This document shows, piece after piece, positions 1 through 64,000 of a DNA stretch of 64,000 nucleotides; within the stretch, counting starts at the first letter, position 1; every line of letters starts with the position of its first letter. The translations under genes were made by a program, and so were the position numbers. Origin of the DNA: Pseudarthrobacter siccitolerans. Its GTDB lineage: Bacteria; Actinomycetota; Actinomycetes; Actinomycetales; Micrococcaceae. Location: NCBI RefSeq assembly GCF_030823375.1, contig NZ_JAUSXB010000001.1:2046001-2110000 (forward strand), in the 5' to 3' direction. Below the pieces are notes generated by a model, which worked only from the letters and a program-made list of their open reading frames with translations, had not been told where the DNA came from and made no database searches.

Positions 1-48
1 AAGCGAGCTCGAGCGGTTCCTGCATGCGCCGCCCGCCTGACTCACGGG

Positions 49-116
49 GTTTCGACAGGCTCAACCACCGAAGTTTCGACAGGCTCAACCACGCGGGGGT
101 CGAAGGCTCAACCACC
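49..116. repeat. Three direct copies of a GTTTCGACAGGCTCAACCAC repeat
   Basis: Two near-perfect copies (49-69 and 73-92) and one degenerate copy (about 97-116) of a roughly 21-bp unit stand in tandem just past the 3' end of the RraA-like gene. The same unit occurs as a perfect 23+23 inverted repeat at 10082-10127 inside the glyA end, so this is a dispersed repeat family of the genome. Function is unknown; REP-like behaviour is an inference. Confidence 0.75.
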
Positions 117-125
117 GGGTTCTGG

Positions 126-803
126 CTACGCCTGCTCGACCAGGAGTCCCTTCGCCTTCAGTACGTCCGTCAGGTTGCACAGGTCAATGGTGGTGCCGCC
201 GGCCTTGTACAGGCTGATGAGCTCGCGCTCGGCGTCGTCGCGTTCCTGCGAGAGACGGATGACCTCCTCGATTTCATCCCTGCGGACCACCACTACACCG
301 TCGGCGTCGCCGCGGAGGACGTCGCCGGGGTAGATGATTTCGTCGCCGAAGACCACCGGGTGGTTGATGGGGCCGATCGTTTCCTTGACGGTGCCCTTGA
401 TGGAGACGCTGCCGGAGAAGACGGGCAATCCGAGCTCAATAAGGTCCTGGGTGTCCCGGACACCGGAGTCCGTCACCAGGCCGGCCAGTCCCTTCGCTTT
501 CATGGCGTTGCCGAGGACGTCGCCGAAAGTCCCGGCTTCCTCGTACTCCCCCGCCGCGGCCAGGATGACGTCCCCGGGCTCGGCATAGTGGATGGCCACC
601 TGCAGCATGAGGTTGTCGCGGGGCGCGCAGCGGACCGTGGTGGCGGGGCCGCAGAAGGACATGGACCTGTCGATCGGCTTGATGCGGGAGCTGAGGGCGC
701 CCTTGCGTCCCTGGGCCTCGTGGATGGTAGCGGACGAGAACTTCGCGAGCCGGCTGACGGCGTCGGCGCTGGGGCGGTCGACTGTGGTTTTAACGTGGAT
801 CAT
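126..803 (-). CDS. RraA-family aldolase (4-carboxy-4-hydroxy-2-oxoadipate aldolase / oxaloacetate decarboxylase-like)
   Basis: The 225-residue protein has the RraA/HMG-aldolase fold signature: the GLVTDSGVRD motif near residues 107-116 carries the catalytic Arg and metal-binding Asp, and the late GDADGVVVV stretch is typical of the family. Members cleave 4-hydroxy-4-methyl- or 4-carboxy-4-hydroxy-2-oxoadipate to pyruvate plus pyruvate or oxaloacetate, the last step of protocatechuate 4,5-cleavage or gallate pathways, and also decarboxylate oxaloacetate. The ATG follows GAAGGA at a good distance. It lies 25 bp after the aminotransferase gene on the same strand, so the two are probably cotranscribed. 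No other ring-cleavage genes are visible, so the true substrate is open. RNase E inhibition, the source of the family name, is not implied. Confidence 0.85.
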   Translation of the reverse strand: MIHVKTTVDRPSADAVSRLAKFSSATIHEAQGRKGALSSRIKPIDRSMSFCGPATTVRCAPRDNLMLQVAIHYAEPGDVILAAAGEYEEAGTFGDVLGNAMKAKGLAGLVTDSGVRDTQDLIELGLPVFSGSVSIKGTVKETIGPINHPVVFGDEIIYPGDVLRGDADGVVVVRRDEIEEVIRLSQERDDAERELISLYKAGGTTIDLCNLTDVLKAKGLLVEQA

Positions 804-828
804 GGCGTTTTTCCTTCGGTGGGTTGGG

Positions 829-2037
829 TCAGTTGAGGGCTTGGACGGCCTTGTCGATGGCAGCGATGGATTCTTCGATGATGTCCAGGCTGGTGGCGTA
901 GGAGATGCGGAAGTAGGGGCCCAGTCCGTAGGCGGATCCCTGGATGACGGCTACGGAGGCGGCCTCAAGGAGGTAGAGGGTGAAGTCCTGGTCGTTGCTG
1001 ATGACGGCGCCGTCCGGTGTTGACTTCCCGATGACCCCCGCACAGTTGACGTAGGCGTAGAAGGCGCCTTCCGGCGTCGTGCATGACAAACCGTCGACGA
1101 CGTTCAGGGCGGCGACTGCCGTGTCCCGCCTCTTGCGGTACACCTCGAGGCTGTCCCGGACGAAGCCCTGGTCACCGGTGAGGGCGGCGACGGTGGCGGC
1201 CTGGCTGACCGAGGAGGGGCAGGACGAGATCTGGGACTGCAGCTTGTTGATGGCGGCAATCACCGGTGCCGGCCCGGCCGCGTAGCCGAGCCGCCAGCCC
1301 GTCATCGCATAGGCCTTGGACACGCCGTTGACGGCAAGGATGCGGTCCTTCAGTTCGGGGGCCACCTCCACCAGGCTGGTGAGCTTGCCGTCGCCGAAGT
1401 AGATCTGGTCGTAGATTTCGTCGGTGAGTACGTGGACGTGCGGGTAGCCTGCCAGGACATCGGCGAGCGCCCGCAGTTCCGCGCGGGAGTACACGGCGCC
1501 GGTGGGGTTGGACGGCGCGTTGAGGATGACCCATGTGGTGCGGTCAGTGATGGCACCGGCCAAGGCCTCTGGAGTGAGCTTGAAGCCCACATCCTCGCCG
1601 CAGGAAACCACCACGGGCGTGCCTTCGTTGGCCAGCACCATGTCCGGGTACGAGACCCAGTAGGGAGCGGGAACGATCACTTCGTCGCCGGCGTCGAGCG
1701 ATGCCATGAAGGCGGTGAAAATAACTTGCTTGGCTCCGCCGCCGATGGTGATCTCGGCCGGGGTGTAGTGGAGCCCGGTGCGCTGCTCGAGGGTCTGGAG
1801 GATGGCCTTCTGCAGTTCGGGAGTACCGGTGACGGAGGTGTATTTGGTTTCACCGCGTTTGATGGCCTCGACGGCGGCTTCCTTGATGTGTTCAGGGGTG
1901 TCGAAGTCCGGCTCGCCGACCGTCAGGTCGAGGATGCGGCGCCCTTCAGCTTTCAGCTCCCGCACACGGGCCGCGGCAGCCACGCTGGCGGAAGACTTGA
2001 TGCGGGACACCCGCGAGGCAGGTACGAATTCAGACAT
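829..2037 (-). CDS. Class I/II pyridoxal-phosphate aminotransferase (aspartate aminotransferase-like)
   Basis: This 402-residue fold-type I aminotransferase shows the expected blocks: GGGAKQVIF near residue 98, the SNPTGAVYS motif near 176, the PLP-Schiff-base lysine in NGVSKAYAMTGWRLGYAAGP near residue 238, and a C-terminal Arg in FRISYATS that binds the substrate carboxylate. The length matches bacterial subgroup I-gamma aspartate aminotransferases (about 400). The start is the ATG at 2037, preceded by AGGAAGAG. It is upstream of the RraA-like aldolase in a two-gene operon. Because that aldolase can yield oxaloacetate or pyruvate, the aminotransferase may recycle these keto acids, but this link is inference. 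Exact amino-donor specificity cannot be read from sequence. Confidence 0.9.
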   Translation of the reverse strand: MSEFVPASRVSRIKSSASVAAAARVRELKAEGRRILDLTVGEPDFDTPEHIKEAAVEAIKRGETKYTSVTGTPELQKAILQTLEQRTGLHYTPAEITIGGGAKQVIFTAFMASLDAGDEVIVPAPYWVSYPDMVLANEGTPVVVSCGEDVGFKLTPEALAGAITDRTTWVILNAPSNPTGAVYSRAELRALADVLAGYPHVHVLTDEIYDQIYFGDGKLTSLVEVAPELKDRILAVNGVSKAYAMTGWRLGYAAGPAPVIAAINKLQSQISSCPSSVSQAATVAALTGDQGFVRDSLEVYRKRRDTAVAALNVVDGLSCTTPEGAFYAYVNCAGVIGKSTPDGAVISNDQDFTLYLLEAASVAVIQGSAYGLGPYFRISYATSLDIIEESIAAIDKAVQALN

Positions 2038-2286
2038 GGTCTCTTCCTAGGGAGTCAGGAGCGAGCGGTACTCGTTTCCATCGACACTAGGGAAATCCGA
2101 CGGGTCTGGATAAGACCAATACTGCGTGGACGGATAAGCGTCCCTTATGACTGGCAGACCCACAGTTTCCCGTTATGGGTCCAGTCACTATTGGTATTTC
2201 CGCGGACCGCGCCTTACTGCCTAGCCTCGTAGGTGGCCCATCCGCGGAGTTGGCCCCTCAGGCAAGATTCGAACCGAGGAGTGATC
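2038..2286. promoter_or_regulatory. Divergent intergenic region between aminotransferase and HTH gene
   Basis: This 249-bp region must hold both divergent promoters. Two short inverted repeats are visible: GGTCT/AGACC around 2101-2115 and an imperfect ATAAG...CTTAT around 2132-2147. They could be regulator sites, but no regulator can be assigned. Confidence 0.4.
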
Positions 2287-2796
2287 ATGGCCGTGATGCA
2301 CCAAGGAGATATCGGCTACTACCGTTACGGCGGAACGCCCAAGCCTGACAAGGCCGCCCTCGAAGCTGAAAAGATCCGGAAGCTGCTGAAAACGAACCGG
2401 CAGCGGCTTGCCTTCAACGCCAGCAGCAGCCGCCCCCTGTCCGCCCGGCTGAACCAACACATTGCTCAGGCGCTCCGGGACGGCATGAAGGTCACCCGCC
2501 TGGCCCAGGCTGCCGGGCTTTCACGCTGGACGGTCCGCACCATCGGGCTGACTTATGACGACCTGCTGCCATCCGGCCAGCCTGCGGAACAGCAGCTCGC
2601 CGATATTGCCGGGCTGAAGTCCGAGCTTGCCGAACTGGAGGAATCAAGGGCTGCCCTGGAAAAGCGGCGGCTCCACCTCCTGGCCGCTGCCCGCCGGCTC
2701 GGCCTGATGGACGACTTCGAGCTGGCGGCGCTGAGCGGCCTCCAAAGTGAGGCCATCCGCAAAATGACATGGGGACAACAGGTCCAAGTTCTCTAG
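2287..2796 (+). CDS. Small HTH-containing protein of unknown role
   Basis: Starting at the ATG at 2287, which has GAGGAG five bases upstream, this is a 169-residue protein. Residues about 60-95 (ALRDGMKVTRLAQAAGLSRW) look like a helix-turn-helix of the type used to read DNA or to guide recombinases. Residues about 110-145 are rich in Leu, Glu and Ala and look like a coiled coil (ELAELEESRAALEKRRLHLL), suggesting a dimer. The N-terminal 40 residues are basic. No family was recognised beyond this. It lies 47 bp before the universal stress protein gene and may be cotranscribed with it. An in-frame start at 2233 exists but lacks a ribosome binding site. Confidence 0.7.
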   Translation: MAVMHQGDIGYYRYGGTPKPDKAALEAEKIRKLLKTNRQRLAFNASSSRPLSARLNQHIAQALRDGMKVTRLAQAAGLSRWTVRTIGLTYDDLLPSGQPAEQQLADIAGLKSELAELEESRAALEKRRLHLLAAARRLGLMDDFELAALSGLQSEAIRKMTWGQQVQVL

Positions 2797-2843
2797 ACTG
2801 GCTTCTGAACGCCAAGTGACGGACACCAGAAAAGGAGCAAGGC

Positions 2844-3266
2844 ATGAGCGGAGTAGTTGTTGTAGGTGTGGATGGCAGTGAGTCGGCACGAAAAGCCGCG
2901 GAGGCTGCGCGGGACCTGGCGGCCTCGCTGGGAGCTTCGCTCCACGTGGTGACCGCCTTCGAGACCGAGAGCGCCGAGACCTTCGGCGTAGGGTCGGACA
3001 AGGTGCGGATTTCCAACGCGGACAGCGCCGAAATCGTAGCGAACGGTTTGGGTACATCGGGACAACGTGTGGAGATCACCCACTCGGCCGCCCGCGGCAA
3101 ACCGGCTGATGCCCTGATCAAGGAAGCCATCCGCCTGGACGCGAAGGTCATCGTGGTGGGCAACCGCAGGATGCGCGGCATCGGCCGGCTCCTGGGCAGC
3201 GTCGCCAACAGTGTGGCGCACAACGCCCCCTGCGACGTCTACATCGCCAACACCTACGACGACTAG
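2844..3266 (+). CDS. Universal stress protein, UspA family
   Basis: The 140-residue single-domain Usp starts with the typical VVVVGVDGSESARKAAEAA strand-loop-helix. It ends with the ATP-binding-type signature GNRRMRGIGRLLGSVANSVAHNAPC, matching the G-x2-G-x9-G-(S/T) pattern, so it probably binds ATP. A strong AAAAGGAG site precedes the ATG. Usp proteins of this type help actinobacteria through starvation, hypoxia or redox stress; the specific trigger is unknown. The gene ends 59 bp before the first copy of the dispersed palindrome, which is a likely terminator. Confidence 0.95.
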   Translation: MSGVVVVGVDGSESARKAAEAARDLAASLGASLHVVTAFETESAETFGVGSDKVRISNADSAEIVANGLGTSGQRVEITHSAARGKPADALIKEAIRLDAKVIVVGNRRMRGIGRLLGSVANSVAHNAPCDVYIANTYDD

Positions 3267-3324
3267 CGGCCCGCGCGGCAAGCGGCTTTAGAGCCAAGCG
3301 GGCTTTTAAAGCAAGCGGCTTAAA

Positions 3325-3374
3325 TAAAGCAAGCGGACGACGACGGGACCTCCCGCCGTCGTCCGCTTGCTTTA
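3325..3374. terminator. Dispersed GACGACGGCGGGA palindrome, copy A
   Basis: A hairpin of about 24 bp with a 2-base loop, flanked by TAAAGC/GCTTTA, lies between the convergent usp gene and the small membrane protein gene. The region just upstream (3290-3324) holds shorter degenerate repeats of the outer GCAAGCGGCTTTAA arm. Confidence 0.8.
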
Positions 3375-3515
3375 AGTAAGGGTGCGGGCCACCTGGATCA
3401 TTGGTATTGCTCCCGCGCAGTTAAGGACGGGAGCCATGCGCCCAACACGGCCAGCGCACTGATCCAGGTTGTTGCCTGCCGTTTCCGGCCCGCACGGTCT
3501 TCTGGCCGGGCGGCG

Positions 3516-3668
3516 TCAGACGCTGGTTCTCCGCTTCAGCCAGCCCCATACAGCGGTGGCCACAAACAGGACCAGGCCGATGATCGCCAGCCACAGCAGG
3601 CCCTTGATCACGAAGCCCAGTACGGACAGAACGAGCCAAATGATAAGCAGTGTGATGATTAGTCCCAT
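3516..3668 (-). CDS. Small hydrophobic membrane protein (50 aa)
   Basis: A 50-residue reading frame starting at the ATG at 3668 encodes two adjacent hydrophobic segments (about residues 3-20 and 23-43), rich in Leu, Ile and Val, followed by the basic tail WLKRRTSV. This pattern matches the short 'hydrophobic protein' family often annotated in Arthrobacter and Streptomyces; function is unknown. No clear Shine-Dalgarno is seen, so the mRNA may be leaderless. It converges on usp with palindrome copy A between them. The fit to a known small-protein pattern and the full hydrophobic run support it as real. Confidence 0.7.
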   Translation of the reverse strand: MGLIITLLIIWLVLSVLGFVIKGLLWLAIIGLVLFVATAVWGWLKRRTSV

Positions 3669-3710
3669 AGGGGAAGCTTAGGCCACCGAGGGGACAGCCC
3701 GCGCCAAGCG

Positions 3711-3947
3711 TTAGCTGGACACGTCCCGCTCAATTTCCTCGGCTAGGTCGTCCACGGCTTCGGGGCGCAGGTCGATGCCGGCCTCCTCGAACCGCTCCTC
3801 CAGCACGTGGGTTACGTCGTCCTGCACGTGGCCCAGGCGGATTTCATCCTTGACGTCTTCGGCAATACTTTCCGCGGTCTCCACGGCGTCAACCTCCTCT
3901 ACGCTGTCGTCGTCAAAAGGGGCACCGGTATCAGCTTGGTCAGTCAT
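3711..3947 (-). CDS. Small acidic protein of unknown function
   Basis: The 78-residue protein is very acidic (long runs of Asp and Glu) and contains a predicted helical stretch around residues 30-75 (EDVKDEIRLGHVQDDVTHVL and following). It has no membrane segment or cysteine. No family was recognised. It stands 43 bp before the small hydrophobic protein gene on the same strand and 60-100 bp after palindrome copy B, so it is probably the first gene of its own short transcript. Codon use is like that of neighbours. Confidence 0.6.
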   Translation of the reverse strand: MTDQADTGAPFDDDSVEEVDAVETAESIAEDVKDEIRLGHVQDDVTHVLEERFEEAGIDLRPEAVDDLAEEIERDVSS

Positions 3948-4007
3948 ACTTCATCGTTGCCGGTCGGCGGCGGTCGGTCAATGACGGGAACGGCTTAAAG
4001 GCAAGCG

Positions 4008-4035
4008 GACGACGGCGGGACCTCCCGCCGTCGTC
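4008..4035. terminator. Dispersed palindrome, copy B
   Basis: Perfect 13-bp arms GACGACGGCGGGA/TCCCGCCGTCGTC with a CC loop start 20 bp after the stop codon of the 4055-4273 gene. This is the probable end of the long glycine operon transcript. Confidence 0.8.
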
Positions 4036-4054
4036 GGCTCCCCGTTCGAAATGC

Positions 4055-4273
4055 CTAGCCTTTGATCTCCACCTTGACGAAGTCCTGCCGGTGGAACATC
4101 CGCCGCTCAGGCCAGCCGTCCATGACCACCCAGATGACGGAGCCGTCAGGGGTGGCGCCGTCAACCACCCCGCAGCCGAGGGGCTGGCCGTCCCGTGAAA
4201 GCCGCACCCACTGCCCGGGCGGCAAGGCGTTCCAGGAGACGCGCCGCCAGCTGTGCACTGCAGTCGGTTCCAT
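4055..4273 (-). CDS. Conserved-looking small protein of unknown function
   Basis: This 72-residue protein is rich in Trp, Arg and Gly, with the sequence GQWVRLSRDGQPLGCGVVDG near residues 20-40 and IWVVMDGWPERRMFH near 46-60. The pattern of beta strands suggests a small beta-barrel, but no family was recognised. It lies 6 bp after the purU stop codon, so it is the last gene of the glycine operon. Its upstream bases overlap the purU end (GGTAGG before the ATG). Confidence 0.6.
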   Translation of the reverse strand: MEPTAVHSWRRVSWNALPPGQWVRLSRDGQPLGCGVVDGATPDGSVIWVVMDGWPERRMFHRQDFVKVEIKG

Positions 4274-4279
4274 TTGCGC

Positions 4280-5212
4280 CTACCGCAGGATGACCGTGCG
4301 GTTGCCCAGCAGCAGGATGCGCCCCTCGCAGTGCCAGCGGACAGCATTCCGGAGGGCCACGCACTCGGCGTCCCGGCCCACCGCCACCAGGTCATCGGCC
4401 GTGTATGTGTGGTCCACCTCGATCACCTGCTGCGAGATGATCGGGCCCTCATCGAGTTCGGCGTTGACATAGTGAGCCGTAGCGCCCACCGTCTTGACGC
4501 CGCGTTCGTAGGCCTGGTGGTAGGGCTTGGCGCCCTTGAAGCTGGGCAGGAACGAGTGGTGGATGTTGATGGTCCGGCCGGCAAGCTTGGCGGAGAGCTC
4601 GTCACTGAGCACCTGCATGTACCGGGCCAGGACCACGAGTTCCACGTCGAACGTATCCACGAGTTCCAGCAGCCGGGCCTCCGCGTCAGCCTTCGTGCTG
4701 GAGGTGACCGGAACATGGAAGAACGGAATGCCGTGCCACTGGACCAGGCCCTCCTGGTCCCGGTGGTTGGAGACGACGGCGACGATCTCCACCGGGATAT
4801 CGCCTGTGCGTGCCCGGAACAGCAGATCGTTGAGGCAGTGGCCCATCCTGGACACCATCACCAGCACCCGGCGCTTCCGGCCATGCGGCTCCAGCTGCCA
4901 GTTCATCTGCCACTTCTCCCCCACCGGCCCGAAGTCGCGGCGCAGGTCCTCGGTGCCGGGCTGCTGCCCGGTACCTGACACGGACGGTTCCGAAGCGAAG
5001 TGCACCCGCATAAAGAAGTGCCCCTGCGCCTTGTCGCCATACTGCTTGATGTCGATGATGTCGCAGCCGCGTTCCAGCAGGAACGCCGAGACTGCGTGCA
5101 CAATCCCCGGCGACTCCGCACAGTCAACCGTCAGAACATGCTCGACGGCGGCAACGGGCTCCGCCGTCGAGTCACCTGCCGCGGGGGCTGTCGTTTCGAC
5201 TGCCGTGGTCAC
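4280..5212 (-). CDS. purU: Formyltetrahydrofolate deformylase
   Basis: PurU hydrolyses 10-formyl-THF to formate and THF. Residues about 27-110 form the N-terminal ACT domain (starting LTVDCAESPGIVHAVSAFL); residues about 115-305 form the formyltransferase-like domain. The catalytic Asn, His and Asp are in VSNHRDQEG, INIHHSFLPSFKGAKPYHQA and NAELDEGPIISQQ. Length 310 is slightly above the usual 280-290 because of an Ala/Thr-rich N-terminal extension. The GTG start overlaps the cycA stop codon (GTGA), so translation is coupled. In this operon it would release THF from one-carbon units produced by the glycine cleavage system, as in glycine-betaine and sarcosine catabolic clusters of related bacteria. 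Confidence 0.95.
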   Translation of the reverse strand: MTTAVETTAPAAGDSTAEPVAAVEHVLTVDCAESPGIVHAVSAFLLERGCDIIDIKQYGDKAQGHFFMRVHFASEPSVSGTGQQPGTEDLRRDFGPVGEKWQMNWQLEPHGRKRRVLVMVSRMGHCLNDLLFRARTGDIPVEIVAVVSNHRDQEGLVQWHGIPFFHVPVTSSTKADAEARLLELVDTFDVELVVLARYMQVLSDELSAKLAGRTINIHHSFLPSFKGAKPYHQAYERGVKTVGATAHYVNAELDEGPIISQQVIEVDHTYTADDLVAVGRDAECVALRNAVRWHCEGRILLLGNRTVILR

Positions 5213-6699
5213 TTCTTCACCCCGTCTTTCACTGCACCGTCCAGGTCACGCCCGATAGCGGACGCCTCGGTGTCCATATCCTGCGCCAGCTCCGACTTGA
5301 ACGTCTCGTAGCGGGCTACGTGCGCGGGCCGGCGGCGCAGCACCAGCCACGCGGCGCCGAGCAGGATGAACCACACAGGGGTGACCAGAAGGGCAACCAG
5401 CGTGTCCGGCTGCGTGGTCAGCGCCCACAGGACGAAGGCGAAGAACGCGAACACCGTCCAGACCATCGGGATCCCGCCGGGCATCCGGTACTTCGAGGCA
5501 GCGTGCAGGTGCGGGCGGCGGCGGCGGAACGCCAGGTAGCTGGCCAGGATGATAGACCAGACGAACACAAAGCAGACGGCGGACACGGTGGTCACCATGT
5601 CGAAGGCCTTGCCGATGTCCTGGCCTGCGTACATCAGCACCACGCCGGAGAGCAGCAGCACGCAGGAGAGGAACAACGCGTTCTGCGGCACCTTCCGGTT
5701 GGACAGCCGGCGGAAGACCGACGGCGCGTCCCCTTCCTGTGCCAGCCCGTAGACCATGCGGGAGGTGGAGTAGATGCCGGAGTTGGCCGAAGACATGGCC
5801 GAGCTGAGGACCACCAGGTTCACCACGGTGGCGGCGGCGCCTAGGCCGGCCAGGGAAAACATGGCGATGAACGGGCTGTGGCCGGCCTGGAACTGGGTCC
5901 ACGGGGTGACGGACATCAGGATGATGAGGGCGCCCACGTAGAACAGGAGGACACGGATGGGAATGGAGTTGATGGCCTTGGGCAGGTTCTTTTCCGGGTC
6001 CTTCGCTTCGGCAGCCGTGGTACCCACCAGCTCAATGCCCACAAACGCGAACACCGCAATCTGGAAGCCGGCCACAAAACCCATGAACTCGTTCGGGAAG
6101 AATCCGCCGTGGCTCCACAGGTTCGTGAAGGCGGCAGGGCCGGCGTCGGACTGGAAGCCCGTGAAGATCATGAACATGCCCACGATGATCAGCGCGGCGA
6201 TGGCAATGATCTTGATCAGTGCGAACCAGAACTCGGTTTCGCCGAAGGCCTTGACGGTCACCAGGTTCAGGAACAGCAGGATGGCTATGGTGGCCAGGCC
6301 CGGGATCCAGAGCGGCAGTCCCGGCCAGAGTTCCTTGGAGTAGCCGGCGATCGCGATCACGTCGGCGATTCCGGTGATCACCCAGCAGAACCAGTAGGTC
6401 CAGCCGGTGAAAAAGCCCGCCCAGGGGCCCAGGAGGTCTGCAGCGAAGTCGCTGAAGGATTTGTAGTTCAGGTTGCTCAGCAGCAGTTCACCCATGGCCC
6501 GCATGACGAAGAACAGCATGAAGCCGATGATCATGTAGACGAAAATGACAGACGGTCCGGCCGCGGAGATGGTTTTGCCAGAGCCCATGAACAGGCCCGT
6601 GCCGATGGCGCCGCCTATGGCGATCAGCTGGATGTGCCTGTTGGTGAGCTGCCGCTCAAGGTGCGGCTCCTGGCGGGAAATTACAGGTTTAGTTGTCAC
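5209..6699 (-). CDS. cycA: D-serine/D-alanine/glycine-type amino acid permease (APC family)
   Basis: This 496-residue permease has about 12 hydrophobic segments and the APC hallmark IGGAIGTGLFMGSGKTISAA in the first. The N-terminal 200 residues closely resemble E. coli CycA as I remember it (LTNRHIQLIAIGGAIGTGLF, FVMRAMGELLLSNLNYKSFS, WTYWFCWVITGIADV). CycA is a proton symporter for glycine, D-alanine, D-serine and related compounds. Its position inside the riboswitch-led glycine operon fits glycine or serine uptake. The start overlaps the end of the metF-like gene by 11 bp, and its stop overlaps the purU start. The C-terminal tail of about 40 residues is hydrophilic. Confidence 0.9.
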   Translation of the reverse strand: MTTKPVISRQEPHLERQLTNRHIQLIAIGGAIGTGLFMGSGKTISAAGPSVIFVYMIIGFMLFFVMRAMGELLLSNLNYKSFSDFAADLLGPWAGFFTGWTYWFCWVITGIADVIAIAGYSKELWPGLPLWIPGLATIAILLFLNLVTVKAFGETEFWFALIKIIAIAALIIVGMFMIFTGFQSDAGPAAFTNLWSHGGFFPNEFMGFVAGFQIAVFAFVGIELVGTTAAEAKDPEKNLPKAINSIPIRVLLFYVGALIILMSVTPWTQFQAGHSPFIAMFSLAGLGAAATVVNLVVLSSAMSSANSGIYSTSRMVYGLAQEGDAPSVFRRLSNRKVPQNALFLSCVLLLSGVVLMYAGQDIGKAFDMVTTVSAVCFVFVWSIILASYLAFRRRRPHLHAASKYRMPGGIPMVWTVFAFFAFVLWALTTQPDTLVALLVTPVWFILLGAAWLVLRRRPAHVARYETFKSELAQDMDTEASAIGRDLDGAVKDGVKK

Positions 6700-7537
6700 G
6701 TGCTGCTCCTCGAATCAATGCTGCCTGGAGTGCTGAAGTGGACGCCTGGTCCGGCCCGGCAGGAAAGGAATTGCCGGGCATGGAATCAAGGCTGTTGAAG
6801 CTGTAAAGATGGATACCAGCGATGTTGCCGGGCTGGCTTTCGAGGCCGGCGATCAGGCTGTCCGGCGAGTAGCGGTCGCCGGACAGGAGTTTGCGGGCCA
6901 GCGGGCCCTTGCGGCTGAGGAACTTGAGGGAACTTCCGACGCCGATCTGCCCGGCCAGTGCCACCAGTTTGGTCCGCGGGACGGACCCGGCCACGCCCGC
7001 CCACAGGGGCAGGTGGACGCCTTCACGGCGCAGGAGCGCCGCGAAGTCATGGATTTTCCCGGCGGAGAAGCACATCTGGGTGACCACGTGCATGGCCAGG
7101 TGCTGCTTAGCCAAAAGACCGTCGAGCAGGTCCACCGGGCTAACCAGCGGATGGCCCTCCGGGTACCCCGCGACACCCACCCGCATCATCCCGCCGCTGT
7201 ACTGCGCGATGTCCTCGAGGACCGGAAGCGCCGAGTCATAGACACCGGCAGGCTCTTTCCGGTCTCCCCCAATAACGAAGACTTCGCGGATACCCGCCGC
7301 ATCGCAGACGCGGACGATCTCGGTGAGCTCGGCGCGGCTGCGGAGGCTGCGGGCGGCGAGATGTGGCACCACGGTGTAGCCGGCGTCGCTCAGCTCCACC
7401 GCGGTGCGCATGGTCCGCTCGATGCCGTGGTGCGGCAGGCACGTCACGCTAAGCGTGGTGGTCTTGGGCACCAGGGCCTGGACCTGCTCAACGATTCCCT
7501 CTGTAGGGATGATTTCGATTCTGATGGGGAACATCAT
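6689..7537 (-). CDS. Methylenetetrahydrofolate reductase-like protein
   Basis: The 282-residue protein has the layout of a TIM-barrel FAD-dependent MetF-family enzyme: an early IEIIPTEG strand, VTCLPHHGIERTMRTA near residue 33, VPHLAARSLRSRAEL near 58, EVFVIGGDRKEP near 84, VGVAGYPEGHP near 120 and a final GIHLYSFNS. It is more distant from classical MetF than usual and lies in a glycine/serine operon, not with metH or metE. It probably uses 5,10-methylene-THF, the product of GcvT and GlyA, but may act as an alternative reductase or dehydrogenase. Two ATG codons in a row (7537, 7534) follow AGGA; the second has better spacing. Confidence 0.75.
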   Translation of the reverse strand: MMFPIRIEIIPTEGIVEQVQALVPKTTTLSVTCLPHHGIERTMRTAVELSDAGYTVVPHLAARSLRSRAELTEIVRVCDAAGIREVFVIGGDRKEPAGVYDSALPVLEDIAQYSGGMMRVGVAGYPEGHPLVSPVDLLDGLLAKQHLAMHVVTQMCFSAGKIHDFAALLRREGVHLPLWAGVAGSVPRTKLVALAGQIGVGSSLKFLSRKGPLARKLLSGDRYSPDSLIAGLESQPGNIAGIHLYSFNSLDSMPGNSFPAGPDQASTSALQAALIRGAARDN

Positions 7538-7593
7538 TGGTCCTGTCTGTTCATCAGGTATTGGTCATCAGATCTGGCCGGAGGCCGGGGCCA

Positions 7594-8601
7594 TCACGCC
7601 GTTGCGGCCAAAAGGGAGCTGGCTTCCTGGCGGGTGCTGCCGGAGGACTCGATGTGGGCGAGTTCGGCGGGGATCTCCCAGCCTTTCTTCCGCATCGCGG
7701 TGGCCCAGAGCCGGCCGGCGCGGTAGGAGGAACGGACCAGCGGGCCGGACATCACCCCAAGGAAGCCGATCTCGTCCGCTTCCTGCTGCAGGTCCACGAA
7801 CTCCTGCGGCTTGACCCACCGGTCCACCGGCAGGTGCCGCTCGGACGGGCGCAGGTACTGGGTGATGGTGATCAGGTCGCACCCGGCCTCGTGCAGGTCC
7901 CGCAGCGCCTCGGAAATCTCTTCGCGGGTTTCGCCCATGCCCAGGATCAGGTTGGACTTGGTCACCATGCCCAGGTTCCGGCCCTGCGTGATCACATCCA
8001 GGGACCGGTCGTACCGGAACGCCGGCCGGATCCGCTTGAAAATCCTCGGCACCGTCTCCACGTTGTGGGCGAACACCTCGGGCTTGGAATCGCAGATCGC
8101 GGCGATGTGTTCGGGTTTGCCGGAGAAGTCCGGGATCAACAGCTCCACCCCGGTGCCGGGGTTCAGCTCATGGATCTTCCGGACCGTCTCTGCGTACAGC
8201 CACACACCCTCGTCCTCGAGGTCGTCCCTGGCCACCCCGGTGACGGTGGCGTAGCGCAACTGCATGGCCTGCACGGACCTTGCCACCTTGGTCGGTTCGA
8301 ACCGGTCCACCGGGGAGGGTTTGCCGGTATCGATCTGGCAGAAATCACACCGCCGGGTGCACTCGGAGCCGCCGATCAGGAACGTGGCTTCCTTGTCCTC
8401 CCAGCACTCAAAGATGTTGGGGCAGCCGGCCTCCTCGCACACCGTGTGCAGGCCTTCCTTCTTCACCAGGTTCTTCAACCCGACGAATTCCGGGCCCATC
8501 TGGACCTTGGCCTTGATCCACTCCGGCTTGCGCTCCACCGGGACAGCCGAGTTGCGCTGTTCAACGCGCAAAAGCTTCCGGCCTTCAGGTGCCAATGTCA
8601 T
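7594..8601 (-). CDS. lipA: Lipoyl synthase
   Basis: This radical-SAM enzyme inserts two sulfurs into octanoylated lipoyl domains. The auxiliary cluster motif [12 protein letters not shown] and the radical-[12 protein letters not shown] motif are both present, as is the C-terminal RSSY used by the auxiliary cluster. Length 335 is normal when read from the ATG at 8601, which has GAAGAG upstream; an in-frame ATG at 8622 would overlap sdaA. Its place between sdaA and the metF-like gene, downstream of gcvH in the same direction, suggests that it supplies lipoylation of GcvH when the glycine operon is induced. lipB is not in the window. Confidence 0.93.
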
Positions 8602-8615
8602 GTGGTTCTCTTCTT

Positions 8616-10043
8616 TCAGCATTCGACGACGTTGACGGCGAGGCCGCCCATGGCCGTTTCCTTGTATTTGGAGCTCATGTCCTTGCCGGTCTCGCGCATG
8701 GTCACGATCACTTCATCGAGCGAGACCCGGTGGGAGCCGTCGCCCCAGAGGGCCATCTTCGCAGCGTTGATCGCCTTCGCCGCAGCGATCGCGTTCCGTT
8801 CGATGCAGGGCACCTGCACCAGCCCGCCGATCGGATCGCACGTCAGGCCCAGGTTGTGCTCCATCGCGATCTCCGCGGCGTTCTCCACCTGGGCAGGGGT
8901 TCCGCCCATCACCTCGGCCAGTCCGGCCGCTGCCATGGACGACGCCGAGCCCACCTCGCCCTGGCAGCCCACCTCAGCACCGGAAATGGACGCCTGCTCC
9001 TTGTAAAGCACCCCGACGGCGCCGGCAGCGAGCAGGAACCTGACCACCACGTCGTCGCGGTCCTCCTGGCTGGCATTCTCCATCCCCGGGGCAAAGTGCA
9101 GCGCGTAGTACAGCACCGCCGGAATAATCCCAGCGGCCCCGTTCGTGGGAGCGGTGACCACCCGGCCGCCCGAGGCGTTCTCCTCATTGACCGCCAGGGC
9201 GATCAAGTTAACCCACTCCTGCCAATACCTCGGGTCGTGGAACTCCTGGTCCTGGCCCTCAGCGTCCGGCCGTGAACTTTCCTTCTTCAGCCGGTCGTAC
9301 CAGTCCGGCGCACGACGGCGGACCTTCAGCCCCCCGGGCAGCACGCCTTCGCGCTTCAGGCTGGTGGCCACGCAGCCCTCCATGACGGAGTAGATGTGCA
9401 GCAGGCCCTCGCGGATCTCCTCCGGGGTGCGGCTGTCCTCCTCGTTGACACGCATCACGTCGCTGATACCCAGCCCGGTTTCCCGGCAGTGCTCCAGCAA
9501 TTCGGCGGCGGTGCGGAACGGGAGCGGCAGTTCCTTCTTCGATTCCTCCAGCTCCTGCTGCGCGGCGTCCTCCTCACCCTCACGGACGATAAACCCGCCG
9601 CCCACCGAAAAGAACGTGGCAGTGTGCAGCACTTGGCCACCGGCATCGGACACTGTGAAGGTCATGCCGTTGGTATGCCGCGGCAGGACGGTCAGCGGGC
9701 GCAGCACCATGTCCTTCACCCCGTAGGGCAGGGGCACGGCACCAGCGAGCTGCAGGATCCCGGTCTCGGCGATCGCAGCCAGCCGCTCCTCCACCTCCTC
9801 CGGCAGGATCTGCTCCGGATGGAAACCCTCCAGCCCCAGCAGGATGGCCGTCATGGTGCCGTGCCCGTGGCCGGTCGCCGCGAGCGAGCCGTACAGGTCC
9901 ACCCGCAGCGACGCCACGTCCGCCAGCTTGCCGAGGCCCTTGAGCTCCTCCGCATAAACGGCAGCAGCCCGCATCGGCCCCACAGTATGGGAACTAGAGG
10001 GCCCAATCCCGATTGAGAAAAGGTCAAAGACTCCAACAGCCAT
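8616..10043 (-). CDS. sdaA: L-serine ammonia-lyase (iron-sulfur dependent, single chain)
   Basis: The enzyme deaminates L-serine to pyruvate and ammonia. The N-terminal beta domain starts with [20 protein letters not shown]; the alpha domain carries the Fe-S cluster cysteines in [21 protein letters not shown] and [19 protein letters not shown]. At 475 residues it is the fused one-subunit type, like E. coli SdaA. It lies between glyA and lipA and would convert serine made from glycine by GlyA to pyruvate, completing glycine use as a carbon source. Gaps are 14 bp to lipA and 15 bp to glyA. Confidence 0.95.
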
Positions 10044-10058
10044 GTGCGTGGTTCCTAA

Positions 10059-11468
10059 CTAGGAGGGGGTCGGTGGTTGAGGGGTTTCGACAGGTTCAAC
10101 CACCGGTGGTTGAACCTGTCGAAACCCTGCCGAACAGCTGAGGTTCGCTACGCCTGGGTAGAGGGGGTGGGCCTTGGCTAGGGCCTCTACGCGGTGACGC
10201 AGGCCGGTAAGGTCTGTGCCGGCGTCGGCCGTTAATGCTTCGGCGATGATGTCCGCAACCTCGCGGAAGGCGTCCTCGCCGAACCCGCGGGTGGCCAGGG
10301 CCGGGGTGCCGATGCGCAGGCCGGAGGTGACCATCGGCGGACGCGGGTCGAACGGGACGGCGTTGCGGTTGACCGTGATGTCGATCGCCGCGAGGCGGTC
10401 CTCGGCCTGCTGCCCGTCGAGTTCGCAGTTGCGCAGGTCCACGAGGACCAGGTGCACATCGGTGCCGCCGGAGATCACACTGATGCCCTTGCTGGTGACG
10501 TCCGGTTGGACCAGGCGCTCGGCGAGGATGCGGGCGCCGGCCAGGACGCGCTCCTGGCGTTCCTTGAACTCGGCGGACGCTGCGATCTTGAAGGCCACGG
10601 CCTTGCCGGCAATGACGTGCTCCAGCGGGCCGCCCTGCTGGCCCGGGAACACAGCCGAGTTGATCTTCTTGGCGATGTCGGCGTCGTCCGTCAGGATGAT
10701 CCCGCCGCGCGGACCGGCGAGGGTCTTGTGCGTGGTGGACGTGGTGACGTGCGCGTGCGGCACCGGCGACGGGTGCAGGCCGGCGGCCACGAGGCCTGCG
10801 AAGTGGGCCATGTCCACCATCAGGTAGGCGCCAACGGAGTCCGCGATGCGGCGGAACTCGGCGAAGTCCAGCTGGCGGGCGTAGGCGGACCAGCCGGCAA
10901 CGATCAGCGCGGGCTTGTGCTCCTGGGCAAGGCGCTCCACCTCGGCCATGTCCACGGTGTGGGTGTCCTCGCGGACGCCGTACGGCACCACGTTGTAGAG
11001 CTTGCCGGAGAAGTTGATCTTCATGCCGTGCGTGAGGTGGCCGCCGTGGGCAAGGTTGAGGCCCATGATGGTGTCGCCCGGCTTGATCAGCGCGTGCATC
11101 ACCGAGGCGTTGGCCTGCGCGCCGGAGTGCGGCTGCACGTTGGCGAATTCCGCGCCGAAGAGCGCCTTGATCCGGTCAATGGCGAGCTGTTCGATGACGT
11201 CCACGTGCTCGCAGCCGCCGTAGTAGCGCTTGCCCGGGTAGCCCTCGGCGTACTTGTTGGTCAGCACCGAGCCCTGCGCCTGCATCACGGCGACGGCAGT
11301 GTGGTTCTCGGAGGCGATCATCTCCAGGCCGTCGCGCTGGCGGCTGAGTTCGTCGTCGATCTTCGCGGCGATCTCCGGGTCCAGAGTGGACAAGTCCGCG
11401 TCCAGGGACGGGGAAACGACCTGCTCGAATGCGGTAACTGTGCTCATGCCTGCGGCCGCGGCGCTCAC
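10059..11468 (-). CDS. glyA: Serine hydroxymethyltransferase with repeat-derived C-terminal tail
   Basis: GlyA interconverts serine plus THF with glycine plus 5,10-methylene-THF. The PLP lysine is in [14 protein letters not shown], and blocks such as [13 protein letters not shown] and [11 protein letters not shown] are typical. The GTG start at 11468 overlaps the gcvH stop (GTGA); an internal ATG at 11447 is a possible alternative. The normal end of the protein appears to be near LYPGVANLS. The last roughly 20 codons ([18 protein letters not shown]) are encoded by a copy of the GTTTCGACAGG repeat that reads through in frame, so the C terminus is extended compared with typical SHMT. Confidence 0.93.
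10082..10127. repeat. Perfect 23+23-bp inverted repeat inside the glyA 3' end
   Basis: The arms GGGTTTCGACAGGTTCAACC.. (10082-10104) and its exact complement (10105-10127) meet with no loop. They belong to the same family as the direct copies at 49-116. On the minus strand the element is translated as the last part of GlyA. It could form a strong cruciform or RNA hairpin before sdaA translation begins. Confidence 0.85.
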
Positions 11469-11848
11469 AGTTCGCCGCCGTTGGCTGCCGCGTACTCTTC
11501 AGCGGACATCAGCGGACCCTCTTCGGTGACGGCCACCTTGAAGAGCCAGCCGGCGCCGTAGGGGTCGTTGTTGATCAAGGCGGGGTCGGAGACCACTTCC
11601 TCGTTGATCTCCACCACTTCGCCGGTGACGGGGGCGTAGAGGTCCGAGACGGACTTAGTGGATTCCACTTCGCCGCAGGTTTCCCCCGCGGTCACTGTGG
11701 AGCCCACCTCGGGCAGGTCCACGTACACGATGTCGCCCAGCGCATCCGCGGCCACAGCAGAGATTCCGACGCCGGTAGGCCCGGATCCATCAGCAGCAAC
11801 CCACTCATGCTCGGCGGAGTACTTCAGTTCAGCAACAACTTTGCTCAT
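11465..11848 (-). CDS. gcvH: Glycine cleavage system H protein
   Basis: GcvH is the lipoyl-carrying shuttle of the glycine cleavage complex. The 127-residue protein begins [15 protein letters not shown], and the lipoylated lysine is in [16 protein letters not shown]. The start is the ATG at 11848, preceded by AAGGAAAG; an in-frame start at 11896 would reach into the tandem repeats and has no support. Its stop overlaps the glyA start. It is separated from gcvT by 332 bp that contain the 32-bp tandem repeat, an unusual gap in an otherwise tight operon. Confidence 0.96.
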
Positions 11849-12180
11849 GATTCTTTCCTTAGGTTCGTGTTTGAAAGTGTTGGGGCGTTCGCTCAAAACG
11901 TGCAGTAAGTGATGGGGCGTTCGCTCAAAACGTGCGGTAAGTGATGGCGCGTTCGCTCAAAACGTGCGGTAAGTGATGGGGCGTTCGCTCAAAACGTGCG
12001 GTAAGTGATGGGGCGTTCGCTCAAAACGTGCGGTAAGTGATGGAGCGTTCGGATAACGCGCGAAGGGTGAGCGAGCCTCGAGGGCCGGCGGAGCCGGGCT
12101 TTTCGAAAGCGTGCGTCAAAGCGACGAAGGAGCAGCACGCGTGAAAAGTCCGGTCTGCCGGTCCGAAGCCGACCCGAAGC
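11849..12180. other. Long gcvT-gcvH intergenic spacer
   Basis: These 332 bp hold five tandem 32-bp repeats (11881-12040) and, nearer gcvT, an imperfect inverted repeat with arms at 12094-12104 (CCGGGCTTTTC) and 12143-12153 (GAAAAGTCCGG). The latter could be an attenuating hairpin on the minus-strand transcript. No credible gene was seen; open frames through the repeat have no start signal. Confidence 0.6.
11881..12051. repeat. 32-bp tandem repeat, five full copies plus a partial sixth
   Basis: Units begin at 11881, 11913, 11945, 11977 and 12009, with an 11-base start of a sixth at 12041. Each begins TGGGGCGTTCGCTCAAAACG; copies differ at only two positions (an A in copy 1, a C in copy 3), pointing to recent expansion or homogenisation. 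There are no spacers, so it is not CRISPR. Confidence 0.95.
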
Positions 12181-13302
12181 CTATTTGGTGCGCTTGTAGA
12201 ACGGGAGGTCGACGACTTCGAAGGGCTCTGCCTTGCCGCGGAGGTCGATGTCCAGGGCGGTGCCGGGTTCTGAGTGTTCGACGTCGACATAGGCCAGGGC
12301 GATCGGGTAACCGAGGGTCGGGCTCGGCTGGCCGGAGGTCACCTCGCCTACAGCGTTGCCGTCCTTGAGGACCGGGTAGTGGCTGCGTCCGGCGCGGCGG
12401 CCCAGGCCCTTGAGGCCCACGAGCTTGCGGCCGGAGGTGGAACCGGCGCCCAATTCCTTGAGCTCGGCAAGCACTGCCTTGCCCACGAAGTCCGATTCCT
12501 TCTTGAGCGAGACAACCGGGCCCAGGCCAGCGGCGTAGGGGTTGCCCGAGCGGGAAAGCTCGTTGCCGTAGAGCGGCATGCCCGCTTCGAGGCGGAGCGA
12601 GTCGCGGCACGCGAGCCCGGCGGGAATGAGCCCGTGATCAGAACCAACTTCCAGCAGGGCCTCCCACAGGCCGGCAGCATCCTCGTTGGGAATGTAGATC
12701 TCGAAGCCGTCTTCGCCGGTGTAACCGGTGCGGGCCAGCAGCAGTTCCTGCCCGTTTATCTCCACCTCGACAGCCGCGTAGTACTTCAGCTCGGTCACCA
12801 GCACATGCTGTTCGGCGGGGACCAGCGTCAGGAGGATGGCTTCGGCGTTCGGTCCCTGGACTGCGATGAGGGAGGTCTCAGCGGACACGTCTTCCACGCG
12901 GACGTCGAAGTTGGCGGCCCGTTCGGCCAATGCGGCGGCAACCACCGCAGCGTTGCCGGCGTTAGGGACCACGAGGTACTTCTGTTCGCCCCGGCGGTAG
13001 GAGATGAGGTCGTCGATGATGCCGCCGTCTTCCTGGCAGATCAGCGAGTATTTGGCCTTGCCCACGGCCACGGCGGACAGCTTGCCGGCAAGGGCATAGT
13101 CCAGGAAAGCTCCGGCGTCGGGGCCAGTGACCCAGACTTCGCCCATGTGGGAGAGGTCGAACAGGCCGGCAGCGTTGCGGACGGCGTGATGTTCGGCCAG
13201 TTCGGAGCTGTACTTCAGCGGCATCTGCCAGCCACCGAAGTCGGTGAAGGAAGCGCCGGCAATTTTGTGCTGCTCGTACAGCGCGGTGTAGTTCTCAGTC
13301 AT
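12181..13302 (-). CDS. gcvT: Glycine cleavage system T protein (aminomethyltransferase)
   Basis: GcvT moves the aminomethyl carbon from lipoyl-GcvH to THF, giving 5,10-methylene-THF and ammonia. The 373-residue length is standard. Visible blocks include FDLSHMGEVWVTGPDA near residue 48, SLIAVQGPNAE near 143, ARTGYTGEDGFEIY near 190, and ACRDSLRLEAGMPLYGNEL near 232. These line the folate site. It lies 9 bp after gcvP on the same strand, so the two are coupled. The downstream spacer before gcvH is long. Confidence 0.96.
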   Translation of the reverse strand: MTENYTALYEQHKIAGASFTDFGGWQMPLKYSSELAEHHAVRNAAGLFDLSHMGEVWVTGPDAGAFLDYALAGKLSAVAVGKAKYSLICQEDGGIIDDLISYRRGEQKYLVVPNAGNAAVVAAALAERAANFDVRVEDVSAETSLIAVQGPNAEAILLTLVPAEQHVLVTELKYYAAVEVEINGQELLLARTGYTGEDGFEIYIPNEDAAGLWEALLEVGSDHGLIPAGLACRDSLRLEAGMPLYGNELSRSGNPYAAGLGPVVSLKKESDFVGKAVLAELKELGAGSTSGRKLVGLKGLGRRAGRSHYPVLKDGNAVGEVTSGQPSPTLGYPIALAYVDVEHSEPGTALDIDLRGKAEPFEVVDLPFYKRTK

Positions 13303-13311
13303 CGGAAGTCC

Positions 13312-16164
<2,853 letters not shown>

Positions 16165-16224
16165 AAGAGGAACTCCATAATTCAGGTGGCGCCTAAGCAC
16201 CACGTTGATTCGGGTTCCTCCCCG

Positions 16225-16418
16225 CTCTGTATTGGACCTGAGAGTTTTGCGTTGCCCTGCCGTTTCGCAGGACGCCACTTGCACCGTCGGTGAGCCCGGT
16301 TGCCCGGACTGCTTTCCAGAGTTGCCTTGCCGCGGCGGTACGTGGGCCTGAGAGATTCCTGGGGAGGATTTGCTCCTACGGCGCCTGCAGAACGTACCGG
16401 CAGGACTCTCCCGCCGCA
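16225..16418 (-). ncRNA. Tandem glycine riboswitch
   Basis: On the minus strand, the 5' aptamer starts at GCGGGAGAGTCCTG (16401-16415) and continues through GGCGCCGTAGGAGCAA and AATCTCTCAGGC, the class hallmarks. A second aptamer follows, with ACTCTGGAAAGCAG as linker and a final AAAACTCTCAGGTCC at 16231-16250. Two aptamers in series upstream of gcvP are the classic arrangement. The leader is 60 bases from the gcvP start. It very likely turns on gcvPTH and downstream genes when glycine is high. Confidence 0.95.
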
Positions 16419-16419
16419 G

Positions 16420-16425
16420 ATCATA
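16420..16425 (-). promoter_or_regulatory. Putative -10 box of the glycine operon
   Basis: TATGAT on the minus strand lies a few bases before the first conserved base of the riboswitch, which is where transcription should begin. A weak -35 (TGTCAC) is about 18 bases upstream. The rest of the 16426-16644 interval shows a loose GACGGCGC/GCGCCGTC inverted repeat (16549-16576) and no gene. Confidence 0.5.
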
Positions 16426-16644
16426 AGCATGTGCCACTGGTGGGTGACACGGCTCACACCTTACAGGGTTGGGTGGCTGGATGCAAAATTACCGTCCGAT
16501 AGGTCTGAAATCCTACCCGCACCCGGGATGCTTCATTCGCGGACGGACGACGGCGCGCCGTGCCGCCGGCGCCGTCTCACCAAAGTGCCGCGAGGCTCCG
16601 CCCCCTCCTGTGCCTGCGCTCCTCGGGCCTGAGACAATGGCCGA

Positions 16645-18519
16645 ATGGAAATCGCACTGGGACTTCTGGTTCTCGTCGCGGTGGTCTGCGCCGGAAGCGC
16701 GTTGAGCCGGAAACTCAACATTTCGGTTCCGCTGCTGCTGGTGCTGGCGGGTGTGATCGGTTCCTTCCTCCCGTTCGTTCCGGACATTGAACTGAACCCG
16801 GAAGTGGTCCTGGTGGGACTGTTGCCGCCGCTGCTGTATGCCGCGGCGCTGCGGACTTCCCTGTTCGATTTCCGCTCCAACCGCCGGGCCATTGGACTGC
16901 TCTCGGTTGGTTACGTCATCTTCGGGACCATCACGGTGGGCCTGGTGGTCTGGTGGCTGTTCCCGGAGATTCCGCTGGCCGCCGCATTCGCCTTGGGTGC
17001 GGTCCTGGCACCGCCGGATGCCGTGGCTGCTACCTCCATCGCCCGGAAGGTGGGGATGCCGCGCAGGATTGTCACCATCCTGGAGGGCGAATCACTGGTC
17101 AATGACGCCACGGCATTGATTTGCCTCCGGGCCGCCATCGCCGCCATCGCGGGGTCCGTGTCCGCGGCGGAGATCGCCGGGGACTTCCTGCTCGCCGTGG
17201 GCGGCGGGCTGGTGGTGGGCATCGCCGCTGCCTACGTCCTGACTATGCTTCGCAAGCGCATCCGGAACGTCGCGATCAACACCTCCACGTCCCTGGTGGC
17301 CCCCTTGGTGGCATACCTCCCGGCGGAAGCGATCCACGCTTCGGGCGTCCTCGCCGTCGTCGTTACAGGGCTCGTGATGGGCACCAAAGCGCCTTCGATG
17401 CCCAACGGTGCCGCCCGGCTGAGCCAGCGCAGCAACTGGAACACCGTGCAGTTCCTGCTCGAGAACTCGGTTTTCCTGCTGATCGGGCTGCAGGTGCGGA
17501 CGATCGTCGAGGGCGTCCAGGACGATTCCCTTGGTGCCGCAAGGATCTGGGCGGGTTGCGCTGTGATTCTGCTGGCGGTGCTGGTGCTCCGGCCGGTGTG
17601 GGTGTTCCCGGCGACGTACCTGCCCCGCCTGATTCCGGCCGTGCGGCGCAGCGATCCGTCGCCGCCCTGGCAGTTCCCGGCGATCGTTTCCTGGGCCGGG
17701 ATGCGGGGGGTGGTCACCCTCGCGGCGGTGCTGGTGCTGCCCGAGGACCTGGAGCACCGTTCGGTGCTGATCCTCGCTGCCCTCGTGGTGGTCGGCGGCA
17801 CGCTGACGCTGCAGGGCTTCACCCTCCCGGCGCTGGTCCGCGTCCTCAGGGTGCAGGGCCCGGACCAGCGCGAGGATGCGCTGAACAAGGCATCGCTGAT
17901 GCAGCTCGCCACCGCCGCCGGGGTGGCCCGGCTGCAGGAACTGCGGACGGACGACGATCCGCCGGAGGTGGTGGCCATGCTGAAACGGCGCACCCAGGAG
18001 CGCGGGCTGGCGGCCTGGGAACGACTGGGGCGGCCCTCGGCGGAAACAGCGACGCCCAGCGAACGCTACGCCAGGCTGCGGCTTGCCATGCTGGAGGCGG
18101 AACGGGCCAAAGTGCTGGATCTGCGGCGCGGCGGCGAGTACGCCCAGGAGGTCCTCAGTGACGTCCTGGAGCGGCTGGACGTTGAGGAATCCATGCTGGA
18201 TGCGGCGCTGGACGAGGTGGACACGTTCGGCGAGGGCGGCGGCGAAGGAATTGCCAGGCCCGGCGGAGTGTGCGGCCACCTCGAGTCGGCCCGGCCCCGA
18301 GAGGTCCCCCAGGATCCCTTCTGCGCGGACTGCCGCTTGGAAGGTACGACGCCGGTACACCTGCGGATGTGCCTGGGCTGCGGCAAAGTCGGATGCTGTG
18401 ATTCCTCGCCCGCAACCCATGCATCCAGGCACTTTGCCGCCACCGGCCACCCGGTGATGCGGAGCATCGAGCCGGGCGAGGACTGGCTCTGGTGCTACCA
18501 GGACGACCTGCTGGGCTGA
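16645..18519 (+). CDS. CPA1-family cation/proton antiporter fused to a UBP-type zinc finger
   Basis: The first 400 or so residues carry about 12 membrane segments with the CPA1 ion-site motifs LAPPDAVAATS (near residue 122) and GESLVNDATALI (near 147). A cytosolic linker of about 140 residues, rich in Arg, Glu and Leu, follows. The last 80 residues (about 541-624) form a UBP-type zinc finger: CGHLES...CADC...CLGCGKVGCC...H...H, ending WCYQDD. In eukaryotes this finger binds free C-terminal GG of ubiquitin; in bacteria its ligand is unknown. The fusion is seen in other actinobacteria. It starts a monocistronic unit ended by palindrome copy C. Confidence 0.92.
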   Translation: MEIALGLLVLVAVVCAGSALSRKLNISVPLLLVLAGVIGSFLPFVPDIELNPEVVLVGLLPPLLYAAALRTSLFDFRSNRRAIGLLSVGYVIFGTITVGLVVWWLFPEIPLAAAFALGAVLAPPDAVAATSIARKVGMPRRIVTILEGESLVNDATALICLRAAIAAIAGSVSAAEIAGDFLLAVGGGLVVGIAAAYVLTMLRKRIRNVAINTSTSLVAPLVAYLPAEAIHASGVLAVVVTGLVMGTKAPSMPNGAARLSQRSNWNTVQFLLENSVFLLIGLQVRTIVEGVQDDSLGAARIWAGCAVILLAVLVLRPVWVFPATYLPRLIPAVRRSDPSPPWQFPAIVSWAGMRGVVTLAAVLVLPEDLEHRSVLILAALVVVGGTLTLQGFTLPALVRVLRVQGPDQREDALNKASLMQLATAAGVARLQELRTDDDPPEVVAMLKRRTQERGLAAWERLGRPSAETATPSERYARLRLAMLEAERAKVLDLRRGGEYAQEVLSDVLERLDVEESMLDAALDEVDTFGEGGGEGIARPGGVCGHLESARPREVPQDPFCADCRLEGTTPVHLRMCLGCGKVGCCDSSPATHASRHFAATGHPVMRSIEPGEDWLWCYQDDLLG

Positions 18520-18543
18520 CAGCCTGTTGGCATGGTTCAGGTG

Positions 18544-18582
18544 AGCGGACGACGACGGCGGAACGTCCCGCCGTCGTCCGCT
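18544..18582. terminator. Dispersed palindrome, copy C
   Basis: AGCGGACGACGACGGCGGA and its near complement form a hairpin 25 bp after the antiporter stop, between this gene and the convergent marR-type gene. Confidence 0.8.
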
Positions 18583-18614
18583 GGATTGCCTTGGCCATCC
18601 CCGGCGGCCGTGAA

Positions 18615-19109
18615 TTAGCCCTTTTCCTCTTCCAGGGCGAGATCCTTCAGGTGGCGGCGCAAACTCGTTGCAACCCTCCCAATGGCTTCAAGGTCTTCCG
18701 GGGCAAGGGCATCGACAAAGAACCGGCGTACCAGCCGGAGATGCGGCGCTGAGGAAGCACGGAAAGTCCGGGCCCCGTCCTCGGTCAATTCCACCTCGGC
18801 GCCACGGCTGTCGTTACCCGATTTATGCCGTCGGATGAGGCCCCTGTTTTCCATCCGCCCCAGGTGATGGGACAGGCGGCTTCGTTCCCACCCAATCCCC
18901 TCGGCCAGTACTGAGGAACGCAACTTGTGCTCCGGGGCCTCGCTGAGGGCCAGGAGCACGGCATAGTCGCCGGGGGACACACCGGACGTGGACTGCAGAC
19001 CCGCCGCCAAAGCCTGGCGCATCGCCTCGGCCGTCTCGATGTACTCGCGCCACACGGCCAGTTCGTTCGGAGTGGGACTCTGCCGGGCGCCCTTGCTGCT
19101 GTGCTCCAT
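18615..19109 (-). CDS. MarR-family transcriptional regulator
   Basis: Read from the ATG at 19109 it has 164 residues. The winged-helix core runs from about residue 45 to 125 (SPGDYAVLLALSEAP, then VLAEGIGWERSRLSHHLGRMENRGLIRRH and the wing NDSRGAEVELTEDG). Regulators of this type sense small phenolics or oxidants, release DNA and derepress the divergent gene. Here the divergent neighbour is a flavin oxidoreductase plus DoxX-like protein, and three TTGACAyrTCAA palindromes lie in the 90 bp between, which are strong candidates for its operators, so it probably also represses itself. Confidence 0.92.
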   Translation of the reverse strand: MEHSSKGARQSPTPNELAVWREYIETAEAMRQALAAGLQSTSGVSPGDYAVLLALSEAPEHKLRSSVLAEGIGWERSRLSHHLGRMENRGLIRRHKSGNDSRGAEVELTEDGARTFRASSAPHLRLVRRFFVDALAPEDLEAIGRVATSLRRHLKDLALEEEKG

Positions 19110-19125
19110 GACCACCTTTTTCTAC

Positions 19126-19185
19126 TTGACATGTCAACCCTACGGGTTGATGATTGACACGTCAATTAAGTAATTGACACATCAA
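19126..19185. promoter_or_regulatory. Three MarR-type operator palindromes
   Basis: TTGACATGTCAA (19126-19137, perfect), TTGACACGTCAA (19154-19165) and TTGACACATCAA (19174-19185) lie between divergent starts. Centre spacings are 28 and 20 bp; 20 bp is close to two helical turns. The third site ends 16 bp before the GTG of the oxidoreductase. Confidence 0.8.
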
Positions 19186-19201
19186 TTAGAGGACGGGCCC
19201 A

Positions 19202-20254
19202 GTGAGCGAAGTGATTTTTGGTTTGGATACCTTTGGCGACGTCCCCACGGATGATGCGGGTGGACCGGTAAGCCATGCTCGTGCCATCCGGCAACTGGTG
19301 GATGAGGCCGTTCTTGCCGATCAGTTGGGCGTGGACGCCTTCCTGGTCGGTGAGCATCACCGACCGGAATACTCGGTGTCGGCCCCGGAGACAGTCCTGG
19401 CCGGCATGGCCAGCCGCACCTCACGCATTCGCCTTGGGTCCGGGGTGACCGTGCTCAGTTCCGACGATCCTGTCCGGGTATTCCAGCGCTTCGCCACCGT
19501 GGATGCGCTCTCCAACGGCCGTGCCGAGGTCATTCTGGGGCGGGGTTCCTTCACGGAGTCTTTTCCGCTCTTCGGTTATGACCTCAAAGACTACGACGTG
19601 CTCTTTGAGCAGAAGATCGAACTGTTCGCGCAGCTTCTTGATGAGAAGCCCGTGACGTGGCGGGGCACGGTGCGTGCGCCGCTCGTTGAGGCGGATGTCT
19701 ACCCCAAGACCGAGGGTGGCCTGAAAACGTGGGTGGGCGTTGGCGGCACACCCCAGTCGGTGGTCCGCACGGCCAAATACGGGTTCCCCCTGATGCTCGC
19801 CATCATCGGCGGACAGCCGGAGAGGTTCAAGCCGTTCATCGACCTTTACAAGCGGGCAGCCGCAGAGTTCAACACAACGGCCTGGCCGGTAGGCATGCAC
19901 TCCCCCGGGTTCATCGCCGACACCGATGGCGAAGCCAAAGAGATCTTCTGGCCCCACTACAAGGTGGTCCGTGACCGCATCGGAGCACTCCGCGGCTGGC
20001 CCCCCGTCCGGCGCGAAGAATTTGAGGCCGAAATCCAGCACGGCTCGATGTACATCGGCTCGCCCGAGACGGTCGCCCGGAGAATCGCAGGTGCGGTGGC
20101 ATCACTGGACGTCGGCCGCTTCGACCTCATCTTCACCTCGGGAGCGCAGCCGATCAGCGCACGCCTCAAAGCCGTGGAACTCTACGGAAGCAAAGTGGTG
20201 CCGATGGTCCGCGACATACTCGCCGCCGGCGGCAGCACTGGGGCAGCCGCATGA
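19202..20254 (+). CDS. LLM-class flavin-dependent oxidoreductase
   Basis: This 350-residue bacterial luciferase-like protein has the TIM-barrel markers FLVGEHHRPEYSVSAP near residue 49, TSRIRLGSGVTVLSSDDPVRVFQRFATVD near 75, GRAEVILGRGSF near 108 and a C-terminal YIGSPETVARRIAG. Such enzymes use FMNH2 or F420 to oxidise small organics. The GTG start has GAGGA upstream. The gene is divergent from the MarR regulator and lies 46 bp before a DoxX-like gene, so these probably form one inducible unit. The substrate is not apparent. Confidence 0.9.
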   Translation: MSEVIFGLDTFGDVPTDDAGGPVSHARAIRQLVDEAVLADQLGVDAFLVGEHHRPEYSVSAPETVLAGMASRTSRIRLGSGVTVLSSDDPVRVFQRFATVDALSNGRAEVILGRGSFTESFPLFGYDLKDYDVLFEQKIELFAQLLDEKPVTWRGTVRAPLVEADVYPKTEGGLKTWVGVGGTPQSVVRTAKYGFPLMLAIIGGQPERFKPFIDLYKRAAAEFNTTAWPVGMHSPGFIADTDGEAKEIFWPHYKVVRDRIGALRGWPPVRREEFEAEIQHGSMYIGSPETVARRIAGAVASLDVGRFDLIFTSGAQPISARLKAVELYGSKVVPMVRDILAAGGSTGAAA

Positions 20255-20300
20255 CCCCCTCCGCCCCGATCAAGCCCTCCCAACCCGAAGGAAGAACATC

Positions 20301-20675
20301 GTGAACATCACCCTCTGGATCATCACCGCAATCCTCGCCCTAGCTTTCCTGGCGGCAGGAACCATGAAAATCGCCCAGCCGAAGGCGAAGCTTGCGGCCG
20401 CCGGCCAAGGGTGGGTGGAGGACTTCTCGGACGCCACGGTCAAGCGCATCGGCGCCCTCGAGATCCTCGCCGCCCTGGGCCTCATCCTTCCGGCCCTCTT
20501 TGGCATAGCCACCGTGCTGGTGCCGGCTGCCGCCGTCGGGCTCGTCCTGCTCATGGCAGGCGCGGCCATCACCCACGGCCGGCGCCACGAGACGCCGAAT
20601 GTCGTTATCAACGTGGTCCTGGCCATCCTTGCCGCGGGGGTGGCTATCGCCCGGTTTGGCCCCTTCGGCTTCTAA
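20301..20675 (+). CDS. DoxX-like small membrane protein
   Basis: From the GTG at 20301 (GAAGGAAG upstream) the protein has 124 residues and four hydrophobic segments, with the DoxX-type start LAFLAAGTMKIAQPKAKLA and the core RIGALEILAALGLILP. DoxX-family proteins sit in the membrane and may pass electrons to or from quinones or protect against thiol stress, but the role of this subgroup is not settled. It is cotranscribed with the flavin oxidoreductase and hence likely in the same MarR regulon. Palindrome copy D follows 24 bp after the stop. Confidence 0.85.
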   Translation: MNITLWIITAILALAFLAAGTMKIAQPKAKLAAAGQGWVEDFSDATVKRIGALEILAALGLILPALFGIATVLVPAAAVGLVLLMAGAAITHGRRHETPNVVINVVLAILAAGVAIARFGPFGF

Positions 20676-20698
20676 GCGGCTCGAGCCTGCCCTGGATG

Positions 20699-20726
20699 CC
20701 CGACGGCGGGACGTCCCGCCGTCGTC
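20699..20726. terminator. Dispersed palindrome, copy D
   Basis: GACGGCGGGACGTCCCGCCGTC is a perfect 22-bp palindrome (20702-20723) between convergent genes, 24 bp after the DoxX-like stop. It is the shortest-stem copy of the family. Confidence 0.8.
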
Positions 20727-20764
20727 ATCCCCAGCTGGGTGACCCCCGTCTGGGTGACAGGAGG

Positions 20765-21190
20765 CTAGCCTCCGGGCAGCTGGATCACGCCGAGCTGCTG
20801 CATCAGCCCGAGGTCGTCCCGGTCCGACCAGTGCTCCACGATCTTTCCGTTGTGGATCCGATGGATTGCCACTGCGGTCTCCCGCAGTTGGGCGCCTGTG
20901 GGAGGGAGCGGCCCGGGGAGTTCGCCCTCGTGCCTGCCGGTGGCGGTCAGCCTGGTGACCACCCTGTCCCCTTCAGCGACCTGGTCCTCGATTTCATGGG
21001 TGCCGGGGGTCGCCGTCGAGAAGATGCGGAACGCCTGCTTCAGCCCTTCGCGGCCTGCCGGCAAGCCGGGGAATGGCGGGTGGTGGTCAAGATAGTCCTC
21101 AGCCACCAGCTCATCCATGGCATCAATATTCCCGGCGTCGATCTCGGCATAAAAGCGCCGCACGAGCTTTTTGTTGTCGTCAGTATCCAC
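20765..21190 (-). CDS. SnoaL-like ester cyclase family protein
   Basis: The 141-residue protein begins VDTDDNKKLVRRFYAEIDAGN and continues with the SnoaL blocks VAEDYLDHHPPFPGLPAGREG, DQVAEGDRVVTRLTATGRH and the final GKIVEHWSDRDDLGLMQQLG. It folds as a small alpha+beta barrel of the NTF2 type. Family members include polyketide cyclases, but most single copies in soil bacteria have no known substrate. The GTG at 21190 is chosen because GGAAGG stands seven bases upstream; longer readings overlap the SRPBCC gene. It is the last of three minus-strand genes after arsR-type and SRPBCC genes. Confidence 0.85.
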   Translation of the reverse strand: MDTDDNKKLVRRFYAEIDAGNIDAMDELVAEDYLDHHPPFPGLPAGREGLKQAFRIFSTATPGTHEIEDQVAEGDRVVTRLTATGRHEGELPGPLPPTGAQLRETAVAIHRIHNGKIVEHWSDRDDLGLMQQLGVIQLPGG

Positions 21191-21302
21191 GGCCCGGCCT
21201 TCCATTTGTACACGGAATTTGTACTCGGACCGGATCAGCTGCTGCAGTTCAAGCGTGCCGTGGAGGGCCATTCTAAGCCCGCTTGGTGACCTCGGGAAGA
21301 AG

Positions 21303-21710
21303 TCAGGAGACGCCGGCGAGGACCTCGTCGATCCGGGCCAGGAGGCCGGGCCAGCCGTTGCCCATGCCCTCGATGGCCTGCTTACCCATCGGCGTATCGA
21401 GGCGGAAGCCGGCGTGTTCGTGGTGAAGGACGGTGCCGCCATCGACGGGCTCTAGGCGCCAGGTGATGGTGGTGTCCAGGTTGCCCTCGGAGAACAGGAA
21501 GGTGATGGACTTGCCGGGGTCCACGGTGAGGACTTCGCATTGCTGCTGGCCCCACGCGCCCATATCCAGGGTGAAGCGGTGGCCGACCACGGGGGCGATA
21601 TCCCCCGGCGCCCACCAGCGGGCCAGGAGTTCGGGGGTGGTCAGCGCAGCCCACACGGCGTCCGCGGGGTGCGGGAAGCGGCGTTCGAGCCTGATGGCGT
21701 TCTCGGTCAT
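21303..21710 (-). CDS. SRPBCC (AHSA1-like) domain protein
   Basis: This 135-residue protein has the activator-of-Hsp90-ATPase-like fold: RRFPHPADAVWAALTTPELLARWW at the start, a beta-rich middle (GKSITFLFSEGNLDTTITWRLEPVDGGTVLHHEHAGF), and a C-terminal helix GMGNGWPGLLARIDEVLA. Such proteins often pair with ArsR regulators in actinobacteria, as here: the start overlaps the regulator stop by ATGA. The ligand is unknown. Confidence 0.9.
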   Translation of the reverse strand: MTENAIRLERRFPHPADAVWAALTTPELLARWWAPGDIAPVVGHRFTLDMGAWGQQQCEVLTVDPGKSITFLFSEGNLDTTITWRLEPVDGGTVLHHEHAGFRLDTPMGKQAIEGMGNGWPGLLARIDEVLAGVS

Positions 21711-22054
21711 AAGGGTTTCTCCTCGTCCAGAAGGTCGGCCAGCGCGTCGAGGCGCCGGTTCCAGTAGTGCTCAAAGTGCTTCACCCAGCCGCCGATCTCT
21801 TCGAGACCCGCGGGCTGGAGGTGGTACAGCCTGTTGCGGCCGTGCCGTTCTTCCCGGACCAGCCCGGCCTCGCGGAGGACGGCCAGGTGTTCGGACGCTG
21901 CCGAGCGGCTGAGCTCGAGCAGGCCGGTGAGTTCGCCCGCCGTCCTGGGACCCTGGCGGAGCTCGTCGAGGATGACGCGCCTTGCCGGGTTGGAGACAGC
22001 ACCGAACACATCAGGAAGCACAGGACAAGGATATGTCGGAATTTTCCGACGCAT
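21707..22054 (-). CDS. ArsR-family winged-helix regulator
   Basis: The HTH core runs from PDVFGAVSNPARRVILDEL through TAGELTGLLELSRSAASEHLAVLREAGLVREERHGRNRLYHL, the classical ArsR layout, followed by a C-terminal helix WVKHFEHYWNRRLDALADLL. The metal-binding CxC of true ArsR is absent, so it is of the non-metal group linked to SRPBCC partners. The start is uncertain: the ATG at 22054 gives 115 residues but lacks a clear ribosome site. The inverted repeat GTCGGAA/TTCCGAC (22035-22050) overlaps the first codons and could be its own operator. Confidence 0.85.
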   Translation of the reverse strand: MRRKIPTYPCPVLPDVFGAVSNPARRVILDELRQGPRTAGELTGLLELSRSAASEHLAVLREAGLVREERHGRNRLYHLQPAGLEEIGGWVKHFEHYWNRRLDALADLLDEEKPL

Positions 22055-22106
22055 CAATGTCCGGTCCCGTGGTTGAGCAAGCACTAAGCACTACTGGGGG
22101 GCTTCC

Positions 22107-22124
22107 GCTGCAAACGCTTGCAGC
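22107..22124. promoter_or_regulatory. LacI-type operator 1 of the amino-sugar operon
   Basis: GCTGCAAACGCTTGCAGC is an 18-bp palindrome with one mismatch pair at the centre, of the CG-centred type bound by LacI-family regulators. It is 136 bp before the symporter start. Confidence 0.75.
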
Positions 22125-22194
22125 TGCCGCCTTTATTTCTTACGCACGTGCCTAACGGCCGGGCACAAAATTGGTTCCGCGGAAGGTATTGTCC

Positions 22195-22208
22195 TGCAAA
22201 CGTTTGCA
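22195..22208. promoter_or_regulatory. LacI-type operator 2 of the amino-sugar operon
   Basis: TGCAAACGTTTGCA is a perfect 14-bp palindrome, centre-to-centre 86 bp from operator 1 (about eight helical turns, so looping is possible). The LacI regulator encoded at the end of the same operon is the obvious candidate. Confidence 0.8.
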
Positions 22209-22259
22209 TGCAAGAGTGGTCTGCATCACCTCCCAATCCTGCTTTCAAAGGAGAGAGCT

Positions 22260-23795
22260 ATGCACGCACTCGACTGGATCGTTTTGTCCGGATACTTCCT
22301 TGTGATGGTGGGGATCGGCTGGTGGTCCCGGCGGAGGGTCCACAACGCGGCCGATTTCTTTACTGCCGGCGGCAAGATGCCGTGGTGGCTTGCCGGCATT
22401 TCGCATCACATGTCTGGCTACTCCGCCGCCGTCTTCGTCGGGTACGCAGCGCTCGCCTACACAACCGGATTTGCCGTCTACGTCTGGTGGGCGCTGAGCA
22501 TCACGGTGGCCTGCGTAGTGGGATCATTCCTGTTCGCGCCACGGTGGCCACGGCTGCGTCAGCGACTGGGCATCATCTCGCCGCTGGAGTATCTCACCAC
22601 CCGCTACAATCTCCCCGCCCAGCAGGTTCTGGCATGGTCGGGCACCGCGTTGAAGGTCTTTGATGTTGCCGCAAAATGGGCAGCCAGTGCCATCCTGCTC
22701 GAAACGTTCGCCGGAGTACCCCTGCCTGTCGGGATCGTCCTGGTGGGCGGCGTGACCATGGTTTACTCCACTATTGGCGGCCTCTGGGCAGACGCACTGA
22801 CCGACTTTGGCCAGTTTGTCATTCAGTTCGTGGCGGCCATCGCCCTGCTGGTTGCCACGATGGCGAAGCTCGGCGGCATATCCTCAATCTTCGGTATGTG
22901 GGAGCAGCTGCCGCCTTCCCATTCCGCACCGTTCGGCGGAACCCTGACCATGGGATTCTTCCTGGCGTACATCGTCATCAGCACGGTTTCCTACAACGGA
23001 GGCACTTGGAACCTGGCCCAGCGGTTCATCGCCGCACCCACCGGATCTTCGGCCCGGAAGTCGACCCTCCTCTCGGGCGGACTCTACCTGGTGTGGCCGC
23101 TGGTCCTGTTCTTCCCCATGTGGGCAGCCCCGTTGCTTGTGCCCAATTTGGCGCAGCCGGAGCAGTCCTACGCGCTGGTGGCTCAGATGTTGCTGCCTGC
23201 GGGTCTGGTCGGGCTGGTTCTGGCCGGCATGTTCTCGCACACCATGGCCATGACATCATCGGACGCAAATGCAATCTCCGCAGTGATCACGCGTGACATT
23301 ATTCCGGCGCTGCGGGGGTCTAGGCAGCCGCTTGCCTCGAAGACCGAACTGGCGGCAGGCCGTCTCTCCACGTTCCTGTTCATCGGACTTTCGATGGTGA
23401 TCGCCCTGTCCGCGAATTCCTTCGGCGGCGTCCTGGGCCTTCTGATCCTGTGGTTCGGCGCCCTGGTGGGACCGATCGCCATTCCGATGCTGCTGGGCAT
23501 GCTTCCCCCATTCAAGCGCTGCGGCCCGTCAGCTGCGCTGTTCTCGTGGGCCGCCGGTTTGATCGTGTTCGCTGTCAACAAGTACGTACTCACAGCGCAA
23601 ATGGCCTCGCTGGGTGACCTTTCCCAGGCTGTTTCCGTCGCTGCTCCGATTCTCGCCTCCATCGTGGTCTACTGCCTCATGGGTGTCATTCGGCCATGGC
23701 GCAACGAGGAATCGGATGCCCTGGTCGATTCCCTCAGCGTCGATGCTCCAGAGGATGTGGACCAGGCGACGATCGCGGCCGGTGCCCGGGCATGA
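22260..23795 (+). CDS. Sodium:solute symporter (SSS family)
   Basis: The 511-residue protein has about 13 membrane segments and the SSS features WWSRRRVHNAADFFTAGGKMPWW after the first helix and SGYSAAVFVGYAALAYTTGFA in the next region. A good AAAGGAGAG site precedes the ATG. SSS carriers take up sugars, sialic acids, amino acids or vitamins with sodium. It is the first gene of a seven-gene operon with amino-sugar enzymes, so it probably imports an N-acyl hexosamine or a derivative; the sialic-acid-type SSS carriers are one precedent. Two LacI-type operators lie upstream. Confidence 0.9.
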   Translation: MHALDWIVLSGYFLVMVGIGWWSRRRVHNAADFFTAGGKMPWWLAGISHHMSGYSAAVFVGYAALAYTTGFAVYVWWALSITVACVVGSFLFAPRWPRLRQRLGIISPLEYLTTRYNLPAQQVLAWSGTALKVFDVAAKWAASAILLETFAGVPLPVGIVLVGGVTMVYSTIGGLWADALTDFGQFVIQFVAAIALLVATMAKLGGISSIFGMWEQLPPSHSAPFGGTLTMGFFLAYIVISTVSYNGGTWNLAQRFIAAPTGSSARKSTLLSGGLYLVWPLVLFFPMWAAPLLVPNLAQPEQSYALVAQMLLPAGLVGLVLAGMFSHTMAMTSSDANAISAVITRDIIPALRGSRQPLASKTELAAGRLSTFLFIGLSMVIALSANSFGGVLGLLILWFGALVGPIAIPMLLGMLPPFKRCGPSAALFSWAAGLIVFAVNKYVLTAQMASLGDLSQAVSVAAPILASIVVYCLMGVIRPWRNEESDALVDSLSVDAPEDVDQATIAAGARA

Positions 23796-25105
23796 CAGCA
23801 ACGAAACCCGGTCCTAGCGGCGCTGTGCGCGGCATGACAGCATCCGGCTTTTCTCCCCGCGACCACCTGCAGGAAGCCATCCTTCCCTGGTGGGACAGCA
23901 ACGGCGCGGACGATCTTCACGGCGGCGTCATGACCTGCTTTTCCAACGCAGGCGTTCTGCAGTCCACTGATAAGTACACGTGGTCGCAAGGACGCTGGGC
24001 GTGGCTGTGCGCGGAGATCGGCGCCGATGCGCGTCAGGGCATCCTGGAAGTCGACGACGAAAAGTGGTCCAGGCGGGCGGTTCAAACTGCCGAGTTTGTC
24101 CGGACGCACGCCGTGCTGGAGGGCGGATTCACCGCCTTCCGCACAGACCGGACCGGCACCGCCCTGCCGTCGGGCCCCTTTGGGGAAGTCGCAACCAGCG
24201 TCTTTGCCGATCTGTTCGCAGTCCTTGGCTTTGCAGGCGCAGCGAAAGTGCCCGGATATCCGGAGCCGGAAAAATCGCAGGCCGCGGCCACCGCTGACGA
24301 AATTCTGGCCAGCGCGCTGGCGAGAATCAAGTCTCGGAATGCCATGTCTGCCCCCTATCCTGTCCGGTCAGGTTTCAGCGACCTCGCCGCCCCCATGACC
24401 CTGCTCCACGCTGGATCCGAGCTCTTCCGGTCAACAGGCTCACCAGCTGCCCGGAGCGCCGTGTCCTACGCGCTTGGCCAGTTGCTTGAGGGTCAAGGCA
24501 GGGAACCGATGCTGCAGGAAACCCAGTGGTGGGAGTTCAGGCCGGACTCCGCCGGGGACACCGGCTCCCTCCTGGCAAGGCACAGGACACCGGGACACCT
24601 CTTGGAGTGCCTGTGGATGCTGATCCACAGCCAGGAGGCGGTGGGCGGTTCCGCATCAGCCCTCCCCGAGTGGCTTCCCGGGCTTGCGCTGCGAGCGCTG
24701 GAGCTCGGCTGGGATCAAGAGCACGGAGGGCTTTTCCGATACGTAGACAAGGACGGCGGCATGCCATCCGGGTCCCTTTTCCGCGGCGACCCCTATGAGG
24801 ACCTCGTGCAATCCACCTGGAGCACCAAGTTGTGGTGGGTGCATGCGGAGGCCATGTATGCCACGAAGCTGCTCGCCCGGCACTACGGCGGTTACGGCTT
24901 CGAAGACTGGAATTCGAAGGTCACTGACTACACCCTTGCAACCTTCCCGGATCCGCACCGGAATGAATGGACACAAATCCGGGACAGACAGGGAGCGCCA
25001 CTCGACAAGGTGGTGGCACTCCCGGTCAAGGATCCGTTCCACATCGCACGGACGGCGGTATTTCTCAATCGACTCGAAAAGGATGATTCACATGCAGCAC
25101 AGTGA
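23792..25105 (+). CDS. AGE-family (N-acylglucosamine 2-epimerase-like) enzyme
   Basis: The ATG at 23792 overlaps the symporter stop (ATGA), giving 437 residues; an ATG at 23834 is an alternative. The (alpha/alpha)6-barrel pattern is seen: WWDSNGADDLHGGVMTCF near the start, the KYTWSQGRWAWLCAEIG block, HRTPGHLLECLWMLIHS (the family's HPGHxxE-like motif) and a later WWVHAEAMYATKLL. AGE enzymes epimerise GlcNAc and ManNAc or isomerise mannose/cellobiose relatives. The NagA- and NagB-like genes downstream favour an amino-sugar role. Confidence 0.88.
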   Translation: MTATKPGPSGAVRGMTASGFSPRDHLQEAILPWWDSNGADDLHGGVMTCFSNAGVLQSTDKYTWSQGRWAWLCAEIGADARQGILEVDDEKWSRRAVQTAEFVRTHAVLEGGFTAFRTDRTGTALPSGPFGEVATSVFADLFAVLGFAGAAKVPGYPEPEKSQAAATADEILASALARIKSRNAMSAPYPVRSGFSDLAAPMTLLHAGSELFRSTGSPAARSAVSYALGQLLEGQGREPMLQETQWWEFRPDSAGDTGSLLARHRTPGHLLECLWMLIHSQEAVGGSASALPEWLPGLALRALELGWDQEHGGLFRYVDKDGGMPSGSLFRGDPYEDLVQSTWSTKLWWVHAEAMYATKLLARHYGGYGFEDWNSKVTDYTLATFPDPHRNEWTQIRDRQGAPLDKVVALPVKDPFHIARTAVFLNRLEKDDSHAAQ

Positions 25106-25862
25106 CCTCGACGTCAGTCCGGCGCAACACGGGACACTCGCGGTCCGCGCCTACCCAACTAAAGAGGAACTCGGCAAGGCGGCCGGGGAGCATGCTGCCC
25201 TCGTCATCGCTGATGCTATTGCCGTCAACGGCACGGCCAGGGTCATGTTCGCCGCGGCGCCGAGCCAGGAAGCCACCCTGGCCACGCTCGTCGCGGAGCC
25301 CGGCGTCGACTGGTCACGCGTGGAGTGCTTCCACATGGACGACTACGTGGGGCTCCACCCGGATGCACCGCAGGGCTTCGGCAACTGGCTGCAGCGGCTG
25401 GTCTTCGATTCGGTCAGCCCCAAAGACTTCCACCGCATCAATACAGCGGGTGACGCGGCCCAGGGAGCGGAGGACTACGCCCGCATCATGGGCTCCGCGC
25501 CGTTCGATCTTGTGCTGTGCGGCCTTGGGGTCAACGGCCATCTGGCCTTCAATGACCCGCCGGCAGACTTCCACGACCAGAAAGCAGCCCGGGTGATTGC
25601 GTTGGATGATGTCTCGCGCCAGCAGCAGGTGGACGAGGGGCATTTCGAAGGGCTGGAAGACGTTCCCACGCAGGCCGTCACCGTGACCATCCCGCGTTTG
25701 CTTAACGCGGCAGTGATCATTGCCTCCGTGCCGGGGCAGGCGAAGAAGCAGGCAGTTGCAGATACCCTCGGCAAGCCCATCACGGGAGAACACCCCGGCA
25801 CCATCCTTCGCACCCATCCCGAGTCGTCCCTCTACCTCGACAAGGAGTCTGATCCGCGATGA
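25092..25862 (+). CDS. Glucosamine-6-phosphate deaminase-like protein
   Basis: The 256-residue protein belongs to the NagB/6-phosphogluconolactonase superfamily. Residues FAAAPSQEATLATL replace the usual phosphate-binding GxTP loop; RVECFHMDDYVGL carries the general-base Asp; LCGLGVNGHLAFNDPP matches the NagB active-site GIGxxGHIAFNEP motif; TVTIPRLLNA and HPGTILRTHP complete it. It would convert GlcN6P to Fru6P and ammonia. It differs from canonical NagB at several positions, so a related hexosamine phosphate is possible. The start at 25092 follows AAAGGA and overlaps the epimerase gene end by 14 bp. Confidence 0.85.
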   Translation: MQHSDLDVSPAQHGTLAVRAYPTKEELGKAAGEHAALVIADAIAVNGTARVMFAAAPSQEATLATLVAEPGVDWSRVECFHMDDYVGLHPDAPQGFGNWLQRLVFDSVSPKDFHRINTAGDAAQGAEDYARIMGSAPFDLVLCGLGVNGHLAFNDPPADFHDQKAARVIALDDVSRQQQVDEGHFEGLEDVPTQAVTVTIPRLLNAAVIIASVPGQAKKQAVADTLGKPITGEHPGTILRTHPESSLYLDKESDPR

Positions 25863-26623
25863 GTGACCCAGCAGATCTGGGCGCCGACTACCTGGCCCGC
25901 ATCACCTCGCTCCTGGAACGCATCCATGCCGAGGAGCAGACTTCCATCGCGAAAGCGGCGTCGGTCCTCGCCGAACAGATAGCCGCGGACCGCCTCATCC
26001 ACATCTACGGACCCGGCGGCCATTCCAACCTCGCCAGCCAGGAAGTGTTCTTCCGTGCGGGAGGCCTGATGCACATCTCGGCGATCCTCGACGAGGGGAC
26101 CATGCTCACCGGCGGAGCGCTGCGCTCAATGGCGATGGAACGGACGCCCGGCTATGGTCGCATCGTGATCGAAAACGCGGGCCTTGTGCCCGGCGACGTG
26201 CTGATCCTGGTGAACGCGTACGGAATCAATACCGCCTTGATCGACGCCGCACTGACAGCCAGCACGCTGGGTGTCAGGACTATCGGCGTCTCCTCCCGGG
26301 AGCACGCCGAAAAGAGCGCAGCCGACCATCCCGCGCGGCACCCCTCAGGATCGAACCTGCACGACGTCGTCGACCTTCACATCGACACGAAAGTGCCGAT
26401 CGGCGACGCCGTCGTGGAATTGCCCGGCGTCAGCGAAAAAGTCGGCGCTGTGTCCACCTTTGCCAACGCCTACACCCTCAATTGGCTCGTGCAATGCACC
26501 ATCAGGGAACTGCGGGAGCGGAACATCGAGCCGCCCATCTGGCGGTCCGGCAACGCCCCCGGTGGCGACGAGGCAAACAGGAAGTTCCTGGACCGGTTCA
26601 AGGGTCGGGTGCATTCCTTATGA
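25859..26623 (+). CDS. SIS-domain sugar isomerase-like protein
   Basis: A single SIS domain occupies about residues 35-215 of 254: IHIYGPGGHSNLASQEVFFRAGG near the start, MAMERTPGYGR, VPGDVLILVNAYGINTALIDAALTA and GVRTIGVSSREH, where Ser and Thr bind phosphosugar. It resembles the 'sugar isomerase domain' or UPF0309 proteins with one SIS domain, not full-length GlmS. The start overlaps the NagB-like stop (ATGA), and its stop overlaps the NagA-like start. A phosphosugar isomerase or an etherase-like role (as in MurQ) is possible, but no MurQ motif was recognised. Confidence 0.85.
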   Translation: MSDPADLGADYLARITSLLERIHAEEQTSIAKAASVLAEQIAADRLIHIYGPGGHSNLASQEVFFRAGGLMHISAILDEGTMLTGGALRSMAMERTPGYGRIVIENAGLVPGDVLILVNAYGINTALIDAALTASTLGVRTIGVSSREHAEKSAADHPARHPSGSNLHDVVDLHIDTKVPIGDAVVELPGVSEKVGAVSTFANAYTLNWLVQCTIRELRERNIEPPIWRSGNAPGGDEANRKFLDRFKGRVHSL

Positions 26624-27774
26624 CAAGGCAGTCCATCAAGGGCCGCGATGCCAGCCGCGGGGACGTTCTCACTGTTCATTTCGAAGACGGTTACATCGCC
26701 GCCGTCGAACGCAAACACGATCCGAACGCCTCGGACTTGCCGGTGCTGGCATCGGGTTTCGTCGACGCGCAGGTCAACGGCTACATGGGCATGGACGTCA
26801 ACGCGCCCGACGCCGACAGCACAGTCATCGAGGGAATCACCGGGGAATTGGCGCGGATTGGCGTCACCACCTGGGTGCCGACCATTATCACCGCCAGCGA
26901 GGAAGCGATCAGCCATGCGCTGAGGTGCGTGGAAAAGGCCCGGAACGCAGATGCCCGGGTGCGGGACGCCATCCCCTGCGTCCACGTTGAAGGCCCTTTC
27001 ATTTCCGACCATGACGGGGCACGTGGAGTCCACGACGCCAGCCAGGTCCGGGCCATCGATCCGGAGGAGGTGCGGCGGTGGGCCGCCATCACCCGGATAG
27101 GCGTGGTCACTGTGTCCCCGCACTGGCCCGATACACCAAGGGCAATCGAGGAGATCTGTTCAATGGGCATCCGGGTTTCCATCGGGCACACCCATGCAGG
27201 TGCAGCCGAGGTACTCAGCGCCATCGACGCGGGCGCAAGCCTGTCCACCCACCTGGGCAACGGAATTGCCGCGATGATCCCGCGCCACCCAAACGCCATC
27301 TGGACGCAGCTGGCCGACGACCGCGTGACCTGCGGGCTCATAGCGGACGGCCATCATTTGCCCCCGGAAACCATCGAGGTCATGCTGCGGGCGAAAGGAC
27401 CCCGCGGAGCATTTCTCGTTTCCGATACGACGGCGATTGCCGGCAACGCGCCGGGCCGGTACGAGACTCCTGTCGGCGGGAGTGTAGATCTCGATGAGCA
27501 CGGACGGCTCTCGTATGTGGGAACGGAGCTGCTGGCCGGCGCGGCAGCCAGCCTTCCCGACGGCCTGCGCAACGTGGTGAGGTCAACCAGCGTGAGCCTG
27601 GGACAGGCGCTCAAACTCGTCACGGAAAATCCGGCGCGATCACTTCCGGGAGCCCGTCCCGGACTGGGAACGCTGCAGCCCGGGGCGCCTGCGGACATGG
27701 TCCTCGTCTCCGATTCCGGAGCGGTGCTCGAAGTCATCAGATCCTCGGCGAGGATGGAGAACATCCGCCCATGA
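26620..27774 (+). CDS. N-acetylglucosamine-6-phosphate deacetylase-like amidohydrolase
   Basis: The 384-residue protein has the NagA layout: DLPVLASGFVDAQVNGYMGMDV (metal-side beta strand), PCVHVEGPFISDHDGARGVHD with the metal-binding Glu, SIGHTHAGAAEV and STHLGNGIAAMIPRH (usually HLFNAM), then the catalytic Asp in LVSDTTAIAGNAPG. It would deacetylate GlcNAc6P. The GN in place of FN in the HLxNxM loop and the short N terminus hint at a different acyl group. It starts at the ATGA overlap with the SIS gene. Confidence 0.87.
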   Translation: MTRQSIKGRDASRGDVLTVHFEDGYIAAVERKHDPNASDLPVLASGFVDAQVNGYMGMDVNAPDADSTVIEGITGELARIGVTTWVPTIITASEEAISHALRCVEKARNADARVRDAIPCVHVEGPFISDHDGARGVHDASQVRAIDPEEVRRWAAITRIGVVTVSPHWPDTPRAIEEICSMGIRVSIGHTHAGAAEVLSAIDAGASLSTHLGNGIAAMIPRHPNAIWTQLADDRVTCGLIADGHHLPPETIEVMLRAKGPRGAFLVSDTTAIAGNAPGRYETPVGGSVDLDEHGRLSYVGTELLAGAAASLPDGLRNVVRSTSVSLGQALKLVTENPARSLPGARPGLGTLQPGAPADMVLVSDSGAVLEVIRSSARMENIRP

Positions 27775-29063
27775 GCTCCCCATCCATGACAACTGACGAC
27801 GGCGGCACCAACCACCTGTCGGTGGGCGCCGCCACCGTGGAGGTTGCCGTACCGCCAGGCACCAGGATGTCCGGTTTTGCTGCCCGTGTGGAGCCGAGCA
27901 CCGGAGTTCATGACCCCCTTACCGTGCGTGCACTTGTTATCGACAACTTCTGCTGGGTGACGGTGGATGTGTGCGGCCTTGACGGCCCCGCCTGCCGGAC
28001 CATAGCGGACCGGATCCCGTTCCGGGACGGCTACGCGGTGATCGGCGCCACCCACACACACGCCGGCCCCTGTGCAATGCGTGGAGGCTTAGGGGAATGC
28101 GACCCGGAAATCATCGAAGCCATCAGCGAAGCTGCAGCAGTTGCCGTCAAAGATGCTTCCAACTCACGGGAACCCTGCCGGGCCTATTACGAATCCTTCC
28201 AAGGTCTTGGCATCGCCAAAAACCGGCGGCACCCTGAGCGGGCAATAGATCCATCACTGCAGGTTGTGGCATTCAAGCGGGACGACGGGACAATCAGGAC
28301 CTGGCTGGTGCAGTATCCCTGCCATCCCGTGGTGCTTGGCGCTGACAACCGGCTGATCTCCGGAGACTACCCTGCCTTTGTGCGCAGCCACCTCGAGCGC
28401 GAAGCCCCTGGATCCACTGCAGTCTTCCTGACGGGGGCGGCCGGTGATGTGAACACTGGCCATTCTGCCGAAAGTTCCTATTCCCAGGCATCCTCCCAGC
28501 ACCGGACATTCACCGAGGCCCAACGGATAGGAGACCTTCTCGGCAAGGCTGCTGCCCGGGCACGGACATCAAGCCAGGCGCTCGGCAGCGTCACCCGGGC
28601 CGCCGCGGCTCCCGTTGAGCTGTGCTTCGAAGTACTTGACGCCCGCAGCCCTGCCGAGTCAGCGGCGCACTGGACTAAGCTCATGGCGGGTGCGGTACCG
28701 GGTCAGCGGGAGTTGCTGCAGACCTGGATTGACTGGGCAGCCCGCGACCAACTACTGCGGGATATGAAATGGAGAGGGACGGTGACAGTTCTGCGGCTTG
28801 GCGGTTTGCTGGTGGTGGCGCTGCCGGGAGAACCCTTCCTCGAGTGCGCCGAGCGCATCCAGGAAGCCTTCGACTCTCCCGTTCTCGTAGCCGCATACAG
28901 CAACGGCTGCCCTGGGTACTTTCCCACCTCGGATGAGTACGACCACGGCGGATACGAGGTCACCGACGCCCACCGCTACTACGGCATGCCAGCCCCGTTC
29001 AAGCGGGGCAGCGCCGAGCAGTTGGTGGAAACTGCGGTTGGACTGGGACGGGAGTTGTTGTGA
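27771..29063 (+). CDS. Neutral/alkaline ceramidase-like amidase
   Basis: The 430-residue protein matches the N-terminal domain of neutral/alkaline non-lysosomal ceramidases: VEVAVPPGTRMSGFAAR, VIGATHTHAGPCAMRGG with zinc His, IAKNRRHPERAIDPSLQVV, LVQYPCHPVVLGADNRLISGDYPAFV and FLTGAAGDVNTGH. These zinc amidases cleave N-acyl bonds. There is no signal peptide, and the C-terminal immunoglobulin-like domain of true ceramidases is missing, so it probably works in the cytoplasm on a small N-acylated compound. It overlaps NagA (ATGA) and the LacI gene (GTGA). Confidence 0.85.
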   Translation: MSSPSMTTDDGGTNHLSVGAATVEVAVPPGTRMSGFAARVEPSTGVHDPLTVRALVIDNFCWVTVDVCGLDGPACRTIADRIPFRDGYAVIGATHTHAGPCAMRGGLGECDPEIIEAISEAAAVAVKDASNSREPCRAYYESFQGLGIAKNRRHPERAIDPSLQVVAFKRDDGTIRTWLVQYPCHPVVLGADNRLISGDYPAFVRSHLEREAPGSTAVFLTGAAGDVNTGHSAESSYSQASSQHRTFTEAQRIGDLLGKAAARARTSSQALGSVTRAAAAPVELCFEVLDARSPAESAAHWTKLMAGAVPGQRELLQTWIDWAARDQLLRDMKWRGTVTVLRLGGLLVVALPGEPFLECAERIQEAFDSPVLVAAYSNGCPGYFPTSDEYDHGGYEVTDAHRYYGMPAPFKRGSAEQLVETAVGLGRELL

Positions 29064-30034
29064 AGAGCAAGTCCACGATTGTCCAAGTCGCGAAGCGTAT
29101 CGGCGTGGCGCCCTCCACCGTTTCCCGCGCATTCACCGATCCGGGGAAGCTGAAGCCGGAGACCGTCCAGCGGGTGATGGATGCGGCTGCAGAGATCGGT
29201 TATGTCCCCAACCATCACGCCCGCGCTCTGATCACCGGCCGCTCCGGCGCTATTGGACTGGTGCTGCCTGACGTTGCCAACCCGTTCTTTCCGCCGCTGA
29301 TCCGGTATGCGCAGTTGGCGGCAGAGGATTACGGGCTGGCAGTCTTCGTTGCCGACACCGCTGAGGACACCAAGCGGGAACTGCAGATGATCGAGCGGCT
29401 TTCACCGCAAGTGGAAGGGCTGATCATTGCGTCCTCGCGGCTTTCGGATCGGGTTCTTCAGACCATTGCCGAACGCCAACCAACGGTGTTGATCAACCGC
29501 GACGTGGCCGGCGTCCCGCGTGTCCTGATCAGCACTTCCAAGGCCCTCGCCGAAGGGCTCCATCACCTCGTGGAAGCCGGCCACACCCGCATTGCTTACG
29601 TTGGCGGGCCGGCGAGGTCCTGGTCCGATGCCCAGCGTCATGGCTGCGTACAGTCAACGCTGGAAAGCCTCGGACTGAAGCCGTTTTTCTTCCAGGCAAA
29701 GTCCGGAAACTACTCCGATGCCCTGGAAGTCAGCGGTGAGGTGGAAGCCGCCGGGGCCACGGCCGTGATCGCCTTTGACGACGTCGTTGCCCATGGCCTG
29801 ATGTCCGGGTTCCGGGCACACGGCATGCGCGTCCCGGAGGACATCAACGTCCTGGGTTGTGACGACACCTTGGCTATAACAACGCATCCCCCGCTTTCGA
29901 GTATCTCGCTGGATCTGGCGTCCGCCGCCCGCAGCGCGGTCACAATCCTGCGCTCGGCCGGCAGGCCTGGTGCGAGCAGCGACCAGCGGTTTGAGCTGGA
30001 AGGGTCCTTGGTGCTTCGCGGCACGACCATTTGA
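29060..30034 (+). CDS. LacI-family regulator of the amino-sugar operon
   Basis: The 324-residue protein starts with a LacI HTH (STIVQVAKRIGVAPSTVSRAFTDPGKLKPETVQRVMDAA) and hinge NHHARALITGRSG, followed by the periplasmic-binding-protein-like core with ANPFFPPLIRYAQ and AVIAFDDVVAHGLMSGF. The GTG start overlaps the ceramidase-like stop. Being last in the operon, with two LacI-type operators at its head, it is likely a local repressor released by an operon substrate. Confidence 0.93.
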   Translation: MKSKSTIVQVAKRIGVAPSTVSRAFTDPGKLKPETVQRVMDAAAEIGYVPNHHARALITGRSGAIGLVLPDVANPFFPPLIRYAQLAAEDYGLAVFVADTAEDTKRELQMIERLSPQVEGLIIASSRLSDRVLQTIAERQPTVLINRDVAGVPRVLISTSKALAEGLHHLVEAGHTRIAYVGGPARSWSDAQRHGCVQSTLESLGLKPFFFQAKSGNYSDALEVSGEVEAAGATAVIAFDDVVAHGLMSGFRAHGMRVPEDINVLGCDDTLAITTHPPLSSISLDLASAARSAVTILRSAGRPGASSDQRFELEGSLVLRGTTI

Positions 30035-30078
30035 CCTGGCCCTCGCATCCGTGCACGGCCCGGGTTTAGGCTGGGCGG

Positions 30079-30438
30079 ATGTTGACCCTCGGCACCATAG
30101 TCCTCGGCGTCAACGACGTCGCGCTCGCTACCGAATTCTGGCATGCCGCCCTCGGCTACGTTCCCCGTGAGCGAGGTGACGAGACGTGGGTGACGCTTGC
30201 GCCGGCGTCGGGCCCCGGAGCGCAACTGTCACTCATGTTGAGTGAGACGCCAGTCCAAGAGCACCCGCGGATCCATCTGGACTTATACGCGGACGATCAG
30301 GACACGGAGGTGGAGCGGCTCATCTCACTCGGCGCGCAGCGCGTGGACTGGGACCTGTACCCGGAGGATCCTGATTTCGTGGTCCTCGCCGATCCCGACG
30401 GGAACCGGTTCTGCGTCATCGACAAAAGCCCGCGGTAG
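30079..30438 (+). CDS. VOC-family (glyoxalase-like) protein
   Basis: The 119-residue protein has the VOC opening LGTIVLGVNDVALATEFWHAALGY and a closing DFVVLADPDGNRFCVID, i.e. the two beta-alpha-beta-beta-beta modules. This single-domain type could bind a metal or act as a resistance or binding protein, but no substrate is evident. It is a single gene downstream of the LacI gene (44 bp). Confidence 0.88.
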   Translation: MLTLGTIVLGVNDVALATEFWHAALGYVPRERGDETWVTLAPASGPGAQLSLMLSETPVQEHPRIHLDLYADDQDTEVERLISLGAQRVDWDLYPEDPDFVVLADPDGNRFCVIDKSPR

Positions 30439-30562
30439 CGCCGCCGTCGGACGCCTCCGGCAGTCCCTCTGCCGTCCGGGAACAACCGCGGCCGTCAGGC
30501 CGTTGGCATTCCTACGACCCGAGCCGCCTTTCATGTCAGCGGCACTTACGGAAGGAAACCAC

Positions 30563-30847
30563 ATGGTCAGGGCCATCTGGAACGGAAAAGTCATCGCCGA
30601 ATCCACTGACACCGTGGTGGTGGAGGGCAACCACTACTTCCCGCGCGACGCCGTCAACGCGGGATACCTGCGGGACAGCGACCTCTATTCCATCTGCCCG
30701 TGGAAGGGCAAGGCCAGCTATCACACGCTGGAAGTGGACGGGAAGCTGAACGTGGACGCTGCGTGGTACTACCCGGAGACAAAGCCGCGGGCGAAGCAGA
30801 TCGAGGACCGCATCGCGTTCTGGCGCGGCGTGACCATCGAGGCTTAG
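30563..30847 (+). CDS. DUF427-domain protein
   Basis: Read from the ATG at 30563, which has GGAAGG upstream, the protein has 94 residues. It shows the DUF427 motifs RAIWNGKVIAESTDTVVVEGNHYFP, SICPWKGKASYHTLEVDG and AAWYYPETKPRAKQIEDRIAFW. The fold is a small beta barrel of unknown role. Palindrome copy E begins about 10 bp after its stop. Confidence 0.9.
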   Translation: MVRAIWNGKVIAESTDTVVVEGNHYFPRDAVNAGYLRDSDLYSICPWKGKASYHTLEVDGKLNVDAAWYYPETKPRAKQIEDRIAFWRGVTIEA

Positions 30848-30856
30848 AAGGCGGAC

Positions 30857-30903
30857 AACGGACGACGGACGACGGCGGGGAACTCCCGCCATTGTCCGTT
30901 GCC
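30857..30903. terminator. Dispersed palindrome, copy E (degenerate)
   Basis: GACGACGGCGGG and CCCGCCATTGTCCGTT pair imperfectly; an extra partial GGACGAC run in the left arm suggests slippage. It lies between two plus-strand genes, 10 bp after DUF427. Confidence 0.7.
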
Positions 30904-30976
30904 TTTTCGCAGCTGGGGACTTCCCGGCGCGGCCTTAGCAGTCCGATGCTGGCCCAAGCCGGTAGATTTAGCGGCG

Positions 30977-31450
30977 ATGATTTCCATTGACCGGGACGAT
31001 TCCACACACGGTGATGTGCACCAGCTCCTTAGCGAACACCTGGCAGACATGTTCGCCACCTCGCCGGCCGAAAGCGTTCACGCCCTGGACCCCTCTGCAC
31101 TGTCAGTACCGTCGATTACGTTCTGGGCGGCCCGTGAGGACGGCGGCCTGCTGGGCTGCGGCGCGCTTAAGCTCCTGGAATCCCTCGCCGGGCTCCCCAG
31201 ACACGGCGAAATAAAGTCCATGCGGACCGCCGCGGCGGCACGGGGAAAGGGAGTGGCAACCCTCATGCTCCGGCATATCCTCGCCGACGCCCGCGCCCGG
31301 AACCTCGAGCGCATCTACCTTGAGACCGGCACCGAGGATTATTTCGCCCCCGCTCGGCGCCTGTATGTCCGGAACGGCTTCACCGAGTGCCCGCCTTTCG
31401 CGGACTATGCCCTGGATCCCAACAGCGTCTATATGGAACTGCGGCTCTAA
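30977..31450 (+). CDS. GNAT-family N-acetyltransferase
   Basis: The 157-residue protein has GNAT motifs: GEIKSMRTAAAARGKGVATLMLRHIL (motif A, acetyl-CoA pyrophosphate loop RGKGVA) and RIYLETGTEDYFAPARRLYVRNGFTECPPF (motif B). It resembles the PhnO/YitI-type small GNATs. The ATG at 30977 is chosen because the GNAT fold starts there. The substrate is unknown. Confidence 0.9.
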   Translation: MISIDRDDSTHGDVHQLLSEHLADMFATSPAESVHALDPSALSVPSITFWAAREDGGLLGCGALKLLESLAGLPRHGEIKSMRTAAAARGKGVATLMLRHILADARARNLERIYLETGTEDYFAPARRLYVRNGFTECPPFADYALDPNSVYMELRL

Positions 31451-31489
31451 GTCCCGGGCTCGCGTCTCACATCCCGAAGAACGCCGGCA

Positions 31490-33133
31490 TCACCGGGTGA
31501 AGGTCCCCAGCCCGGTCCTGTCGTAGAAGTCCAGGGTGACACTCGGCGAGGAGCCGCCGCCTGTTTCCGCAAACAGCGCACCGGCAAGGCCGTTGGCGTT
31601 TTCTCCTATGGACTCAAAGCTGAAGGTATCGCCGTCGAAATGGGTGAGAAGGAAAGTCGTGGGGTTGGCAGGCGGTCCCATTCTCATGGCCAGTTTTCCG
31701 CCCTCTTCGAGGACCACGAGCGGGCCATAGTAGGAGTTGTTGTAGGTGCCCGTGTAAGCGCTGTTTGCCTTGGCAGGGGAAGGGGCAGGCGCAGCTTTGG
31801 TGTAGTCGACCTCAGGTTTCTCGGACTCATCAATGCGCTTGAAGGCGCCTTCAGTGAATGCCAGCCAGTCCACCGTGGGTGATCCGTGCTGGGCTGTGTC
31901 CAGGAAGCCGGCGGTGATTGCTTCAGGAATCCCCTGCGGGCGCCCGTTGGTCAGGGCCACAATGGCCAATTGTTCACCGGGAAGCATGGCGACGGCGGTG
32001 GCGGCGCCAAGGTTGAACGCCCCGGAGTGTCCCAGCTGGACGCGGGCCTGGTCATCGTACGAGACGTTCCAGCCCAGCCCATAGAAACGCGAGCGCGCAG
32101 CGGGAGCCGAAGCCGGCCCGGAGACCGCATGGGGAACGTGGCTTGTTTGGAGGGCAGCCGCATCAATAACGGGCTTGCCCTCGTAACTGCCGTTGCCCAG
32201 CTGCAGCCGGAGCCATTGGGCCAGGTCCCGCACCGACGAACTCGCACCCCCGGCCGGAGCCTCGGAATCGGCGTTGCGGCGGTATTTCGCTGCCCACTGC
32301 TTGTTCCCCAGGGGCACATGAATGGTGGCCTTGTTTGTGGCTCGCTCGTAGTCCGAGTAACGGTAGCTGCTGGCGGACATGCCCAGAGGCCGGAATAAAA
32401 CCTCGTCGGCCAGATCCTCCCAAGTCACTTTCAGGGCATCGGCTGCCGCCTGGCCGCCTTCCGTGTATCCGAAATTGCTGTAGTTATAGCTGGACCGGAA
32501 CGTATCCAGGGGCTCCTGGTTGAGGTGGCCGAGGATGTACGCCCGGTCGAAGCCGAGGTCCTCCAGCAGGTCACCCGAGGCTGTTCGCAACCCACTGCGG
32601 TGCGACAGCAGATCAGCAAAGGTGGCATTCCGCGTGACGTAGTCGTCCTTGAGCGCGAAGCTCCTGTTATGTTCGATAACGGGGTCCGTCCAGTTGATGA
32701 CCTCCCGCCCCACCAGCCCGGCCACCACTGTGGATGCCAGGGGCTTGGACACAGAAGCCACCTGGAACACGGTGTCAGGACTAATTTCCTCGGGCTTTCC
32801 GACTTCCCGGACCCCAAAACCTTTGGAGTACACCACCTCATCCTGATACACCACGGCGACGGCCATACCCGGGAGCCCGGTGTGCTCCATGGCGGACTGG
32901 ATCTGTCCGTCGAGCTGGGCCAGGGCATGGTCGACTTTCCGCCGGTCCAGCAGTGGTTCGATCTGTCCCGGCGGGACCGGGAGCAGGGATGCCGGCGCCG
33001 TCGCTGAGGATACAGACTCTGCCGATGCGCCGGTACAAGCGGACAGCAGCGGCAACGCGGCGACACTGGCCGCCCCAATCCCGGCTGTCTTCAGCAGCGT
33101 GCGCCGGTTCGGGAAAGCGGAACCATCATTCAT
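31490..33133 (-). CDS. Beta-lactamase-family serine hydrolase, Tat-type lipoprotein
   Basis: The N terminus has twin Arg (NRRTLLKTAGIGAASVAALP) followed by a lipobox LLSAC, so it is probably exported by Tat and lipid-anchored near Cys32. The penicillin-binding/class C-type domain covers about residues 60-420: the nucleophile in ASVSKPLAST (SxxK), the YSN of the second motif in SSYNYSNFGY, and HSG in QLGHSGAF. The C-terminal 100 residues are beta-rich (YTGTYNNSYYGPLVVLEEGGK), like DUF3471-type tails. Such proteins are esterases, D-aminopeptidases or cell-wall peptidases; beta-lactam hydrolysis is not implied. Confidence 0.9.
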   Translation of the reverse strand: MNDGSAFPNRRTLLKTAGIGAASVAALPLLSACTGASAESVSSATAPASLLPVPPGQIEPLLDRRKVDHALAQLDGQIQSAMEHTGLPGMAVAVVYQDEVVYSKGFGVREVGKPEEISPDTVFQVASVSKPLASTVVAGLVGREVINWTDPVIEHNRSFALKDDYVTRNATFADLLSHRSGLRTASGDLLEDLGFDRAYILGHLNQEPLDTFRSSYNYSNFGYTEGGQAAADALKVTWEDLADEVLFRPLGMSASSYRYSDYERATNKATIHVPLGNKQWAAKYRRNADSEAPAGGASSSVRDLAQWLRLQLGNGSYEGKPVIDAAALQTSHVPHAVSGPASAPAARSRFYGLGWNVSYDDQARVQLGHSGAFNLGAATAVAMLPGEQLAIVALTNGRPQGIPEAITAGFLDTAQHGSPTVDWLAFTEGAFKRIDESEKPEVDYTKAAPAPSPAKANSAYTGTYNNSYYGPLVVLEEGGKLAMRMGPPANPTTFLLTHFDGDTFSFESIGENANGLAGALFAETGGGSSPSVTLDFYDRTGLGTFTR

Positions 33134-33320
33134 CTCGAATCCTTGATCCGTAGGCGGTGGGCGTTTCAGTAGGCCCCAGCCTTCCCGACAGCCTTAATAG
33201 TGAACCCCACACTGTAAGCAGGCAATGGATGCTGCGGAAGTTGGGTAGGCCCGGGCGCCACACGGATCAGCGGGCATAAGCTGATACCAGCAGCTCCCTT
33301 CCAGCCCCCGGGAGGTCGCC

Positions 33321-33638
33321 ATGGACGCTGAAACCGCCAATGTGGTGGGTCATGATGTCACCACAATCACCTGCGTGTGCGGTAACAGTGTCAGCCAGGA
33401 CGGATTGATTCAGGCGAACTCACAGGGCGTGCCTGTTTATGCAGAGACCCCCGTACCCGAAGGGCTGGCGGCATGGCCCGCGGACGAGGACCTCTACACG
33501 CTGTGCCCCAGATGCGGCCGCGTGTACCGTGACACGGTAATTGAGGAGACGGGAACCGCGCCCGTTGCTTTACGCGTCGACGTCACCGCTGGCCCCATTG
33601 CTGAGGCAATCCAAGTCCACTGGGACCTCAGCCCCTAA
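33321..33638 (+). CDS. Small protein with a two-pair Cys (zinc-ribbon-like) pattern
   Basis: This 105-residue protein has TCVCGN near residue 18 and TLCPRCGRVYRD near residue 61, i.e. CxC...CxxC, which could bind zinc. Between them is an acidic linker. No family was recognised. The 187-bp region upstream is shared with the divergent serine hydrolase. Palindrome copy F lies 73 bp after its stop. Confidence 0.7.
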   Translation: MDAETANVVGHDVTTITCVCGNSVSQDGLIQANSQGVPVYAETPVPEGLAAWPADEDLYTLCPRCGRVYRDTVIEETGTAPVALRVDVTAGPIAEAIQVHWDLSP

Positions 33639-33710
33639 GCGGTAACTGCAGGGACTCCGTCCTCCTGCCGTTGTACCTCTGCCGGCGCAGTCCTTGTCAG
33701 TGAGTGGTGG

Positions 33711-33746
33711 GCGGTCGACGGCGGGCGGCCTCCCGCCGTCGTACGC
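33711..33746. terminator. Dispersed palindrome, copy F
   Basis: CGACGGCGGG and CCCGCCGTCG pair across a 6-base loop, with outer GCG/CGC arms partly diverged. It lies in a tandem plus-strand gap after the Cys protein gene. Confidence 0.7.
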
Positions 33747-33803
33747 TCGCGTGTCGCGCCCGGAGGGACAGCCCCTGCGCACCGTTGCTGGCACACTGGC
33801 CCA

Positions 33804-35042
33804 ATGAACGCGGCACTCACACCTTCCCGCCGGCCCGGCATCCGGGCGGCGATGTTTGTTGATTTCGACAACGTCTTCACCGGCCTCCAGGCTCTGGATC
33901 CGCAGGCGGCGAAGCGGTTTGCCGAAGACCCCAAACATTGGGCCGACGCCTTGTCAGCCAGTGGTTCCGGCGAGGGGACGCGGCGCTTCCTGATCCGCAA
34001 CTGCTACCTGAACCCCATGGTGTACTCGAAGTACCGCACCTACTGGACCCGCGCCGGATTCCGCGTCATCGACTGCCCGTCCCTGACCCAGCGCGGAAAG
34101 AGCAGCACGGACATCAACCTGGTGCTCGATGCCATGGACGCGCTCTCCGGCGGCGGTGGCATCGAAGAGTTCTTCATCGCCTCGGCCGATGCCGATTTCA
34201 CCTCCCTGATCCAGCGGTTCCGCGCCGCCGACCGGATGACCACCGTTATCGCAGCCGGCGCGGTGGCCTTCGCCTACCGGGAGATGGCGGACCACGTGGT
34301 GGAGTCCCATGATTTTGTTGCAATCCTCAACGGCACAACGGCTGAACCCGTCGATGCAGCAGCTTCCGTGAAGCAACCGCAGGCACCTGCCGCAGCCAAG
34401 GCAAAAGCAAAAGCCCACTCCCCCGCGATCCGGGAGGTGGCGGAGTTTGTCCGGACGGCACCTGGACCGGTCGTTGGCGCGATGGTGGCACACCGGGCCC
34501 TCACGGCCGATCCTTCCTTGAAGACGGACTGGGGCGGCTTCGGAAAGTTTGGGACGTGGGTTTCCCAGATCGGCAAGAACGTCGAGTATTCAGCGGCACA
34601 AGGCGGCTGGGTCTGGGACTCGAAGCGGTTCTCAAGCGAGGATCTTCCCCTGCCCGCCGACATGCAGCCGGGGATCGAGGAGCGGGTCACCCGGGTGACG
34701 GACGTGCCTGCACTTTCCGCGGCCCAGTTCCGGCAGATCTTCCAGGCCATGGCGGCCCGGCTGCGGGAGCATCCGCCGCTCACCCGCGCTGAACTGTCGC
34801 GGAAGGTGCGCGATGATTGCGTCATCGCAGGCCAGCCGGTCTCCCGCAGTGCCGTCAGCTTTGTCCTCCAGGGCCTGGCCTACGCCAACTTCCAGTTCAG
34901 CGAGCAGTCGACGCCGGAGGAGCTGGCGGCAGCGTGGACCGGGAACGTGGAAGAACTGTGCCGGGTGGCGCTGCTGGAATTCGACGCGGCGGAGAAGCTG
35001 GCGGTGCGGCGCTGGGCCAGCGGCGGGCTGCTGGACAGCTGA
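33804..35042 (+). CDS. NYN-domain protein with two C-terminal winged-helix (OST-HTH/LOTUS-like) segments
   Basis: Residues about 15-175 form a NYN (PIN-like) ribonuclease-type domain with the acidic residues expected for metal binding: AMFVDFDNVFTGL, SSTDINLVLDAMDAL and FIASADADFTSLIQRFRAA. A hinge rich in Ala, Lys and Pro follows. Residues about 205-280 (REVAEFVRTAPGPVVGAMVAHRAL then WGGFGKFGTWVSQI) look like an OST-HTH domain that binds RNA; a second similar stretch is at about 300-375 (FRQIFQAMAARLREHPPLTRAELSRKV). It is thus a likely RNA-binding nuclease of unknown target. Confidence 0.85.
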   Translation: MNAALTPSRRPGIRAAMFVDFDNVFTGLQALDPQAAKRFAEDPKHWADALSASGSGEGTRRFLIRNCYLNPMVYSKYRTYWTRAGFRVIDCPSLTQRGKSSTDINLVLDAMDALSGGGGIEEFFIASADADFTSLIQRFRAADRMTTVIAAGAVAFAYREMADHVVESHDFVAILNGTTAEPVDAAASVKQPQAPAAAKAKAKAHSPAIREVAEFVRTAPGPVVGAMVAHRALTADPSLKTDWGGFGKFGTWVSQIGKNVEYSAAQGGWVWDSKRFSSEDLPLPADMQPGIEERVTRVTDVPALSAAQFRQIFQAMAARLREHPPLTRAELSRKVRDDCVIAGQPVSRSAVSFVLQGLAYANFQFSEQSTPEELAAAWTGNVEELCRVALLEFDAAEKLAVRRWASGGLLDS

Positions 35043-35048
35043 CCCAAA

Positions 35049-35091
35049 GAGAGCGGACGATGGCGGGATGTTCCCGCCGTCATCCGCTCTC
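35049..35091. terminator. Dispersed palindrome, copy G
   Basis: AGAGCGGACGATGGCGGGA and TCCCGCCGTCATCCGCTCT pair with G-U compensation around a TGT loop, 7 bp after the NYN stop and between convergent genes. The paired changes support selection on structure. Confidence 0.8.
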
Positions 35092-35147
35092 CGTTTGTCA
35101 GCAGTTCTGCTTGCCAGGCGCTTCCCCAGCCGATCCCGCCGGCTCTT

Positions 35148-35621
35148 CTAGAACTGCCCGGTCGGGCCGCTATCCTCGACTTCGCCACGCCAGCCACCGG
35201 TTTCGGTACCGCGCGATTCGATGAAGTCCTTGAACTTCCGCATGTCCGCCTTTACCTGCATTTCGTCGATCTTCAGGGCCGCGCCTGCTTTTTCGGTGAC
35301 GGTTTCGGGCGCCCATTCGAAATGGACTTTGACCTTCGTATGGTTGGCATCCAGCGGCGTAAACCTGATGATGCCGGCATGGGACTTGCCGTCGGTGCTG
35401 CGCCAGGCGATCCGGTCGTCAGGCTCCTGGTCGACTATTTCAGTATCGAACTCCCGCCGAACACCACCTACCTTGGTCACCCAGTGGTTGGTGGTGTCCG
35501 TCAGCTGGGTTACGGATTCCACACCGGACATGAACTGCGGAAAGGATTCGAACTGGGTCCACTGGTTGTACGCGGTCCGCACCGGGACAGCGACGTCAAC
35601 GGTCTCTTCAACGTGTTCCAT
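35148..35621 (-). CDS. SRPBCC-family protein (polyketide cyclase/dehydrase-like)
   Basis: Read from the ATG at 35621 with GAGGAGGAAG upstream, the protein has 157 residues. It begins EHVEETVDVAVPVRTAYNQWTQFESFPQFM and has VTQLTDTTNHWVTKVGGVRREFDTEIVDQ and PDDRIAWRSTDGKSHAGIIRFTPLDANHTKV, typical of the Streptomyces-type cyclase family. Such single copies are common; the ligand is unknown. It is a monocistronic minus-strand gene. Confidence 0.9.
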   Translation of the reverse strand: MEHVEETVDVAVPVRTAYNQWTQFESFPQFMSGVESVTQLTDTTNHWVTKVGGVRREFDTEIVDQEPDDRIAWRSTDGKSHAGIIRFTPLDANHTKVKVHFEWAPETVTEKAGAALKIDEMQVKADMRKFKDFIESRGTETGGWRGEVEDSGPTGQF

Positions 35622-35774
35622 CTGCTTCCTCCTCGTGACGGACGGCCGCAACAGCGGACCGGCAGCACTGGCTATCCTGCCAGTCAGGCAGCCGCCACCT
35701 TTTCACCATAAATCCGGCAGCTACCGGGGTCCAGACCTTCGGAATTCCCTGTCAGCGTGCAGGTGCAAGGTACG

Positions 35775-35809
35775 GCGGACGACGGCGGGAGGCGCCCGCC
35801 GTCGTCCGC
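35775..35809. terminator. Dispersed palindrome, copy H
   Basis: GCGGACGACGGCGGG and CCCGCCGTCGTCCGC form a perfect 15-bp stem, 10 bp after the SDR stop codon on the minus strand. Confidence 0.85.
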
Positions 35810-35818
35810 TTCCGTTTG

Positions 35819-36697
35819 TCAGGCCTCGCTGAAGGCGAGGTTGCTCGAGAGGTCCCGGTGGGCATCTGCTTGGTCTTGAAGCAGCTTGGCCCGCGCCTCG
35901 AAAGTATCCACGGCGTCGGCGCCTGCGGCGAAGCGCAATGGCGGCTCGTTCAGCTCGGCCAGCTGGATCAGCGCAGCGGCCAGCTTGGCCGGGTCTCCCC
36001 ACTGCTGGCCGTCCATGCTCTTCCAGGTTTTGACGGTCTGCTCGGTGCGCTCGGCGTAGTCCTCGATGGCGGAGTCCGCATAGCTGGTGGATTCCGGGGT
36101 GAGCAGCTCGGTGCGGAAGAATCCGGGTTCCACAATCATGCTGCGAATGCCGAACGGAGCGACTTCCGGGGCCAGCGACTCGGCCCAGCCCTCCACGCCG
36201 AACTTGGACGCGGCATAGGCGGTGAGGAACTCGCCGCCTGCGATGCCGGCGGTCGAGGAGATGGTCACCAGCAGGCCTGAGCGCTGGCCGCGGAGGACCG
36301 GCAGGGCGGCGCGGGTGACGTTCATCGGCCCGAACATGGTGGTTTCGATCTGTGTCCGGAAGTCCGCCGGCGTGATTTCCTCGAAGAACCCGGCGTAGAA
36401 GTTGCCGGCGTTGTTCACGAGGACGTCGATCCGGCCGAAGCGGTCCACGGCTGCCTGGATGGCGGCCGTCGCCTCTGCGGGTTCGGTGACGTCGAGCTTC
36501 ACGGCCAGTAGATCCGCATGCTCACCGACGGCCTGGGTGACCTTTTCCGGGTTGCGGCCGGTAGCGACCACCGCGTGGCCGGCCGCCAGGGCTGCCTTCG
36601 CGATGTCAGTGCCCAGCCCGCGGCCGGCGCCGGTGATGAACCAGACCTTCTTGCCCTTCGTGGTTTCCTGCCCGTGTGTGGTGTTCTGCTCAGTCAT
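35819..36697 (-). CDS. Short-chain dehydrogenase/reductase
   Basis: The 292-residue SDR shows the TGAGRGLGTDIAKAAL cofactor motif, LVNNAGNFYAGFFEE, a Ser in TISSTAGIAG and the catalytic YAASKFGVEGW. The classical type is NAD(P)-dependent. The ATG at 36697 is the likely start; the frame continues upstream but overlaps the regulator gene. Its start lies within the last 8 bp of the upstream MmyB-like regulator, so the two are cotranscribed and the regulator may control it. Confidence 0.92.
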   Translation of the reverse strand: MTEQNTTHGQETTKGKKVWFITGAGRGLGTDIAKAALAAGHAVVATGRNPEKVTQAVGEHADLLAVKLDVTEPAEATAAIQAAVDRFGRIDVLVNNAGNFYAGFFEEITPADFRTQIETTMFGPMNVTRAALPVLRGQRSGLLVTISSTAGIAGGEFLTAYAASKFGVEGWAESLAPEVAPFGIRSMIVEPGFFRTELLTPESTSYADSAIEDYAERTEQTVKTWKSMDGQQWGDPAKLAAALIQLAELNEPPLRFAAGADAVDTFEARAKLLQDQADAHRDLSSNLAFSEA

Positions 36698-37691
36698 GGG
36701 TTGGTTCTGTCTTTCCTGGGTTGCGGGTTCCTGGTTGCGCGGGGGCGCGCCCAGGGAGGGTGGATCCGCCGGCACGATCGCCGCCGGTGGTTGTTTCTGG
36801 TGCTGAGTCCGTTGGCGTGGACGGCGCCGCCGCCCAGCTGGCGAGGAATCCCAGCGCGTTTTCGGAGGCGGAGCCCGGCTCCGCGGAGAAGGTGAAGACG
36901 GTCTGCCCTTCGTCGCCGGGGAGGTCCAGCGTCTCGAACTGCAGGGACAGGTCGCCGGCTACCGGGTGGTGGAAGCGCTTGGTTCCCGTGGTGTGGATGC
37001 GCACATCGTGCCCGGCCCACAACCCGGCAAAGAGTCCGCTGCGCGTGGTCAGTTCGCCAATCAGCTCGTTCAGGGCCCTGTCGTGCGGGTTCCGGCCGGA
37101 TTCAAGCCGGAGCACCGCCACGGTGGTGGCCGCTATCGCGTTCCAGTCGGGGTAGAAGTCCCCCGCGCCCGGATCGAGGAAGAGGTACCGCGCCTGATTC
37201 GGGCGCCGGGTGGATCCTTCCGGGCCCAACGACTCAACCGAGGTGAACACCGGCCCGTAGAGGGCAAGGCCCAGCTGGTTGGCGGCGAGCAAGTCCGAAC
37301 GGCCGTTCTGCACTATGGCCGCCACTCCCGTCATCCCGTCCAGCAGGCGCAGCACACCGGGACGGACCCGTTGCTGCAGCGGCCGGCGGGACGTCCGGCG
37401 CGACGGCGCGTTGGCCGTCCGTGCCAGGTCCATCAGGTGTGCCCGCTCGGCGTCGTCCAGCTGGAGGGCGGAGGCCACCGCCTCGAGCACCGAGTCGGAG
37501 ACGCCGCGGAGGCTGCCCCGTTCCAGCCGCGTGTAGTAGTCCGTGCTCACCCCGGCAAGCTCAGCCACTTCCTCACGGCGCAGCCCAGGCACCCGACGCA
37601 GCTCCCCGTAGTTGGGAATCCTGGCCTGGTCCGGGCTGATCTTCGCACGACGCGAGATCAGGAACTCACGAATCTCTTCTTTCCTGTCCAC
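36690..37691 (-). CDS. HTH regulator with MmyB-like ligand-binding domain
   Basis: The 333-residue protein has an N-terminal XRE-type HTH (GLRREEVAELAGVSTDYYTRLERG) and, from about residue 105, an MmyB-type PAS-like domain (LLDGMTGVAAIVQNGRSDLLAANQLGLALY) that in relatives binds a fatty acid. The C-terminal 50 residues are low-complexity Pro, Thr and Gly. It precedes an SDR gene in one operon and is divergent from the phospholipase D gene. In this family, such pairs are common and the regulator usually controls the neighbouring reductase. Confidence 0.92.
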   Translation of the reverse strand: MDRKEEIREFLISRRAKISPDQARIPNYGELRRVPGLRREEVAELAGVSTDYYTRLERGSLRGVSDSVLEAVASALQLDDAERAHLMDLARTANAPSRRTSRRPLQQRVRPGVLRLLDGMTGVAAIVQNGRSDLLAANQLGLALYGPVFTSVESLGPEGSTRRPNQARYLFLDPGAGDFYPDWNAIAATTVAVLRLESGRNPHDRALNELIGELTTRSGLFAGLWAGHDVRIHTTGTKRFHHPVAGDLSLQFETLDLPGDEGQTVFTFSAEPGSASENALGFLASWAAAPSTPTDSAPETTTGGDRAGGSTLPGRAPAQPGTRNPGKTEPTHD

Positions 37692-37895
37692 GGCTTCAAC
37701 GCTACGCAGCCTGCTCCTTCAGTGGCAGTGCCTGTCAGACACCCCCACGAAAACCTGCTGATCGGCAGGGTGTCGCCTAGATCCCGGGAATCACGGCGTA
37801 AGGCGATGATTCAACCCGATGACTTGATGAGCCAGTCGTAGGCTACATAGGAGGCCGGACACTAAGCCGGCCGCAGGCCCCGAAGGGAACATCGA

Positions 37896-39479
37896 GTGGA
37901 TAGTAATCCTGGTACCTGGTTCTTAAGTGGCAGTGAGCGTGGGAATGCGGCCACCGGCGTGCATGCCGGAAGTGACGGATCAGCGTCCTGGTCCGAGGGT
38001 AACCTCGTGCGGCCCCTGGTTCATGGGGCCGCCTACTTCGCCCGGCTGCATGAGGAGCTGTCGGCCCTTCAAGCCGGAGACCGGGTGTGGTTCACCGACT
38101 GGCGCGGCGACGCCGACGAGCGGCTCACACCGGACGGACCGACGATCGGAGAGTTGCTGGCGCGGCTGGCCCGGGCGGGAGTGGAAGTCCGCGGCCTGAT
38201 CTGGAGATCCCACGGTGAGCGCATTTCGGCCCCGATGAGTGGCCGGTCCAACGAGCTCCTCAGCCGCCAGGTCAACGATGCCGGCGGCGAGGTGCTGTTG
38301 GATCAGCGGGTGCGCCTCTTCGGCTGCCATCACCAGAAACTGGTCGTCATCCGCCGCCGCGACGACCCGTCACGGGACGTCGCGTTCGTGGGCGGGATCG
38401 ACCTTTCCCACAGCCGTCGGGACGACGCCGATCACGCGGGAGACCCGCAGGCGGTGGCCATGGATTCCCGGTACGGGAAACAACCACCTTGGCACGATGC
38501 CGCCCTCGAACTGCGCGGCCCGGTGGTGGCGGATGTCCTGGAGCTGTTCGCGGAACGGTGGAATGACCCCCATCCCCTGGACCACCGCACGCCGTACCGG
38601 ATGCTGCTGCAACGCCTGGCGGATATGCCCCGGCACCCCAAACCCCTGCCGGAGACAGCGCCGCCACCGCCGTCGGCTGGCCCCCACGCAGTACAGCTGC
38701 TGCGCACCTACGGCGTAAAGCACCCACCGTTCCCGTTCGCTCCCGGCGGTGAGCGGAGCGTTGCCCGGGCCTACACAAAAGCTTTCGCCCAGGCCCGCTC
38801 GCTGATCTACATCGAGGACCAGTATCTGTGGTCCGCAGAGGTGGCCGATGGAATCGCAGCTGCCCTCCAACAGAACCCCGGGTTGAACGTGATCGCCGTG
38901 GTGCCGCGCTACCCGGACTCGGACGGTCCACTCGGAGGGCCGCCCAAACGGGTGGGACAGTTGCGTGCCATCGAAAAGATGCGCCGCGTTGCCCCCGAAA
39001 GATTCGGCGTCTTCAACCTGGAGAACAAGGCAGGGACCCCCATCTATGTCCACGCCAAGATCTGCATCATCGACGACACCTGGTTCACGATCGGGTCGGA
39101 CAACTTCAACCGCCGGTCATGGACTACGGACAGCGAGCTTACCTGCGCGGTCGTCGACACCAGTGCCGGTTCTGAGGCTTCCCGCTCGTTGGCCCATTCG
39201 CTCCGGCTCCAACTTTGGGCCGAACACCTGGGCCTGGACCAGAATGACCCCCAGCTCCACGATCCGGCAGCCCGGCTAGGCCTGTGGAAAGCCACCGCCG
39301 ACGGCCTGGACCAGTGGCACAAAAACGGGCACAGCTCGCCGCGCCCCAGGGGACAAGTGCGGCACCACCACCCGCAGCCGGTGCCGCCCCTCCAGCGTCT
39401 CTGGGCGAATCCTGTCAACAGGTTTCTGGTCGACCCGGACGGCCGCCCCCGCAAGATGCGCGGCACCACCGAGTTCTAG
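37896..39479 (+). CDS. Phospholipase D-family protein (cardiolipin synthase-like)
   Basis: This 527-residue protein has two HKD motifs: CHHQKLVVIRRRDD near residue 144 and VHAKICIIDDTWFTIGSDNFNRRSW near residue 385. A third typical block YIEDQYLW precedes the second. No membrane segment or signal peptide was seen, so it is likely cytosolic. The family includes phosphatidyl-transferring enzymes and phosphodiesterases. The GTG start has GAAGG upstream. Palindrome copy I lies between it and the convergent phosphoesterase. Confidence 0.9.
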   Translation: MDSNPGTWFLSGSERGNAATGVHAGSDGSASWSEGNLVRPLVHGAAYFARLHEELSALQAGDRVWFTDWRGDADERLTPDGPTIGELLARLARAGVEVRGLIWRSHGERISAPMSGRSNELLSRQVNDAGGEVLLDQRVRLFGCHHQKLVVIRRRDDPSRDVAFVGGIDLSHSRRDDADHAGDPQAVAMDSRYGKQPPWHDAALELRGPVVADVLELFAERWNDPHPLDHRTPYRMLLQRLADMPRHPKPLPETAPPPPSAGPHAVQLLRTYGVKHPPFPFAPGGERSVARAYTKAFAQARSLIYIEDQYLWSAEVADGIAAALQQNPGLNVIAVVPRYPDSDGPLGGPPKRVGQLRAIEKMRRVAPERFGVFNLENKAGTPIYVHAKICIIDDTWFTIGSDNFNRRSWTTDSELTCAVVDTSAGSEASRSLAHSLRLQLWAEHLGLDQNDPQLHDPAARLGLWKATADGLDQWHKNGHSSPRPRGQVRHHHPQPVPPLQRLWANPVNRFLVDPDGRPRKMRGTTEF

Positions 39480-39540
39480 GCAAGGACCCGAGCAAGAGAG
39501 GGAAGTGCGGCAGCTGAATGTCACGCTGCCCCCTCCCTAC

Positions 39541-39583
39541 GGAAGCGGACGACGGCGGGAGGTTCCCGCCGTCGTCCGCTTCC
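39541..39583. terminator. Dispersed palindrome, copy I (type copy)
   Basis: GGAAGCGGACGACGGCGGGA and its exact complement enclose a 3-base loop: a perfect 20-bp stem. It is 62 bp after the phospholipase D stop and 8 bp after that of the convergent phosphoesterase. Confidence 0.9.
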
Positions 39584-39590
39584 TTGGTGC

Positions 39591-40646
39591 CTACTGGCTG
39601 AAGGGGACCTTTTCCCAGCTCAGGACGTCCGCACCGTCCGCGCTGTTGCCGGCGACCGTGAACCGCACATAGTCGACAGCATTGTTGGCCCCGTCCACCG
39701 TGATGCGCTGCAGGTTGTCCGCGGCGGGCTGGCCGTAGATGTCCAGCCAGGGCGAGCCCTCGGCGAGGGGCTCGTTCTGGGCGAACACGTGGCTGTCCCC
39801 GTTGATGAGGTAGACGGGCGCGTCGAACCGGTTGGTCTCCTCGGTGATGGTCTGCACGATCTCGCGGAAGCCGGAAACAGTGTCCGGGTCCGCGGACGCG
39901 CCGGCGAGCAGCGACGGATCGAACATGTCAGCCTGGGCCATCAGCACCACGGCCCTGTCGTTCCGGCGTTCGGCGTCCCGAAAGGTCTCGCGGATCTGGG
40001 CCAGGACGGCGTCTGTCCGGTGCTCCACTTCGGCCAGCTGCTCCGGAGTTGCGGCGGTCTTGCCCAGGCCGCTCCAGGGAAGGAGCGAGTTGTTGCTGCC
40101 CTGGATGTTCAACACGGAGAAGGCCACCCGGTTCTGGGTGAAGCGGACGTCTTCGGGAAGCCCCAGGTTCTCCTGCGTCTTGACCGGCATGGTGGCGCCG
40201 AGCGTTTTGCCGGGTTCGTTGAAGAAGACTTCCCGCAGTTTGTCCAGCCGCTCCAGCGGGTTGTAGGCGCCATTGTTGGTGCGGTGGCAGTCCACCCACT
40301 CGTTGTCCCCGGGCGTGTACACCAGAGGATGCGTGAAGGTATCGAGCTGGGTGCGGATGTAGGAGAAGTACTCGTCGGAGCAGACGGAGGAGCCGTTCTT
40401 GATATCGCCCACGTGTGCTACAAACTTCAGCTCCCTGTCCGCGTTCAAGTCCTGGATGCGGGACGGGAACTTCGCGATCTCGGCCGCGCCGTAGGGGATG
40501 TCACCAATAACGCCGAAGGTGAAAGCCTGCCGGCTGTCCGGGGTGCTGCCGGAGGTGGTGTCAGCGGCGGTGGCGGGCTGGGACGCAAGGAGGCCGAGCG
40601 CCAGGACGGCGGCCGCCGTCGTCATTTTTATGGTCTTAGAAGGCAT
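39591..40646 (-). CDS. Secreted metallophosphoesterase
   Basis: A Sec signal peptide (MPSKTIKMTTAAAVLALGLL, cleavage after ATAA near residue 28) is followed by a calcineurin-like phosphoesterase fold: FTFGVIGDIPYG, VAHVGDIKNG, YTPGDNEWVDC, MAQADMFDP and LINGDSHVF supply the metal ligands. At 351 residues it is of normal size. It would act outside the membrane on phosphate esters. It lies downstream of the GDPD-like gene (28 bp gap), and together they suggest phosphate scavenging. Confidence 0.88.
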   Translation of the reverse strand: MPSKTIKMTTAAAVLALGLLASQPATAADTTSGSTPDSRQAFTFGVIGDIPYGAAEIAKFPSRIQDLNADRELKFVAHVGDIKNGSSVCSDEYFSYIRTQLDTFTHPLVYTPGDNEWVDCHRTNNGAYNPLERLDKLREVFFNEPGKTLGATMPVKTQENLGLPEDVRFTQNRVAFSVLNIQGSNNSLLPWSGLGKTAATPEQLAEVEHRTDAVLAQIRETFRDAERRNDRAVVLMAQADMFDPSLLAGASADPDTVSGFREIVQTITEETNRFDAPVYLINGDSHVFAQNEPLAEGSPWLDIYGQPAADNLQRITVDGANNAVDYVRFTVAGNSADGADVLSWEKVPFSQ

Positions 40647-40673
40647 GGGAGTGCTCCTGATTCTGCTGGGTGG

Positions 40674-41534
40674 TTACTGCGTGCGGGCGGTGAGGAACCG
40701 CTGCAACCCGGCGAGGTCGTCGGTGTTGATGTGGTCCACGCCGGCGTCGGCGAGTTCGGTCCAGACGGCGTCACGGGCTTCGCCTGACTGGTCCGGGGTG
40801 GCCCAGAAGCGGACGCGGTAGCCGTTGGCATGGGCCGCAGCCACGAAAGTGCGCAGCTTGGCGCGCTCGGCTTCGGGCATGGGTCCCACACCCTGCCACG
40901 TGAAGAGCTTGGTCCAGTTGTCGCTGACCAGTGGCATCAGTGCTGCGGGGAGGCCGGAGGTGAGGTCCGCGGACCGGCCGTCGTAGAAGCTGAACCGCTT
41001 AGTCTGTGCCTGCATGGTGGCCAGCGGGCGGTTGCCGCTGATGACCGCGGTGACCGCGCCGGTTTTCACGTTGCCGCTGGTGTAGCGGCTCATGATGTCC
41101 CGGTGGTCAGCCAGTTCCTGCTCGATGGCGGCGTAGGTGGCCTCGCCTTCGCTCTTGATGTCGATCAGGAGCTGCAGGCTCCCGTCCCATCGAGGGTAGA
41201 CGCTGTGGCCGGGCTGGCTCCGGACCAGGTCCTCGAGCGGGTCAAGGTAGAGGCTCTCGAGCGTGACGCCTTGCTTGGCGTCGGCAAGGTCGTGGGCCAC
41301 CCGCAGTTCGCCGTCCACCAGCCACACGTCTGCTTCGATGCTGGTGAAGCCATGCTCCAGCGCGTCGAACAGGGGGCGGTCATGCTCATAGTCGTTGTGG
41401 GCATGTGTCCCGGCAAGGGGCTGGCCGACGACGACGGGCGCGGGCTTGGGTGCCTCCGCCTGGGCGGGAGCTGTGGCTGTCCCGGCCAGGGTGGCGAGGA
41501 CGGCGACGGCGGCGAGGGTGCTTTTCACGAACAC
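40674..41534 (-). CDS. Secreted GDPD-like (PI-PLC-X-like) phosphodiesterase
   Basis: Read from the GTG at 41534, six bases after AGGAG, the protein has 286 residues and a signal peptide ending AQA near residue 26. The mature part begins with GTHAHNDYEHDRPLFDALEHG then SIEADVWLVDGELRVAHD, i.e. the conserved His, Glu, Asp of glycerophosphodiester phosphodiesterases; DHINTDDLAGLQRFL closes the barrel. It is the TIM-barrel subtype with AHNDY in place of HRG, so substrate may differ from glycerophosphodiesters. It precedes the metallophosphoesterase in one unit. Confidence 0.87.
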   Translation of the reverse strand: MFVKSTLAAVAVLATLAGTATAPAQAEAPKPAPVVVGQPLAGTHAHNDYEHDRPLFDALEHGFTSIEADVWLVDGELRVAHDLADAKQGVTLESLYLDPLEDLVRSQPGHSVYPRWDGSLQLLIDIKSEGEATYAAIEQELADHRDIMSRYTSGNVKTGAVTAVISGNRPLATMQAQTKRFSFYDGRSADLTSGLPAALMPLVSDNWTKLFTWQGVGPMPEAERAKLRTFVAAAHANGYRVRFWATPDQSGEARDAVWTELADAGVDHINTDDLAGLQRFLTARTQ

Positions 41535-41886
41535 GGAGTACTCCTGGTACCTCGGGGATGTCCGCCCGGCTATGGGGTGTGCCGGGCAAGGGGTGCGTGA
41601 AAAGACTGCTGGTCCAGGAAGAACGGGTGGGGACCTGGTGGTTGCTGGCGGGTGAACTGGGAGGGACAAAGGTGGCGATCTCGGGCGCGAGATGTCTTGC
41701 GCACTGCTCGGCGTCAGGCAACCAGGTTCAGGTCACTGCAGTAAGCGGACGACGGCGGGAGGTTCCCGCCGTCGTCCGCTTGCTTTAGGTGCCGCTCTCC
41801 CACATCGCTGCCCAGCCGCCTTGTGGGGATCGTGAGCCTGAATTTGCCCCAACACACCCTGCGGGTACCACCGGGTGTGTTGGCGG
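41535..41886. other. Gene-free gap with palindrome J and a second hairpin
   Basis: No credible gene is present. Besides palindrome copy J, a hairpin with 11-bp arms (CCAACACACCC at 41849-41859; GGGTGTGTTGG at 41873-41883) ends 4 bp from the stop codon of the 41887-42192 gene and is a plausible terminator for that transcript. The GDPD promoter must lie nearer 41540-41700. Confidence 0.6.
41743..41781. terminator. Dispersed palindrome, copy J
   Basis: AAGCGGACGACGGCGGGA and its exact complement enclose GGT. On the plus strand it is followed by GCTTTAG, like copy A. It lies in a minus-strand tandem gap, 106 bp after the upstream gene's stop, farther than in other copies. Confidence 0.85.
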
Positions 41887-42192
41887 TCAGCCAGCGCCCT
41901 GGCCTTCGCGGGCCGTTTCCTCCAGAATCCTGGCTGAGGGCGGTGCCGTCATCAGTTGCCCTATCACCTCCGGTTTGTCCCAGACCTCGCTGCGGAGCCG
42001 CCCCAGAAAGCCGTTCGCAGCATCCTTGGTCTCGAAGTCAAGGAGCACGGCCACGTTGTTCTGTTCCTCGGTATCCCGGAACAGTCGGACGGACCGGGCG
42101 CCCGAGGCAGCGCGGCCTGCAGGATCGGTGTCGAATACCTTCTTGAAAGCCTCGTAATCCCGGACTGGATAGCTGATCTGCAAAGTGAACAT
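41887..42192 (-). CDS. Small dimeric alpha/beta-barrel-like protein
   Basis: The 101-residue protein begins FTLQISYPVRDYEAFKKVFDTDPAGR and continues SVRLFRDTEEQNNVAVLLDFETKDAANGFL, a pattern seen in ABM- and EthD-like ferredoxin-fold proteins. No catalytic residues can be assigned. AGGGAAAGG stands before the ATG. It is a single gene. Confidence 0.7.
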   Translation of the reverse strand: MFTLQISYPVRDYEAFKKVFDTDPAGRAASGARSVRLFRDTEEQNNVAVLLDFETKDAANGFLGRLRSEVWDKPEVIGQLMTAPPSARILEETAREGQGAG

Positions 42193-42348
42193 CGTCGTTC
42201 CTTTCCCTCGGGTTATGGCAGGTCAAAGATAGGCCTTCCAGCACCATCCCGGTAGGGCCGAAGGCGGCTGGAACCGGGTGCGTTGCTCTCCTCACATACA
42301 TCCGGTCCCTACAGCGCCGACCAGCCGCCGTCGGAGGGGCAGCGGGTA

Positions 42349-42375
42349 ACGACGGCGGGAGGTTCCCGCCGTCGT
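42349..42375. terminator. Dispersed palindrome, copy K
   Basis: ACGACGGCGGGA and TCCCGCCGTCGT enclose GGT, 59 bp after the stop of the GH51 gene on the minus strand. The outer GCGG/CCGC arms are lost. Confidence 0.8.
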
Positions 42376-42433
42376 CGCTCCTCGCCGTCCTCGCTCCTGC
42401 ATGGTGCCGCTCCCCTATGCCGCGGCGGGAGTG

Positions 42434-43972
42434 TCAGTTTTTGATGACGTCGAGCTCAATCACAGCCCAGGACAGCGCCGGGAGTGTTGCCCGGAGTTCG
42501 GAGCCGCTCGCCTTAGCCTCTTCCAGCGGCTTGAGCCCCACCTGGTTCGGCCTGCTTTGGGTGTTGATGGTGAAACGGTCTCCGTTTTCGGGGATTTCCA
42601 AGACCTCCGCGCGGAGTACCTGGCGGGCATCGAACCCACGCAGTGAAACTTCGATGTCTGCCGCTTCCTCAAGGCCGCGGTTTGCGAAGAACAGCGCAAT
42701 GCGGCCTGTTTCCTCGTTCCACGTGGCGCTGACATCCACAAGGTCGGTGTCGCCGAAGCGGGCATTTTCGTATTTGTCCGAGTCCACGGACAAGCGCAGG
42801 ATCTGGCCCTTGGCCAGCTCTGCCATACGGGCGAACGGGTGGAAGATGGTCTGGCGCCACGCCGGGCCGTTTTCCTCGCTGAAGATCGGTGAGATCACGT
42901 TGACCAACTGCGCCTGGTTGGCGATTTTGACGCGGTCGCCGTGCCGGAGCAACGAATTTAGCAGTGTTCCCACTACCACGGCGTCCGTCACGTTGTACTT
43001 GTCCTCGATGACCCGGGGGTGCTCGCGCCAGCCCGCCTTTGCCACGTTGCGTGGCTGGTCTTCGGTGTCCAGGCCCCGCTGGTACCAGACGTTCCACTCG
43101 TCGAAGGAAAGGTTGATGTGCTTCTTGTGCTTTCCCTTCGCGCGGACCGCATCCGCAGTCGCGATGACTGATTCGATGAAATAGTCGGTGTCCACTGCGC
43201 TGGCGAGGAAGCTGCCGGCGTCGCCGTTGTGTTCCTGGTAGTAGGCGTGGAGGGAGACGTAATCCACCTCGTCGTACGCGTGTGTCAGGACAGTCTGCTC
43301 CCAGGCGCCGAACGTCGGCATGCCGGAGTTGGAACTTCCGCAGGCCACCAGTTCGATGTCCGGGTCAACGAAGCGCATGGCCTTGGCGGCTTCCTGCGCC
43401 AGGCGGCCGTATTCCTCGGCGGTCTTGTGGCCGATCTGCCACGGTCCGTCCATCTCGTTGCCCAGGCACCAGAGCTTGATATTGAACGGGTCCTTGTGGC
43501 CGTTCTTCGCGCGGAGGTCGGACCAGTAGCTGCCGCCCGGATGGTTGGCATATTCCACGATCTCGCGGGCCGCATCCACTCCCTTGGTGCCCAGGTTGAT
43601 GGCTTCCATGATTTCCGTACCGGCCTGGCGGGACCAATCCACGAATTCGTGCAGGCCGAAGGCGTTGGACTCCACGGTGTGCCAGGCGCCGTCCAGGCGG
43701 CTGGGCCGGTTCTCCCGCGGGCCGATGCCGTCCTCCCAGTTGTAGCCCGAGACGAAGTTGCCGCCGGGATAGCGGATGACGGTGGCGCCGAGTTCCTTGA
43801 CGAGCTTGAGGACGTCAAGGCGGAAGCCGTTCTCATCCGCTTCAGGGTGGCCCGGCTCGTAGATGCCGGTGTAGACGCAGCGGCCCATGTGCTCCACGAA
43901 GGAGCCAAAGAGGCGGCGGGGTACTTCGCCGATAGTGAAGTCACGGTCGAGGGTAATCCGGGCGCGGGACAT
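42434..43972 (-). CDS. abfA: Alpha-L-arabinofuranosidase, GH51
   Basis: The 512-residue protein matches intracellular GH51 enzymes: RLFGSFVEHMGRCVYTGIYEP at the start, the acid/base Glu in LWCLGNEMDGPWQ near residue 172, and the nucleophile Glu in NLSFDEWNVWYQ near residue 293. There is no signal peptide, so it works in the cytoplasm on imported arabino-oligosaccharides, releasing arabinose. It is downstream of two permease genes and a binding protein gene of an ABC importer in the same direction, with a LacI regulator beyond. Confidence 0.95.
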   Translation of the reverse strand: MSRARITLDRDFTIGEVPRRLFGSFVEHMGRCVYTGIYEPGHPEADENGFRLDVLKLVKELGATVIRYPGGNFVSGYNWEDGIGPRENRPSRLDGAWHTVESNAFGLHEFVDWSRQAGTEIMEAINLGTKGVDAAREIVEYANHPGGSYWSDLRAKNGHKDPFNIKLWCLGNEMDGPWQIGHKTAEEYGRLAQEAAKAMRFVDPDIELVACGSSNSGMPTFGAWEQTVLTHAYDEVDYVSLHAYYQEHNGDAGSFLASAVDTDYFIESVIATADAVRAKGKHKKHINLSFDEWNVWYQRGLDTEDQPRNVAKAGWREHPRVIEDKYNVTDAVVVGTLLNSLLRHGDRVKIANQAQLVNVISPIFSEENGPAWRQTIFHPFARMAELAKGQILRLSVDSDKYENARFGDTDLVDVSATWNEETGRIALFFANRGLEEAADIEVSLRGFDARQVLRAEVLEIPENGDRFTINTQSRPNQVGLKPLEEAKASGSELRATLPALSWAVIELDVIKN

Positions 43973-44040
43973 GGGCAGCAGCTCCTTGGTTGTGGTTCAG
44001 GTCTGTTTGAAACGTTGGTTGGTAGGCGGAAGGTGCCGGT

Positions 44041-44937
44041 TCAGGTACCGGCGAGGCCCGTCGTCGCGACGCCCTTGATGATCTGGCGCTGGAAGAAGAG
44101 GAATACGAGGATGAGCGGCAGCGCCGCGAGCAAAGCCGACGCCATGTTCTGTGCGTACTGGATGCCGTAGGCGCTCTTGATGGTCTGCAGGCCCACCGGC
44201 AAGGTAAGGAGTGCACCGTCGTTAGTGGCGATGAACGGCCACAGGAAGTTGTTCCAGGCGCCGATGAACACGAAGATGGCGACGGCGGCCAGGATGGGCC
44301 GGGACAGCGGCAGGATGATTTGGGTGAAGATCCGCATGCGGCTGGCGCCGTCCATCACCGCGGCTTCTTCAAGTTCGCGGGGAATCTGGTCGAAGAATTT
44401 CTTGAGCACGAACACCATGGCCGGGTGGATGACCTGCGGCAGGATGATCGCCCAGGAGGTATCGATCATGTGCAGGGCGAGCATTTGGTAGAAAAGCGGG
44501 ATGATCAGGACCGGCGGAGGGACAATGATGGAGGCGATGATCACGGTCATCAGCACCTTCTTGCCCTTGAAGTCGATCCGGGAAAGTGCATAGGCCACCA
44601 GCGCGGAGATCACCAGGGTGATGGCCGTGATGGCCGCCGAGGTGTAGAGCGAATTCCACGTCCAGAGCGGGATGTTGCCGTCCTGGAAGACCTTCACGAA
44701 TGCTTCGGGAGTAAAGCCCGACGGCGGCAGCCAACTGACCTTCGGAGCTGCGGCGTCCGTCTCGGTCTTGAAAGCCGTGGCGGTGGCCCAGGCGAAGGGG
44801 ATCAGCCACAGGACTGCGATAATCGCTGCGACCACGACGGCGGCTATCTTGCCCGCGGTTATTTTCTTGCGCGGTTGGCGCAGTACCTGGCTGGTGCTGG
44901 TGCCTGACTCGGGGCGGCTAAGCGTCTGAATTGCCAT
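44041..44937 (-). CDS. Carbohydrate ABC transporter permease (MalG-type)
   Basis: The 298-residue protein has six membrane segments and the EAA loop EEAAVMDGASRMRIFTQIILPLSRP, near residue 190-215. It pairs with the MalF-type permease two bases upstream and the binding protein to import sugar, probably arabino-oligosaccharides given the GH51 gene. No ATPase gene is in the cluster; actinobacteria often use one shared MsiK-type ATPase. Confidence 0.92.
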   Translation of the reverse strand: MAIQTLSRPESGTSTSQVLRQPRKKITAGKIAAVVVAAIIAVLWLIPFAWATATAFKTETDAAAPKVSWLPPSGFTPEAFVKVFQDGNIPLWTWNSLYTSAAITAITLVISALVAYALSRIDFKGKKVLMTVIIASIIVPPPVLIIPLFYQMLALHMIDTSWAIILPQVIHPAMVFVLKKFFDQIPRELEEAAVMDGASRMRIFTQIILPLSRPILAAVAIFVFIGAWNNFLWPFIATNDGALLTLPVGLQTIKSAYGIQYAQNMASALLAALPLILVFLFFQRQIIKGVATTGLAGT

Positions 44938-44939
44938 GG

Positions 44940-45842
44940 TTATGCACTCCTGCGGCGGGTGATGACGAACTGCATGACCGAGACGAGCACTATCAGTCCG
45001 AAGAAGATGTAGGAGATGGCTGCGGAGTAGCCCAGCCGATAGCCGGTGAACCCGGTTTCAAAGATGTACTGCACCACGGGCCGGGTTGATCCTCCGGGAC
45101 CGCCGGCGGTCATCTGGTACACCTGGTCGAAGATCTTGAGTGAGGCCAGGATCTGGAGGAGCACGATCATCACAGTGGTGGGAGTCAGTTGCGGCAAGGT
45201 GATGGAGAAGAACTGGCGCCAGGCCCCGGCGCCGTCCAGGGATGCTGCCTCGTAGTGCTGGTGCGGGATGTTCTGCATCGCCGCCAGGTACAGCAGGAAG
45301 TTGAAACCCACCGTCCACCACAGCGTGGCAATGACGATGGCCCACATGGCGACATTGGGGTCGTTGAGCCAGGCAACCTTGGGAATTCCGATCTTGGAAA
45401 GGGAATCGTTGATGAGGCCAAGCTGCGGGTTGTACATCCATGTGAAGAACAGTGAGACCACAGTGGACGCGAGCAGGTACGGGGCGAAGTAGGAGAGCCG
45501 CCACAGCCATTGCGCCGGCAATCCGACGTTGAGCAGTGCCGCCATCACCAGGGCCACCAAGACCAGCGGAACCGTGCTGATGACCGTGAAGTAGAGGGTG
45601 TTGCCGAGTGAGCGCCACATGCCGGCGTCGGCCAGGGCTTCGGCGTAGTTCGCAAAGCCGATGAGGCTGTCATTGGCTCCGGTAAGGGACTTGCCGGTGA
45701 GGCTCATGTAGAGGCCGTAAAGAAGGGGCCACACGAGGAACACGAGGAAGAAGACCAGGAAAGGCGTGGCGAACCCCCAGCCACTGAGGTTCCTCCTGGT
45801 GAAGCTCCCGGGGCTCCGCCGGGCTGTTAGTGAAGAACTCAT
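44940..45842 (-). CDS. Carbohydrate ABC transporter permease (MalF-type)
   Basis: Read from the ATG at 45842, with AAGGAG upstream, it has 300 residues and about six membrane segments, with the EAA-type loop YEAASLDGAGAWRQFFSITLPQLTP. It is the first-subunit partner of the MalG-type permease. It starts 26 bp after the binding-protein gene. Confidence 0.93.
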   Translation of the reverse strand: MSSSLTARRSPGSFTRRNLSGWGFATPFLVFFLVFLVWPLLYGLYMSLTGKSLTGANDSLIGFANYAEALADAGMWRSLGNTLYFTVISTVPLVLVALVMAALLNVGLPAQWLWRLSYFAPYLLASTVVSLFFTWMYNPQLGLINDSLSKIGIPKVAWLNDPNVAMWAIVIATLWWTVGFNFLLYLAAMQNIPHQHYEAASLDGAGAWRQFFSITLPQLTPTTVMIVLLQILASLKIFDQVYQMTAGGPGGSTRPVVQYIFETGFTGYRLGYSAAISYIFFGLIVLVSVMQFVITRRRSA

Positions 45843-45868
45843 GAAGGACTCCTTTGTCGCTCGTGCGG

Positions 45869-47203
45869 TTAGACCGGGTTGGGCCGGGAAAGAAGGGTGT
45901 TGGTGCGCTCTTCGAAGGCGTCCCAACCTGCAACTGCCTTGTCGCGTCCCAGGAGGACGTTCTGTACGTTCTCCGCGAAGTAGGTCTGCCAGTCGGAGCC
46001 TGAGCCGCTGAACCAGGCTTCGGGATCGTAGGCAATGACATCGGCTGCATTGGCGTAATGCACCTGCGGCGTAAGGTCCTTGTAGGCCTGCGACTGGACC
46101 ACGGGCTGGTAGGCAGGAATATGGCCCGCTTCTGCCCAGGAGAGTGATCCCTTGAGGACATCGCTGACGAACTTGTAGACGTCGCGGCGCTTCGCATCAT
46201 CCACATTCAGTTGCCGTGGAAGAACGAAGGAATGCGAGTCCGCGTAAGCCGCTGGCGTGCCATAGAGCGTGGGAATGGTCGCGGCGTCCACCGGCAGTCC
46301 TGCCTTCTTGAGCGTCGGCAGTTCCCAAACGCCGCTAAAGAGCATGCCCGAGTCGCCGCGGGCGAATTCCGCGATGCCGGTGCTGATGTCGCCGCTTTTG
46401 GCCGCGATGGTGTCATCAAAAAGCGATGCCATGAATTCCAGCGACTCAATGGCTGCGTCCCGGTCAACCTTCATCGGCTGGCCCGGTGTCAGTTCCATGT
46501 CAGCGCCGTGCTGCTTGTAGAGGGTGTAGAAGAGCCGCCACATCTGGGATCCACTGCCAAGGTAGCCGAAGGACAATCCATGGGCTTGGGTGACCTTCTG
46601 CATTTCTTTGGCCATGGCCATGAATTCCTGCGGGGAAGCCACTTGCTGCAGTTGCCCGTTGCTGGCCAGGACTCCTGCCTTGCCGGCGATGTCCGTGTTG
46701 TAGAACATGACGAACGGATGTGAATCCAGGGCGATGGAGAACACCTTGCCGTTCTGCTGGCTCTTCTCCCAGATTCGCGGGGCGAAGTCAGCACCGGAAA
46801 CTCCGTGCTCTGCCAGCAGCGAGAGGTCCCACGGGTCGATCAGGCCGCCTGGAGCGTAACCCGGAACCCGGCTGGCATGCATGATCGCTACCTCAGGCGG
46901 ACGTCCACCTGCCGAGGCCATGGTCAGTTTGGTGTAATAAGGGGGTCCCCAGGCCAGCACGGTGGGATGCACCTTGAAGTCCGGATTGGCCTGGTTGGCG
47001 CCGTTGATCATCGCCTGCATCTTGATACCGTCGCCACCTGACAGCAGATGCCAGAAGCCGATATCCCGCACCGTGGAGGCCTGGGCGTTCCCGCCGCAGC
47101 CGGTCAAGGCGCCTGCTGCCAGGACGCTGCCCAAGGCGGCCGTTCCTGTCAGTAACTGCCTCCGGGACAACTGCTTCCCGGGAAAAAATTCAAACTGCTT
47201 CAC
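45869..47203 (-). CDS. Extracellular sugar-binding lipoprotein (ABC importer)
   Basis: The GTG at 47203 is preferred since AAAGGAG lies six bases upstream; a TTG one codon earlier is possible. The N terminus has twin Arg (LSRRQLLTGTAALG) and a lipobox LTGC, so a Tat-exported lipoprotein. The 444-residue body is a family 1 solute-binding protein (SVRDIGFWHLLSGGDG region; NVLLGRDKAVAGWDAFEE at the end). It first captures the oligosaccharide that the two permeases import. It is directly downstream of the arabinoside operators. Confidence 0.92.
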   Translation of the reverse strand: MKQFEFFPGKQLSRRQLLTGTAALGSVLAAGALTGCGGNAQASTVRDIGFWHLLSGGDGIKMQAMINGANQANPDFKVHPTVLAWGPPYYTKLTMASAGGRPPEVAIMHASRVPGYAPGGLIDPWDLSLLAEHGVSGADFAPRIWEKSQQNGKVFSIALDSHPFVMFYNTDIAGKAGVLASNGQLQQVASPQEFMAMAKEMQKVTQAHGLSFGYLGSGSQMWRLFYTLYKQHGADMELTPGQPMKVDRDAAIESLEFMASLFDDTIAAKSGDISTGIAEFARGDSGMLFSGVWELPTLKKAGLPVDAATIPTLYGTPAAYADSHSFVLPRQLNVDDAKRRDVYKFVSDVLKGSLSWAEAGHIPAYQPVVQSQAYKDLTPQVHYANAADVIAYDPEAWFSGSGSDWQTYFAENVQNVLLGRDKAVAGWDAFEERTNTLLSRPNPV

Positions 47204-47317
47204 CAATCACTCCTTTGGATGGGTCCGCTGAAAGGGCACTTCTTTTTGCTCAAAACTTCCGGTTCCGGCGCGCTGCGTTCCCCGCCAATGTTGCACTGAG
47301 GGTGACGCGGGTCTCAC

Positions 47318-47333
47318 ATTACATCGATGTAAT
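47318..47333. promoter_or_regulatory. 16-bp perfect palindrome in the arabinoside promoter region
   Basis: ATTACATCGATGTAAT lies between the regulator gene and the importer operon, 110 bp before the binding-protein start. It differs from the LacI-type site nearby and may bind a second regulator. Confidence 0.7.
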
Positions 47334-47349
47334 AGCTGCGGCAAGAGAA

Positions 47350-47369
47350 AATTGTTAGCGCCAACAATT
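47350..47369. promoter_or_regulatory. LacI-type arabinoside operator
   Basis: AATTGTTAGCGCCAACAATT is a 20-bp palindrome with one mismatch pair. It has the TGTTAGCGCTAACA form typical of arabinose/xylose-linked LacI regulators. It is 18 bp from the 3' end of the LacI gene and upstream of the binding-protein gene on the minus strand. Confidence 0.8.
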
Positions 47370-47387
47370 CGATCGACTGTTCTCGTT

Positions 47388-48389
47388 TCAGCCGCGGCTG
47401 CTGTCCCGTTCCACAATGCTGTAGTCGATGGAAACCACGCGCTGCTCCTGGCCCCGGTCCGCCATCCGTTCCGTCAGGAGGCGCAGGGCTTCGCTGGCAA
47501 TGGCGCGCTTGTCAAAGGACACGGTGGTCAAGGAAGGCACGGCGTAGCGGCCGTCGGCAATGTCGTCGAAGCCCGCCACCGCGATGTCGTCCGGTATCCG
47601 CAGGCCCCTCTTCCAGAGCACACTGAGGGCGCCGATGGCCATGGAATCCGTGAAGCAGAACAGGGCCTCGGGAAGCGGATGCGAGTCCAGGTAGGCCGTG
47701 AGTGCCTCGGCGGCAGTCTGCGGCGTCCATTTTTCGCAGGGAACCAGCAGTGACTCGTCCCGGGCGATGCCCAGGATCTCCAGTGCCTGTTCATAACCTT
47801 GGGTTCTCGCGATCGCCGCGGCCGATCCCCTGCCCTGGGTGGTTCCCAGGACGGCGATTCTGCGGCGCCCGGACTTCGCCAGGGCCAGTGTCATGTCTCG
47901 CGCGGCCGCGACGCTATCCACGAAGACGCGGTCGGCGAGCTTTTGGGTGACCTCACCCAGCAGGACAACGGGCGGAAGGGCAACGCCTACCTGGACGGCG
48001 CTCTCATCCAACACCACAGGGTTAAGGATCAGCCCGTCGATCAGGTTGGTGCGGGCACGCACCATGAGTTCGTGTTCGCGCTGGGGGTCGGAGCCGGTTT
48101 CCTCGATCTGCACAACCCAGCCCTGCTCATGCGCCACCTCGACGATGTTGTGGGCAATTTCTGCCGAGTAGGGCGTAGCAAGGTCAGGCAAGGCCAGCGC
48201 AATCACACCGGACCTCCCGTTCCGCAGTCCACGGGCGGAGAGATTGGGCACGTAGTCCAGATCGAGAATGGCCTGCTCCACCTTCAATCTGGTGGCTTCA
48301 CTTACCGGAACGATGCCGTTCATCACGTTCGAGACAGTCTTGGGTGAAACACCTGCGCGGCGCGCGACGTCCTTGACTGTTGCGCGCAC
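47388..48389 (-). CDS. LacI-family regulator of the arabinoside cluster
   Basis: From the GTG at 48389, after AAGGGGAG, the protein has 333 residues: LacI HTH (ATVKDVARRAGVSPKTVSNVMNGIVPVSEATRLKVEQAI), hinge NLSARGLRNGRSG, then the sugar-binding core with DLATPYSAEIAHNI, LFCFTDSMAIGAL and VAGFDDIADGRY. It lies upstream of the importer operon on the same strand, with a probable operator just past its 3' end, so it likely represses the operon and is relieved by an arabinoside. Confidence 0.93.
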   Translation of the reverse strand: MRATVKDVARRAGVSPKTVSNVMNGIVPVSEATRLKVEQAILDLDYVPNLSARGLRNGRSGVIALALPDLATPYSAEIAHNIVEVAHEQGWVVQIEETGSDPQREHELMVRARTNLIDGLILNPVVLDESAVQVGVALPPVVLLGEVTQKLADRVFVDSVAAARDMTLALAKSGRRRIAVLGTTQGRGSAAAIARTQGYEQALEILGIARDESLLVPCEKWTPQTAAEALTAYLDSHPLPEALFCFTDSMAIGALSVLWKRGLRIPDDIAVAGFDDIADGRYAVPSLTTVSFDKRAIASEALRLLTERMADRGQEQRVVSIDYSIVERDSSRG

Positions 48390-48636
48390 TGCTCCCCTTT
48401 CAGACCCACGACGCCTACTCAGCAGGCAGTGGCTGGCACTGCCGATGACTTTGCTGACGATGTTACCTCCCGTCCCGGGCAACGCCGGAGGCGTGTTGAT
48501 GCATCACTACCGAAGGGTCGTGCCGCGTCTTGAGGGCAGCTCCGTCGGATCGGGGGTGCCGACAAGGGAGGGTCTGCCAGTCCTCGTTTCAGCAGGGACT
48601 CCCTTGCCCTTCCACGAAGGCGTTGACTGGAGGTAA

Positions 48637-49671
<1,035 letters not shown>

Positions 49672-49697
49672 CCTTCATAACTGCGTAATTTTCAAAC

Positions 49698-49740
49698 AGA
49701 AGCGGACGACGCCGGGAGGCCCCCGCCGTCGTCCGCTTCC
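49698..49740. terminator. Dispersed palindrome, copy L
   Basis: GAAGCGGACGACGCCGGG and CCCGCCGTCGTCCGCTTC pair with one mismatch, 27 bp after the aldo/keto reductase stop and 21 bp after that of the convergent SDR remnant. Confidence 0.8.
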
Positions 49741-49760
49741 CTGTGTGCCTGCTCGCTTCC

Positions 49761-50144
49761 CTAGAGCGCGGACCAGCCGCCATCGGAGGCAAGGATGGCG
49801 CCGTTACTGTTGGTGCCGTCGTCGCTGAGCAGGAAGGTGATGGATGCGGCGAGCTGCGCTGCGGTGGCGGGCGCGGGGACAGTGGCCTGCATAAGCGGGC
49901 CAAGGCGTTCGGCGGCCAGCTGGGACCCCCAGTCGGCAACGATGTTGGTGATCGTGGCACCCGGAGCCACGGCGTTGAAGCGCAGACCCTTGGGTCCATA
50001 CATCACGGCCGAGTTCTTGGTGAGGCCTACCACTGCGTGCTTCGACGCGGTGTAGGCCGCGCCGGCAGCGGAACCTCGCAGGCCCGCTTCGGAGGCGACG
50101 TTAACCACGGAACCGGTCCCTGCCTGGAGCATCAGCGGCACCAA
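49761..50144 (-). pseudogene. C-terminal remnant of a short-chain dehydrogenase
   Basis: The frame encodes only the second half of a classical SDR: SGSVVNVASEAGLRG, the catalytic AYTASKHAVVGLTKN, FNAVAPGATITN and the final SDDGTNSNGAILASDGGWSA. The N-terminal Rossmann motif TGxxxGxG and the NNAG block are missing. In-frame codons upstream of 50144 (up to about 50165) still resemble ALVPLML of an SDR, then homology ends. No start signal is seen, so a deletion pseudogene is likely. Confidence 0.75.
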
Positions 50145-50261
50145 GGCGGTCGAACGGATTGATGGTGGTTCGCGGGCATCCCACCCGCTGCGATGACAGA
50201 CCGGGCGTCACACAACGCGACGGCCTCCGGATCCGGACCAACAACGCCCTACCCTTGACTG

Positions 50262-50819
50262 GTGACTTTGACTAAGATTCGCACCGCCGCCGCGAGCTCC
50301 CTCGCCGCCGCCGGTCTCCTGTTTACCCTCGCCGCCTGCTCCGCGCCGGCCGCCACCCAGCCAACCACCTCAGCACCGGCTTCCACAGCAGCGGCTTCAT
50401 CCAGCGCCGCTGCCGGGCCCTGCACCGGCGTGAAGGTCATCATCGATTCGGGCGCCCTGAAGCAGGCTGCCGCCGACACCTCCGTTTGCGTGCCCGTGGA
50501 CGCGCCCACCGTCGCTTCCGCGGTGCTCGACAAGGCAAAGGTGAAAACCGAGGGCACCACCCAGTATCCAACTGAACTGGTGTGCCGCGTGAACGGCGTG
50601 CCTGCCGCGGACCTGGACATCGTCCACAAGGGCGGCACCTACCGGGAAGAGTGCAAAGGCATGCCCGCCGCGTTTGCCTACTGGGCTTTCTGGGTCAAGC
50701 CGGCCTCCGGTGACTGGGCATACGCCCAGGAGGGCCTCGCCACCCAGAAGGTGAGCCCCGGAGAGAGCCTGGAACTGCTCTTCACCGTCGACGGCGAACC
50801 GGCCGCCCCCAAGGCATGA
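50262..50819 (+). CDS. Lipoprotein of the ECF-linked substrate-capture type
   Basis: The 185-residue protein has a signal peptide with lipobox LAAC near residue 26, then a Ser/Ala/Thr-rich linker and a globular part with VCRVNGVPAADLDIVHKGGTYREEC and AYWAFWVKPASGDWAYAQEG. The last pattern recalls SCO2322- and DUF4430-like proteins, which are linked to transcobalamin/intrinsic-factor C-terminal domains. Two further Cys may form a disulfide. The stop overlaps the start of the ECF gene (ATGA), so this is probably the extracellular partner of that transporter. The substrate is not proven. Confidence 0.75.
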   Translation: MTLTKIRTAAASSLAAAGLLFTLAACSAPAATQPTTSAPASTAAASSSAAAGPCTGVKVIIDSGALKQAAADTSVCVPVDAPTVASAVLDKAKVKTEGTTQYPTELVCRVNGVPAADLDIVHKGGTYREECKGMPAAFAYWAFWVKPASGDWAYAQEGLATQKVSPGESLELLFTVDGEPAAPKA

Positions 50820-53677
50820 CCTTTCGACCCGCGCCGCTGCGCGCCGGCATTGCTCTTGCCGTCGTGTTCATCGCGGCGCGGGTCATCTACCGCGTCCTCT
50901 TCAACGGCGCGGGCATTGGCTCGCCCATCCTGCTCGATCTGCCAGCCATGCGTCTGCCTGCCCCCTACGCCCATGTGGTCTTCCTCGGTCCGGTCTCCGG
51001 TCCCGGGCTGTGGGCGGCGGTCCTGTCCGCCCTGCCCATTGCCGGTATGTTCCTCGGGTTCGGCCTGCTCAACGCCTGGGTGGACGTGGCCCGCGGCTTC
51101 GTGCACCTGGCCCGCCGCGGTCCCATGCAGGGCACTGCCCGGATGCTGGTGGTGGCGTGGGCGGCACTCCCTGCACTGTCCGACGCCGTGACCTCCGTAC
51201 GCCTGGCGTTCCGGTTGCGGGGTGAACGCTTCGGACCCCGCGCCCTGGTGCCCGTGCTCGAGCGCACCCTGGAGCACGCCAGCAGGGTGGCAGCGGCCCT
51301 GGAACTGCGCGGCTTCGGGAGCCGGGCACCAAACCAGTCTGGCTCCCATTCCGAAGCGCCGGTCTTCATCCGGGACGCACAATTCCGCATCGGTGATGCC
51401 ACCGTCCGTGTTGCCGGATTCACCCCCGCCAGTGGCTCTATTTCCGTCATTACCGGGCCCACCGGTTCCGGCAAATCCACCATCCTGCGGGGTATCGCCG
51501 GTCTCCTCTCACACGTCGACGGCGGCGAACTTTCCGGCACCGTGCGCATTGCCGGGGCGGACCGCACCACCACTCCGCCGCGCGATACAGCCCGCCACAT
51601 CGGCGTCGTCCTGCAGAATCCCCGGGCCGCCTTCGCCAGCACCCGGGTCCGGGATGAAATCTCCCTCGCCCTTGAGCTGCGCGGCATGCCATCCGCGTCC
51701 ACCAAGGCCCGCGTGCAGGAGGTTTCCGAGCGGATTGGCGTGGCCGCGCTGCTGGACCGGAATCTCACCACCCTCTCGGCCGGGGAGGCAACGCTCGTCG
51801 CCATCGCCGCCGCGGTGGTGGACCATCCGGCCCTGCTCCTGGTGGACGAGCCCCTGGCCGACCTCGACACCACAGCCCGCGCACGCGTCATCGCCGTACT
51901 TCATGCACTCGCCCGGGACGCCGGCGTCTGTGTCATCGTTGCGGAGCACCGTGCGGAGGCGCTCGTCCCCGCTGCCGATTCCTGGTGGACCATCAACGAT
52001 GGCGTCCTGGTACCGAGTGCCGTGCCAGCCGCGCCTTCGCGCCCAATCGCTGTCCCCGAATCGTCGGAAGAGCCGGTGGACGTCCCGCCCGTACTGACGG
52101 CCGCCAACCTCGCGGTGTACCGCAAGGGCAAGCCGCTGGTGCGCGACGCGTCCCTGACCCTGCACCGCGGCGAAGTGGTGGCCCTCGTAGGGCCGAACGG
52201 CGCCGGGAAGTCGTCCCTCCTGGTGGCGCTTGCCCTCGGTGAAGGAGCGGTGAGTGAAGGAACGGTCGACAGCGGCACGGCCGACGGCGGCCGGGTCGCC
52301 CTGGTGCCGGACGCCTCGGACGACCTCTTCACCAGGGATTCCGTCGCGGGAGAGCTTCGCGCCGCCGAGCGGCGCCAGGCCCGAAAAGGCGGAGTCCAGC
52401 CTGCACCCGGCTCTGCAGCGTCCCGCCTCGCCCGTTTGCGCGGAGACGTCACCATTCCCATCGGGCACGAGCATCCCCGGGACCTTTCCGCCGGAGAGCG
52501 CAGAATCCTTGCCATCGCCCTGCAGACCATGGACGATCCTCAAGTACTCCTGATCGACGAGCCCACCCGCGGCCTCGATCCCGCGGCGCGCACGGCAGTT
52601 TCGGCGGCGCTGCGGGCCGCAGCGAACTCCGGTGCGGCGGTCCTGATCGCCACGCACGACCTCAACTTTGCCCACGGCCTCGGCGCCCGGATCCTCCCGA
52701 TGCGTGACGGAGTCGCGCCCTCTGCCGAAACGGAAGCCGCTCGGGCTGATGCCGTCTCCGGGCAGCCTGCAACAGCACCTCAAATCCCAGCACGAAAGTT
52801 CACCGACGAACCGACCGACGAATCAACCGACGCTCACAGCGCGAGGAAGCACCACCGCGTCCGGATGCCGCGGCCCGTCGAGCTCGCCGTCCTCGCCGCC
52901 GCAAACCTCTTGGCTCTCGGTGCCTTCTGCTGGCCGCTGCTCGCCGCCGCGCTCCCGCAGGATGCCGCCGCGGCACTCCCGTACGCTGCGCTGGCCATGG
53001 CACCCATCGCCGTCGTGGCTATCGTGGTGTCCCTTGACGGATCCGTCCGCTCCGCACACACGGTGGCGCTGCTCGGTGTCCTGGCCGCGGTAGGTTCCGC
53101 GGTGCGGGTGGCGAGTACCGGCGTCGGCGGCGTGGAGGCGGTCTTTATTCTGCTGATCCTGGCCGGGCGGGCGTTCGGTGCCCGCTTCGGCCTGCTGCTG
53201 GGTGCAGCCACCATCGCTGTCTCGAGTGTGCTGTGGGGCGGGATAGGGCCGTGGACCCCGTTCCAGATCTTCGCCTGCGCGTGGGTGGGCGCGGGGGCCG
53301 GCCTGCTCCCCCGCCGGGTGCGCGGGAAGGCAGAACTGTGGATGCTGTGCGGCTACGGCGTGGTGGCGTCGTACCTGTTCGGCCTGCTGACCAACCTGTG
53401 GTTCTGGCCCTTCGCGGTGGGCGCCGGCACGGGCATCTCTTACGAGCCGGGCGCGCCGCTGGGCACCAACCTCAGCAGCTTCCTGCTGTACTCGCTGGTG
53501 ACGTCGACGGCGGGGTGGGACACCCTGCGCGCCATCACCACGATCATCGGCATCGCGGTGGTAGGCCGGGCCATCCTCGCCGCGCTGCGGCGCGTGAAGC
53601 CGGTCTCCAGCGTGGGCGGGCAAACCAAGCAGGCACACTCCGCCCAGGCCAAGGACCCGCTGCAACTGAGGGCCTGA
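50816..53677 (+). CDS. ECF-type transporter with T, A, A and S parts in one polypeptide
   Basis: This 953-residue protein contains, in order: a short T-component-like membrane part (about 1-165, with coupling motif ALELRGFGSR); ABC ATPase 1 (about 185-400: GPTGSGKST, LSAGEAT, LLLVDEPLADLD); ABC ATPase 2 (about 425-615: GPNGAGKSS, LSAGERR, VLLIDEPTRGLD); a charged linker; and an S-component-like C-terminal membrane domain (about 680-930). Energy-coupling-factor transporters usually need two to four genes; here all parts are joined. The ATGA overlap with the lipoprotein gene implies one unit. A cobalamin-like or other vitamin substrate is a guess from the lipoprotein. Confidence 0.9.
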   Translation: MTFRPAPLRAGIALAVVFIAARVIYRVLFNGAGIGSPILLDLPAMRLPAPYAHVVFLGPVSGPGLWAAVLSALPIAGMFLGFGLLNAWVDVARGFVHLARRGPMQGTARMLVVAWAALPALSDAVTSVRLAFRLRGERFGPRALVPVLERTLEHASRVAAALELRGFGSRAPNQSGSHSEAPVFIRDAQFRIGDATVRVAGFTPASGSISVITGPTGSGKSTILRGIAGLLSHVDGGELSGTVRIAGADRTTTPPRDTARHIGVVLQNPRAAFASTRVRDEISLALELRGMPSASTKARVQEVSERIGVAALLDRNLTTLSAGEATLVAIAAAVVDHPALLLVDEPLADLDTTARARVIAVLHALARDAGVCVIVAEHRAEALVPAADSWWTINDGVLVPSAVPAAPSRPIAVPESSEEPVDVPPVLTAANLAVYRKGKPLVRDASLTLHRGEVVALVGPNGAGKSSLLVALALGEGAVSEGTVDSGTADGGRVALVPDASDDLFTRDSVAGELRAAERRQARKGGVQPAPGSAASRLARLRGDVTIPIGHEHPRDLSAGERRILAIALQTMDDPQVLLIDEPTRGLDPAARTAVSAALRAAANSGAAVLIATHDLNFAHGLGARILPMRDGVAPSAETEAARADAVSGQPATAPQIPARKFTDEPTDESTDAHSARKHHRVRMPRPVELAVLAAANLLALGAFCWPLLAAALPQDAAAALPYAALAMAPIAVVAIVVSLDGSVRSAHTVALLGVLAAVGSAVRVASTGVGGVEAVFILLILAGRAFGARFGLLLGAATIAVSSVLWGGIGPWTPFQIFACAWVGAGAGLLPRRVRGKAELWMLCGYGVVASYLFGLLTNLWFWPFAVGAGTGISYEPGAPLGTNLSSFLLYSLVTSTAGWDTLRAITTIIGIAVVGRAILAALRRVKPVSSVGGQTKQAHSAQAKDPLQLRA

Positions 53678-53728
53678 GGACCCCGCTGAAAAATAGTGGC
53701 AGGACCAGCCCCTTGTTGATGATGTGCT

Positions 53729-54688
53729 TCAGGCACCTGCGTATTGAGCAGGGGAGTTGGCTTCGACTGCAGTGTTTAGTTCCTGAAGGGTCGGTGGGTT
53801 TGCTCCGGGGCGCTGTACTGTGATGGCCGCGGCTGCCGCTGCGGTGTGTCCAAGCTGCTCCAGGACAGCCGGGGCGAAGCCTTCGGTTCCTCGGGTGAGG
53901 AAGCCCAGGATAAGGGCGGACATGTAGGAGTCCCCGGCGCCGATGGTGTCCGCAACTGTCGTTTTCACGGCGGGGATGCTGATGGTGGCGGCGGCTGTAG
54001 TGAATTGGGAACCTTCAGCGCCTTTAGTAATGACGGTCAACCGGGTGCCCAGTCCGAGGAGGTGGGCCGCGGTTTCGTCCAGGCTTTTCCGGGGGTACAG
54101 CCACTGCGCGTCCTCATCGCTGAGTTTGACCACGTCGGTGAGGGCCACGAGCTCTTCGAAGATAGCCTTCGCTTCCGTGTGGCTGCCGAGGAGGGCTGGC
54201 CGAATGTTGGGGTCATAGGTGATCATGCAGTGCCGGTGGGCCTGTTCCAGCAGGGCTTTTACGCCGCTGGCACCTGGGCTAAGGAAAGTGGCGATGGATC
54301 CCGTGTGCAGGATTTTGGGGAAGTACGCCGGCGGTGTGGGGGCCAGGTCCCAGGAAATATCGAACTCGTACGTGGCGGAGCCGTCCGGAGCGAGGGTTGC
54401 TGTTGCCGATGCCGTCCGGGCGAGGGATTTCGAACCGGGCAGGAGTGCCACTCCTGCACTGCGGAGATGGTTTTCGATGGCGGTCCCCCGGGCGTCCGGC
54501 CCGATGGCAGTGAGCAGACCCGTGGCCACGCCGAGGCGGCCGAGTCCGTAGGCTACATTGGCCGGCGAGCCGCCCGGGTGTTCCACCTGGCTGTGTGACG
54601 TTGTGACCACGTCGATCAGCGCTTCGCCCACGACCGTAACGTCAAGTGTCGGGTGGATGTCGTTCCGGGCTGTTGTGAGGTAATCCAT
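53729..54688 (-). CDS. PfkB-family fructokinase
   Basis: The 319-residue sugar kinase has VVGEALIDVV and the GGSPANVAYGLGRLG block near the start, ITYDPNIRP near residue 160, and the C-terminal DTIGAGDSYMSALILG with catalytic Asp. This is the fructokinase-like branch of PfkB and would make fructose-6-phosphate. It is downstream of the fructose ABC importer on the same strand, after a strong hairpin that may tune its expression. Confidence 0.92.
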   Translation of the reverse strand: MDYLTTARNDIHPTLDVTVVGEALIDVVTTSHSQVEHPGGSPANVAYGLGRLGVATGLLTAIGPDARGTAIENHLRSAGVALLPGSKSLARTASATATLAPDGSATYEFDISWDLAPTPPAYFPKILHTGSIATFLSPGASGVKALLEQAHRHCMITYDPNIRPALLGSHTEAKAIFEELVALTDVVKLSDEDAQWLYPRKSLDETAAHLLGLGTRLTVITKGAEGSQFTTAAATISIPAVKTTVADTIGAGDSYMSALILGFLTRGTEGFAPAVLEQLGHTAAAAAAITVQRPGANPPTLQELNTAVEANSPAQYAGA

Positions 54689-54730
54689 GGTCTGTCTCTC
54701 GTGGGGAGCTGGGGTGGGGGCTGTTCAAGC

Positions 54731-54774
54731 GACGTCAGTCCGCGGACCGGTAACCTGGTCCGCGGACTGACGTC
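54731..54774 (-). terminator. 18-bp perfect hairpin between importer ATPase and fructokinase genes
   Basis: GACGTCAGTCCGCGGACC and its exact complement enclose 8 bases. No T-run follows, so it may be a pause, a processing site or a transcript stabiliser for the upstream genes rather than a full terminator. Confidence 0.75.
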
Positions 54775-54791
54775 GGGGGGCAAACAGTTGA

Positions 54792-55586
54792 TCAGGCGGT
54801 GGCTGCACCGGTCATGATTGCCACTGCATCGGTCATATTGTGGGATTGCGGGGTGATGGTGGCCGCGCATTTGCCGAGGCGCTGGATGTGGATGCGATCT
54901 GCCACGTCGAACACGTGGGGCATGTTGTGGCTGATCAGGATGACCGGCAGGCCGCGGTCCCGGAGGTCCCGGACCAGCTGCAGGACCTGGTTGGACTCGC
55001 GCACGCCCAGCGCCGCCGTCGGCTCATCCAGCACCACAACCTTTGAACCGAACGCCGCGGCACGGGCGACCGCCACGGCCTGGCGCTGGCCGCCGGAGAG
55101 GTTCTCGACCGGGACGGTGACGTCCTGAAGGGTGGAGATGCCGAGCCGCGTGAGCTCGTCCTTGGCTTTGCGGCGCATTCCCTTCGTGTCCAGGACGCGG
55201 AAGAGCTTGCCCACCGGGCCGGGGACCCGCTCTTCACGCCCGAGGAACAGGTTTGACGCCACATCGAGTGCCGGCGATACCGCCAGGTTCTGGTACACGG
55301 TCTCGATCCCGTGGGCGCGGGCATCCTGCGGCCGCTTGAAATGTACCGGCTGTCCTGAGACGAAGAGTTCGCCGGAATCCGGGACTTCCGCTCCGGTAAG
55401 GCATTTGATCAGGGTTGATTTGCCTGCACCGTTGTCGCCGATGATGGCCAGGACTTCGCCGGGGTAGAGGTCCAGGCTGACGCCGTCCAGGCCGACCACG
55501 CGGCCGAAGGTCTTGACGAGGTTCCTGGCTGACAGGATTGGCTCGCGGGTGGCGGTGTGGGGGGCTGCTGATTCTGTCATGGTCAT
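54792..55586 (-). CDS. Fructose-type sugar ABC transporter ATPase (single domain)
   Basis: From the ATG at 55586, which overlaps the permease stop (ATGA), the protein has 264 residues. It shows GDNGAGKSTLIKCL (Walker A), NLSGGQRQAVAVARAA (signature), KVVVLDEPTAALG (Walker B). One ATPase domain, where most CUT2 sugar ATPases have two, is the FrcA pattern known for fructose importers. It works with the permease and binding protein. Confidence 0.93.
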   Translation of the reverse strand: MTMTESAAPHTATREPILSARNLVKTFGRVVGLDGVSLDLYPGEVLAIIGDNGAGKSTLIKCLTGAEVPDSGELFVSGQPVHFKRPQDARAHGIETVYQNLAVSPALDVASNLFLGREERVPGPVGKLFRVLDTKGMRRKAKDELTRLGISTLQDVTVPVENLSGGQRQAVAVARAAAFGSKVVVLDEPTAALGVRESNQVLQLVRDLRDRGLPVILISHNMPHVFDVADRIHIQRLGKCAATITPQSHNMTDAVAIMTGAATA

Positions 55587-56629
55587 GACTTGACCTTTCG
55601 GATCCACTGGTCGATGGACACAGCGAGGATGATCAGGACGCCTACGGCGAGGGTCTGGTACAGAACGTCCAGCCCGGCGAGCGAGAGTCCGTTGCGGAAG
55701 ACGCCGACGATCAGGGCGCCGAGGAGTGTTCCCCAGACGGAGCCGCGGCCGCCGAAGAGGCTGGTTCCGCCGATCACGACGGCGGTGATGGAGTCGAGGT
55801 TCAGGTCCACACCGGCGTTGGGGCTGGCTGCGTTGGTGCGGCCGATCTGGATCCAGGCGCCGATGGCCAGGACGGCGCCGGCGGCGAGGTAGACGCTCAT
55901 GAGGACTTTGTTCACGGCGATGCCGGCCAGGCGGGCGGCTTCCTTGTCATCGCCCACGGCGTAGACGTGCCGGCCCCAGGCCGTCTTGCCGAGGATGAAG
56001 GCGATGGCGATGTAGAGCAGGAGCATCACGACTACGCCGGCGGAGATCCTGACGGCGCCCACAGGGAAGGTCGTCCCGGTCCAGGTCAGCAGGCCCGGCA
56101 TTGCCGAGCCACGCACCGTTGCTCCGTTGGAGTAAAGCAGCGTCAGGGCGATGAAGATATTCAGGGTGCCGAGGGTGACGATGAACGGAGGGAGCCGGAA
56201 CCTGGTGACCAGGAACCCGTTCACGGCTCCGGCGGCGAGTCCCACGATCAGGCCTGCGAGCAGGGCAACGGGCGCGGGGAGTCCGTTGTTGACGGCGAGC
56301 TGGGCCACGACCATGGAGGACAAGATCATCACGGCTCCGACGGACAGGTCAATCCCGGCCGTGAGGATGATGAGTGTCTGGGCGATGGCAAGGGTGCCGA
56401 CGACGGAAACCTGCTGGGTAATCAGCGAGAGGTTTTCAACCCGCAGGAACCTGTCATTAAGCAGGCCGAACACAATCACCGCGATGAGAAGTACGAGGGC
56501 CGGGCTGAGGGCGGGGTAGCGGTGGAGGATGTTGCGTATCCGGCTGAGCGGGGTCTGGCGGTCAAGGAATTCCTCCGCCAGGTCGGCATGCCCGGCGCTG
56601 GGCGGGCCGGCGGTCTGTTGCTGGGTCAC
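55583..56629 (-). CDS. Fructose-type sugar ABC transporter permease
   Basis: The 348-residue CUT2-type permease has about 8-10 membrane segments, the block TLAIAQTLIILTAGIDLSVGA and the EAA-like VYAVGDDKEAARLAGIAVNKV. It matches the FrcC pattern by size and by neighbouring genes. The binding-protein gene lies 110 bp upstream with a hairpin between. Confidence 0.93.
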   Translation of the reverse strand: MTQQQTAGPPSAGHADLAEEFLDRQTPLSRIRNILHRYPALSPALVLLIAVIVFGLLNDRFLRVENLSLITQQVSVVGTLAIAQTLIILTAGIDLSVGAVMILSSMVVAQLAVNNGLPAPVALLAGLIVGLAAGAVNGFLVTRFRLPPFIVTLGTLNIFIALTLLYSNGATVRGSAMPGLLTWTGTTFPVGAVRISAGVVVMLLLYIAIAFILGKTAWGRHVYAVGDDKEAARLAGIAVNKVLMSVYLAAGAVLAIGAWIQIGRTNAASPNAGVDLNLDSITAVVIGGTSLFGGRGSVWGTLLGALIVGVFRNGLSLAGLDVLYQTLAVGVLIILAVSIDQWIRKVKS

Positions 56630-56688
56630 GATGGGTCCTGATCTTCGATGATGGTTTGCTAGGGCGGAGCTAGCTCGGAATTGATGCT

Positions 56689-56722
56689 CCGGGGAGGCCG
56701 TAGCAGTGCGCGACCTCCCCGG
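56689..56722 (-). terminator. Hairpin between binding-protein and permease genes
   Basis: CCGGGGAGG and CCTCCCCGG arms enclose 16 bases just after the binding-protein stop. It probably gives more binding protein than permease mRNA by partial termination or 3' protection, as in many sugar importers. Confidence 0.7.
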
Positions 56723-56740
56723 GCGAATGGCTACGGGGTT

Positions 56741-57859
56741 CTACTTGCCCCAGCAGATATCGGAAGCTTCAGTGGTGGTGATGCTTTTGATGCCGTCGGC
56801 CGGCTTGTCGGTGACGAGTTCGACACCGGTGTTGTAGAAGTCCAGGCCCGGCGAGTTGGCAGGCTTGTTACCGGTCTTGGCCAGATCCACGATGGCCTTC
56901 ACGCCAAGTTCGGCCATCTTGACCGGGTACTGCTGGGCGGTGGCGCCGATAACGCCGGACTTGACGTTGTTCACGCCGCTACAGCCGCCATCAACCGAAA
57001 CCACGAGCACGTCCTTCTCCTTGCCCGCGGACTTCAGTGCCTCGAAGGCACCGGCGGCGGCGGGTTCGTTGATGGTGTAGACGACGTTGACATTCGGGTT
57101 CTTGGCGAGGAGGGTTTCCATCGCCGTGCGCCCGCCGTCCTCGGCGCCCTGGGAGGCCTGGCTGCCTACGATTTCGTACTCACCGCCCTTGCCGCCGGTG
57201 TACTTGCCGGTCTTGGCCTCATCACCGTTCTTCTTCTTGTCAGCGGTGTCGATGCCCAGCCCGGTCAGGAAGCCCTGGTCACGGTTATAGTCCACTGAGA
57301 CGACCTTGTCGTCGAAGAGGTCCAGCAGGGCGATGGTCGCTTTTTTCCCGCCAAGCTGGGCTGCGGTCCATTTGCCGATCAACTGCCCTGCGGCGAAGTT
57401 GTCGGTGGCGAACGTGATGTCCGCGGCGTCGGCCGGGTCCGGCGGAGTGTCCAGGGCGATGACGAACAGGCCTGCATCCTTCGCCTTCTTCAGGGCGTCA
57501 ACCACGGAGGGGCCATTGGGCGTGATCAGGATCCCCTTATCCCCCTTGGAGATAGCGTTTTCGATCGCCTGGATCTGCGTTTCCTCATCGCCGTCGGCCT
57601 TGCCGGCGGCCAGCTTCAGGTCAACCCCGTCTTTTTCGGCGGCTTTCTTTGCACCATCCTGCATGGAAACGAAGAACGGGTTGGTGGTGGTCTTCACGAT
57701 CAGGGAGACGCCCACCTTCTCATCAGCGGAGCCTCCGGTGGCTGAGGGGCCACTGGAACTGCCGCCGCAGGCAGAAAGACTGACCGCTCCCAACGTCAGG
57801 ACCGCTCCTGCCGCGAACAGGCGGGTGGCCATTGAACGGGGTGCTTTGGAACTCAACAT
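56741..57859 (-). CDS. Fructose-type sugar-binding lipoprotein
   Basis: A signal peptide with lipobox LSAC (Cys about 31) is followed by a type I periplasmic-binding fold: VGVSLIVKTTTNPFFVSMQDGAKKAAEKDGVDL, NGPSVVDALKKAKDAGLFVIALDTPPDP and NVVYTINEPAAAGAFEAL. At 372 residues it fits FrcB-like proteins. It is the first gene of the fructose operon, divergent from the LacI gene, with a GACAACGATGTC site between. Confidence 0.93.
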   Translation of the reverse strand: MLSSKAPRSMATRLFAAGAVLTLGAVSLSACGGSSSGPSATGGSADEKVGVSLIVKTTTNPFFVSMQDGAKKAAEKDGVDLKLAAGKADGDEETQIQAIENAISKGDKGILITPNGPSVVDALKKAKDAGLFVIALDTPPDPADAADITFATDNFAAGQLIGKWTAAQLGGKKATIALLDLFDDKVVSVDYNRDQGFLTGLGIDTADKKKNGDEAKTGKYTGGKGGEYEIVGSQASQGAEDGGRTAMETLLAKNPNVNVVYTINEPAAAGAFEALKSAGKEKDVLVVSVDGGCSGVNNVKSGVIGATAQQYPVKMAELGVKAIVDLAKTGNKPANSPGLDFYNTGVELVTDKPADGIKSITTTEASDICWGK

Positions 57860-57894
57860 TGAATCTCCTGGTGTTTGAAGCCTTGGCTGGCCTC

Positions 57895-57906
57895 GACAAC
57901 GATGTC
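57895..57906. promoter_or_regulatory. LacI-type operator of the fructan regulon (site 1)
   Basis: GACAACGATGTC lies in the 111-bp gap between the divergent fructose importer and LacI genes, 36 bp upstream of the importer start. Identical bases recur at 57973. Confidence 0.8.
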
Positions 57907-57970
57907 ATAACGAGGTAAGCAGGATCACACGCTAGAGTCAATAGGAAAAGAACGAGAAGGAGCGACTTTC

Positions 57971-59023
57971 TTGACAACGATGTCCGATCGTTACCAACCA
58001 CCCCTGTCCCCAACGCGACCCACAATGCGCCACGTTGCGGCACTCGCGGGTGTCGGAATCAAAACCGTTTCCCGGGTGATCAACGACGAGGCCGGGGTAT
58101 CTGAGGCCACTCGGCAAAAGGTGCTCGATGCGATCGCGCAGCTGAACTACCAGCTGGACGTCACAGCCGGCAGCCTCCGCCGGGCGGGGAGAAGGACCCT
58201 CTCGGTTGGCCTCCTGTTGCCCAGCGTCTCAAACCCGTTCAGCGGTGAGATACACCGGGCCATGGAGGATGCGCTTGGCGCAAGGGGAATAGCCGTTTTC
58301 GCCGCCAGCCTCGACGACGACCCTAAACGGGAGCAGGCCATCATCGCAGCTTTCCTGGGCAGGCGGGTCGACGGCCTTGTCCTGACACCGATCGCTAAGA
58401 ACCAGGCCTACATGATTCCGGAGCACTCCAGAAACCTGCCAATGGTCTTTATTGACCGGGAGCCGGTAGGGGTTGACGCTGATGCTGTGGTCACTGACAA
58501 CGCCGTGGGCGCGGGCAAAGCGGCCGCACACCTGCTGATGCACGGACACACCAAATTGGCCTACCTGGGCGACCGCACAGACATCCAAACCGCGCGGGAG
58601 CGCCGGCGGGGCTTCCTCGAGGAGGTCGGTGGGGCAGGAATTCCCACCTCCGCACTACCCGTCATCGACGATCTTCATGATGAGGAAGCAGCGAGGCGGG
58701 CAGCCCTTGAACTGTTGAATTCCGAGGATCCTCCGACGGCAATCTTCTCCAGCCAGAACCTCGTCACCTTCGGAACGATGCGCGCCTTGAAGGAGCTTGG
58801 CGCACACAAGCGTGTGGCACTTGTCGGTTTTGACGACTTTACGCTTGCCGACATGATGGACCCCGGGGTTACTGTCATCGCTCAACACCCGGAGCGGATT
58901 GGCGTTAAGTCCGCCGAACGGCTTCTGGCCAGAATCGATGGCGACGATCAACCTCCGCGGACCTACGTTGTCCCCTCCGAGCTCATCCAAAGAGGCTCCG
59001 GCGAAATCCGCCCGCCGGCATAA
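57971..59023 (+). CDS. LacI-family regulator of the fructan regulon
   Basis: The 350-residue protein starts at a TTG (AAGGAG is eight bases upstream). The HTH runs TMRHVAALAGVGIKTVSRVINDEAGVSEATRQKVLDAI, the hinge is LDVTAGSLRRAGRR, and the core has VSNPFSGEIHRAMEDALGARG and AIFSSQNLVTFGTM. An operator-like GACAACGATGTC (57973-57984) covers codons 1-5, so the protein probably represses its own synthesis directly. The same motif before the importer and the levanase points to a local fructan regulon. Confidence 0.92.
   Translation: MTTMSDRYQPPLSPTRPTMRHVAALAGVGIKTVSRVINDEAGVSEATRQKVLDAIAQLNYQLDVTAGSLRRAGRRTLSVGLLLPSVSNPFSGEIHRAMEDALGARGIAVFAASLDDDPKREQAIIAAFLGRRVDGLVLTPIAKNQAYMIPEHSRNLPMVFIDREPVGVDADAVVTDNAVGAGKAAAHLLMHGHTKLAYLGDRTDIQTARERRRGFLEEVGGAGIPTSALPVIDDLHDEEAARRAALELLNSEDPPTAIFSSQNLVTFGTMRALKELGAHKRVALVGFDDFTLADMMDPGVTVIAQHPERIGVKSAERLLARIDGDDQPPRTYVVPSELIQRGSGEIRPPA
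57973..57984. promoter_or_regulatory. LacI-type operator overlapping the regulator's own start (site 2)
   Basis: GACAACGATGTC starts within the TTG start codon region. Its centre is 78 bp from site 1 (about 7.5 turns). Confidence 0.8.
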
Positions 59024-59074
59024 CCCTTTCCCAAGAAGAACTGCACCCTCTGCAACCAAATAAAGAGAGAGATC

Positions 59075-59368
59075 ATGACCAAAACCTTGTATGCCGAATT
59101 CACCGTCAAAGCCGGCAGTGAGGCCCGCGTTGCCGAAATGATGGTCGAATTGACCCGGCACGTCCGCTACGAACCAGGCAACGAACTGTTTCTTCCCTAC
59201 ACCCGCGAAGAGAATCCCCGGGAATACTTCGTCTTCGAGGTCTACCGGGATGAAGCCGCGTTCCAAGAGCACATCACCGCAGACTACGGAGCCAGGTTCA
59301 ACGAGGAATTGGCCCGCCACATCGAAGGTGACGCCTCGGAGCTGACCTGGCTCAACCCGGTCCTTTAG
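59075..59368 (+). CDS. Antibiotic biosynthesis monooxygenase-domain protein (putative quinol monooxygenase)
   Basis: The 97-residue protein has the ABM fold signature LYAEFTVKAGSEARVAEMMVELTRHVRYEPGNELF, then EYFVFEVYRDEAAFQEHITADYGARF. Such small dimers act on quinols or haem, or have no known role. AAAGAGAGA precedes the ATG. It stands 51 bp after the fructan regulator, likely in the same transcript, though a role in fructan use is not obvious. Confidence 0.88.
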   Translation: MTKTLYAEFTVKAGSEARVAEMMVELTRHVRYEPGNELFLPYTREENPREYFVFEVYRDEAAFQEHITADYGARFNEELARHIEGDASELTWLNPVL

Positions 59369-59530
59369 CCCGGCTGGAGACAGCGGCCATAGGGTAGGCG
59401 CCGCCCAGGGTTTCCCCTCAAGGACCGCCCCTTCGCACGCCTCAGCCCCCGTCCTGTGGACGCGGGGCCAGTCGTCGTTGCCTGGCCCGGCAACGTATTC
59501 AGACGCAAGAAATCAGCCACAAAATGGCCG

Positions 59531-59559
59531 TTGACTTGTCCGATAGACATCTTTTAGAG
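59531..59559 (+). promoter_or_regulatory. Putative promoter of the levanase gene
   Basis: TTGACT (59531-59536) and TTAGAG (59554-59559) are 17 bases apart. The operator GACAACGTTGTC begins 16 bases downstream, ideal for repression. Confidence 0.6.
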
Positions 59560-59574
59560 TCCATCGCGTTGACT

Positions 59575-59586
59575 GACAACGTTGTC
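59575..59586. promoter_or_regulatory. LacI-type operator of the fructan regulon (site 3)
   Basis: GACAACGTTGTC is a perfect 12-bp palindrome and matches sites 1 and 2 except for the central A to T. It is between the promoter and the levanase start. Confidence 0.85.
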
Positions 59587-59626
59587 TACTGGCTAGACAC
59601 GCGCGATGAAGGGCGATACAAGCAAC

Positions 59627-62248
59627 ATGAAACAATCCACGATGCGGGGCGCGCGCAGCGTCTCTGCACTGACACTGGCCAGCCTCTCGCTCGCCACTGC
59701 ATTGGCTGGTGCCATGCCCGCGTCCGCCGTCGAACTCGGCGATGAGCTGCACCGCCCGGCCATCCATTACACGCCAGAAAAGAACTGGATGAACGACCCC
59801 AACGGGCTCGTATTCCACAAGGGCGTCTACCACATGTACTACCAGCACAACCCCTCCGGGAACACCTGGGGGAACATGTCTTGGGGCCACGCCACGTCCA
59901 AGGACCTCGTCCACTGGGAAGAGCAGCCGTTGGCCATCTCCACCGATGCCCAGGAAGATGTTTTCTCCGGCAGCGTCGTCGTCGACAAAAACAACACGTC
60001 CGGACTGGGCACGGTGGAAAACCCGCCCCTGATCGCGATCTACACCAGTGCCTACAAGGAAGCGTCCCCGCACCGCGGCCTGCAGGCCCAGTCCCTGGCC
60101 TACAGTTTGGACGACGGCCAGACATGGACCAAGTACGACGGCAATCCTGTCCTGAGCCGGAACTCAGCCAATTTCCGTGACCCGAAGGTGTTCTGGTACG
60201 ACAACCCGGCCGGCGGAGGCTACTGGGTCATGACCGCGGTGGAATCGCAGGAGCACAAGGTTGTCCTGTACAAGTCCGACAACCTCAAGGACTGGACCGC
60301 ACTGAGCGACTTCGGGCCCGCCAACGCCACCGGCGGGCAGTGGGAGTGCCCCGACCTGTTCCCCCTGGCCGTTGACGGCGACACGAAGAACATCAAATGG
60401 GTCATGGTCGTCAACATCAACCCCGGCGGCGTCGCAGGAGGCTCCGCCGGCCAGTACTTTGTGGGCAACTTCGACGGCACCACGTTCACCTCCGAAACCA
60501 CCAAACCAGCCACCGCCGCGCCGGCCGGAACAGTCCTGGCCGGATTCAACGACGGAACCTACAACGGCTGGACGGTGAACAACGAACCGGGCAACTGGAA
60601 GAATGGCCCCTTCGGCGACGCCCCGGCCGCCGGTTCCCTGCCCGGCCAGAGCCCCGTGACCGGATTCGGCGGCAGCGGGCTGATCAACTCTTTCAATGAT
60701 GGGGACTGGCCCCTCGGTTCCATGCAGTCACCCACATTCACGGTGACAGATGACTACTTGAACTTCCTCGTGGGCGGAGGCAAGCACCCCCATGTCTCGG
60801 ACAAGCTGGACAATAACCCGCCCGAGGGCGAGCTCAAGTTTGAGGGCTTCGAGGTTCCCGAGGGGACGACGCTGGCCGATGCCGGCTGGACCGGCACAGG
60901 AGACCTGACGCCCAATTTCCAGCCTGCCACCAGCGGTGGGGACTATTACATTGGCGCCAAACGGATCAACACCTTCGAATCCGGCACCGTACCCGGCGAT
61001 GACCGCCAAGGCACCCTGACATCACCCGAGTTCCCCATCACGAAGAGTTTCATGAGCATGCTGGTCGGAGGCGGCAACCGCTCGGCGGACCCTGGACAGA
61101 CCCTGGCCGTCCAGCTGCTTATTAATGGCAACGTGGTCCGCTCGCTGGCGGGCGACAATGCCGGGTTGCTGAACTGGAAAGGCTGGGACGTCTCCGAATT
61201 CGCCGGGCAAAACGCCCGGCTGCGTATCGTTGACCAAGCTACCGGCGGGTGGGGACACCTGACCCTTGACCACGTCATGCTCACCGACACTGCCGCTGTT
61301 CCCAGGTCCGATGAAGAAACGGTGAACCTGGTAGTCAACGGCAAGGTGGTACGTACGGCCACCGGCAACGACAGTGAAACCCTGGACTGGGCATCCTGGG
61401 ATGTCAAGGAATTCGTTGGCCAGCAGGCACAAATCAAGGTTGTCGATAACAACCGGTTCGGCTGGGGGCACATACTCGCGGACGAATTCACAGCAAGCCC
61501 CGCCCCAGCGACGTCCCGGCTGGAGTCCTATGACTGGCTGGATTACGGACGGGACTACTACGCCGCTGTATCCTTCGGCAACATGCCGGAGGACAAGCGG
61601 ATCATGCTCGGCTGGATGAATAACTGGGACTACGCCAACAACATCCCAACCAGCCCCTGGCGCAGTGCCATGGCCCTTCCCCGCGAAGTGAAACTCACCC
61701 GAACCCCTGACGGCCACCGCCTCATTCAAAGCGCCGTGACTCAAGTGGAAAAACTGGGAGGGAAAGTCAGCTACAACGATAAGAAGGGCGGCCCGATTTC
61801 CGCAGGCACGCACCCGCTGCCTGCACAGTCGGCAGGCCAGGTGCAGCAGGTGGACATCAGCTTCGCCCCCGGTACCGCAACAAAATCCGGCATCACCGTC
61901 CTTGGCGACGGACAGTCGTCCACCGTCATCGGCTACGATGCCACGACCCGCAAGATGTTCGTTGACCGCACGAAATCCGGCAACACCGCATTCCACCCGG
62001 CCTTTGCATCCATCGAGGACGCCGCCGTCACGCTGGACAAGAACGGCAACGTCACCATGCGTATCTACCTCGACCGCTCCTCCGTGGAGGTGTTCGCCCA
62101 GAACGGCCTGAAGACCATTACCGATCAGGTATTCCCCAACCCGGGAGCCGACAAGATGGCCCTCTTCGCCGAAGGCGGTACCGCCCAGCTCAAATCACTC
62201 ACCGTGACACCGCTGGAAGAGGCAATGTTCCTCCCCGAAAAGAACTAA
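59627..62248 (+). CDS. Secreted GH32 levanase/fructanase with inserted beta-sandwich repeats
   Basis: From the ATG at 59627 the protein has 873 residues and a Sec signal peptide (cleavage near ASA, residue 34). GH32 catalytic motifs are intact: WMNDPNG with nucleophile Asp near 57, FRDPKVFW near 184 and WECPDLF with acid/base Glu near 240. The five-blade propeller is split by an insert of about 330 residues (about 300-630) that contains at least two related repeats (LINGNVVRSLAGDNAGLLNW.. and VVNGKVVRTATGNDSETLDW..). The propeller then resumes (DYGRDYYAAVSFGN) and ends with a C-terminal beta-sandwich (LDRSSVEVF). It would release fructose from levan or inulin for the importer. Start may also be 59606. 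Confidence 0.92.
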   Translation: MKQSTMRGARSVSALTLASLSLATALAGAMPASAVELGDELHRPAIHYTPEKNWMNDPNGLVFHKGVYHMYYQHNPSGNTWGNMSWGHATSKDLVHWEEQPLAISTDAQEDVFSGSVVVDKNNTSGLGTVENPPLIAIYTSAYKEASPHRGLQAQSLAYSLDDGQTWTKYDGNPVLSRNSANFRDPKVFWYDNPAGGGYWVMTAVESQEHKVVLYKSDNLKDWTALSDFGPANATGGQWECPDLFPLAVDGDTKNIKWVMVVNINPGGVAGGSAGQYFVGNFDGTTFTSETTKPATAAPAGTVLAGFNDGTYNGWTVNNEPGNWKNGPFGDAPAAGSLPGQSPVTGFGGSGLINSFNDGDWPLGSMQSPTFTVTDDYLNFLVGGGKHPHVSDKLDNNPPEGELKFEGFEVPEGTTLADAGWTGTGDLTPNFQPATSGGDYYIGAKRINTFESGTVPGDDRQGTLTSPEFPITKSFMSMLVGGGNRSADPGQTLAVQLLINGNVVRSLAGDNAGLLNWKGWDVSEFAGQNARLRIVDQATGGWGHLTLDHVMLTDTAAVPRSDEETVNLVVNGKVVRTATGNDSETLDWASWDVKEFVGQQAQIKVVDNNRFGWGHILADEFTASPAPATSRLESYDWLDYGRDYYAAVSFGNMPEDKRIMLGWMNNWDYANNIPTSPWRSAMALPREVKLTRTPDGHRLIQSAVTQVEKLGGKVSYNDKKGGPISAGTHPLPAQSAGQVQQVDISFAPGTATKSGITVLGDGQSSTVIGYDATTRKMFVDRTKSGNTAFHPAFASIEDAAVTLDKNGNVTMRIYLDRSSVEVFAQNGLKTITDQVFPNPGADKMALFAEGGTAQLKSLTVTPLEEAMFLPEKN

Positions 62249-62284
62249 CACACCCACGAAAAGACAGGCTAACCTGCGAGCTGG

Positions 62285-62333
62285 AGCTGAAGGGACTGGG
62301 TTCGGTGATACACCGGGCCCAGTCCCTTCAGCT
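62285..62333 (+). terminator. Rho-independent terminator of the levanase gene
   Basis: AGCTGAAGGGACTGGG and its exact complement CCCAGTCCCTTCAGCT form a 16-bp stem with a 17-base loop, ending in TTTT. It is 37 bp after the levanase stop. Confidence 0.9.
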
Positions 62334-62473
62334 TTTCCCTTCGAATCAATGATCCATCCATTCCGCATGGTTATCTTCAAAATCTTGCGCTTTTGTTGCA
62401 GCTCTTGTGACCCTAGTCTCATCATTACAAGCTCTTCGTCCATCAAATCCATACTTGTCCGATTAAGCGCCGG

Positions 62474-62706
62474 GCAGGCAGCATCGGGATGCTGTTCCAC
62501 TGGAACGGCATCCCCTGACAGCCTTCGCCCATGGGAAGGAGAGCTGTCCCGTGCCCGTGAAGGGTGCTTCGGTGGCCTGAAACCTGGGGAGGTATCCTCA
62601 TCGAAGCATCCTTCACGGGCCATGGGGCAGCGCCTGCAACTTTGCCGGACCAGTGCCAGGCCGTCCGAATGGAAGGCCTGGCACCAAATACCCCTACCAA
62701 AAGGAG
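62474..62706 (+). ncRNA. Candidate structured regulatory leader upstream of formaldehyde dehydrogenase
   Basis: Five helices can be drawn: a closing helix GCAGGC (62474-62479) with GCCTGC (62632-62637); hairpin A GGGATGC/GCATCCC (62486-62514) with inner GTTCC/GGAAC; hairpin B GACAGC/GCTGTC (62517-62548); hairpin C with 19-bp arms (62553-62571 and 62602-62620) and an inner GAGG/CCTC; and hairpin D GTGCCAGGCC/GGCCTGGCAC (62653-62684), 16 bases before the AAGGAG site. The 62543-62550 segment can instead extend helix C by pairing with 62624-62631. The ligand is unknown and no known class was recognised. Confidence 0.55.
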
Positions 62707-62711
62707 TGTCC

Positions 62712-63929
62712 ATGTCAGGAAACAGAGCCGTCGCCTACAAAGAACCCGGCGTCGTCGAAATCATCAACACCGACTACCCGACGTTCGAACTCAAAGATGG
62801 GCCCGGCGTCAACCCCGCCAATGTGGGCCGAAAAGTACCCCACGGCGCGATCCTGCGCACGGTGACCACCAACATCTGCGGCTCGGACCAGCACATGGTT
62901 AGGGGCCGGACCACTGCCCCTAAGGACCTCGTCCTTGGCCATGAAATCACCGGCGAAGTGGTGGAGGTCGGTCCGGACGTGGAGTTCATCAAGGTGGGAG
63001 ACATTGTCTCTGTACCTTTCAACATCTCCTGCGGCCGTTGCCGGAACTGCAAGGAGCGCAAGACGGGCATCTGCCTGAACGTCAACCCTGACCGCCCGGG
63101 CAGCGCCTATGGTTATGTGGATATGGGCGGCTGGGTGGGCGGCCAAGCCGAATACGTGCTGGTCCCCTACGCTGACTGGAACTTGCTCAGGTTCCCGGAT
63201 CGCGACCAGGCGCTGGAAAAGATCATGGACCTGACCATGCTGTCCGATATCTTCCCCACAGGCTTTCACGGCGCCGTCACCGCCGGAGTGGGCGTCGGAT
63301 CCACCGTCTACATTGCCGGTGCCGGCCCGGTGGGCCTCGCGGCCGCCGTCGGCGCGCAGCTGCTCGGTGCAGCCGTCGTGATTGTCGGCGACATGAACGA
63401 AGACCGCCTGGCTCAGGCCCGCTCCTTCGGCTGCGAAACGGTGAACGTCACCAAGGGCGATCCGAAGGACCAGATCGAGCAAATCCTTGGCGTCCCGGAA
63501 GTGGATTGCGGCGTCGACGCCGTAGGGTTCGAAGCCCGTGGTCACGGGAAGGACGCTTCCCACGAGGCTCCCGCCACCGTGCTGAACTCGCTCATGGACA
63601 TCACCGCTGCAGGCGGGGCTCTTGGCATTCCCGGCCTGTATGTCACCGGCGACCCTGGTGGAATTGACGAAGCAGCAAAGCACGGCTCCCTGTCACTGTC
63701 CCTGGGCACCGGATGGGCAAAGTCCCTGTCGTTTACCACTGGACAGTGCCCCGTCATGTCGTACAACCGCCAGCTGATGATGGCGATCCTGCACGACAAG
63801 GTCCAGATCGCCAAGGCAGTAAACGCCACAGCGATCCCACTTGAGGATGCACCGCGCGGTTACGCCGAATTTGACGCCGGTTCGGCAACGAAATTCGTGC
63901 TGAATCCGAACGGATACGTCAAGGCGTAG
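62712..63929 (+). CDS. Glutathione-independent formaldehyde dehydrogenase-type zinc alcohol dehydrogenase
   Basis: The 405-residue medium-chain dehydrogenase has catalytic zinc ligands in TTNICGSDQHMV and LGHEITGEVVE, structural zinc Cys in CGRCRNCKERKTGIC, and the NAD site GAGPVGLAAAVGAQLLGA. The inserted loops (SAYGYVDMGGWVGGQAEYV and FPTGFHGAVTAGV) and length match Pseudomonas-type formaldehyde dismutase/dehydrogenase, which keeps NAD tightly bound. It would oxidise formaldehyde to formate. AAGGAG at 62701-62706 gives five-base spacing. The long folded leader suggests RNA-level control. Confidence 0.9.
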   Translation: MSGNRAVAYKEPGVVEIINTDYPTFELKDGPGVNPANVGRKVPHGAILRTVTTNICGSDQHMVRGRTTAPKDLVLGHEITGEVVEVGPDVEFIKVGDIVSVPFNISCGRCRNCKERKTGICLNVNPDRPGSAYGYVDMGGWVGGQAEYVLVPYADWNLLRFPDRDQALEKIMDLTMLSDIFPTGFHGAVTAGVGVGSTVYIAGAGPVGLAAAVGAQLLGAAVVIVGDMNEDRLAQARSFGCETVNVTKGDPKDQIEQILGVPEVDCGVDAVGFEARGHGKDASHEAPATVLNSLMDITAAGGALGIPGLYVTGDPGGIDEAAKHGSLSLSLGTGWAKSLSFTTGQCPVMSYNRQLMMAILHDKVQIAKAVNATAIPLEDAPRGYAEFDAGSATKFVLNPNGYVKA

Positions 63930-63940
63930 AACCCCACTCG

Positions 63941-63999
63941 GTGGGGCCGGAGATTGCGAAGCACACACCACCTGTGCAGGCCTCGCGGTCCGGCCCCAC
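63941..63999 (+). terminator. Long hairpin after the formaldehyde dehydrogenase gene
   Basis: GTGGGGCCGGA (63941-63951) pairs with TCCGGCCCCAC (63989-63999); inner GATTGCGA/TCGCGGTC and GCACA/TGTGC continue the stem with G-U pairs. It starts 12 bp after the stop codon. The window ends here, so a T-run cannot be checked. Confidence 0.75.
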
Positions 64000-64000
64000 A

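Follow-up and report, generated by a model that had tools for sequence, protein, structure and literature searches.

Does the region upstream of the formaldehyde dehydrogenase gene fdhA in Pseudarthrobacter siccitolerans specify a regulatory RNA, and if so, of what kind? The gene belongs to the window, i.e. the whole stretch of 64,000 nucleotides of contig NZ_JAUSXB010000001.1 that was analysed. An earlier, sequence-only reading described a riboswitch-like leader, in which a 6-bp closing helix encloses three hairpins and one segment can pair with either of two partners, and named a nested set of palindromic repeats as the alternative. Its assignment of the gene holds, as ORF 62712-63929 matches the TIGR02819 profile with 749.6 bits (cut-off 637, E 5.6e-226).

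The fdhA leader and its predicted fold

The 281-nt leader (62440-62720) folds with a predicted energy of -156.4 kcal/mol (z = -9.6), a stability that none of 200 dinucleotide shuffles attained. The predicted minimum-energy fold contains the long hairpin, the hairpin at 62486-62514 and that upstream of the ribosome site (Table 1). The 6-bp closing helix is missing from it, as is the competing hairpin at 62517-62548. All complementarities pointed out earlier are present in the inverted-repeat listing. The proposed architecture survives in part: the bases of the closing helix are complementary and the long hairpin is conserved, but the closing helix is absent from the minimum-energy fold, and it and the other hairpins are missing in distant leaders. 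The hairpin at 62653-62684 was absent from most FDH>fdhA leaders when those listed were read by eye. What stands is the claim of a structured, conserved leader RNA before fdhA in Micrococcaceae, in a one-carbon setting.

A simple sigma-70 scan of the leader region in the window found no promoter. Since a strong terminator-like hairpin parts the leader from the preceding levanase-like gene, the fdhA leader probably has a promoter of its own. No terminator was found in the window sequence 3' of the RNA core.

Anatomy of the conserved hairpin

The conserved unit is smaller than the leader first described: it is a 78-nt imperfect hairpin (62549-62626), whose outer stem reaches 62543-62631. It was delimited with a covariance model derived from 24 copies, and the second hit of this model in the window's genome is the opposite-strand mirror of the same core. 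In the consensus, P1 is variable and often longer than the model (relatives carry this stem too, with other sequence), the URAAN/RYYYY region is mostly mismatched, P2 reads GGUGYUUCGR/YCGRARCAYC, and J2/3 is an asymmetric internal loop with GCCUGAA facing AUUCCUC or a shorter segment. CCUGGGGAGG is almost invariant among 90 distinct sequences.

The variation of internal loop 1 was followed in 122 distinct cores, defined as matches to a regular expression (L098 and L164 match the covariance model only and hence were excluded). The loop is fully paired in ten of them, including the window's copy; positions 62558-62562/62611-62615 are paired as UGAAG/CUUCA in seven copies, the window's and those of six relatives, and with other sequence in three more. 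To judge from the sequences, this perfect pairing looks like quasi-palindrome correction. Because the URAAN region can be fully paired in this way, the apical part (P2, J2/3 and P3) is the strongest contender for the functional site. Two cores (L099 and L104) contain ~15 extra bases between P2 and CUGA, partly repeated UUUCGG- or UACGG-like units.

Table 1. Features of the fdhA leader region (positions in the window)
Feature	Positions	Strand	Basis or remark
Strong intrinsic-terminator-like hairpin, 3' of levanase-like gene	62286..62332	+	terminator scan
6-bp closing pair	62474-62479/62632-62637	+	inverted-repeat listing
Upstream hairpin	62486..62514, arms 62486-62499/62501-62514	+	lineage-specific; some relatives keep the 3' half only
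Alternative hairpin GACAGC/GCUGUC	62517..62548, pairing 62517-62522/62543-62548	+	rival to outer P1; lineage-specific, not general
P1 outer stem, 5' arm GCUGUCCCGU	62543..62552	+	pairs with 62622-62631; inverted repeat
Conserved RNA core, match to 78-position covariance model	62549..62626	+	G000:C1:2108549-2108626, 90.8 bits, E 7.2e-24
Long hairpin	62553-62574/62599-62620	+	22-nt arms, 91% complementary
Inner P1 and internal loop 1, 5' side (URAAN)	62553..62562	+	fully paired with 62611-62620 in the window's copy
P2, 5' arm GGUGCUUCGGUG	62563..62574	+	highly conserved; some compensatory C-G/U-A, many G-U variants
J2/3, 5' side GCCUGAA	62575..62581	+	conserved; CUGA replaced by CUAA in 16/90 distinct sequences
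P3 hairpin ACCU-GGGG-AGGU	62582..62593	+	near-invariant; GGGG complete in 89/90 distinct sequences
J2/3, 3' side AUCCU	62594..62598	+	length varies
P2, 3' arm CAUCGAAGCAUC	62599..62610	+	alignment
P1 outer stem, 3' arm AUGGGGCAGC	62622..62631	+	pairs with 62543-62552; inverted repeat
14-nt-arm hairpin upstream of ribosome site	62653..62684	+	lineage-specific
Shine-Dalgarno AGGAG	62702..62706	+	sequence
fdhA, glutathione-independent formaldehyde dehydrogenase, 405 aa	62712..63929	+	TIGR02819

Selection on RNA versus DNA

One hundred chosen loci yielded 99 matches and 90 distinct sequences, whose alignment was fitted to the structure of the model. Standard pairs occupy 97.4% of its 2069 pairing cells, and changes on both sides were seen at 10 of the 23 pairs, a result equalled in none of 500 shuffles and lost when the partner was slid. 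Our own tree-aware test over all column pairs reported none at E<=0.05 (best pair 6-71, E 0.37; pair 1-76 of outer P1, kept in 89 of 90 sequences, E 0.47); with the 23 structure pairs as the only ones considered, 6-71 reaches E about 0.003. The covariation check suggested by the sequence-only reading thus gave a divided answer: both-side changes are in its favour, but significance over all column pairs was reached by none. The element varies so little that the covariation it shows is modest.

The non-Watson-Crick cells comprise 164 G-U, 8 A-C and 46 others, counted in related sequences that are not independent, and two pairs account for 94 of the G-U cells. The preponderance of G-U over A-C fits selection on RNA read from the gene's strand. 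If the core were instead a DNA operator, palindromic and recognised by a transcription factor (the neighbouring GntR/FCD protein, for example), neither mismatch should be favoured. The core is indeed quasi-palindromic and a GntR-type gene occurs in many mapped clusters (one scanned), but the mismatch counts and the existence of a better separate candidate for an operator make this explanation very unlikely.

That candidate is the palindrome TGATATATC...AATATCA, found at most 400 nt upstream in 43 of the 122 loci, about a third; of 2000 random windows drawn from these loci, 42 contain it. The window's example among the 43 is a poor match. It would fit a promoter or operator just 5' of the RNA. 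In 10 of 122 loci it ends at P1, and therefore transcription may begin just 5' of P1. TGATATATC-N-AATATCA, with examples upstream of the core in L077, L129 and L138, is perhaps the operator for the GntR/FCD regulator, whose gene is found in many of the clusters that contain the core.

Compared between the same genome pairs, identity is 0.87 in the core, 0.75 in the P1 arms and 0.56 at fourfold-degenerate sites of fdhA (54 of 75 loci labelled fdhA; flanks compared without gaps give 0.30). Genome pairs that average only 51% at the fourfold sites are still 85% identical in the core. We regard it as very likely that the element is a conserved functional RNA.

Taxonomic distribution and comparison with known RNA families

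At E<=0.01 the covariance model matches 122 of 206 genomes of the genus. The list of copies, which excludes opposite-strand mirrors and two weak hits (G032, E 0.0013; G114, E 2.5e-4), neither of them inspected, holds 124 copies in 120 of the 206 genomes, two copies being found in four genomes only. The alternative raised by the nested palindromic look of the leader, namely a mobile or repeated (REP-like) palindrome that is here by chance, would predict many dispersed copies per genome; with nearly always one copy per genome, and with mapped loci that are nearly all one-carbon loci, it is scarcely credible.

Searching 59 genomes at the DNA level with the 281-nt leader retrieved 27, two of which (G040 and G012) had short, unrelated matches and were dropped; 16 of the 25 accepted ones matched in the long hairpin only. 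The search of the family gave matches in 49 of 395 genomes; eight of these are outside the genus, of which four were accepted, all from Sinomonas. Even draws of the order and the class, run with a stricter filter that loses weak matches, gave 5 of 396 genomes (all from the window's own genus) and 4 of 296 (three from the own genus and one rejected). The pattern scan of named genomes found 71 stretches: 68 belong to Arthrobacter, Pseudarthrobacter, Paenarthrobacter and Sinomonas, and three (L181, L212 and L230, with 10.8 bits, no hit and 11.6 bits, respectively) were ascribed to chance. The pattern is present in Paenarthrobacter aurescens TC1 (L239), whose copy has loop 1 in its usual open form. 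The weak covariance-model hits L100-L103 (G144:C34, G261, G457, G510) and L252 (G960) were likewise judged to be chance, as was L095 (G406), a terminator-like stem without the apical motif. The plasmid scan identified a single unannotated record, from Arthrobacter sp. StoSoilB13, in which fdhA, moeA, folD and FDH are present according to tblastn. As far as these genomes tell, the RNA element has a narrow taxonomic range, comprising the Arthrobacter group and Sinomonas.

An Rfam match, which the sequence-only reading would have taken as a refutation, was not obtained. Rfam 15 (4227 models; membership was assigned at the gathering score or better, on the + strand) reported no family at the fdhA leader when compared with the whole window, the only family found being the glycine riboswitch, elsewhere. 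Searches of 62300-62760 at E up to 10 retrieved chance-level snoRNA, miRNA and sRNA models only, and those of the leaders of five relatives at E up to 1 gave only chance-level matches. Rfam 15 presumably includes both the THF-II riboswitch and the Moco RNA motif. The ZTP (pfl) riboswitch, which is associated with C1/folate genes and has an architecture unlike that of the element described here, shares the gene setting but gave no Rfam match either. The two RF00504 matches (65.9 and 39 bits) lie side by side at 16217-16423 (-), not at the fdhA leader, and overlap the 5' part of ORF 13312-16437 (-), which by eye reads like the glycine decarboxylase GcvP; this is an ordinary tandem glycine riboswitch.

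The THF-II riboswitch (folE motif) resembles our element in being a simple RNA in a folate/C1 gene setting, with folE present in many of the element's clusters; the available excerpt of its description reports a simple architecture, common upstream of folE (PMC6800512). The element analysed here, however, precedes fdhA or moeA and lies downstream of folE where folE is present, has no Rfam match at the window's leader or in the five relatives' leaders, and is actinobacterial, whereas THF-II is described from Gram-negative bacteria (PMC9881143, excerpt). The Moco RNA motif, a riboswitch candidate, precedes molybdenum-cofactor genes and has Actinobacteria among its carriers (PMC2408646, excerpt), which is reminiscent of the 30 of 122 copies found before the molybdenum-cofactor gene moeA; it differs in that no Rfam match was obtained here and that 73 of 122 copies precede fdhA. 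With orphan structured RNA motifs from comparative genomics the element has in common a conserved structure, a gene association and the status of an orphan, and it differs from them in that it has neither a match in Rfam 15 nor a description in the titles and abstract openings of the papers listed by the literature searches. We conclude that the element is a new, real and conserved RNA family, by its sequence features a candidate riboswitch-like leader in kind.

Genomic context

Among the 122 distinct copies, the next gene is fdhA in 73 (all 92-100% identical to the window's fdhA), an fdhA remnant in two, moeA in 30 and no reference gene in 16; one copy is followed by a gene for a GMC oxidoreductase ~1.2 kb downstream. 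The RNA, conserved on the gene's strand, mostly precedes fdhA or moeA and is co-directional with them. In L045 and L106 fdhA is represented 3' of the core by remnants only (followed by moeA in L045), as if a decayed fdhA had left the RNA before the next gene. L086 and L093, without a reference gene next to the core, have an MFS transporter 3' of it, and L082 and L094 have no co-directional gene closely downstream.

Twenty loci were mapped over 12.7-18.4 kb with a crude gene caller and similarity labels (profile scans were run on sample proteins only). With L095 rejected, 17 of the 19 are clusters of the dimethylglycine/folate/formate type, which hold some of purU, a DAO/GCV_T protein (dimethylglycine-oxidase type), FTCD_C and folD, and as further members an FdhF/YdeP-type oxidoreductase, folE, fdhA, moeA, fdhD and moaE. 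L094 has folD and, by eye, betaine-type genes on both sides. The window's copy has fdhA alone beside the core and no cluster.

The core lies less than 400 nt upstream of 75 of the 79 genes of the window's fdhA type (E<=2.7e-260). A second fdhA type, ~88-90% identical and common in the genus among the matches listed, was not found among the fdhA genes that adjoin a core. In 18 loci there is no reference cluster gene within ~1.6 kb upstream of the core and fdhA, and the genomes concerned have no cluster-type FDH (best match ~58% identical, none in the E = 0 group); that core and fdhA persist together in these loci argues for a function in the leader of fdhA. The element is nevertheless dispensable, since two genomes (G082 with L244, and G198 with L245) keep FDH followed by fdhA without a core, with a similar linker before fdhA. 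In two others (G035 and G026) the window-type fdhA stands under another leader.

In 100 loci the homology of the upstream reference gene ends 32-968 nt (median 96) before P2, i.e. the element often sits between co-directional genes, and elsewhere it is close to the presumed operator. Such positions would suit a passive 5'-end or intercistronic stabiliser, which would protect the message that follows and keep it in proportion to FDH/FolD without any sensing. A passive stem, however, does not need the 85% identity of the core, loop bases included, that is retained at 51% fourfold identity, and we consider this explanation improbable.

Predicted function

Regulation in cis of the following gene is likely. 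The mutually exclusive folds proposed by the sequence-only reading were not supported as a general switch: over the 122 loci, the 5' arm of the outer stem finds 9.05 pairs upstream versus 8.37 in shuffles (p<=0.05 in 7% of loci), and no conserved alternative fold was found. The window's own copy has 15 versus 10.3 pairs (p 0.20), and its lineage shows some excess (12.9 versus 9.4). The P1 arms are very stable (class means from -23 to -38 kcal/mol; the single GMC locus, -14), hence an exchange of P1 is unlikely. Reading the listed leaders by eye, we saw no shared terminator or anti-Shine-Dalgarno segment; in FDH>fdhA, the largest class (31 loci), the linkers listed are mostly short and seemingly open to the eye, and GGGGCCCC in some moeA leaders could pair with the ribosome site.

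As a whole, the element is best explained as part of a leader that regulates the following gene in cis, plausibly an orphan riboswitch with a one-carbon ligand; to this reading we assign a probability of roughly 0.4. The element would be transcribed as the 5' leader of fdhA or moeA, and the long variable P1 would present the conserved apical domain (P2, the CUGA/CUAA internal loop and P3), which may serve as the recognition site. A one-carbon metabolite, either a C1 form of folate or an adduct of formaldehyde, would bind there and set the amount of FdhA or MoeA, presumably by way of Rho or the access of ribosomes and not through an intrinsic terminator. Taken by itself, direct sensing of a small molecule by the RNA has somewhat less than an even chance. 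In its most specific form, the proposal is that of a new riboswitch class of the Arthrobacter group and Sinomonas, which senses a one-carbon intermediate of betaine/dimethylglycine breakdown (again a C1 folate or a formaldehyde adduct) and adjusts both formaldehyde dehydrogenase and the molybdenum-cofactor genes that serve formate dehydrogenase; we put it forward only as a speculation, and a rather doubtful one in all its details.

The chief competitor is a reader made of protein: an RNA-binding regulator or an endonuclease (e.g. RNase III) could recognize the apical domain and set the stability or translation of the fdhA or moeA message, the RNA itself sensing no metabolite. One long, very stable imperfect hairpin without a conserved alternative fold, near-invariant loop bases and the lack of a shared platform at the ribosome site among the leaders listed are all compatible with such a reader, and the narrow taxonomic range could track a lineage-specific protein. 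On the other hand, no candidate partner was identified, and the conserved bases of the internal loop exceed the needs of a generic RNase III stem, which requires less. We prefer metabolite sensing on account of the near-invariant loop bases and the single pathway to which the genes belong, but a protein or RNase as the reader is almost equally likely.

With either reader, the element is an uncatalogued, strongly selected RNA family of common soil bacteria, tied to one pathway, apparently from betaine/dimethylglycine to the oxidation of formaldehyde and formate. A C1 metabolite as its ligand would make it, to our knowledge, the first such sensor in formaldehyde detoxification; should it be read by a protein, it would point to a new RNA-binding regulator in Actinobacteria. 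Its small size and conserved apical domain, and the existence in nature of loci that have the element and loci that lack it, make these predictions directly testable.

Additional observations

In the window's genome, the next called gene past fdhA (L080:11005-14649, minus strand) encodes by eye a MetH-like methionine synthase. MetH is also a folate C1 enzyme; this neighborhood is probably due to chance. Another locus (L091) contains a 134-aa ORF between folE and the core (7522-7926, plus strand), with no NCBIfam match at E<=1e-20, and the end of a similar frame seems to be left in others (L251, L007), as if decayed.
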